Shown here: one piece after another, positions 1 through 24,462 of the stretch | How the letters are laid out: the number at the start of each line of letters is the position of its first letter | How positions within the stretch are numbered: position 1 is the first letter of the stretch | Source: a virus | Length of the DNA: 24,462 nucleotides | Reading direction: 5' to 3' (one strand) | Virus record (IMG/VR): IMGVR_UViG_3300042314_000185 | Span: 1-24,462 of that record | The notes under the pieces: generated by a model | The model's input: only the letters and a program-made list of their open reading frames with translations | Told to the model about the DNA's origin: nothing | Databases searched by the model: none | Translations under genes and position numbers: made by a program

Positions 1-306
1 GGCAACCTCCTGCCCTACATTGTTGTGCAGTATTCCGACATGTACCCCGGAAGCAGCAACGGTATCCTAGGTGCTCGCTATGACAGCGGCCAGTCTTACG
101 CAATCATCACTTGCGTGTCGGCAAACCAGCGGGCATCTCGTCAGGTAGCAGACCTTGTGCGTGACAAGCTCACTGGTTTTACGCCTGATGATGGCGGCGA
201 ACTTCGCTTTGCCGGTGGCGCAATCGACTACGCAAACCCAGACGTAAAGCCAAACCGCTACATCGCTGAAGTCGCCTTTACTTTTGCGGTCAACACCGCA
301 TGGTAA
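1..306 (+). CDS. Putative tail terminator / tail completion protein (5' partial)
   Basis: The reading frame is open from the first base of the window (G-N-L-L-P-Y-I-V-V-Q), so the gene starts upstream and 101 residues are visible. It stops just before a small charged protein and the major tail protein, the place where siphoviruses usually carry the tail terminator, which caps the tail tube and joins it to the head. The visible sequence is a compact alpha/beta protein with no membrane segment: a YIVVQYSD strand, a Gly/Ser loop, an Ala/Arg-rich helix (SANQRASRQVADLVRDKL) and a final strand set ending IAEVAFTFAVNTAW. This fits the small tail-terminator fold, but no diagnostic motif is visible. 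The role is inferred mainly from gene order; a head-tail connector subunit is the alternative. Confidence 0.55.
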   Translation, partial: GNLLPYIVVQYSDMYPGSSNGILGARYDSGQSYAIITCVSANQRASRQVADLVRDKLTGFTPDDGGELRFAGGAIDYANPDVKPNRYIAEVAFTFAVNTAW

Positions 307-331
307 AATAGTAGAGATTGGAAGGATTACG

Positions 332-613
332 ATGGCTCTAGCTATTAATCTAAGAACGGGTAAAACCGTTAGTGTTCCTGACCACTACATTGGTCACGAA
401 GTTTTGGGCAAGGACTTGGCTCCCTTTGATGGTGCTGAGGTCAAGGCTGCTCCAAAGAAAGAAAAGAAAAAGAAGTCCGCTGAGTACATCCCAGCTGCAG
501 TTGATGCAGACGGTGACGGCCTGGTTCAGGAAGGCACTGAATGGGAGCGCCCAGTTGAGACTGAAATCGAGGAGCAGCCTGCTCCAAACAACATCGAAGA
601 GAACGAGGAATAA
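332..613 (+). CDS. Small charged protein with acidic DxDxDG loop, between tail terminator and major tail protein
   Basis: A 93-residue protein. The ATG at 332 follows a GGAAGG ribosome site at 320-325. An in-frame ATG at 284 lies inside the preceding gene without a good ribosome site, so 332 is preferred. The N-terminal half (LRTGKTVSVPDHYIGHEVLG) is followed by a Lys-rich stretch (PKKEKKKK), then the acidic loop DADGDGLVQEGTEWERP and a Glu-rich tail. The DxDxDG loop looks like a calcium-binding loop, although the usual position-12 acidic residue is shifted by one. Similar DGDG-V-Q-GTEWERP strings are familiar from actinobacteriophage structural genes. Its position suggests a virion or tail-assembly role; the function is unknown. 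Confidence 0.7.
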   Translation: MALAINLRTGKTVSVPDHYIGHEVLGKDLAPFDGAEVKAAPKKEKKKKSAEYIPAAVDADGDGLVQEGTEWERPVETEIEEQPAPNNIEENEE

Positions 614-616
614 AGC

Positions 617-1699
617 ATGGCAACAAAGATGCTACGTCCGAACGTTGGACTTTATGTTGCTGCCGCAGATGCGTTTGCAAACTGGACCGCTCCAACGCTG
701 TCCGAGATTACCAGCGCAACCAAGGTATTCAACATCTCTCCAGCAGTTACTGACGACTACACCCTAAACATGACCGACAGCGACACCGATGACTCTCTAG
801 CCATCGTTGACAACGCTTCGGTTTCTACCCCTACCTACAGCAACTACGAGGCTTCTCTAGATGGTTTCCGCGACGCAGACGCTGAAGCAGACTCCGTCTA
901 CAACAAGTTCCGCTCGCTGTTCTCCGCACCAGACGTTAAGTACTACCTAATCAAGCGTGTTGGCAAGGTTCACGATGCAGCATTTGCTCAGGGTGACCTA
1001 ATCAGCATCTACGGCGTAAAGACTGACTTCCCAATCGAGATTATTGGCGACGGCGAGATGATTCGTCACGGCGCACGTTTCTTGACCACTGGTGAGGTTC
1101 GTGTTAACGTTGCAGTTGGCGCAGGTACCGCAAGCACTGGCCCACAGCTTAAGTCTATCGTTGGAACTAAGTCTGTTTCCAACGGTAAGGTCAAGGTTTG
1201 GTGGGTTCCAGTTAGCAACATCTCTGGCACTGAGGACGAGTTTGTCGAGGGACCTTCGGTCGCTGACATCGAGGCTTCTGGCTCTGTAGACCTAACCGAG
1301 GCAATCGCTTGGGACAGCTACGAGCTAGGTGCAACTGACTCCAACAAGATTGACGACCGTGGTATCCTCGACGAGGGACAGGTTCAGACTCGTGGATTCG
1401 CGCAGTTCTCTGGCTCCCTAATGTTCTTCCGCGGTATCCGCTCGGAGAGCACCGGAGCTTACTACAACGCATTTGAGACCTTCAAGGCAGCTACCGACGG
1501 TTCCCGTCCAGTTGGCTTCTTGGTCACCCGCGTTGGCATCCCAGCTTCTACCGCCTTGGACGAGGACCAGGAAGTTTCTGCTTACAAGTTTATTGCAGAC
1601 GCATTCATGGACAACACCGAGGGTGAGGACAGCGTTAAGTTCATGGTGAACTTCGCACCTCAGGGTAAGCTTGGTGTTAACGTTACTACCGTAGCGTAA
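617..1699 (+). CDS. Major tail (tube) protein
   Basis: A 360-residue protein starting at ATG 617, three nt after the previous stop, with GAGGAA at 605-610 as ribosome site. It is followed by a strong terminator and then by the frameshifted tail assembly chaperone pair, the canonical position of the major tail protein. The sequence is beta-rich with many Asp/Thr/Ser turns and no membrane segment. It includes LYVAAADAFANWTAPTLSEITSATKVFNISPAV at the start, a TYSNYEASLDGFRDADAEADSVYNKFRSLF segment and a YYLIKRVGKVHDAAFAQGDLISIYGVKTDFP strand block, consistent with a polymerising tube subunit. Length is within the range for siphovirus tail tube proteins carrying an extra domain. The assignment rests on synteny plus general character, not on a catalytic motif. 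Confidence 0.8.
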   Translation: MATKMLRPNVGLYVAAADAFANWTAPTLSEITSATKVFNISPAVTDDYTLNMTDSDTDDSLAIVDNASVSTPTYSNYEASLDGFRDADAEADSVYNKFRSLFSAPDVKYYLIKRVGKVHDAAFAQGDLISIYGVKTDFPIEIIGDGEMIRHGARFLTTGEVRVNVAVGAGTASTGPQLKSIVGTKSVSNGKVKVWWVPVSNISGTEDEFVEGPSVADIEASGSVDLTEAIAWDSYELGATDSNKIDDRGILDEGQVQTRGFAQFSGSLMFFRGIRSESTGAYYNAFETFKAATDGSRPVGFLVTRVGIPASTALDEDQEVSAYKFIADAFMDNTEGEDSVKFMVNFAPQGKLGVNVTTVA

Positions 1700-1712
1700 C
1701 ATCTGAATAGCT

Positions 1713-1754
1713 GACTGGGTGGGGTTTTGCGCCCGTTTACCCCACCCAGTCTTT
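1713..1754 (+). terminator. Intrinsic terminator after major tail protein
   Basis: A perfect 12-bp stem, GACTGGGTGGGG (1713-1724) with CCCCACCCAGTC (1740-1751), closes a 15-nt loop and is followed by TTT. It lies in the only sizeable gap (1700-1790) of the tail module, 14 nt after the major tail stop. It would boost the major tail transcript relative to downstream tail genes. The U-tract is short, so partial read-through is likely, as the downstream genes need. Confidence 0.85.
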
Positions 1755-1790
1755 CACCTCATAAACGGCAAATAAACGGAAGGCATACAA

Positions 1791-2360
1791 ATGAGCGATA
1801 ACGTAGTTGAACTTGTGCAGGAGGCACAGAAGCGCGGCAAGTTCTCACTTGCAGACGCAATCAAAGGCAGGGCATACCCAGAGAAGACCGTAGATGTTTA
1901 CATCGACGCCGCTTCCGGTGTTGAGTTTGAGTCCCTGCAAGAGGAAATCAAGAACCTAACCCCAGGCACCGAGGAGTACGAAGCTAAGTACGCCGAGATG
2001 GAGAAGGTTGCCGAAAAGATTAAGCAGTCAAAGCTAACCTTCCACCTACGCGGTGTTGGTCAGGGGACTGTTGAGAAGATTACCAAAGAGGCCGATGCCA
2101 AGTATCCTGATGCTGGCATTGAGAACTCCGACTGGTTAACCTACTACTTGTGCGGACTAGTTGCATCAAACATTGTCAAGGTTGTCGATGTTGATGGCAA
2201 TGAGGATGACAGCACCTTCACTACCGAGGAGATTATTGAGCTTCGCGGAGTGGTTCCAATCGACAGCTGGGCAATCCTAATCGACACCATGCAGAAGCTG
2301 ACTCTGGCTTCTAGCTACTTCGACTCAGTAACGGACGCAGGTTTTTTACCGAAGTCCTGA
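1791..2360 (+). CDS. Tail assembly chaperone, short form (gpG-like)
   Basis: A 189-residue protein starting at ATG 1791 with GGAAGG at 1778-1783. It is soluble and acidic: an N-terminal MSDNVVELVQEAQKRGKFSLADAIKGRAYPEKTVDVYIDAASG segment, a central coiled/charged helix (EEYEAKYAEMEKVAEKIKQSKL) and a C-terminal domain ending DSVTDAGFLPKS. Its position between major tail protein and tape measure gene, and the slippery heptamer in its last codons, identify it as the upstream tail assembly chaperone (lambda G equivalent). These proteins bind the tape measure protein and guide tube polymerisation, and are absent from the finished virion. The zero-frame stop is TGA 2358-2360, four codons after the slip site. 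Confidence 0.88.
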   Translation: MSDNVVELVQEAQKRGKFSLADAIKGRAYPEKTVDVYIDAASGVEFESLQEEIKNLTPGTEEYEAKYAEMEKVAEKIKQSKLTFHLRGVGQGTVEKITKEADAKYPDAGIENSDWLTYYLCGLVASNIVKVVDVDGNEDDSTFTTEEIIELRGVVPIDSWAILIDTMQKLTLASSYFDSVTDAGFLPKS

Positions 2361-2779
2361 GCTGGGATGGCAATAGAGGCTACGTAAACGCAATCAAAGC
2401 CTCCATTGCAGCGGGCATCAGGCCGGTCGCTATGCTGTTCCACGAGCAGCCTAGCGACCCCTGGGTCCCATTTGACTTCATGTTACTTGAAGCGTTCCAG
2501 ACCCTGCAGGACGAAACCTGTTCAGATTGCGGTAACCCTATTTGGATTTGCAGAAACGAAAGTGCTGCGAACGTTGGGTTTAAGATTAAGACCTCTACTT
2601 GCTTTGCTAAGGCTGAGCTAGATAGGTGGCAAGAAAAGGAAGACAAGAAGAAGTCTTCCAAGAAAGCCTACGGCCAGAACCCTTACATCGTCGCCTACAC
2701 CTATGACGAAGGCCCAATGCCCACAAGGGCTAGCTACTACTCCTACATGGCTGAGAAGGCTCAGGATAGTGTAGAATAG
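1791..2779 (+). CDS. Tail assembly chaperone, -1 frameshift fusion (gpGT-like)
   Basis: Slipping back one base at T TTT TTA (2342-2348) moves the ribosome from the frame of 1791 into the frame that runs to TAG 2777-2779. The product is about 329 residues: 186 from the upstream frame, then TEVLSWDGNRGYVNAIKASIAAGIRPVAMLFHEQPSDPW and onward. The downstream part has no ribosome site of its own near its first ATG (2432) and is open back past the slip site, which supports expression only by frameshifting. It carries a zinc-ribbon-like Cys set (CSDCGNPIWIC and a later C in KTSTCFAKAEL) and a Lys-rich C terminus. The fusion form is the lambda GT equivalent that recruits the tape measure protein to the tail tip complex. 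Confidence 0.85.
2342..2408 (+). promoter_or_regulatory. Programmed -1 ribosomal frameshift signal with possible downstream hairpin
   Basis: In the zero frame the codons are GCA GGT TTT TTA CCG, giving a textbook X XXY YYZ heptamer T TTT TTA at 2342-2348. Downstream, CAATAGAGGCT (2371-2381) can pair with AGCCTCCATTG (2398-2408), ten of eleven positions with one A-C mismatch, around a 16-nt loop. The spacer of 22 nt is longer than usual for a stimulatory structure, so the hairpin's role is uncertain while the slip site itself is strong. Confidence 0.85.
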
Positions 2780-2797
2780 TAGGTAACGATAGGTGGT

Positions 2798-5700
2798 GTG
2801 TCCTTGGAAATTCGTGCTAGAATTGCCCTTGAGGTAGCTAAGTTTCAGGCTAATGCAAAAGTTGTTATTGGCCAGTTCAAGGCTATGGGCACTGGCGCAG
2901 AGCGCTTCCAAAACAATGTTGACCACTATGCCAAGCGTAGCCTAGACCGCACAAAGACCCTCGGCACCGAACGCGTGCAGGATGCCAGCAAGACTGGCCA
3001 AGCAATTCTCGCAATCGAAAAGAAGATTGCCGACGACAGATACTCCGTCATTATGTCCGGAGTTCAAAAGGCCGAAAAAGCTAAGAGCAAGCTAGAGCTT
3101 GATGCCGTCCGCAATAGAGGCGGCATCACCCCTGGAACCAACGTGGGTCGCCCACTTCCAGTAACTAACAACCTAACTGCTGACCAGCGTAAGGAAATTG
3201 AGCGCTACCACGCTTGGTGGGTTCAGTCCCACAGGCAGACCGTTCAGCAGCAGGTAAAGGATGCCTACGCTGCTATGCGAAGCAGCAACGCTGCTTACCT
3301 AGAAGGCGTAAAGGTTCGCAATGCTGCAGCCGCTAAAGCCGCCGCCGATAGAGCAGCTCAAACTAAGCTTCTAATTCAGGCCGACAAAGCCTATGAAAAA
3401 GAGTACAGCGACTGGTGGAGAGCCGAGCTTAAGAAGCGTGCTGCGGAACAGCGAGCAACAGCAGCTGCCGCTGCCAAGCAGGGCGCTGACATGCAGTTTG
3501 CCCGAATGGTTGGCACTTTCCGTAGCGCTGACTTTGAAAACAAGCTAGCATCTACTCGCTATGCGCTTTACGACATTGGCAATAGATTCCTAGCCTTTGG
3601 AACAGCAGTCGAAGCTGCGGTCTTCCAGTCAGTAAAGGCATTCGCTGACTTTGAAAGCGCATTTACTTCAGTTGAAAGAACTTCTGAGTTAACTGGTAGT
3701 GCGCTTGATGATATGCGTACCAAGCTAATTGAAATCTCCACTACTATTCCAGTGGCCTTTGCAGATGTTACGAAGGTTGCAACCCTCGGTGCACAGATGG
3801 GTATTGCAGCTGACTCCCTAGATGAGTTTACTGATACTGTGGTTAAGTTCGCGGCCATCACCGGCATTAGCGTGGAGGAAACTGCTCAGTCATTTGGTCG
3901 ACTAGCTCAGCTAATGGATGTTCCAGTTTCCCAATTTGAGAACCTCTCTGCGGCCGTTGCCTATACCGGTGTTAACTCAGTAGCAACCGATACTGAAATC
4001 CTTAGAATGTCAGAGTCTATTGCAGCTGCTGCTAACCAAGCTGGCTTTGCCGCAGATGAGACTATCGGTTTCGCAGCCGCACTTGCCTCTCTAAAGGTCC
4101 GCCCAGAAGAGGCTCGTGGCGTACTTGTGCGACTTTTCAGGGAGATTGACCTGTCAGTTTCGCAGGGCGGAAAGAGCCTAAATGACTTTGCTAAGGTAGT
4201 AGGCTCAACCTCGACTGAGGCAGCAAACCTCTGGAAGCAAAACCCTAGCCAGTTTGTGCAGGCATTCCTAAACGGTGCACAGGCGACAGGTCAGCTAAAC
4301 CAAGTAATCACCGACCTTGGCATTACTAACAGCCGTGAACTTAACGTAATCCAGCGCCTCGCTGGAAACATGGATGTTCTAACTTCTGCCTTGGCAGACT
4401 CTCAAGAGCAATACGCATTGGGCAGCTACGCACAGGAGGCATACGGCAAGGTTGCAGATGACCTTAACTCCAAGCTTCAGGTTATGCAGAATAGCTTTGC
4501 TGCCCTTCAAGCTAAAATGGGAGAAGGCTTAGGCGAGGGCCTTAAGCCACTGGTCGACATTGTCACTTCAATTATCAAAGCCTTTAGCGGTCTTCCAAAG
4601 GAACTGCTAGCAACAATAACTTCAATTGGAGCAATTGCCGGAGCCTTTGTAATATTTAAGGGTGTGCTAGCCTTGAGCATCGCTGGAATGCTTGCTATGA
4701 GGCTAGCCATGCAAAACCTAGGGATGGCCGCTGGTGGTGCTGGTATTAACCTGATGACGCTGAGGGCCTCTATGGTCGCAGTGACGGGGCAAACTGGCAT
4801 CCTGTCCGGAGCTATGAATTTCCTTGGAATTAACTTAAACAAGGCGGCCATTGCAGTAAAGGGCTTCACTCTTTCTTGGGGTGCTATTGGAGCTATTGCA
4901 GCCGTTGCTGGTGCTATTGCCACTGCTGTCATTATGGTGGAGGAGAATGCCAAGAATGCTGGCAAGGCCATGTTTGATGCGGCAGGTGGAGTAGAAGCCT
5001 TCAACGCGGCAATCGCAAAAGACACTGAGGCGGGCGACGATACTTTTGGAGCATTAAAGCAGTCGCTAAAGGAACTTAGAGAAGAAGATGTAAAGTCCAG
5101 GAAAACCGCTTTAGAGGCAGCAGTTGCTAGAGAGAAGTCAAAGGCTGCAGTAACTGGAAATACTGAATCTGTAATAGCTGCAGAAAAGGCACTTGCTGAC
5201 TTTAACACCGAGCTTAAGACTGGCAATGAACTTATCGACGAGAACAGCAAGCTTGTTGGAAAGAACACTCAAGAGCTTATTCTTAACGCACTCAGCAAAT
5301 ACGGCGATGGAGAGGGCCAGGACTTCTGGACTCAGCTAGCACAGCTGGACCCTACTACAGAGGCAGCGCTTACCCAGCTTGGATTCGATGCGGCAGACAT
5401 GGTCGGGGCTGGCCTTGCAGAAGGCGGAGAGACTGCGGCTGAGTATTCTCAAAAGTACGTTACCGCACTGATGAATCTCGGAAACATTGGAGAGAACGCA
5501 GATATTTCCGTTCTCAAGGAATATCAAAGACAATGGGCCGATATGGGCATTGTTAAAACTACAGACGAGATTCAGGCCCTTGCGGATTCAGTTCGAGGAA
5601 CCAGCCTAGACCTAGTAAACGAAACTTACTTTGTAAAGCAAGCTGGAGAGGCTACCGATGGCTTTGTAAAGCAGTCACAGATTGCAACTAAAGCTACTGA

Positions 5701-8062
5701 GATTAAGGGTGAAGCATTTAATGCAGCTGGACTTGCTGCCGATGGTGAAGCCACCGAGGTAGAGTCCCTCAGCGATGCTCTTGTGCGGTATGGCAAAGAG
5801 GCTTCTGCAATTGGAACTGATAACGCTGATGTCTATGATTCGTTTGCAAACCTAGCACAGGCTTTGGCCGGCACCACTGGCGAGATTGACATTCTAACTC
5901 AAGATGGCCGAGACGCAATGGCTGCATGGTCTAGCTTTATGCAGGCTGCCATTGACAATGCAGTAGCAAACGACACTGGATTCCTTGGCTCAGTCAAGAG
6001 TATGGCTAGCGGTATTTACGCCCTAGGCCAAGAGGGTATTAACACCGGTCTGCAGTTTGAGCAGATGAAGAACTTCATCGTTAAGAACCTTGCTGCAACC
6101 ACTCCGGCGCTTAAGGGCTTTGCCTCCAATCTAGCTACCGCAATGGACACTGACTCGGTTATTGCGCAGATTGATGCTCAGCTTCTTTTGACTAGGGCTA
6201 TTCTCTCTAGGTCGCAAGCTGCTGGAGGAGCAGGTGCGGCAAACGCCAAGAGTGCTCAGGCCCAGATTGATGCACTAACCGCTTTGAGAAACTCCTTGGC
6301 AAGCAGCACTGACGCTAGCAAGTTTAGCTCTGTGTTCGACGATGCCATGAAGGATGTCAAGGACGGCGCTGACAAGGCCAAGACCGCACTTGAGAAACTT
6401 CTTGAAAAGATTGCATCGGCCTTCAAGTACACTAACGCATTCGTTGCGCTAAGAGGTTCGCTAGCAAGCCTTGGCCAGTCTCTAATTGACAACGGTAGAA
6501 ACTTTGACAGCTTCAGCGAGGCCGGACGAAGCAACATCGGCGCACTTCAGGACACCATCACTGAGCTTGCGAACAAGTCAGGTGGAGATACTCAGAAGTT
6601 TGCTAATGACCTAGTCTCGCTTCGCAAGGTGCTGGCTGACGCTGGTGTACCTGCAGCTGGACTTGGCATTATCGACGCTGTGCTTAAGAAGATTGGCAAG
6701 ACTGGTAAGGTCTCGACGGGTACCATTAAGGAACTTGCCAAGGCGCTTGGCAACATCGGTGCCACTAGAGCAACTCTTGAGAAGATTGTTGAAGCTACGT
6801 CAAAGATTGCGCAGGCTGTGACCAGCGCATTCAACGCTAACTTTGCTTACTCCGACTCTATTGATGCCGTAACTGCAGGCTGGGAGTCGATGGCCGAGTC
6901 CCAGAAGGCCGCAACTGAGCGCATTAAGCAGCTTCGTGAAGAGGCTGAGGGTGCAGCAGAAGCAATCACTGATGCAAAGAATGCAATTGATGCCGCAAAT
7001 GCAGCTATTGACAAGCTGACTGCCAACCGCGGAAAGCTTGAATACCAGCTGCAGATTGCGATTAAGTATGGAGATGCTCTTAGAGCTGAGCAGATTCGTG
7101 CTGACATTGCTGGCATTGATGCTGACATTGCTAAAGAGCGAACCAATATTGCAAATGCCAACAACCAGATTGTAACATCGCAACAGCGCATCAACGACAT
7201 TAACACCGAGGTTAACCGCCCTAAGACCGCTACCGAAATCATCGCTGAGAACAAGGCGCTCCGTGACATGGCAAGCAGCTATGGCAACATGACCACCTTT
7301 ATGCTGATGAACGCAAAGGAAGGTGACGACCTTAATAAGATTGTCAATGACCAAGTTGCTGCGTTCAAGGCTAACGCAATTGCCATGGGCTACACTGAGA
7401 CCCAGGCGCAGGCTGTGGCCACTGTTCTTCGAGACTCTTTGCTAGGTCAAATTGGAGCAGTAAACCAAGCCAAGATGGACCTTGGCATCACCGTTGATAC
7501 TAACACTGCAACCACTGACATTAGCACTTTTGTTGCAGATGCAAACACCCTCCTTGATGGTGTGGACGATGTTAAACTAACTGCAAACACTGCGACCGCC
7601 AAGAAGGAAGTCAAGGATGCCGTCAGTGCAATCAACGGAATCCTAGCTGGCATCAAGGACAAGACCGTAAAGGTCACCACCGTTTACCAAAGCACAGGTG
7701 GCAGTTCCCTAGGTGTCGTCAGAGCCGCAACCGGTGGTCTAGTCACTGGCCCTGGAACTGCAACAAGCGACAGCATCGCGGCCCGCCTCTCGAATGGCGA
7801 GTATGTAGTCAAGGCCAACGCTGTGCAGTACTATGGTGTAGACTTTATGAACGCACTAAACAACATGTCGCTACAGAGCGGTTCGCTAGGCGGAGCTAAC
7901 ATTTCAGTAGCAGGTAGCTCAACGGTTTACCTATCGCCTGAGGACCGTCAGCTACTTCGCGCAGCTATCGACAGGCCGATTGCTTTGTACACCGACAACG
8001 CAACCATCGCACATTCGGCCAATGCTGGCAACCAGCTTCTAGCGCAAAGAGGAATTAGATAA
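2798..8062 (+). CDS. Tape measure protein
   Basis: At 1754 residues this is the largest gene. It sets tail length and is ejected ahead of the DNA. The N-terminal 230 residues are charged and helical (many AAAKAAADRA-type heptads). Residues about 250-580 match the conserved TP901-type tape measure core (FADFESAFTSVERTSELTGS, TTIPVAFADVTKVATLGAQMGI, GFAAALASLKVRPEEARGVLVRLFREID). Hydrophobic segments lie near residues 603-640 and 693-715. A coiled coil (RIKQLREEAEGAAEAITDAKNAIDAANAAIDKL) comes before the C-terminal motif TATSDSIAARLSNGEYVVKANAV, typical of actinophage tape measures. At about 0.15 nm per residue the tail would be near 260 nm (inference). The start is ambiguous: GTG 2798 sits only one base after AGGTGG (2791-2796), whereas TTG 2804, two codons later, has better spacing. 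The stop overlaps the next ATG (TAATG). Confidence 0.93.
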   Translation: MSLEIRARIALEVAKFQANAKVVIGQFKAMGTGAERFQNNVDHYAKRSLDRTKTLGTERVQDASKTGQAILAIEKKIADDRYSVIMSGVQKAEKAKSKLELDAVRNRGGITPGTNVGRPLPVTNNLTADQRKEIERYHAWWVQSHRQTVQQQVKDAYAAMRSSNAAYLEGVKVRNAAAAKAAADRAAQTKLLIQADKAYEKEYSDWWRAELKKRAAEQRATAAAAAKQGADMQFARMVGTFRSADFENKLASTRYALYDIGNRFLAFGTAVEAAVFQSVKAFADFESAFTSVERTSELTGSALDDMRTKLIEISTTIPVAFADVTKVATLGAQMGIAADSLDEFTDTVVKFAAITGISVEETAQSFGRLAQLMDVPVSQFENLSAAVAYTGVNSVATDTEILRMSESIAAAANQAGFAADETIGFAAALASLKVRPEEARGVLVRLFREIDLSVSQGGKSLNDFAKVVGSTSTEAANLWKQNPSQFVQAFLNGAQATGQLNQVITDLGITNSRELNVIQRLAGNMDVLTSALADSQEQYALGSYAQEAYGKVADDLNSKLQVMQNSFAALQAKMGEGLGEGLKPLVDIVTSIIKAFSGLPKELLATITSIGAIAGAFVIFKGVLALSIAGMLAMRLAMQNLGMAAGGAGINLMTLRASMVAVTGQTGILSGAMNFLGINLNKAAIAVKGFTLSWGAIGAIAAVAGAIATAVIMVEENAKNAGKAMFDAAGGVEAFNAAIAKDTEAGDDTFGALKQSLKELREEDVKSRKTALEAAVAREKSKAAVTGNTESVIAAEKALADFNTELKTGNELIDENSKLVGKNTQELILNALSKYGDGEGQDFWTQLAQLDPTTEAALTQLGFDAADMVGAGLAEGGETAAEYSQKYVTALMNLGNIGENADISVLKEYQRQWADMGIVKTTDEIQALADSVRGTSLDLVNETYFVKQAGEATDGFVKQSQIATKATEIKGEAFNAAGLAADGEATEVESLSDALVRYGKEASAIGTDNADVYDSFANLAQALAGTTGEIDILTQDGRDAMAAWSSFMQAAIDNAVANDTGFLGSVKSMASGIYALGQEGINTGLQFEQMKNFIVKNLAATTPALKGFASNLATAMDTDSVIAQIDAQLLLTRAILSRSQAAGGAGAANAKSAQAQIDALTALRNSLASSTDASKFSSVFDDAMKDVKDGADKAKTALEKLLEKIASAFKYTNAFVALRGSLASLGQSLIDNGRNFDSFSEAGRSNIGALQDTITELANKSGGDTQKFANDLVSLRKVLADAGVPAAGLGIIDAVLKKIGKTGKVSTGTIKELAKALGNIGATRATLEKIVEATSKIAQAVTSAFNANFAYSDSIDAVTAGWESMAESQKAATERIKQLREEAEGAAEAITDAKNAIDAANAAIDKLTANRGKLEYQLQIAIKYGDALRAEQIRADIAGIDADIAKERTNIANANNQIVTSQQRINDINTEVNRPKTATEIIAENKALRDMASSYGNMTTFMLMNAKEGDDLNKIVNDQVAAFKANAIAMGYTETQAQAVATVLRDSLLGQIGAVNQAKMDLGITVDTNTATTDISTFVADANTLLDGVDDVKLTANTATAKKEVKDAVSAINGILAGIKDKTVKVTTVYQSTGGSSLGVVRAATGGLVTGPGTATSDSIAARLSNGEYVVKANAVQYYGVDFMNALNNMSLQSGSLGGANISVAGSSTVYLSPEDRQLLRAAIDRPIALYTDNATIAHSANAGNQLLAQRGIR

Positions 8063-8940
8063 TGGAACGCAAAGTCTACTTTGGTAACTCCGTCAAGCAG
8101 GTCTGGATACCTGCCCCTAAGACGGGCCTGAGCGCCTCTTCTAACGCTTTTTTCTCCGACTCTCAGCTACTCAGTGGTCGAGCATTTGTAAAGCGCTCAG
8201 CGGCCAACCACAGGCGTTTTAGCCCGGCTTGGACTGGACCGCTAAACGCTGACTCAATCAACGACAGCTTGCACACGGTTAAAGACTTCTTCGACGGCAT
8301 CTACGGCGATGGTCCATTCTACTGGCTAGACCCGTTCGCTATCGACACCAACCTGCTAGCTCCGAACTGGGCATCTCCGATGCTATCCGTTGGCGATTGG
8401 GGTTCGATTAGCTCAATCGGAACTGCGGCTTTGGTCGACACCGCTACCAACACCAAGAACTACCCTTACAAGTCTCTGCAGCTAACCTTTGGTGCATCGA
8501 TTGCAACCAGTACTAAGTTCGCTAGGTTCATCATCCCGACTGGCTACAAGTTCCACTTCGGATGGCATGGTGTGCAGACTTCAGGTGATGCAACCATTAT
8601 CCTTCGCGCCTATGACAGGGACGACAACTCCACCACCGACTTTGAGACTGACCCACTGGCAGTCACCAGCGCAATCAGGACTAACAGGTCAATCAGCGGC
8701 ACAACCTACTCGATGGTTGACGTGATTGTGAAGAACCCAACCGCATCTGCTAGCGTCATTTCCATTGCTGGGATGATTGCACAGGTGCTACCTGAGGCTG
8801 ACTCTGTTGCCCAAGGTGACTTCATCTCAGGCCGCGGTACTGCCGGTCTGCAGTTTGCTTCAGCTCCGACCATCACATACCTATCTGCTAAGATTAATGA
8901 CGGACTTGTCGAGCTTGCCACAAACTTTGTAGAGGAGTAA
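8062..8940 (+). CDS. Minor tail protein (distal-tail-like), directly after tape measure
   Basis: A 292-residue protein whose ATG overlaps the tape measure stop (TAATG), so the two are probably translationally coupled. The gene immediately after the tape measure in siphoviruses usually encodes the distal tail protein, the ring that connects tube and baseplate. Visible features fit a beta-sandwich structural protein: MERKVYFGNSVKQVWIPAPKTGL at the start, then FVKRSAANHRRFSPAWTGPL, DGIYGDGPFYWLDPFAIDTNLLAPNWASP, and a beta-rich carbohydrate-binding-like C-terminal half (residues about 120-290: SLQLTFGASIATSTKFARFIIPTGYKFHFGWHGVQ and onward). No signal peptide or membrane segment is present. The name rests on gene order; similar proteins in actinobacteriophages are annotated simply as minor tail protein. 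Confidence 0.75.
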   Translation: MERKVYFGNSVKQVWIPAPKTGLSASSNAFFSDSQLLSGRAFVKRSAANHRRFSPAWTGPLNADSINDSLHTVKDFFDGIYGDGPFYWLDPFAIDTNLLAPNWASPMLSVGDWGSISSIGTAALVDTATNTKNYPYKSLQLTFGASIATSTKFARFIIPTGYKFHFGWHGVQTSGDATIILRAYDRDDNSTTDFETDPLAVTSAIRTNRSISGTTYSMVDVIVKNPTASASVISIAGMIAQVLPEADSVAQGDFISGRGTAGLQFASAPTITYLSAKINDGLVELATNFVEE

Positions 8941-8942
8941 AG

Positions 8943-10436
8943 TTGCCATCATTACAAACGGTCAGCGGAAGTGGCGACTTCAAGGATGCTAGCCTAATCT
9001 CATTTAGCTACGCCGAGGATGCAACTCCAATTAGCCCTGCCAATCTTAACGGCGGAACTGGTCAGGTCAGCGCTCAGCTTGTGCAGAACGAGGCAACTCG
9101 CGGTAGCCGCATCGCCATCAACAACGAAGCCCTACTCTCGGATGAGGAGTACGGCAACATCAACTTTACCATTAAGAAGCTTTCATTAAACGAAGGACTT
9201 GTTTCAGTTAATGGAAGTACTATTCAAGCCAAGCTAGATGTTGAGAGAGTGGCTCAGCCTCAAGGTAGCGATGCTGGCGGCTACAACCTCTACGAGGCAA
9301 TCGTTTATTACTGCAGCCTTGTCGACGTAGTGCCAAGCTTCGAGGCAGGTCTTCAGGCGCAGCTTGAGCTTATCGACATCGACTTTATCGGCTGGAAAGG
9401 CAACGTCTGGGAGCACCTCAAGATGCTTTGCTCGGCTTACCCGATTGATGAAGATGGCAGCCTGCTAGAGATGTACATTCTTGAGGACCAGCTCTGGTTC
9501 AGACAGGCGCTTTCGACCACGCTGCAAACGGCCGACCTAATCTCCAGCCAGTCCATTGAGATTGACGCTTACGATGCTTCTCAGACCGTCAAGCTAGTCA
9601 AGTATTCTACCGATTACCGAGCTGACTCGCTAATCAGGCAGCAAAACATCGACTCATTTAACTATGCAAATCTTGAGCTAGTCTCAATCACTGACTCATT
9701 CCAGGTTCAGGCCAACGAAAAGATTACTAGGCGAGTGCTGATAAACGCATCTCTTGAAAGCGTCGAGTCTCCAATCCCTGTGCAGTCAATTGTATTCCCA
9801 GTGACCTACAGCCAGTATGTAATCGTCGGCAAGGACGAAGTGCCCCTGACGGCAGCTCAGTGGGAAGGTCAGGGTGGCTTGGTTGAGGTCAGCCTGACCG
9901 AGAACCCAAACGAGATTGAGATTACGATTACTGGGGCGAACTATCCAGAGCTTGAGCCATTCAAGATTGGTGTCGAGTCCTCCGGTGGGGAGGATTACCC
10001 TGCGTTTTACCTCCGCGGCACAGGTGTGTTCTTTGAGAAGACTGAGCACACGCTTTACACTGGTGCTCCAGACTCGGAGATTGGCGAGGCTGCTCTAATT
10101 GACAACCCGTTTATCACAAGCGATGAAATCTTCTGGGGAGCGGCAGCCAGAATTAACCGCGAGCTTTGCGGCCCGACCTTTAGTCTAAACCAGTCAATCC
10201 CTACCGGCATCGAGTTTGGTACGACCACTGGCTCAATCGTCGAGGCGTTTGACTCAAAGTTCAGAATCGACAAGACCAACTTTGGGCAAACTGGTGTGAC
10301 TATCCAAGGCTCATCCTACGTCACCTTTGCAGACTTCGATGCAGTCTGGTCCGGCGACGACATCTCTGACTTTAATACATCAATGGACGGGCTAACCTTT
10401 AACGAGTTTAGCATCGCGGCTTTAACGAAGGGCTAA
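8943..10436 (+). CDS. Minor tail protein (tail hub / baseplate-like)
   Basis: A 497-residue protein. The start codon is TTG at 8943, two nt after the previous stop, with GAGGAG (8932-8937) giving normal spacing; no ATG lies nearby in frame. It is the second gene after the tape measure, the position of the hub or tail-associated protein. The sequence is beta-rich: repeated strands such as SRIAINNEALLSDEEYGNINFTIKKLSLNEGLVSVNGSTIQAKLDV, a central WKGNVWEHLKMLCSAYPIDEDGSLLEMYILEDQLWFRQA region resembling phage hub proteins, and a C-terminal beta domain ending SDFNTSMDGLTFNEFSIAALTKG. No peptidase motif is visible. Function is inferred from position. The downstream fibre gene begins one nt after the stop. 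Confidence 0.75.
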   Translation: MPSLQTVSGSGDFKDASLISFSYAEDATPISPANLNGGTGQVSAQLVQNEATRGSRIAINNEALLSDEEYGNINFTIKKLSLNEGLVSVNGSTIQAKLDVERVAQPQGSDAGGYNLYEAIVYYCSLVDVVPSFEAGLQAQLELIDIDFIGWKGNVWEHLKMLCSAYPIDEDGSLLEMYILEDQLWFRQALSTTLQTADLISSQSIEIDAYDASQTVKLVKYSTDYRADSLIRQQNIDSFNYANLELVSITDSFQVQANEKITRRVLINASLESVESPIPVQSIVFPVTYSQYVIVGKDEVPLTAAQWEGQGGLVEVSLTENPNEIEITITGANYPELEPFKIGVESSGGEDYPAFYLRGTGVFFEKTEHTLYTGAPDSEIGEAALIDNPFITSDEIFWGAAARINRELCGPTFSLNQSIPTGIEFGTTTGSIVEAFDSKFRIDKTNFGQTGVTIQGSSYVTFADFDAVWSGDDISDFNTSMDGLTFNEFSIAALTKG

Positions 10437-10437
10437 C

Positions 10438-11445
10438 ATGACATTTCCTACTAATAACCTGCCGACTCAGTCTAAGTACTGGGGCCGCGAGGTCGAGAAG
10501 AAGATTACCAACCTTGAGAGTTCGCTGAGAAGCTCCGAGATTAACAACACTACCCGCGACAGCCAACTTAGCGTCACTGCTGGTCAGGCTTTGACTGCGG
10601 CTAACAATGCTACCGCTGCATCAGCGGCTGCATCGGCAGCTGCTGCTCAGGCACAGACTGCGGCTGATGACGCTGCTGCGGCTGCGGCCTTAGCGCAGAC
10701 TGCCGCTGACAACGCTCAGGATGCCATTGATGGTCTTGGCTCGCTTGATGAAGCAACAAGCACGTTTAAGATTAACGCCTCTAACATTACCGTTGGAACC
10801 CTAAATGCAGACCTAATTACTGCTGGAACTCTATCTGCCGACAGAATTGGTGGCGGTGTAATTAATGGTGTCGGTAACATCACTTCTGGTGGAACTATCT
10901 ATGCCACCGTAAACCTAGGTGCTGGTGGCAACCTTGGACTTAACGGCAGTATCTTTATGGGCGGACTTATTGATTGCGATGGTAGCGTTACAGGAGGCTC
11001 ATTTTCCACCTCTGGTGACTCAACTTTTAATGGAAGAATTACTTCCACTGGAACCTATGGAGCTACCACCACGTCAACCGCAAACTTATTCGTAGCCTCT
11101 AATGGAAACTTTGCTCGAAGCACTTCGAGCCGCAGATATAAGGCAGACATCCAAAGCATTGACTACGGCATGACCGCACTTGAGCTTCAGCCTAGAACGT
11201 GGGTTGATATAAATGAATACAAGGAAAATGGCCAATCTGCGGAAGGCCTTGAGCGCATTCCTGGGTTTATTGCAGAAGAGCTTGACGAACTTGGTCTTAC
11301 CGAGCTGGTGCAGTATAACGAAGAGGGGCAGCCTGACGCTGTTTACTACGACCGAATGCTAGTTGCAGTAATTCCAGTAATCAAGCAACAGCAACAACTA
11401 ATCGAGCAGCTAACCGCTCGCATCGAAGCGCTTGAGTCTCGATAG
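10438..11445 (+). CDS. Tail fibre with C-terminal S74 intramolecular chaperone/autoprotease domain
   Basis: A 335-residue protein. The N-terminal 35 residues (YWGREVEKKITNLESSLRS) probably attach it to the tail. Residues about 45-105 form an Ala/Gln/Asp-rich coiled coil (AASAAASAAAAQAQTAADDAAAAA) that would trimerise. Residues about 110-225 are a Gly/Thr/Ser-rich beta region (NASNITVGTLNADLITAGTLSADRIGGG, then FNGRITSTGTYGATTTSTAN). The last ~105 residues are an S74-type chaperone: SSRRYK at 230-235 matches the SDxRLK signature with the Ser/Lys dyad five residues apart, followed by IPGFIAEELDELG, VYYDRMLVAVIPVIKQQQQLIEQLTARIEAL. In this family the domain assembles the trimer and then cleaves itself off before the Ser. 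It is likely the receptor-binding fibre. ATG 10438 is one nt from the upstream stop. Confidence 0.88.
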   Translation: MTFPTNNLPTQSKYWGREVEKKITNLESSLRSSEINNTTRDSQLSVTAGQALTAANNATAASAAASAAAAQAQTAADDAAAAAALAQTAADNAQDAIDGLGSLDEATSTFKINASNITVGTLNADLITAGTLSADRIGGGVINGVGNITSGGTIYATVNLGAGGNLGLNGSIFMGGLIDCDGSVTGGSFSTSGDSTFNGRITSTGTYGATTTSTANLFVASNGNFARSTSSRRYKADIQSIDYGMTALELQPRTWVDINEYKENGQSAEGLERIPGFIAEELDELGLTELVQYNEEGQPDAVYYDRMLVAVIPVIKQQQQLIEQLTARIEALESR

Positions 11446-11459
11446 GATACAATAGAAGC

Positions 11460-11822
11460 ATGGCAACCACAGCAAAAGGCATCTACTACCCTACGTCGAC
11501 TGACGCGATTACTCCATTGGAGTCAGTCTTCTCTACTGTCGCATCTAGCATCGACGAGGCAGTGCCGCTTTCTGGCACTGAGGCCATCACCTTCAACGGC
11601 ACAACCGCTGGTGCCACCCAGACTGCGACCATCGCCTTCCCGTCGACTTTGAGTGCAGCCCCTGACCTAATTCAAGTAACTGTGCGTGGTCCAGTCAGCA
11701 GCTCAAGCAGCTATGTTGCTACCGTAACTAACAGCTCGACTACCAACTTCAGCGTAATTCTTTACCGTCTTAACGCTGGCTCAGCTCAGACTGTTAATGT
11801 TGTTTGGTCGGTGATGAGCTAA
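11460..11822 (+). CDS. Small tail-tip-associated protein of unknown function
   Basis: A 120-residue protein between the tail fibre and the endolysin. It is rich in Ser/Thr/Ala and beta-forming residues. The N terminus (MATTAKGIYYPTSTDAITPLESVFSTVASSIDEAVPLSGT) resembles the short segment many phages place at the tail end of fibre-associated proteins, and the rest (EAITFNGTTAGATQTATIAFPSTLSAAPDLIQVTVRGP, FSVILYRLNAGSAQTVNVVWSVMS) looks like a single beta-sandwich, in keeping with an H-type fibre tip or decoration domain. There is no signal peptide. The ribosome site is weak (AGGAT about 11 nt upstream), so translation may depend on the preceding gene. Its TAA overlaps the endolysin ATG. Assignment as a virion protein is by position and composition. 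Confidence 0.6.
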   Translation: MATTAKGIYYPTSTDAITPLESVFSTVASSIDEAVPLSGTEAITFNGTTAGATQTATIAFPSTLSAAPDLIQVTVRGPVSSSSSYVATVTNSSTTNFSVILYRLNAGSAQTVNVVWSVMS

Positions 11823-12370
11823 TGGCACGTCTTCCATTTCCGGCTAACAGCATCACTGGAGTCTACGGTTCGATGTCAGACTTCCGCCGCAAGAACAAGA
11901 TGCAGGCACACTCCGGTACAGACTTTGCTCCGGCAGGTAGCGCTAAGGGCAAGACCGCAATTCCAGCGGTTGCTGATGGCACAGTTAAGCTAGTCCAGTG
12001 GAGCAATGTCCTCGGCTGGGTACTTGTGCAGTCTGTCTACGACGTTAAGAAGAAGAAGACCGCTTACGTTGGCTACTGCCACCTAAAGGATGAGCCGACT
12101 CTAAAGGTCGGAGCTAAGCTCAAAGAGGGCGACAGCATCGGAATAATGGGGACAACTGGGTCCGCGAGTTCGGGAATTCACCTTCATCTCACAATCTCGT
12201 GGACTGTCAAGGGCGTATTCGGTGCGACTGCCGATAAGTTTGATTTTGTAGAATGGGTAAAAACGCAGGAAGCTCCTGCCACAAAGGGCGCAACTAAAGA
12301 AACACCAGCTAAGCCAAAGGCTGCAGCTGCTAAGAAAACGTGCCCGACTTGTGGACAGGAAACTAAATGA
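11822..12370 (+). CDS. Endolysin, M23 (LytM-type) metallopeptidase with C-terminal CPTCG motif
   Basis: A 182-residue peptidoglycan endopeptidase. ATG 11822 overlaps the previous stop (TAATG); an in-frame GTG at 11804 is less likely. Zinc ligands of the M23 fold are visible: H30 and D34 in AHSGTDFAP, and H122 of the HLH motif (H120-L-H122), with the conserved AVADGTVKLV strand, YVGYCHLKD and a final EGDSIGIMGTTGSASSGIHLHL block. M23 enzymes cut peptide cross-bridges of the cell wall. A linker (APATKGATKETPAKPKAAAAKK) leads to TCPTCGQETK, a two-Cys knuckle that might bind zinc or a partner. There is no signal peptide, so release depends on a holin. It is followed by several membrane proteins and overlaps the next ATG (ATGA). 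A tail-associated wall hydrolase is the alternative. Confidence 0.87.
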   Translation: MARLPFPANSITGVYGSMSDFRRKNKMQAHSGTDFAPAGSAKGKTAIPAVADGTVKLVQWSNVLGWVLVQSVYDVKKKKTAYVGYCHLKDEPTLKVGAKLKEGDSIGIMGTTGSASSGIHLHLTISWTVKGVFGATADKFDFVEWVKTQEAPATKGATKETPAKPKAAAAKKTCPTCGQETK

Positions 12371-12708
12371 TTAAAAAGCTAAAGCAAATCGCAGTACGCT
12401 CCATCGGTGTCGTAATGTTTGCCTTTATCCCAGGAATGGCAGTTGGTGGACCGACTGTTGGCTGGTTCATGGGTGGACTTGTCGGCGTTGCAACCGTGTT
12501 CTCCAGCATCATCATCTTCTTCGGTGTGCAGCTAGCATGGGATGCTATGATTTCCGACCAAGATATTGAGAAGGGCTTCCGCGCAGCTGTGGCTAAGCAG
12601 GCTTCAGAGAACGAAGATGTCCGCAAGGCTGTTGAGGACCAGTCCTCCAGCTACGACAACTTCGACGACATCGAATTTGACGACTCGGACCCTGAACTAT
12701 CTAAGTAA
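12367..12708 (+). CDS. Two-helix membrane protein, holin-like candidate
   Basis: A 113-residue protein whose ATG overlaps the endolysin stop (ATGA). The start MIKKLKQIAVRS is positively charged and is followed by two hydrophobic segments, about residues 13-29 (GVVMFAFIPGMAVGGP) and 31-58 (VGWFMGGLVGVATVFSSIIIFFGVQLAW), then a soluble acidic tail (DQDIEKGFRAAVAKQASENEDVRKAV and DDIEFDDSDPELSK). Two membrane segments plus a charged tail directly after an endolysin is a standard holin arrangement. However, a second two-helix protein (14093) lies in the same cassette, so which one makes the pore, and whether one is an antiholin, cannot be told. About 35 nt without a gene follow. Confidence 0.7.
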   Translation: MIKKLKQIAVRSIGVVMFAFIPGMAVGGPTVGWFMGGLVGVATVFSSIIIFFGVQLAWDAMISDQDIEKGFRAAVAKQASENEDVRKAVEDQSSSYDNFDDIEFDDSDPELSK

Positions 12709-12743
12709 AAATCTCATTGGGCGCACCAGAGCATCGGAGCCAA

Positions 12744-14093
12744 ATGAAAGCAAAAAGCCTTAAGTTACTAGCCGCAATCGCCTTAGCCTTTGGCCCATTG
12801 TTTTTTGTGCTACCTGCACAAGCTAACCCAATCCAGTTTACTTACTACTGGACTGCTCACGAGTTTACCTACACAGACGTTACTGTTAACGTAACTGTAA
12901 CAAACGACATCACCAACAAGATTGGCGGCAATGGTGAGGTCATTGATACCTACCGCATCACGCTGGGCAATCAGGTAATCGAAAAGACTGAGAAGCATGG
13001 GCCGCGGGTCTACACCTTTGACATTGTTGGCACTCAGACCCTGAAGCTTGAGGGCATTGACAATGGATACTGGGGCGGCTTCTACGGCCCGATTATGCAG
13101 GTCGAGGTAGTAGCTGCTCCAGTTGTGCAGCCAGCCACAGAATCTCCCACCGTAAGCCCTGATGTCAGCGAGTCTTCGACCGTCAGCCCTGACGTTAGCG
13201 AATCTCAGACTATCAGCCCTATTCTTTGGGATTATGTTGTGAACGAGGGCGGAGTCCTTGTTGCAGAAGCTCCAAGCGGTCAGGTGTTCTCCTCAGTTGT
13301 TGCCCGCTATGTCGCACACGATACCGACTGTGGGTTGGACGTTTCGGACGTAGTCGGAGCTGCCTTGATTGGCAGTTCTTCTGGCACAATCGGAGCAGAC
13401 AACGGCACCTTTGGCGACCCCTGTCCTGGCTGGTACAAAAAGCTGGTAGTCAGCGTTCAATACTCCCCTGCAATCTTAGCGCCTACCACCTCTCCTGAGC
13501 CTACTCCAGCACCAAGCCCTGAGCCTGCTCCCTCCCCTGAACCAGCGCCAGTAGAACCAGCACCTACCCCCGAACCAGTAGAGCCTGAGCCAACGGCCTC
13601 AGAAGAAGTTGAAGAGGAGCAAGTAGTTGAGCCAACACCAGAATCATCAACCATTTCACCTGAGGAAGAGCCAACACCTGAACCTGAGGTTACCGAGGTG
13701 CCTACTGAAGAGCCAGCAGAAAATGAGCCAGAACCGCTACCAGAACCAGAGTCGTCAAGTGCCCCCGAAGAACCCACCGCTGGACCAGTAGAAGAGACTA
13801 GTAACGGTATAATTGAAGAAGTTAGTACTGTAGAAGAACTAGCCGCTGAAGCAGAGCAGGATGACCCTCAAATTCCGGAGGAGCTTGCGGCCATCCCGCT
13901 AATTGGCGACGTGGCCGGTGCGGTTCTAGAAGTATTCAACGACCTTGGTAATGTAGGCGCAGACATGACTCCTGAGGTACGAGAGAAGTCAGAAGAAGTA
14001 GTAGTGGCAACTGTAATTGTTGGGCAAGTAGCCCAAGTTGCAAGTGCAGCAGCCGCCTCCGCAGCAAGCGCTGCAACTAGAAAGGTCAAATAA
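12744..14093 (+). CDS. Exported Pro/Glu-rich, possibly wall-spanning protein of unknown function
   Basis: A 449-residue protein. ATG 12744 follows GGAG (12736-12739); the in-frame TTG at 12717 would put nine extra residues before an obvious signal peptide (MKAKSLKLLAAIALAFGPLFFVLPAQA, cleavage probably after AQA). A beta-rich domain (residues about 28-130, with YWTAHEFTYTDVTVNVTVTND) is followed by a ten-residue repeat (TVSPDVSES, two copies and part of a third), a second domain with two Cys (DTDCGLDV and GDPCPGWYKK, possibly a disulfide), then about 100 residues of Pro/Glu-rich repeats (SPEPTPAPSPEPAP). The C-terminal part has MTPEVREKSEEVVVATVIVGQVAQVASAAAASAAS, a possible membrane anchor, ending in basic TRKVK. 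Pro/Glu-rich stretches often span cell walls. Its place inside the lysis cassette is unexplained; I do not recognise the family. It overlaps the next gene by TAATG. Confidence 0.75.
   Translation: MKAKSLKLLAAIALAFGPLFFVLPAQANPIQFTYYWTAHEFTYTDVTVNVTVTNDITNKIGGNGEVIDTYRITLGNQVIEKTEKHGPRVYTFDIVGTQTLKLEGIDNGYWGGFYGPIMQVEVVAAPVVQPATESPTVSPDVSESSTVSPDVSESQTISPILWDYVVNEGGVLVAEAPSGQVFSSVVARYVAHDTDCGLDVSDVVGAALIGSSSGTIGADNGTFGDPCPGWYKKLVVSVQYSPAILAPTTSPEPTPAPSPEPAPSPEPAPVEPAPTPEPVEPEPTASEEVEEEQVVEPTPESSTISPEEEPTPEPEVTEVPTEEPAENEPEPLPEPESSSAPEEPTAGPVEETSNGIIEEVSTVEELAAEAEQDDPQIPEELAAIPLIGDVAGAVLEVFNDLGNVGADMTPEVREKSEEVVVATVIVGQVAQVASAAAASAASAATRKVK
13149..13220 (+). repeat. 30-nt tandem repeat inside exported protein gene
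   Basis: Two full copies and a partial third of a 30-nt unit begin at 13149, 13179 and 13209 and encode TVSPDVSES(S/Q) twice, then TISPI. The copies differ mainly at silent positions, so the protein repeat is being conserved. It forms the linker between the two folded domains. Confidence 0.85.
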
Positions 14094-14269
14094 TGAGAGA
14101 TTTTTTAAAGGACATGCTTGACCAAGCGTGGACAATCCTAGGCATGTTTATCGCATGGCTGGTGCTTGAGGGTTCAGCAAAGACGGTAACTGGTTGGCTA
14201 ATCCTGCTAACCATCGCAATCTGGATTATCACCTACCCATTAAGACGTGACAGGGACGAAGATGCCTGA
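14093..14269 (+). CDS. 58-residue two-helix membrane protein, holin candidate
   Basis: A short gene: ATG 14093 overlaps the previous stop (TAATG) and the frame ends at TGA 14267-14269. The protein begins MRDFLKDMLDQAW. Hydrophobic segments lie at residues about 13-27 (WTILGMFIAWLVLEG) and 32-50 (VTGWLILLTIAIWIITYPL), separated by SAKT, with a charged C terminus RRDRDEDA. The hairpin of two helices with a charged tail is the usual shape of a small class II holin, which makes membrane pores to release the endolysin at a set time. Its stop overlaps the XhlA-like gene by 8 nt, so the two are probably co-translated. It is the better holin candidate of the two small membrane proteins in the cassette. 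Confidence 0.75.
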   Translation: MRDFLKDMLDQAWTILGMFIAWLVLEGSAKTVTGWLILLTIAIWIITYPLRRDRDEDA

Positions 14270-14513
14270 GCTTAACAGGGATTTCACAGAAGTATTAGTA
14301 GCAATCGGGCGAATTGAGGAAGGCATCAAGGGTTTGAGAGACTCCATCGAAAGACTGGACAAAAAGTCGGACGCTCAAGACGGGGCTATTAACGAGATGA
14401 AGCTTGAAATTCAGAAACTAAAGACTGAGCGCAGCACTGTGAAGGAGAATGTGGCACTGGTCATTTCGGTCCTTGCCGTTGTGACTGCGCTTTATAGTGT
14501 TCTAGGAAACTAG
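14262..14513 (+). CDS. XhlA-like coiled-coil protein with C-terminal membrane anchor (lysis accessory)
   Basis: An 83-residue protein. ATG 14262 has AGGGA (14252-14256) five nt upstream, better than the in-frame GTG at 14247. Residues about 8-60 are a heptad-rich amphipathic coiled coil (VAIGRIEEGIKGLRDSIERLDKKSDAQDGAINEMKLEIQKLKTE), followed by a single hydrophobic segment (residues about 64-81, NVALVISVLAVVTALYSVL) and a two-residue tail. This is the layout of the XhlA family, membrane-anchored coiled coils found next to holins and endolysins (for example in Bacillus PBSX), where they help lysis. It is the last gene of the + strand module and is followed at once by a bidirectional terminator. 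Confidence 0.75.
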   Translation: MPELNRDFTEVLVAIGRIEEGIKGLRDSIERLDKKSDAQDGAINEMKLEIQKLKTERSTVKENVALVISVLAVVTALYSVLGN

Positions 14514-14537
14514 GACGGTTAGAAACCCGACAAGCGA

Positions 14538-14568
14538 GAACCCCCCAGCAGAGGTGACTGGGGGGTTC
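14538..14568. terminator. Bidirectional intrinsic terminator between convergent gene blocks
   Basis: A perfect 11-bp G/C-rich stem, GAACCCCCCAG (14538-14548) with CTGGGGGGTTC (14558-14568), encloses a 9-nt loop. On the + strand it is followed by TTCGTTT; on the - strand by TCTCGCTTG. It lies 24 nt after the last late gene and 5 nt after the stop of the last - strand gene, so it can end transcription from both sides. Confidence 0.93.
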
Positions 14569-14573
14569 TTCGT

Positions 14574-14888
14574 TTACTCGTCGTTATCTTCGTAGTACTT
14601 TGCAGCTTCTTCCCTGACGGCCTCTGCATCAAACTCTTTGTGAGCTTCGCAAAAGTCGCAAGGTGTAGCCTCAAAGCAGGGCCTGTCACAGTGCTCGCAC
14701 CAGAAGTGCTTGTCCTGCGTACCGGCATCTACTACGGGGAGACCGCAACCACAGACCATAAGCACAGATAGGGTCATGCCGGTTTCTTTGTCGGTCATTG
14801 TGTACCCCAGATATTCGTACTCTGGTTCGTCGTATGCGGGCGGCGGAACTTCTAGCTTAAATAGCCTAGCAATCCACCGCCTAATCAT
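14574..14888 (-). CDS. Small Cys-rich zinc-binding protein, last gene of the early block
   Basis: A 104-residue protein. ATG 14888 overlaps the stop of the exonuclease gene (ATGA), which fixes the start; the longer frame that begins at 15032 would run inside that gene. The N terminus is basic (MIRRWIARLFKLE), followed by PPPAYDEPEYEYLGYTMTDKETGMTLSVLMVCGCGLPVVDAG. The C-terminal half has a cluster of Cys/His (CGCGLP, HFWCEHCDRPCFEATPCDFCEAH) spaced like two zinc ribbons. There is no enzyme motif. A Zn-binding DNA- or protein-contacting role is plausible but unproven; I do not recognise the family. Confidence 0.7.
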   Translation of the reverse strand: MIRRWIARLFKLEVPPPAYDEPEYEYLGYTMTDKETGMTLSVLMVCGCGLPVVDAGTQDKHFWCEHCDRPCFEATPCDFCEAHKEFDAEAVREEAAKYYEDNDE

Positions 14889-15619
14889 ATCGCCCTTGTT
14901 ACTGTCTTGTTGATTGAGATTGGGCCACGTTGCCACTTGCCGCAATCCTGGCAGTGGTATCTGTGGTAAGTCCCAGATGAGCTTCGTGCCACACCTCGAC
15001 GCTGGAGGTGCTTGGAGCCACAAACTAGGCATCCCTCTTCGATGCCGTCGTGCAGTGCTCGGTTAGGGTGGTTAGGAATCCAAGGCTTCAGAATCTCGTA
15101 GAGGTCAATCAGCAGATTAACGTCCTGAATCTGGTACTTCTTCATCTCAGTCCACGCCTTGTTATCTCCAGCCATGCACTTGCGCCAGAGGTCAAAGCCT
15201 GAGTGCTGGACCTTGGCACCTACGCCAAGGGTCTGAGCCACATAGTCAAGCTTGTTGCTGGGGAACTTGAACTGTGACTTCACAGCCAACATCAAGTCCA
15301 TCTCCTTGTAGGGCGATGGTGGCAACATGCCAGCCTGCAAAAGCTCACGCTTCAGATGCTTGGAGTCAAATGCCTTTGAGTTCCAACCGACTAGCACGTC
15401 GGCCTCGTCAAGCAGGCGGTGAACCTCTTTAAGCATGGCCTCTTTGCCATCGTGGTGCACAGACTTGAAGGTAACCTTCTTCTCTCCATACCAGCGAGCG
15501 CCGAAGCATAGCATCTCGGTCGACTCTTCAATCTGATTGATTGAAATGTTCTGCTTGAATAGGCCCCAGACGTAAGCTAGGTTTGGGCTGGTTTCAATGT
15601 CTAAGAAAAGTATTCTCAC
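14885..15619 (-). CDS. DnaQ-like 3'-5' exonuclease (DEDDy) with C-terminal zinc ribbon
   Basis: A 244-residue protein. The start is probably GTG 15619, which overlaps the upstream TAG (TAGTG) and has GAAGG just upstream; the longer frame from 15646 overlaps the previous gene further. The RNase H-like exonuclease motifs are complete: D7 and E9 in FLDIETS, D85 in VGWNSKAFDSKHL, and Y162/D166 in YQIQDVNLL, the DEDDy set. The C terminus adds a zinc ribbon (CLVCGS and CQDCGKW). Such proteins trim or proofread DNA 3' ends, or degrade nucleic acid in recombination; no polymerase domain is attached. It could serve as a stand-alone proofreading or repair exonuclease for a host polymerase (inference). 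The downstream gene overlaps by 4 nt. Confidence 0.85.
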   Translation of the reverse strand: MRILFLDIETSPNLAYVWGLFKQNISINQIEESTEMLCFGARWYGEKKVTFKSVHHDGKEAMLKEVHRLLDEADVLVGWNSKAFDSKHLKRELLQAGMLPPSPYKEMDLMLAVKSQFKFPSNKLDYVAQTLGVGAKVQHSGFDLWRKCMAGDNKAWTEMKKYQIQDVNLLIDLYEILKPWIPNHPNRALHDGIEEGCLVCGSKHLQRRGVARSSSGTYHRYHCQDCGKWQRGPISINKTVTRAI

Positions 15620-16284
15620 TAATCTACCTTCAATCCATTGACCCAAGTTCTGCCAGCGTCACCACCCCATGCGTCCCACGCAACACGTCCTGGGCTTGGG
15701 TAGCCCTTCTCGCCCGCACTGAAACCAGTAGCATTCTTATCTACTGCATGGCGTGCAAAGTAAGCACGCATCTTAACTACAACATCTCGACTTACAGAGC
15801 CACCAGCAGCGAGCTGTGAGGCGCGACGACGACCAGTTGCAGTAAATCCATCTCCAGCCTTGCCCTCGGAAATCCACTTCTGAGCACGCTTAGCGGCGCT
15901 CTGCACTCCGGCAGGAACCTTGTAGGTTGCAGCGGCTTCGCGTAGGGACTCTCTTGCGTTCACAAGTCCAGGAGGAATCATGGCAAAGCGACATGCGCCA
16001 TCTTCTTCGATGTCTTGGTCAATCGCACTGCACTCAATGCCATCCTCGGTGTTCTGGTGGAACACGCAGTTTCCGCACTTGACACCAATCTCAAGGTTTG
16101 GATTGTCAGCAGGTCCGTCATAGCCAGCGTTTACTGTGCTGTCTTCTGACTGAAACTTTCCGAACTCCTGAACTACTCCAAGGAGGGCATCAACTACAGC
16201 CTTTTCATCTCCATCAATCTGAGCGTACAGGTCTTCGCTGAACTCTTTAACTCTAATAGGTAGTTGCTTTTTGCTTGTTGGCAT
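15619..16284 (-). CDS. WGGDAG-motif protein with Cys cluster, unknown function
   Basis: A 221-residue protein. ATG 16284 overlaps the upstream TAA (TAATG) with GGGAGA just before it. Residues about 65-105 contain four Cys (VKCGNCVFHQNTEDGIECSAI and later GACRF), probably a metal site. The C-terminal half (AAKRAQKWISEGKAGDGFTATGRRRASQLAAGGSVSRDVVVKMRAYFARHAVD, then PSPGRVAWDAWGGDAGRTWV) is a well-known phage module: it recurs in many phage proteins, sometimes fused to prohead protease or other head proteins, and probably binds nucleic acid or protein. Here it sits in the replication block between a resolvase and an exonuclease gene, so a DNA-linked job is more likely than a head role, but this is inference. 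Confidence 0.7.
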   Translation of the reverse strand: MPTSKKQLPIRVKEFSEDLYAQIDGDEKAVVDALLGVVQEFGKFQSEDSTVNAGYDGPADNPNLEIGVKCGNCVFHQNTEDGIECSAIDQDIEEDGACRFAMIPPGLVNARESLREAAATYKVPAGVQSAAKRAQKWISEGKAGDGFTATGRRRASQLAAGGSVSRDVVVKMRAYFARHAVDKNATGFSAGEKGYPSPGRVAWDAWGGDAGRTWVNGLKVD

Positions 16285-16727
16285 TAGTCTCCCCACCCTT
16301 CCTTTAATATAATTGGATGTTTTTTATTCCGTAAATAAATTATACCATGGCGGACCGCGTCATTCGCGTGCGGTCTACCGGCCTCATGCAGGCCAAGCTT
16401 CTTAAGCCTGTCATCATCGCACAGTGGTTTTTGGCTAGGCTTTTGGTAATTAATCTTTGTCAGTGCCCTAGGGTATAATGCCTCTAGTGCTCCGATAATA
16501 TAGACTGGACTAAGGTCTGCCCCGTAGACACCTTCTCGCAAGTCGAATGACTCGCAGACAATCTCATCAAACTCCCAATCCTCAAGCTCGTCCCAGTGAA
16601 AGTCAAGGAACCCCTGCAATCCATTTGCAATCTGCAAGGTTTTAATTAGTCTATACTCTGTATCTCCATATTCAATTATCGCTACTCCGGTTGTACCTCC
16701 GGGGTCAAGGCTTAGCATTGTCGTCAT
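16284..16727 (-). CDS. RuvC-like Holliday junction resolvase
   Basis: A 147-residue protein. ATG 16727 has AAGGAGGAG upstream, a very strong ribosome site (spacing 8). An RNase H-fold core is visible: D8 in LSLDPGGTTGVA, E59 in VCESFDLREG, and H120/D123 in GRPHANDAVRHGIIYL, which line up with the acidic residues of RuvC-type nucleases. RuvC-like enzymes cut four-way DNA junctions during recombination and before packaging. Length is close to other phage RuvC-like proteins (about 150-180). It lies one gene after the primase-helicase and overlaps the next gene's ATG by 1 nt. Alternative: another RNase H-fold nuclease with different substrate. Confidence 0.8.
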   Translation of the reverse strand: MTTMLSLDPGGTTGVAIIEYGDTEYRLIKTLQIANGLQGFLDFHWDELEDWEFDEIVCESFDLREGVYGADLSPVYIIGALEALYPRALTKINYQKPSQKPLCDDDRLKKLGLHEAGRPHANDAVRHGIIYLRNKKHPIILKEGWGD

Positions 16728-16887
16728 TTAGTTTCTCCTCCTTCATATTGATTATCTGCTTCATCTGGTAGCAGGCCAGGGCCAATGGGTATCTAAATCC
16801 CATCTCATACTTCATCGAGTGGTAAAGCACAGCCTCGTTGTCGTACTTAACGGTATCAAACTTAGCGTTTCTGCTGTAGTTATCCAT
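16705..16887 (-). CDS. Small protein of unknown function
   Basis: A 60-residue protein. ATG 16887 overlaps the primase-helicase stop (TAATG), with GAGGTAG about 9 nt upstream, and the end overlaps the RuvC-like gene by 23 nt, including that gene's ribosome site. The sequence is charged and helical (MDNYSRNAKFDTVKYDNEAVLYHSMKYEMGFRYPLALACYQMKQIINMKEEKLND) without membrane segment or Cys pair. Tight overlap at both ends supports a real gene. The function is unknown. Confidence 0.65.
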   Translation of the reverse strand: MDNYSRNAKFDTVKYDNEAVLYHSMKYEMGFRYPLALACYQMKQIINMKEEKLNDDNAKP

Positions 16888-19091
16888 TATCTTACTACCT
16901 CCAAATATGTCTTTCGATTGTCTACTACTGAGATGACTCTTGCCTGCGACCTGAGGGCCTCGACCATGTCATCGAACTCACGCTTGCGCTTGTTATTGAA
17001 CTTGCGGTAAGCCTCCTCGTAACGGACTCGACCACCTCGGTCAACCACGTAAGCCTCAAGCTGGTCCACGTCTCTCTGCCACTCGGACGCTGAGATTGCA
17101 CTTGCCATGCGAACTAGGTTCTCGAACCAATCCTCGGAGTAGCTGATTGCAGTCAGCATGTGCCTGAGCTTTACCTCGTCGGACTTGTCGGCCATTGCTA
17201 GCAGGATTGCACACTTCCAGACGGACAATGCAAGACGCTGGCGAGAAGGTTCAATAGACTCCTTCTCTCTGTGCGACTCGGCATAGTTGCCCATCTCCCA
17301 CTTGTACTGGTTGAAGCGCTCTAGTGAAGCTTGGCTCAGGCGAAGCGGCCTTGGGTTAGGCTGCCCCTTCTTTTGCCAATAAGTCACAGCATCGAATAGC
17401 TTGCGCACCATCTCATCAAGGATAGTGTCTTTGACCACTACTTCGTACTCATCCGCCTGCTGGATATCCTCTAGCTCTCGGCTTCGCTCTGGTGCATCTG
17501 CGGTCACGTAGATAAAACGTGCCAAGAATCCGGAGCGGAAGTACTCGGTTGTCAGAACGTCGGCAACCTTGCTAGTAATACCCATCAAGTACATGATGAA
17601 GTTAGTCTCAGCACGTTCGGTCTGGCGCTTGTCCTTGGATGAACGAATCACAACCGGAACGCTACCGTCGTAAAGCTCGGTGTAACGCTCAGCTGCCGAG
17701 GCCATGTAGGTCTTGTTCATAAAGTCCTTGAACATGCCCTGAACCTCATCGCGGTGTAGAAGGCTTGTCTTCTTGTCACGCTCAGCAAGGATTGCGGTCA
17801 CACCTTCAGGAGTAGCATCCGAACCGATGTCAATCTGGTAACCACCAAACTTCTCGTAGGAACGAATTACGCGGAGCATAAGGTTACGGCTAGTAGACTT
17901 ACGAGTTAGCGTGGTCTCACCTAGCACCATAAACCACAGGTTCAGGCCCATCTTGCCGTAGCGCGGCACAGCGTAGCCCCAGTCTGAAAAGACTGCGGAT
18001 AGCACCGTGAAAGCCGAGGCAATCTGATAACTCAGCGCACCGTCGGTCTTAGACCTAGCCCACTTGACGTAGTTGTCGATGAAGGTTGGCTCAAGCTGGA
18101 CAACCTCACGCTCTTCTTCGGTCAGGAAGGATACGGCAACCTTGTCAAATCGCGCCACTGGTGCATCTTCGGTAATCGGTTCTGGAACGTAGCTTGCCTC
18201 GCCCTGCTCAGCGGCATAGCTCTGCTCCGCCCGCTGGACCTCGCGCCATAGGTCGCCGTCAGCATCCAGACGCTTCGGGCGGTCTGGGCTGTGGTACTTG
18301 TTGCACTTAGCGTGGCGGGCTACAGTGAAGACTTCCTCGGCGGTTAGGCCCTCGCGGAATAGCTCCATCTCCAGCTTCCAAAGCAGGCGTGATAGGTCAG
18401 CGTTGAAAGCTGGCTGCTCCATGTAAAGGCCGACAATTTGAGGGTTGTGCGATAGCTTCTCAAGCACCTCAAGAATCGGTGGGAATCCTGCGGGCATCGG
18501 GAGGTCGGCCATCTCGCGGATAGGCTCGACCTCCACGTCGCCGTAGACCGCGTTGATTTCCTCGAAGCTGTAGACCTGCCCAGTAGTGGTGGCCTCGATG
18601 CTCCATGCGTCTTCACGCTTCAGGTTGCGGGTGTTTGGTAGGCGCAGTAGCTTAGTTGTGTTCCAGCCGGACTTGTCACAGCCCTGGTGAGAATGGGCGT
18701 AAGCAATCTTCTTAGCTAGGAGGGCAGCCTCAAGTGGCTCGACCTCTTGGTCAAGCATCCAGTAGGTGTGCCATCTCTTGTCCGAAGTTTGCACAGAGAT
18801 GCTAGGCTCAACTAGGAAGTTCTCTGGCTGGCAAGAATCAGCGTCGGCATAGATTACGTGAACAGTCTTGGCGTTCTCTTTAATGCGACGCGGTGCGTTG
18901 AATAGAATCGGGGAGAAGTAGACATCTTCCATTGCGTGAGCAGCTGCGAAGGCAGCCATCTCATGCTTCTGCTCTGGGTATTCATAGAACTTCTGCTCGG
19001 TTAGGTCGCCGCTAGAGGCGCTACGTACAACCAGCGTAGCGATGCCCGTTGCATCGCCATAAATCGCTGTCAAAAAGTCTGCTGTTTTCAT
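16887..19091 (-). CDS. Primase-helicase: RepB/PrimPol-like N terminus fused to P-loop helicase
   Basis: A 734-residue protein. ATG 19091 follows GGAGGAG. The N-terminal ~190 residues resemble a RepB/PrimPol-type primase: VYFSPILFNAPRRIKENAKTVHVIYADADSC carries the acidic metal-binding pair in YADAD, and SVQTSDKRWHTYWMLD has the conserved S..K..H pattern. A linker (residues about 190-340) leads to a P-loop helicase of the DUF3987-like type: the A motif is GETTLTRKS at 391-399 (note R397 where Walker A has Gly) and the B motif is LLHRDEVQ with D448/E449. The C terminus is a helical domain rich in Arg/Lys (YRKFNNKRKREFDDMV). The protein would prime and unwind phage DNA at the replication fork. 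It is the only replication initiator visible in the window. Upstream lies about 470 nt of structured non-coding sequence and a four-codon leader. Confidence 0.82.
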   Translation of the reverse strand: MKTADFLTAIYGDATGIATLVVRSASSGDLTEQKFYEYPEQKHEMAAFAAAHAMEDVYFSPILFNAPRRIKENAKTVHVIYADADSCQPENFLVEPSISVQTSDKRWHTYWMLDQEVEPLEAALLAKKIAYAHSHQGCDKSGWNTTKLLRLPNTRNLKREDAWSIEATTTGQVYSFEEINAVYGDVEVEPIREMADLPMPAGFPPILEVLEKLSHNPQIVGLYMEQPAFNADLSRLLWKLEMELFREGLTAEEVFTVARHAKCNKYHSPDRPKRLDADGDLWREVQRAEQSYAAEQGEASYVPEPITEDAPVARFDKVAVSFLTEEEREVVQLEPTFIDNYVKWARSKTDGALSYQIASAFTVLSAVFSDWGYAVPRYGKMGLNLWFMVLGETTLTRKSTSRNLMLRVIRSYEKFGGYQIDIGSDATPEGVTAILAERDKKTSLLHRDEVQGMFKDFMNKTYMASAAERYTELYDGSVPVVIRSSKDKRQTERAETNFIMYLMGITSKVADVLTTEYFRSGFLARFIYVTADAPERSRELEDIQQADEYEVVVKDTILDEMVRKLFDAVTYWQKKGQPNPRPLRLSQASLERFNQYKWEMGNYAESHREKESIEPSRQRLALSVWKCAILLAMADKSDEVKLRHMLTAISYSEDWFENLVRMASAISASEWQRDVDQLEAYVVDRGGRVRYEEAYRKFNNKRKREFDDMVEALRSQARVISVVDNRKTYLEVVR

Positions 19092-19102
19092 TGCTCCTCC
19101 AT
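19088..19102 (-). promoter_or_regulatory. Possible four-codon leader ORF coupled to primase-helicase start
   Basis: ATG GAG GAG CAA TGA reads M-E-E-Q and its TGA overlaps the primase-helicase ATG (ATGA). AGGAGG lies nine nt upstream of the leader ATG, while the leader's own GGAGGAG is the primase ribosome site. Translation of the leader would therefore cover the second site and restart at the primase. It is seen in sequence; the regulatory role is inference, and such a short frame can occur by chance. Confidence 0.35.
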
Positions 19103-19129
19103 TTCAATAGTCCTCCTGTTAAACTTTGC

Positions 19130-19184
19130 GGGTAGTCTGGACTTGCACCAGATGTAGTCATCGCGAGGTCCGCTCCTTCTACCC
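19130..19184 (-). ncRNA. T-arm/acceptor-like minihelix C
   Basis: On the - strand GGGTAG (19184-19179) pairs with CTACCC (19135-19130), with a possible extra U-G pair. Stacked on it is a T-arm-like hairpin TCTGG, loop TGCAAGT, CCAGA (19152-19136). The loop keeps U, C and A at the tRNA T-loop positions 54, 56 and 58 but has G at 55. The 26-nt middle part has no strong hairpin. It shares the layout but not the sequence of elements A and B. Confidence 0.5.
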
Positions 19185-19259
19185 ATCCCCTGCCTAATGA
19201 CGCACCCAGGGACTGTGGTGTCAGGCTACTACTCTAGAATTCACCTGAACGGATATATA

Positions 19260-19278
19260 ACTTGCACCGAAGTGCAGT
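19260..19278 (-). other. C(UUCG)G tetraloop hairpin
   Basis: On the - strand ACTGCAC-TTCG-GTGCAAGT folds into seven base pairs with one bulged A and a C(UUCG)G tetraloop, the most stable RNA tetraloop type. It is followed by TTATATATCC, not a clean U-tract, so a terminator is doubtful and a structural cap or processing stop is as likely. Confidence 0.65.
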
Positions 19279-19303
19279 CAGGGATAACCCCGTCGTCTAC
19301 CGC

Positions 19304-19381
19304 GCCCTAGCTGAGAGTCGAACTCAGCAGTCCATAGAAGTGAAACGGAGGAGGGAGGAGATGGACTACTCCTGTTAGGGC
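19304..19381 (-). ncRNA. tRNA-sized T-arm/acceptor-like element A with pyrimidine-rich loop
   Basis: On the - strand GCCCTA (19381-19376) pairs with TAGGGC (19309-19304). The T-arm is CTGAG, loop TTCGACT, CTCAG (19327-19311), extendable by one G-C pair. In place of the D and anticodon arms there is an 8-nt strand and a 7-bp helix AGTCCAT/ATGGACT (19367-19361 with 19335-19329) closed by a 25-nt loop containing CTCCTCCCTCCTCC. Total 78 nt, tRNA size. The layout (acceptor, no D-stem, extended helix, T-arm) recalls the tRNA-like domain of tmRNA, but no mRNA-like part is visible. The 8-nt strand (AGGAG) could also pair with the start of the loop, giving a competing fold. Confidence 0.65.
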
Positions 19382-19386
19382 TTGTA

Positions 19387-19461
19387 GTGGGAAACGGAAC
19401 CGAAGACGTAATCGAAGATTTTGACTAGATTGAAGTGGCTAGTAAAAATCCCGTTTCCCAC
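19387..19461 (-). repeat. Long bulged inverted repeat (22 bp total)
   Basis: The + strand GTGGGAAACGG (19387-19397) is the exact inverse of CCGTTTCCCAC (19451-19461). Directly inside, 19417-19428 (GATTTTGACTAG) pairs with 19439-19450 (CTAGTAAAAATC), 11 of 12 positions, around a 10-nt loop. The right arm is paired throughout its 23 nt except one mismatch; the left arm carries a 19-nt bulge that holds most of a direct repeat, CGAAGA at 19401 and 19413. This amount of pairing is unlikely by chance. Confidence 0.85.
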
Positions 19462-19464
19462 AGT

Positions 19465-19513
19465 CCCTAGCCGAGAGTCGAACTCGGAGCGCCATTGCTG
19501 TGCCAACCTAGGG
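19465..19513 (-). ncRNA. T-arm/acceptor-like minihelix B
   Basis: On the - strand a 6-bp acceptor-like stem (CCCTAG 19513-19508 with CTAGGG 19470-19465) encloses 20 nt and a perfect T-arm: CCGAG, loop TTCGACT, CTCGG (19487-19471). The T-arm stacks directly on the acceptor stem as in tRNA. At 49 nt it is too short for a tRNA. The 20-nt middle part has only a weak 3-4 bp hairpin. The whole 3' strand is repeated in minihelix A with one compensated base-pair change. Confidence 0.7.
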
Positions 19514-19560
19514 TTTGTGTGCGTTATGCAGTCGCACCCCTGCCTTGGTTTCTTAGGAGA

Positions 19561-20025
19561 TTACCAAGTCTCTCCTTCTACCGCAGTTGCGCCCAAGGAT
19601 GCAAGAACATCCTCACTGCTGGTGGCCTTATCAAAGCCACTTACCTCGTTGCGAGGTGCGCCGTTAATGTCCGAGCCAACCTTGACTCGAACGCCGATGC
19701 CCTTACCAAGCAGGTCGGCGGTCGCTGGCACCTTGAAGTTACCAGCCTTTACATCGAAGCCAAGCGACTTGAAGAAGGCTGCTGCCTTCCATGCGTCGTT
19801 GCCTGCGTACAGTGGAACGTAGCTGAAGACGCGACGGTTCTCGTACTGGCCCTCAGAGATGCGGAACTGGACGTTGAAGCGTGGCTTGCCCTCGTTAGGA
19901 CCAGAACGAACCTGCTCCTCCTTGATGTCAAACACAGTTGCATTGTACGAACCAGCTGGAATCGGCTCAATAGAACCGGACTTCGACTCAAGCGACTCAG
20001 CGCTAAACGAAATAGTGTAACTCAT
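19561..20025 (-). CDS. Single-stranded-DNA-binding / DUF669-like protein
   Basis: A 154-residue protein whose ATG overlaps the Sak4-like gene's stop (TAATG). The layout MSYTISFSAESLESKSGSIEPIPAGSYNATVFDIKEEQVRSGPNEGKPRFNVQFRISEGQYENRRVFSYVPL is that of DUF669-type phage proteins, OB-fold-like and usually encoded beside recombinases: a PIPAGSYNATV start, a charged strand pair, K-P-R-F-N-V-Q-F-R-I and E-N-R-R-V-F strands, then a helix (DAWKAAAFFKSLGFDV) and an LGKGIGVRVKVG strand before an acidic tail. These proteins are thought to bind ssDNA and load the Sak4/RecA-like partner. A classical SSB with the same C-terminal acidic tip is the alternative. The stop lies inside a small hairpin at the start of the non-coding region. 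Confidence 0.75.
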   Translation of the reverse strand: MSYTISFSAESLESKSGSIEPIPAGSYNATVFDIKEEQVRSGPNEGKPRFNVQFRISEGQYENRRVFSYVPLYAGNDAWKAAAFFKSLGFDVKAGNFKVPATADLLGKGIGVRVKVGSDINGAPRNEVSGFDKATSSEDVLASLGATAVEGETW

Positions 20026-20786
20026 TATTTACCTCCCTTGATTAGTGAATAGATTTTCTTCAGGCTTGGCTCAGCGATTACTGGAGGCAAGTTGAAGCGG
20101 TTCTTGGTAACCAAACGGTCAGAGGACTCCACGACTAGCACACGCTGGGCGGTGCCATCTTCCTTCTTCTGAGCGGTCAGGTAACCAATGATGTCAGGAA
20201 TTCCTGGCAAGTCCTTCTTCGAACCACCCGGAATGTTTGGGACAATCTTCACTGCCCCAGTGGTCTCATCCTTCTGCTCCTCAGCGTGGGTCAGAATGAT
20301 AGAGGTGAACGGAGCAGCGTGCAAGGCTCGAACCAAGTCATTGGCCCAAATCTTGAGGTCGCCCCACTTGCCGAACTTGTTACCCTTGTTCTCTGGCTTT
20401 TCGCCAAAGAACTTCTCGGCTCTGTCCATTGCCACACCGAGGGTGTCAATGATAACAGTCTTGTACTTGTGCTTGACGTTAAGCAAGTCAGAGACTACCT
20501 TGTCAAGCTTCTCGTGTGCATCAACGCTGATAACATCAACGTCCTTGAAGTCGCGGGCGATAGCAGATGCTCCACCCTCAACGTCAATCAACAGCACAGG
20601 TGTTAGCTCAGCAAGCTCTGATGCTGAGGCGGCTAGCCAAGTCTTGCCTCGGCCCGCATCGCCGTAGATAAGAATGGTCTTTGGAGCGTTCAGTGCCTCT
20701 GCCTTGTGAATGAACTTAGCAAAGGATAGCTCTGGGAATTCGCTTCCCTTGGCGGCAGCTGGAGCTGCGTTCGGCGTTTCTGCCAT
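20025..20786 (-). CDS. Sak4-like RecA-fold ATPase (single-strand annealing / recombination)
   Basis: A 253-residue protein. ATG 20786 has AAGGAGG eight nt upstream. The N-terminal Ala/Pro tail (MAETPNAAPAAAKG) is followed by a RecA-type core: Walker A GDAGRGKT at 42-49, an LLIDVEGG strand, the DVISVDAHEKLDKVV segment, a Walker B-like KTVIIDTLGVAMDRAE, and SIILTHAEEQKDETTGAVKIVPNIPGGSKKDLPGIPDIIGYLTA, which resembles the sensor/loop region of phage Sak4 and AAA_24 proteins. Sak4 proteins anneal or exchange single strands and normally work with a phage SSB, here the next gene. A cognate Cas4/RecB-like nuclease is encoded just upstream, completing the usual Sak4 set. Length matches phage Sak4 proteins. 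Confidence 0.85.
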   Translation of the reverse strand: MAETPNAAPAAAKGSEFPELSFAKFIHKAEALNAPKTILIYGDAGRGKTWLAASASELAELTPVLLIDVEGGASAIARDFKDVDVISVDAHEKLDKVVSDLLNVKHKYKTVIIDTLGVAMDRAEKFFGEKPENKGNKFGKWGDLKIWANDLVRALHAAPFTSIILTHAEEQKDETTGAVKIVPNIPGGSKKDLPGIPDIIGYLTAQKKEDGTAQRVLVVESSDRLVTKNRFNLPPVIAEPSLKKIYSLIKGGK

Positions 20787-20808
20787 AGTTATTTCCTCCT
20801 TGTTATTG

Positions 20809-20838
20809 ATTATACCAGCCCGGACACTGAGCAGTTAA
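20809..20838 (-). promoter_or_regulatory. Possible extended -10 promoter for recombination/replication genes
   Basis: On the - strand TGGTATAAT (20817-20809) is a perfect extended -10, and TTAACT (20838-20833) matches TTGACA at four of six positions at 18-nt spacing. It overlaps the last codons of the Cas4-like gene and would start RNA in the short gap before the Sak4-like gene, possibly adding transcripts of the ssDNA-binding gene, the non-coding region and the primase-helicase. Confidence 0.5.
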
Positions 20839-21517
20839 AGCACTCAGGGTGACCGGCATAAGACTCTGGATGAACTCCATTTTGTAGCTCCTCCCACAAT
20901 ACCACAAGTCTATTCCATAATGCAAGTGCAATAGACTCGTCGTAAGCGAATGTGTATTCTAGCACATCCGAATCACTTGTGCCATCTCTGTTGATGAATA
21001 CAAGCGAAATGTTATCAATTTGTAATCCAAGCTGGGTCGCACCCCAAGCATAAAGCTGTGTCTGCCCGATGTACTTTTGCATCGTGTAGGTAGTTCCTGC
21101 ATCCTGCTTAGTTCCATCGACCCATGCCTGAATCTTCTTGGTCTTTGCTCTGGTCGAAGTCTTCCAGTCTACCAAGTGGTTGATGGCTGGCAAGATTAGG
21201 TCAGGCTTGCTTGAGACTGTGCCGTAGCCGTCAATCTCACCAAGCACTAGCTTCTTCTCGACAAGCGCACCGAGCAAGCTCTCTGCATCCGACTTCTCGA
21301 TAGCAGCTTCGATGGCAGAATGAATTGCCGTACCAACCCTGGCCCCTAGCCAATACTTGCTTGGCTCTGGCTCAACACCGGCCAATGCTAGCGCCAAGTG
21401 CTTGGTGCAAGGGTTGGATATCTGAGATGCTCCGACCTTCTTCTGGCCGTCACGCTCAGTCTTAGCGTTCAATAAGGAAATCGCTAATGTCTTCAACATC
21501 GAACCATTCGTAACCAT
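20810..21517 (-). CDS. Cas4/RecB-like PD-(D/E)XK exonuclease
   Basis: A 235-residue protein. The start is ATG 21517 with GAGGAGGT six nt upstream; the frame opens to 21673 but only inside the WhiB-fusion gene. The RecB-type nuclease core is clear: H66 in GTAIHSAIEAAI, D106 in SSKPDLILP, D117/K119 in LVDWKTS and Q152/Y156 in QTQLYAW. Cys residues C37 (SNPC) and C226/C229 (PECFNCSV) sit where Cas4/AddB enzymes hold a [4Fe-4S] cluster, but only two C-terminal Cys are present where those enzymes have three. The enzyme would resect DNA ends to give single strands for the Sak4-like protein encoded next. It is separate from CRISPR: no cas1/cas2 or repeats lie in the window. Confidence 0.85.
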   Translation of the reverse strand: MVTNGSMLKTLAISLLNAKTERDGQKKVGASQISNPCTKHLALALAGVEPEPSKYWLGARVGTAIHSAIEAAIEKSDAESLLGALVEKKLVLGEIDGYGTVSSKPDLILPAINHLVDWKTSTRAKTKKIQAWVDGTKQDAGTTYTMQKYIGQTQLYAWGATQLGLQIDNISLVFINRDGTSDSDVLEYTFAYDESIALALWNRLVVLWEELQNGVHPESYAGHPECFNCSVSGLV

Positions 21518-22010
21518 TCTTGTACCTCCTCTTGGTATAGTTAACTCCACCCCAGATGCCATACTCTTGGCGACTGGCTTCTGCAAACGCACCACACTCT
21601 TTGATGAGCGGGCAGCCTTCGCATAGTGCAGCTGCCTCCTTCTTGCCAACGCCTTCTGGATTATCGAAGACATCCAGCAGACTGCGACAAGGAACTTCGG
21701 TATCCCTTAGCTTCTTTTGCAGGTCTGCATAAAGCACTGCCGAGTAGTCATCAAGGAAGGTGCTCTGTGGCATTACCGCAAGTAGAATCGGGTCTGGCTT
21801 AGTCTTAGTCTTGCCAGAATGCTTGTTCTCTTGGTACTTCTTGCGGGCGTATCTTCTGCGACACTCTCGACAAACTCTAGTCTTGTCGTAAGGACGGATG
21901 AAGGTGTTCTCCTCGGTAAACTCATGCCCCTTTGAGCAGTGAGTCCCCTTGGCACGCTTGCGTCCCCAAGGATTAGACTTGTCCGCCTCTTCCCATACGT
22001 ACTCTGCCAT
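21462..22010 (-). CDS. WhiB-like Fe-S regulator fused to N-terminal GHEFT zinc finger
   Basis: A 182-residue protein; ATG 22010 overlaps the upstream stop (TAATG). Residues about 22-60 form a treble-clef-like zinc site: C25, H29, C47 and C50 in THCSKGHEFTEENTFIRP and RVCRECRRRYARKK, as in many phage HNH-related small proteins (catalytic His-Asn set not evident). Residues about 105-165 are a WhiB domain: C108, then CEGCPLIKEC (C130, C133, C139) and the turn GIWGGV, the [4Fe-4S] ligands and beta-turn of the family, followed by a basic KRRYK tail. WhiB proteins bind the primary sigma factor and adjust transcription in Actinobacteria; phage copies are known to affect host division and superinfection. 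The fusion suggests added DNA or nucleic acid contact (inference). The 3' end overlaps the Cas4-like gene by 56 nt. Confidence 0.87.
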   Translation of the reverse strand: MAEYVWEEADKSNPWGRKRAKGTHCSKGHEFTEENTFIRPYDKTRVCRECRRRYARKKYQENKHSGKTKTKPDPILLAVMPQSTFLDDYSAVLYADLQKKLRDTEVPCRSLLDVFDNPEGVGKKEAAALCEGCPLIKECGAFAEASRQEYGIWGGVNYTKRRYKNGYEWFDVEDISDFLIER

Positions 22011-22195
22011 TATCTATCCTCATCCATGTCGTAAGCCTTCGGTCGAATCAAAAGAACTTCCTCCTGAGCTTCATCAAACTTAGAGAATAACGCAACCGCG
22101 GTTGGCAACGCAAGCACAAAGCCCGATGCCGCTAGAAATGCAGCTACTCCAAAGATTGCCACATATGAAATAAATGAAACATATAAGTCTCCCAT
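22010..22195 (-). CDS. Small membrane protein, unknown function
   Basis: A 61-residue protein with ATG 22195 overlapping the helicase stop (TAATG). The N terminus MGDLYVSFISY leads into one long hydrophobic segment, about residues 6-36 (VSFISYVAIFGVAAFLAASGFVLALPTAVALF), long enough for one helix or a tight pair, then a charged tail (SKFDEAQEEVLLIRPKAYDMDEDR). There is no signal-peptidase site. Tight coupling at both ends supports a real gene. It could be an early membrane factor such as a superinfection-exclusion protein, but nothing in the sequence proves that. Confidence 0.65.
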   Translation of the reverse strand: MGDLYVSFISYVAIFGVAAFLAASGFVLALPTAVALFSKFDEAQEEVLLIRPKAYDMDEDR

Positions 22196-23562
22196 TAGTC
22201 CTCCTTCAAACTTGCCCTCAAGTCCAGCTCTCGCTGGAGAAGGGTATCTAATTGTCCTTCATCATAAGTGTCGCGGGCTACGATGTCGTAGACCTGCACA
22301 AGCTGGCGTTGTCCACGCCTGCGAACGCGGTCAAGAACCTGCTGGTTCAGAATATTACTATCGCTGTGGCTCAGCCATACAACTGTGCGACATGAATCCT
22401 GCAAGCCATCCACGCCCTCAGCAATCGCTGGGATTACCGCCACGATGAATCGCTTCGAACCCTTGATGAACTCCTGCTTGGCAACCTCACGCTGTGGTTG
22501 TGATGCCATACCGCTCCACTCAAATGCAGAACCATCACCATACTTGGCATTGAGTCGGTCAGTCACAATCTTAGCGTACTTCTGGCTATCTGTCAAGACC
22601 AACATTTTCTCATCTGGATTATCTTCGATAATCTCCAGTAGCGCTTGGTACTTGGTTGACACCGCATCATCTGCAAAGTAAACCTCGCCACTCTCGGTCA
22701 GGCTTGGCACTGCCAAGGTCATCTGGCGCAAGCGAATGCGGGCAGCAATAGGAACTTCTGCCACAAGCGGGTTCTCCTGCAACCATACAACCAAGTCGCG
22801 CTGGAACTTCTCATAGACCTTGCGCTGGCTTGGAACCAAGTCAACATAGCGGGTCTCGTGAACTACATCGATGTTGTAGTCTGGCTCAAGGCGAACATAG
22901 CATGGCAAGGTGTTTGCAAACGCCCCAGGAATCTTCTCGCCTAGAATCTCGACGTTAGAGAACGGGTTGTAAGCGGTGTTAGCCCAACGCTCCACCCACT
23001 TCCAGAAAGACTTCGGCACAATCTTATCGTCCGGCCATAGGAATCTGGTCACTGCCCAGAATCCTTCGAACCTGTTGCCGAATGGCGTGCCGGACATGGA
23101 CAACTTGAACCCTGCCTTCAAAGTCTTGGCAACCTTGAATCCCTTGCTTGCTCTGTTCTGCATGAAGTGGCACTCGTCCACCAGCACGATGTCGGGCACG
23201 ACCTTCAGCCATTCCTTGGTGCGGAAGTATTCGCGCCCGACAAAGTACCAGCCCTGTTTGCCTTCAGAGATAGACCGCATAGCTTCTCTGCCCTTGGTGC
23301 TTGAATCAATCTTGAACAAGCCGTTTGCGGTGTACTCGGTCTGCCTCTGAATCGTGTCGTGCCAACCCCAGTAGGTGTTGAGCGGTGCAATAATGAGAAC
23401 CGTCTTGGCCTTTAGCCTGAGCGCAACCTCGGTTGCCATCAGGGTCTTGCCAGTTCCCATTAGGCTCGCATTTAATGCGGCCTTAGTTGGCTCTGCAACA
23501 ATCTTCCGAATCGCAACCTCCTGCTTTGCATCAGGCGTTAGCTTCTCTAGCTTGGCTCTCAT
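22195..23562 (-). CDS. SF2 (SNF2/DEAH-like) DNA helicase
   Basis: A 455-residue protein. I prefer ATG 23562, right after AAGGAGG, over the upstream in-frame ATG 23631, because the extra 23 residues (MTTAIATQLPAQLIVFVNVTRRI) look non-homologous and a small Cys-rich frame overlaps them. Motifs: Q14, Walker A MGTGKT (35-40), LIIAPLNTYWGW (motif Ia), DECH (129-132, motif II), SGTP (157-160, motif III), and in the second half LVLTDSQKYAKIVTDRL, GVDGLQDSCRTVVWLSHSDSNILNQQVLDRVRRRGQ, the Q..R..R arginine finger motif VI. Both RecA lobes are complete. Phage helicases of this type remodel forks or recombination intermediates. The stop overlaps the next ATG by 1 nt. Confidence 0.88.
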   Translation of the reverse strand: MRAKLEKLTPDAKQEVAIRKIVAEPTKAALNASLMGTGKTLMATEVALRLKAKTVLIIAPLNTYWGWHDTIQRQTEYTANGLFKIDSSTKGREAMRSISEGKQGWYFVGREYFRTKEWLKVVPDIVLVDECHFMQNRASKGFKVAKTLKAGFKLSMSGTPFGNRFEGFWAVTRFLWPDDKIVPKSFWKWVERWANTAYNPFSNVEILGEKIPGAFANTLPCYVRLEPDYNIDVVHETRYVDLVPSQRKVYEKFQRDLVVWLQENPLVAEVPIAARIRLRQMTLAVPSLTESGEVYFADDAVSTKYQALLEIIEDNPDEKMLVLTDSQKYAKIVTDRLNAKYGDGSAFEWSGMASQPQREVAKQEFIKGSKRFIVAVIPAIAEGVDGLQDSCRTVVWLSHSDSNILNQQVLDRVRRRGQRQLVQVYDIVARDTYDEGQLDTLLQRELDLRASLKED

Positions 23563-23635
23563 TATCCTCCTTGTGACATTCACAAATACAATCAACTGTG
23601 CTGGCAACTGCGTAGCAATTGCGGTGGTCATCCAT
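23531..23635 (-). CDS. Possible Cys-rich mini-protein overlapping helicase start
   Basis: ATG 23635 to TGA 23531-23533 gives 34 residues (MDDHRNCYAVASTVDCICECHKEDN and on) with four Cys and two His packed like a zinc knuckle (C..CICECH). The same frame stays open further upstream, where the translation adds PPPPKQYTTFSWCK with another Cys, but no ATG, GTG or TTG lies there, so the true start is uncertain. It overlaps the helicase gene's first 32 nt. The Cys/His pattern argues for a real gene; the weak ribosome site argues against. Confidence 0.4.
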   Translation of the reverse strand: MDDHRNCYAVASTVDCICECHKEDNESQAREANA

Positions 23636-23685
23636 CTTGCACCAACTAAAGGTGGTGTACTGCTTAGGTGGTGGTGGCTCTCTTA

Positions 23686-23955
23686 CTATTCGCTTTGCGA
23701 CTTTGACTCCTCTTTGATAAAGTCAATTACCTTTCGCATAGTTCTAATGCGTAGGTCTGCCATGTCTGCAACCACCTTGTAAGACTCAGGACGCATCCCG
23801 TCTAGGATGGTTACCTTGTCTGATATCAGCTTGACAATCCGGTCTTGCTCGTGTTGCACACCAGTGTTGAATGCCCTCTGCGCCGTAGTTGCAATCACTT
23901 CTTGCAACGCACCTGTACTTGGGTGACGTAGTTTTGCTTCATCTAGTTCGCTCAT
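23686..23955 (-). CDS. Small helical protein of unknown function
   Basis: An 89-residue protein. ATG 23955 directly abuts the upstream stop (23956-23958). The sequence is charged and helical (MSELDEAKLRHPSTGALQEVIATTAQRAFNTGVQHEQDRIVKLISDKVTILDGMRPESYKVV, then RIRTMRKVIDFIKEE), with no Cys, membrane segment or enzyme motif. It ends in tandem stops (TAG TAA). About 120 nt follow before the helicase start, holding the possible Cys-rich mini-protein. The family is not recognised; small early phage proteins of this sort often modulate host factors, but there is no direct sign here. Confidence 0.65.
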   Translation of the reverse strand: MSELDEAKLRHPSTGALQEVIATTAQRAFNTGVQHEQDRIVKLISDKVTILDGMRPESYKVVADMADLRIRTMRKVIDFIKEESKSQSE

Positions 23956-24201
23956 TTATAGTCCTTCCAATCCATCACTTGTGCCATCATCTAGGAACAA
24001 CTCTGAATAGAGTTGCATTACTCGCTCCTCGGCAGAGCCGAAGGTCTCGAAATACTCACGCCCGTTGGTTCGCGGTGCGGTAACCCAAAGGTCATACGCA
24101 TCATCGAATCCGAACTCGACTGGCTTGCCGACCTGCTCTGAGTAGAACTCGGTCAGATTGGTTGCCATCTCATTCAACTCCAGATACCTGTCATCCCGCA
24201 T
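23956..24201 (-). CDS. Small acidic protein of unknown function
   Basis: An 81-residue protein. ATG 24201 has AGGAGG six nt upstream and overlaps the previous gene by 11 nt. The sequence is acidic (MRDDRYLELNEMATNLTEFYSEQVGKPVEFGFDDAYDLWVTAPRTNGREYFETFGSAEERVMQLYSELFLDD) with a mix of helices and one strand pair, and no metal or membrane motif. Good ribosome site and tight packing make it a real gene. The function is unknown. Confidence 0.7.
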   Translation of the reverse strand: MRDDRYLELNEMATNLTEFYSEQVGKPVEFGFDDAYDLWVTAPRTNGREYFETFGSAEERVMQLYSELFLDDGTSDGLEGL

Positions 24202-24462
24202 TGATTACCTCCTGAACTACGCCTTCTCGATATAGCACCGACTGAACCCAAAGGTCTCCGTCAACTGCAGTAATGTTTTCGCCATCCTCATCGATGGTGA
24301 ATGTTGCTTCGCCGGTCTGTTGGTCTGCGCCGAAGGCTACAATCCGAACTGCTAGCTGGTCACCGTATCGGCTCACCCTCAGGGCAGATTGTGGCACAAC
24401 ACTGGCATCATCCACGCCCGCATCATCAATCAACTTGCGGATGGTCCCAGGGTCGGAAGAAC
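24191..24462 (-). CDS. Small protein of unknown function (5' partial at window edge)
   Basis: The frame is open to the end of the window. A TTG at 24433 is a possible start, but the residues before it (SSDPGTIRKL) read smoothly into IDDAGVDDASVVPQSALRVSRYGDQLAVRIVAFGAD, so the gene probably begins outside. The rest (QQTGEATFTIDEDGENITAVDGDLWVQSVLYREGVVQEVINAG) looks like an all-beta domain. Its stop TGA 24191-24193 overlaps the next gene, whose ribosome site lies in its last codons. No family is recognised. Confidence 0.6.
   Translation of the reverse strand, partial: SSDPGTIRKLIDDAGVDDASVVPQSALRVSRYGDQLAVRIVAFGADQQTGEATFTIDEDGENITAVDGDLWVQSVLYREGVVQEVINAG

Follow-up and report, generated by a model that had tools for sequence, protein, structure and literature searches.

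What fills the 469 nt that separate two genes of a viral replication operon? The locus lies in virus record IMGVR_UViG_3300042314_000185, and the window referred to throughout is the whole stretch of 24,462 bases from that record. On its minus strand, an ssb-like gene (DUF669/phage SSB families, 19561–20025) ends at 19561, and the ATG of a DUF3987-type phage primase (16887–19091) follows at 19091, leaving a gap at 19092–19560. An initial annotation had described this gap as a nearly continuous chain of six RNA helices and inferred an undescribed structured phage RNA. Direct reading of the minus strand confirmed all six helices at their coordinates. The inference of an undescribed structured RNA is also supported, since pairs covary among relatives, no Rfam family matches and no protein frame is conserved. 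Its extent had to be revised, because conservation does not run through the whole chain: all relatives share only the first ∼125 nt, which consist of a pseudoknot, which had been overlooked, followed by a tRNA-like element.

The window sequence on its own reveals little of this architecture. Single-sequence folding of the gap gave z = −1.87, and the minimum free energy fold contained no tRNA-like units. Folding therefore could not decide the matter and is weak evidence by itself; comparative data decide in favor of helix A and the pseudoknot. ARAGORN and Rfam searches of the window gap, the latter at gathering thresholds and relaxed to E values up to 10, returned nothing of note. Other contents were tried and rejected. 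A protein gene, intact or decayed, would have refuted the RNA, but the frame is not conserved and gap lengths vary freely among relatives. Matches to a promoter or terminator within the gap were no more than shuffled sequences support, the sole terminator-like match being a UUCG hairpin. An upstream AAUGGGC motif was considered as a leader-peptide start and rejected on reading, since its frame is not conserved.

Relatives were gathered by a primase search and then by primase alignments, which yielded over 100 viral loci with about 70 distinct complete gaps. Gap length ranges from about 137 to 1140 nt, and primase identity among relatives that carry the tRNA-like core falls to 59%. In every complete gap examined (about 70 relatives), the same two-part element comes first, directly after the ssb stop codon. 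The shortest gaps hold little besides the pseudoknot and the tRNA-like element. What the longer gaps add 3′ of the element varies: genuine tRNA genes, among them Asn, Thr and Trp, different structured spacers or, in locus L032, an AT-rich ORF. The gap is thus modular and not a single long RNA. A covariance model run over whole records found the element in 35 of 36, with one strong copy in each except for the duplicated window lineage; the only record missed, L092, begins inside the gap. A search of genome contigs for integrated copies through primase relatives, which might have pointed to a host, found no primase relative. When the core was compared by blastn with 50,697 phage records for a cultured phage carrying the full element, only tRNA neighbors matched, and a search of open-access papers found no description of such an element (subscription journals lay outside the search).

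The first part of the element is, in the window, an H-type pseudoknot at 19519–19543 on the minus strand. Its stem S1 pairs GCAG (19543–19540) with CUGC (19531–19528), its stem S2 pairs GUGCG (19537–19533) with CGCAC (19523–19519), and loops L1 and L3 read GG and AUAA. Relatives share this form, with an S1 of 4–5 bp, an L1 of 1–3 nt, an S2 of 5–6 bp, an L2 of 0–1 nt and an A-rich L3, and in most of them about 3–5 nt lie between the end of the pseudoknot and the tRNA-like acceptor. One set of search rules recovers the pseudoknot in 57 of 58 aligned native sequences; applied to shuffled sequences, it does so in 15 of 1160. Four pairs of S1 and six of S2 covary at E < 0.05 on a tree-based null. 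The pseudoknot blocks were aligned by complementarity; independent tests of the two stems are provided by the shuffle control and by pattern searches with S2 fixed, described below. One nonstructural column pair, between L1 and L3, also passes the covariation test and separates two subtypes of the pseudoknot. The pseudoknot is a separate module, which probably serves as an mRNA operator or a stability element.

The second part is the tRNA-like core, helix A, at 19303–19381 on the minus strand. Here the acceptor pairs GCCCTA (19381–19376) with TAGGGC (19309–19304), and position 73 falls at 19303. Between the acceptor strands lie a mini D arm, ACAGGAGU (19375–19368), an anticodon-like stem (19367–19361 with 19335–19329) and a T arm (19328–19310). 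The cloverleaf seen across relatives has a 6-bp acceptor, a 2-bp D arm, a canonical T arm and an enlarged, pyrimidine anticodon-like loop. Helix A scores 47.7 bits (E = 3.1e-10) against model R1, which was built from the relatives. Rfam and ARAGORN gave no match at the core element in the window or the relatives, though neighboring tRNAs were recognized. The discriminator is A in 55 of 58 relatives (the window itself has G73), C74 is kept in 57 of 58, position 75 is random, and several relatives encode a CCA. Retention of A73 and C74 alongside a random position 75 is as expected if the end of the element resembles the adjoining tRNA genes.

In a sequence-only MAFFT alignment (A3), covarying column pairs were ranked without any model, and the strongest belonged to the T stem, the acceptor, a C-G/U-A/A-U pair and a stem at the anticodon position. 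The C-G/U-A/A-U pair corresponds to the 2-bp D arm around a UGG loop. Significance was assessed on a block alignment with 600 tree-based null simulations, using our own R-scape-like script and not R-scape itself. On this tree-aware null, one D-arm pair, three T-arm pairs and one acceptor pair of the tRNA-like fold reach E < 0.05; single pairs of the anticodon-like stem are marginal, with E values of 0.1–0.2 at best. Overall, the pseudoknot, T arm and D arm covary strongly, and the acceptor and anticodon-like stem less so. An independent count found 86.7% of cells paired, compared with 38–44% when partners were slid by one to three columns, and cells with double changes numbered 259 against 74 in shuffles.

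The rest of the window gap, made up of tRNA-like units and hairpins, is specific to its lineage. In the window lineage, a unit corresponding to helix B and an 80-nt hairpin have been inserted between the pseudoknot and helix A. Helix B (19465–19513, minus strand) is a second tRNA-like unit, directly 3′ of the pseudoknot, with an acceptor formed by CCCTAG (19513–19508) and CTAGGG (19470–19465) and a T arm. It retains acceptor and T arm with a reduced anticodon-like arm and lacks the CU-rich, anti-Shine-Dalgarno (anti-SD) loop; model R1, spanning the pseudoknot and helix B, gives 49.0 bits. Helix B is present in relatives L002, L004 and L035 and absent from L003, which has the simple form at 95% primase identity. 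The long bulged hairpin between B and A (19387–19461, minus strand) is likewise confined to this lineage, and its outer stem is preserved in L004 through compensatory changes relative to L002, L035 and the window. Helix C (19130–19184, minus strand) is a third tRNA-like unit, with acceptor GGGTAG (19184–19179)/CTACCC (19135–19130) and T arm UCUGG-UGCAAGU-CCAGA. One relative of the same form, L106, has the same acceptor and a UGCGAGU T loop. Besides helix A, the window lineage has two more tRNA-like copies, helices B and C. The UUCG tetraloop hairpin (19263–19276) and a 6-bp stem, GCCTGA (19226–19221)/TTAGGC (19197–19192), spanning 19192–19226, were read directly on the minus strand; both are absent from the nearest relatives, L002 and L035.

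Elsewhere, in the gaps of L020, L025, L017, L032 and L074, the sequence from the tRNA-like element to primase holds other ornate spacers that are partly conserved. These spacers share the hairpin CACCCATTGCCGAGGCAGGTGG, and those of L020 and L025 also carry the stretch CTCGTACGAGAACGG, with no Rfam match in L025. The AT-rich ORF of L032 lies at about 3980–4440, between the tRNA-like element and tRNA-Asn, and has CxxC...CxxCH motifs that look HNH-like by eye.

In place of an anticodon loop, the window has a 25-nt loop, CUCCUCCCUCCUCCGUUUCACUUCU (19336–19360, minus strand); in relatives it measures roughly 14–28 nt and is pyrimidine-rich. Its core is CTCC in 57 of 58 relatives, CTCCTT in 48 and CTCCTTT in 44. 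The same letters form the anti-SD core at the 3′ end of 16S rRNA, and CUCCUUU(C) is common to loop and 16S tail. The primase translation start region (19094–19117, minus strand) contains two SD-like sites, AGGAGGA (19117–19111) and GGAGGAG (19100–19094), and is the proposed target of the loop. When each loop is compared with the 30 nt upstream of its own primase start, the longest Watson-Crick match has a mean length of 8.26 nt. Permuted pairings give 7.14 nt, and none of 10,000 permutations reached the native mean (p < 1e-4). The result survives reduction to one representative per cluster (p < 1e-4 for n = 26; p = 0.0018 for n = 9). A version based on duplex energy is weaker, with p = 0.019 for the 26 representatives and a nonsignificant 0.42 for the 9. 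Against other starts of the same loci, which were called mechanically, the mean match is 6.39 nt, shorter than the 8.26 nt for primase starts (Wilcoxon p = 1.5e-10). In many loci, however, at least one of those other starts equals or surpasses the primase start, which is strictly the best match in 19 of 54 loci and best or tied in 34.

The most persuasive part of this evidence lies in matches specific to single lineages. Loop and start correspond as CCUCCUCCCUG/CAGGGAGGAGG in L013, UUCUCCUUU/AAAGGAGAA in L084, CCCUUUCUC/GAGAAAGGG in L079 and CUUCUUCUCC/GGAGAAGAAG in L086 and L093, and they do so outside the SD in L077 (CCUGUUUG/CAAACAGG) and L025 (UUUAUCUCUC/GAGAGAUAAA). The match in the window itself is modest, 7 nt of CUCCUCC/GGAGGAG. 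Since CUCCUUUC also resembles the 16S rRNA 3′ end, part of the signal is generic anti-SD. Judged from sequence comparison alone, the loop is nonetheless complementary to the ribosome-binding region of its own primase beyond a generic anti-SD match.

How might such an element act? Its conservation, structure, covariation and position, and the complementarity of its loop to its own SD, were observed directly; its function is inferred only. The reading we think likeliest, at a little short of an even chance, is that the core is a noncoding mRNA element of the replication operon that serves as a cis translational switch for primase, where the pairing in the cell, the repression and the trigger are all inferred. 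The anticodon-like loop would pair with the primase SD region and keep ribosomes off. The tRNA-like fold, together with whatever binds or processes it, would then decide when the SD is released; RNase P, tRNA enzymes, EF-Tu, a phage protein and the ribosome are candidates. Such control could allow ssb and primase to be made from one transcript at different times and in different amounts. The yjdF riboswitch (PMC9142559) provides a precedent for a tRNA-like leader acting in this way; since it also shows that a tRNA fold ahead of an SD can stimulate translation, repression is only one possible outcome. One difficulty for a cis switch is that true tRNAs lie between the element and primase in many relatives, at distances up to ∼1 kb (L032), so that processing could separate the loop from its target.

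Two other explanations are serious rivals. In the first, a tRNA-sized RNA is excised from the operon transcript, with RNase P cleaving 5′ of the acceptor and the 3′ end trimmed and given its CCA as in a tRNA, and then acts in trans, its anti-SD loop pairing with the SDs of phage or host mRNAs or mimicking the 16S tail. In its favor are the true tRNAs often found between the element and primase, the CUCCUUU(C) shared by loop and 16S tail, and an end resembling that of the adjacent true tRNA genes, with its frequent A73 and C74 and a CCA in several relatives. We regard it as unlikely, if far from negligible, since loop complementarity is on average better with the neighboring primase start than with other starts of the same loci, and the element is single copy and always at the ssb–primase position. 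The element might instead govern mRNA processing or stability: RNase P or tRNA enzymes would split the ssb mRNA from that of primase, the pseudoknot would shield the 3′ end that this leaves on the ssb mRNA, with the CU loop as a by-product. A 12-bp acceptor/T stack is typical of RNase P substrates, and the element has one; its pseudoknot sits mostly 3–5 nt from the acceptor, and pseudoknots elsewhere directly abut tRNA 5′ ends (12 sites). We doubt this explanation, which leaves unaccounted for both the conserved CUCC loop and the lineage-specific matches to the primase start. Finally, the gap could be a tRNA hotspot strewn with decayed, functionless tRNA genes, as might be suggested by relatives in which this gap contains tRNA-Asn, -Thr and -Trp genes along with unusual tRNA-like units. 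Decay is very improbable: the element occupies every complete gap, compensatory changes occur in all arms and the loop core is nearly invariant, and neither covariation nor the loop core would survive decay.

It is useful to contrast the element with known RNAs, as tests of membership failed for tRNA, tmRNA, yjdF, GOLLD and ROOL alike. The core meets several tRNA traits (an acceptor/T stack, a UUCRANY T loop, N73-C74) and has no 7-nt anticodon loop of the kind found in tRNA (RF00005). With its acceptor, T arm and reduced D arm it resembles the tRNA-like domain of tmRNA (RF00023), but differs in having no mRNA-like domain, no G3·U70 and no Rfam match. Position 3-70 is C-G in 55 of 58 relatives and U-A in 3, and no tag-coding domain lies inside the core. 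In the translational operator of E. coli thrS, tRNA-mimicking arms adjoining the SD control initiation, and the anticodon-arm mimics are recognized by ThrRS. That operator is not known to have the full cloverleaf with T arm and CCA start found in the phage element.

Closer in arrangement is the yjdF riboswitch, an mRNA leader with a tRNA-like cloverleaf upstream of the start codon, in whose OFF state a loop pairs with the SD (PMC9142559). There, the T loop/P4 does the pairing, and a purine-rich J1/2 binds azaaromatics (PMC9142559). In the phage element, by contrast, the anticodon-like loop is the SD complement, the J1/2 pocket is absent, the acceptor running directly into the 2-bp D arm, and a 5′ pseudoknot is added; no yjdF covariance match was found with Rfam at E values up to 10 in the window or L016. 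The pseudoknot recalls the operator of T4 gene 32 mRNA, a phage H-type pseudoknot 5′ of gene 32 that is bound by gp32 and controls translation (PMC3014915). Both are H-type, have a short L1 and lie close to a gene for a single-strand-binding protein. They differ in position, the present pseudoknot following ssb closely and preceding primase, in their conserved loop letters, and in that the present one occurs ahead of many gene types. By analogy only, we infer that yjdF is the nearest functional parallel; in the phage element a different loop does the pairing, and a pseudoknot reminiscent of that of T4 gene 32 is attached. GOLLD and ROOL are ornate phage RNAs of over 600 nt near tRNA islands (PMC12286853). 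The initial annotation had not recognized their core here, and rightly so: their structures differ, their length is greater, no Rfam covariance match exists, and nearness to tRNAs is the only shared trait. The element adds to phage biology a conserved, covarying RNA family without an Rfam match. It would carry the idea that tRNA folds can regulate in cis beyond one riboswitch class and into phage replication operons, here with a tRNA mimic whose anticodon-like loop seems to serve as an anti-SD.

The pseudoknot is not confined to this operon. We searched with a pattern in which S2 and the loops were fixed and S1 was left free (CCTGAGCATG N4-12 AAACTGCTCA, plus a GAGCC form). At least 120 stretches of viral contigs matched, as did 17 with the GAGCC form and 47 in bacterial or archaeal genomes. 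Because S1 is unspecified in the pattern, its pairing provides an unbiased test. At the 141 distinct viral sites among the matches listed, S1 pairs at all three free positions in 120 and at two in 21, and some 40 different S1 combinations occur when viral and genome sites are taken together. For the window subtype (GGGTGCGT N5-10 AACAACGCAC), all four S1 positions pair at 52 of 55 sites, many of which precede ordinary genes of other phages. The bacterial and archaeal matches are less uniform: S1 pairs completely in 26 of 45, and chance matches inside coding sequence are among them. A structural scan of loci under strict rules found no such pseudoknot in Markov-randomized sequence, and Rfam gave no match at the pseudoknot sites of five scanned loci.

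In many unrelated phages, the pseudoknot stands alone between two genes of the same orientation. The median distance from the preceding stop codon to a viral site is 20 nt; at 99 of 150, an SD-led start follows at a median of 29 nt, and at 12 sites a tRNA begins 4–14 nt downstream. The genes downstream are mutually unrelated and include PhoH, Mom-like, helicase, endonuclease, kinase, glycosyltransferase and MazG genes. Its recurrence ahead of such different genes, in many phages without relation to one another, suggests that a post-transcriptional mechanism is shared. We tentatively propose, as a possibility that falls somewhat below even, that phages of many hosts use this H-type pseudoknot of ∼30 nt, which has at least two subtypes, as a general control module of their mRNAs, placed between a stop codon and the following start or directly before a tRNA. 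A single shared factor would recognize the constant S2 and loops, leaving S1 to vary, and the ssb–primase element would be a compound member of this regulon.

Several further observations concern the pseudoknot and its surroundings. Widespread intergenic sites occur in loci L160–L294 and L342–L401, and up to three or four copies can share a locus (L174, L182, L275, L288), each with the same S2 and a different S1. In a cyanobacterial locus (L311, near 212–236) and a Poribacteria locus (L340, near 930–954), the pseudoknot sequence lies between apparent CRISPR repeats, an arrangement that looks as if spacers had been derived from phage pseudoknots.

Odd tRNA-like RNAs also occur nearby and in cultured phages. 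RNAs of ∼81–85 nt that consist only of the tmRNA tRNA-like domain (“mini-tmRNAs”) were found at L039:2886–2968 and L106:2531–2611, in L108, and in gaps of L064, L087, L090, L094, L095 and L110. They have an acceptor G3·U70 and a D loop of the UUUCGAC/UGUCGAU type without an mRNA-like domain, and score 61.8 bits (Stenotrophomonas virus Jojan60) and 61.4 bits (L106) against RF00023. Such RNAs could compete with tmRNA for AlaRS and SmpB. The four tRNAs of Jojan60 (L039:2180–2695) are annotated on the strand opposite to that indicated by ARAGORN and Rfam. In Arthrobacter phage Molivia (L036:2600–2753), a pseudoknot is followed by two odd tRNAs (E = 0.0006 for pseudoknot plus odd tRNA). ARAGORN cannot assign these tRNAs, calling a 4-nt “ccaa” and a 2-nt “ga” anticodon, and they are annotated as tRNA-Gly and undetermined. 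Microbacterium phage WaterT (L156:873–1448) has, by eye and without a model score, an apparent pseudoknot and a large tRNA-like unit upstream of tRNA-Leu and primase. In Clavibacter phage CN1A (L040:2869–2995), an unannotated mini tRNA-like unit with an encoded CCA and no anticodon arm lies just before the primase start.

Follow-up and report, generated by a model that had tools for sequence, protein, structure and literature searches.

The window analysed here, that is, the whole stretch of 24,462 bases, is a virus record in which a gene for a protein resembling single-strand DNA binding proteins (SSB) and a DNA primase gene lie on the minus strand on either side of a non-coding stretch (19,092–19,560). 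The upstream SSB-like gene has PHROG matches that include single strand DNA binding protein families (E 3.5e-06 and 1.7e-05), and the downstream gene matches PHROG 10514, DNA primase (E 2e-168). Read along the minus strand, the order after the SSB stop codon is a pseudoknot, element B, a long hairpin, element A, a T-arm-like hairpin termed C, the Shine-Dalgarno (SD) motifs of the primase and the primase itself. The features are as follows:

19,561–20,025, minus strand: upstream gene, SSB-like protein of 154 amino acids (open reading frame and PHROG matches)
19,519–19,543, minus strand: H-type pseudoknot, stem S1 GCAG (19,540–19,543)/CTGC (19,528–19,531), stem S2 GTGCG (19,533–19,537)/CGCAC (19,519–19,523)
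19,464–19,513, minus strand: element B, short tRNA-like element with a 6-bp acceptor, T-arm and D-position GG, without anticodon arm or anti-SD loop
19,387–19,461, minus strand: long hairpin separating B from A, with the stem GTGGGAAACGG/CCGTTTCCCAC
19,303–19,381, minus strand: element A, tRNA-like structure (TLS) with an acceptor of 6 bp plus A.C, GG, an anticodon-position arm and a T-arm, without D stem
19,336–19,360, minus strand: CU-rich loop of A, in which CTCCTCC occurs twice and is complementary to GGAGGAG in the primase leader
19,311–19,327, minus strand: T-arm of A, CTGAG TTCGACT CTCAG
19,111–19,117, minus strand: first SD-like motif of the primase leader, AGGAGGA
19,094–19,100, minus strand: second SD-like motif, GGAGGAG, directly before the primase start codon and a 7-nt exact complement of the A loop
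16,887–19,091, minus strand: downstream gene, DNA primase of 734 amino acids (open reading frame and PHROG), the proposed regulated gene

A coding role for the stretch from the pseudoknot to A is ruled out by stop codons in all three minus-strand frames. The single-sequence folding energy of the whole intergenic RNA is ordinary (z -1.26), and a distant blastn search of the intergenic stretch against cultured phages returned one chance-like match only. No host or prophage was identified, as a contig scan with the primase alignment gave no relative. At the primase start, tiny open reading frames overlap the start of the gene, encoding MEEQ-stop in the window (19,088–19,102, minus strand) and MGQWR-stop or MAQWR-stop in three relatives (L019, L021 and L022). 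These frames, which were seen in some of the relatives only, suggest translational coupling across the primase start.

An earlier note on this DNA had described A and B as paired T-arm and acceptor elements, and its coordinates hold, on the minus strand. Its central observation is confirmed: just two letters separate the 23-nt 3' strand of A (CTGAGTTCGACTCTCAGCTAGGG) from that of B (CCGAGTTCGACTCTCGGCTAGGG), and they form the two sides of a single T-stem pair, which is U-A in A and C-G in B; the acceptor 5' strands pair in both elements, as GCCCTA/TAGGGC in A and CCCTAG/CTAGGG in B. The statement that neither element has an anticodon arm stands for B and fails for A, where TAGTCCAT and ATGGACTG form an arm of 8–10 bp, extendable to 10 bp in the window, around the 25-nt loop CTCCTCCCTCCTCCGTTTCACTTCT. 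Base 73 of this A is a G. In the minimum-energy fold of the window's A as a single sequence, the anticodon-position arm is missing, its loop being paired instead with CAGGAG in the D position. The earlier note had observed neither the pseudoknot nor the anti-SD loop nor the gene order, and the main feature is the anticodon-position loop, complementary by its letters to the SD region of the downstream primase gene.

Element B was found in four contigs among the loci read (the window, L002, L003 and L004), where it occupies the place behind the pseudoknot that is held by a full TLS in other phages. The most plausible interpretation of B is a reduced duplicate of A that lacks the pairing loop and that was inserted, in the clade of the window, downstream of the pseudoknot. 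The stem of the long hairpin that separates the two is kept in L004 through compensating changes (GATGGTAGGCG/CGTCTACCATC). A third T-arm-like element, C (19,130–19,184, minus strand; GGGTAG...TCTGG TGCAAGT CCAGA CTACCC), lies closer to the primase. It is missing in the near relatives L002–L004 and may be a tRNA relic or a product of chance.

Relatives were reached through the neighbouring proteins, as IMG/VR loci sharing the gene order, and where the sequence suffices they show the SSB stop codon, then the pseudoknot, then a TLS matching A. Thirty copies (29 distinct rows) were assembled into alignment A1, from which the covariance model R1 was built. Of 145 relatives, 80 viral loci that encode the primase were kept, and R1 finds a TLS in 75 of them, with 59 distinct copies. 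The other five begin at most 187 nt upstream of the primase match, and wherever a locus can be read the TLS stands before the primase. The window's A, which belongs to the training set of the model, scores 66.8 bits. R1 also detects copies in loci that had been collected solely for their pseudoknot pattern; its matches below 30 bits in such loci are those in L153, L193, L195 and L206, and L153, L193 and L206 resemble ordinary tRNA genes by eye.

The earlier note had made its reading depend on whether the stems pair in homologues, and the homologues favour the structure. In A1, 83.1% of cells pair, as opposed to 63.1% in shuffled alignments and at most 42.7% with a slid partner, and double-change cells number 151 compared with 52 in shuffles. 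The model-fitted alignment of 59 distinct rows, which favours structure by construction, gives 85.4% paired cells (61.7% shuffled, at most 44.2% slid) and 340 double-change cells across three helices (102 shuffled), with both-side changes in 20 of 21 pairs; within it the anticodon-position arm also covaries, with 78.7% of its cells paired. In alignment A3, pairing reaches 100% of cells in the T-stem and 83.3% in the acceptor. Minimum-energy folds of 31 single sequences contain the acceptor in 31, the T-arm in 22 and the anticodon-position arm in 21 cases.

Family members lack a D stem and share the T-loop TTCRANY. Among 67 distinct copies, C74 is present in all, A73 in 65 and an encoded CCA in seven. 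GG directly follows the acceptor in 66 of these copies and CTCC occurs in the loop region of all 67, two features that are circular for the A1 seeds, which had first been filtered for CTCC or CTTCC and for GG; later R1 matches were unfiltered, though R1 had learned the letters of the seeds. The earlier suggestion of a tRNA mimic is thus supported across the family by the T-arm, the acceptor, the D-position GG, A73 and C74. The low-scoring tRNA or tmRNA call for which ARAGORN had been suggested did not appear: the program reports neither kind of gene in the window, nor a tRNA at the TLS of the relatives scanned. An Rfam scan of the window (to E 1) gives no relevant match, and no family matches the TLS in 17 relatives scanned at gathering scores or in three scanned to E 0.1; the yjdF family (Rfam RF01764) is without a match at all three settings. 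Element A has no match to RF00023 and no message domain. ARAGORN (window and TLS of the relatives scanned) and Rfam thereby rule out an ordinary tRNA or tmRNA, and no description of the element was found in the open-licence PMC literature searched. True tRNAs do lie nearby in many relatives, often between the TLS and the primase. The distance from the TLS to the start codon exceeds 100 nt in 23 of 43 clusters and is at most 45 nt in 15 of them; compact leaders of the L347, L357 and L014 type have 21–30 nt here. In three loci (L042, L047 and L116), TLS and primase are separated by long non-coding stretches, which contain hairpins in common (e.g., ...TACGGAATTGCTGGTC...CCGAGGCAGGTGG...) as well as true tRNAs and may hold further structured RNAs.

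An H-type pseudoknot ends 3–6 nt before the TLS in 59 of 64 distinct upstream stretches. Its plan is constant while its stems differ, with 22 distinct S1 and 22 distinct S2 sequences, and for each of the 59 pseudoknots at most one of 60 shuffles scores equally high. The five upstream stretches without a directly preceding pseudoknot are those of the window, its near kin L304/L003 and L306, and L370 and L378; in the window and its near kin, B and the long hairpin are inserted between the pseudoknot and A. A readthrough or frameshift signal was set aside, since a non-coding TLS stands behind the pseudoknot in this family. The small pseudoknot itself is far more widespread than the TLS, with at least 244 matches to two patterns in viral contigs (L066–L303). 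Among the matches listed, 218 of 244 follow the stop codon of an open reading frame of at least 50 codons at a distance of up to 60 nt, compared with 49 of 244 random positions, and most are 5–15 nt past the stop codon. It occurs in many gene contexts, also before ordinary tRNAs, and an Rfam search at permissive E of four short loci bearing it returned no family.

The TLS loop resembles the anti-SD of 16S rRNA, and loop and leader vary together between loci. The leader SD reads GGAGAAGAAG and the loop CTTCTTCTCC in L203, L184 and L357; the corresponding pairs are CAGGGAGGAGG and CCTCCTCCCTG in L313 and L056, AGAGGAG and CTCCTCT in L229, GAGAAAGGG and CCCTTTCTC in L343, and AGGAGAG and CTCTCCT in L014. 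A permutation test with one phage per primase-identity cluster (43, 30 and 16 clusters at 90, 80 and 70% identity) supersedes a first test that ignored relatedness; it leaves out L319, for which no start codon was found, and primases with fewer than 150 amino acids readable in the clustering. The longest complementary run between a loop and its own leader averages 8.02, 7.97 and 8.06 nt at the three levels, as opposed to 6.76, 6.79 and 6.69 nt for permuted partners, and was matched by none of 50,000 permutations at each level; the same holds for duplex energy. The excess averages only about 1.2 to 1.4 nt, and since SDs resemble one another, part of the complementarity is generic.

Several further comparisons narrow down the target. 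The loop fits its leader better than an assumed 3' tail sequence of 16S rRNA does in 21 of 30 clusters, equally well in five and worse in four. Among the tested gene leaders of the same locus, that of the primase is the best target in 23 of 34 cases, tied in eight and beaten in three. In the median of 31 loci, 1.5% of the 36-nt segments taken across the locus match the loop no worse than the leader does, with L043 (32%) and L362 (62%) as outliers; these two and L366 are the three of 30 clusters with runs of at most 6 nt. The best match ends 3–14 nt before the start codon in 18 of 30 clusters, 16–23 nt in eight and 0–2 nt in four. The window is a poor example, with A located 211 nt from the primase start, a run of 7 nt and its own leader ranking fourth of 30 for its loop. 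Across the clusters, as judged from these sequence comparisons, the letters of the TLS loop track the SD region of the primase gene in the same phage.

What the comparison demonstrates is a conserved tRNA-like RNA and its primase-specific complementarity, not regulation as such. Our preferred reading, which we consider probable, is that the TLS is a cis-acting regulator whose anticodon-position loop would pair with the primase SD and thereby lower or delay the primase relative to the SSB. Pseudoknot and TLS would together form a conserved phage mRNA element between the SSB and primase genes of one cluster. We infer SD masking because the primase follows the SSB in the same cluster, with the element separating the two in all readable relatives: pairing of the loop with the SD in the mRNA would keep ribosomes off the primase start, so that a shared transcript would yield less primase than SSB, or yield it later. 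Acting as a rigid scaffold, the tRNA shape would present the anti-SD loop much as a tRNA presents its anticodon. Release might occur when the TLS is displaced or cut away, with tRNA-processing enzymes or a protein such as the SSB binding the pseudoknot as candidates. A more far-reaching version, rather unlikely in our estimation, envisages a tRNA-shaped removable lock in which the ‘anticodon’ reads the primase SD and host RNase P and 3' processing, or an SSB–pseudoknot complex, would remove the lock, so that replication start would be timed by the state of the host tRNA machinery or by the level of SSB.

Distance bears directly on the choice between cis masking and a free RNA excised like a tRNA, the loop of which would bind the primase mRNA, or SDs generally, in trans as an antisense or sponge. 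At 80% clustering, the loop–leader match is as specific in loci where TLS and primase are more than 100 nt apart (n=18; own run 8.11 nt versus 7.03 nt permuted, reached in 0 of 20,000 permutations) as in those where TLS and start codon are at most 60 nt apart (n=12; 7.92 versus 6.81 nt, 49 of 20,000). Where more than 100 nt and true tRNAs intervene, processing would cut TLS and primase apart, which counts against cis masking and makes a processed or trans-acting form possible in the far loci; the tRNA-like conservation of A73 and C74 points the same way. That the loop mostly prefers the primase leader to the remaining leaders tested in its phage, however, argues against a general sponge, and the constant place before the primase counts against a trans-acting RNA, which we hold to be an unlikely explanation on the whole. 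A similarly low probability is given to a processing mark, by which RNase P and 3' processing would punctuate the transcript and determine where the primase mRNA has its 5' end, with a secondary role for the CU-rich loop. The tRNA-like ends and elbow residues are conserved, the compact loci (at most 45 nt) have little but the SD between TLS end and start codon, and Arthrobacter phage Molivia has annotated tRNAs behind a pseudoknot of the same plan at this place. A processing mark, however, gives no reason for the loop to vary with the SD of its own gene, and a pseudoknot 3–6 nt before the acceptor would be an odd leader for RNase P.

A switch controlled by a ligand or protein, as in the yjdF riboswitch with its azaaromatic ligands, in which one fold would free the SD or the folded TLS would even raise translation, appears quite improbable. 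PMC9142559 reports that tRNAs upstream of an SD raise translation in vitro, with 2- to 6.3-fold increases for tRNA-like leaders, and in the window's clade the D-position CAGGAG can pair with the loop instead. Against such a switch, A1 shows no conserved purine-rich junction like that of yjdF, and the pairing loop is not the T-loop. That the TLSs are degenerate or ordinary tRNA genes with an anti-SD likeness by chance is very unlikely: true tRNAs may be common neighbours, but the TLS has no 7-nt anticodon loop, and the CTCC shared by all copies, the covarying helices and the permutation tests all stand against such an origin. The preferred cis-acting reading would, if true, make a tRNA fold a cis-regulator of a phage replication gene, with the anticodon position reading a ribosome-binding site instead of a codon, and would offer a case for studying how a phage balances primase and SSB, the products of a single gene cluster.

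Among known RNAs, the TLS is similar to bacterial tRNAs and the tRNA-like domain of tmRNA in its acceptor, its T-arm with the TTCRANY loop, its GG and its A73, and shares with tmRNA the lack of a D stem. It differs from both in a CU-rich loop of about 10–30 nt in place of the 7-nt anticodon loop and from tmRNA in having no tag reading frame. Separate from the TLS, four distinct sequences in phages of this group, at L019:5766-5848, L021:3406-3488, L022:5678-5760 and L066:2105-2183 resemble a message-less tmRNA, that is, a tRNA-like domain of about 80 nt without the message domain of roughly 300 nt. They show a GTTTCGAC D-loop, a P2 stem varying by matching changes, a kept G3-U70 and a conserved AAAGCCGTATACGG loop; the first three match RF00023 slightly below the gathering score (E 1e-14 to 3e-13), and that in L066 is a pattern match only. 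The tRNA-like structures of plant viruses are likewise viral tRNA mimics with a pseudoknot, located at the 3' end of RNA genomes, whereas the TLS is internal to a DNA phage gene cluster and precedes a gene.

Cultured phages offer partial parallels. Phage Molivia has the order exonuclease, RecA-like, SSB, RNA and primase, and its RNA by eye comprises the pseudoknot followed by an annotated tRNA-Gly and a tRNA annotated as undetermined; no anti-SD loop was seen in it. Stenotrophomonas phage Jojan60 has annotated tRNAs at this place on the other strand, and no TLS was seen by eye in Curtobacterium phage Nonagon. In phage T4, gp32 binds a pseudoknot in its own gene 32 mRNA, upstream of gene 32 (PMC3014915). 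Both loci place a small pseudoknot in the mRNA of a phage replication gene, adjoining an SSB gene; that of T4 lies upstream of gene 32 itself, whereas the one described here lies behind the SSB gene and before the primase. Based on this precedent the SSB is a candidate ligand of the pseudoknot, and its binding there is a guess by analogy.

The closest precedent for the working principle is the yjdF riboswitch, a tRNA-like leader with a T-loop that pairs with the SD in the off state (PMC9142559). Both yjdF and the TLS are cis-acting tRNA-like mRNA leaders, the latter by our reading, with a D-loop/T-loop elbow and a loop that is complementary to the following gene's SD. In yjdF, the T-loop/P4 pairs with the SD and the purine-rich J1/2 is the ligand site, whereas the TLS would use its anticodon-position loop and has no such junction; it also differs from yjdF in lacking a D stem and in having a pseudoknot in front. 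The TLSs constitute a new family of phage tRNA-like leaders, apparently masking an SD, and would stand alongside yjdF as a compact case for how tRNAs turn into regulators.
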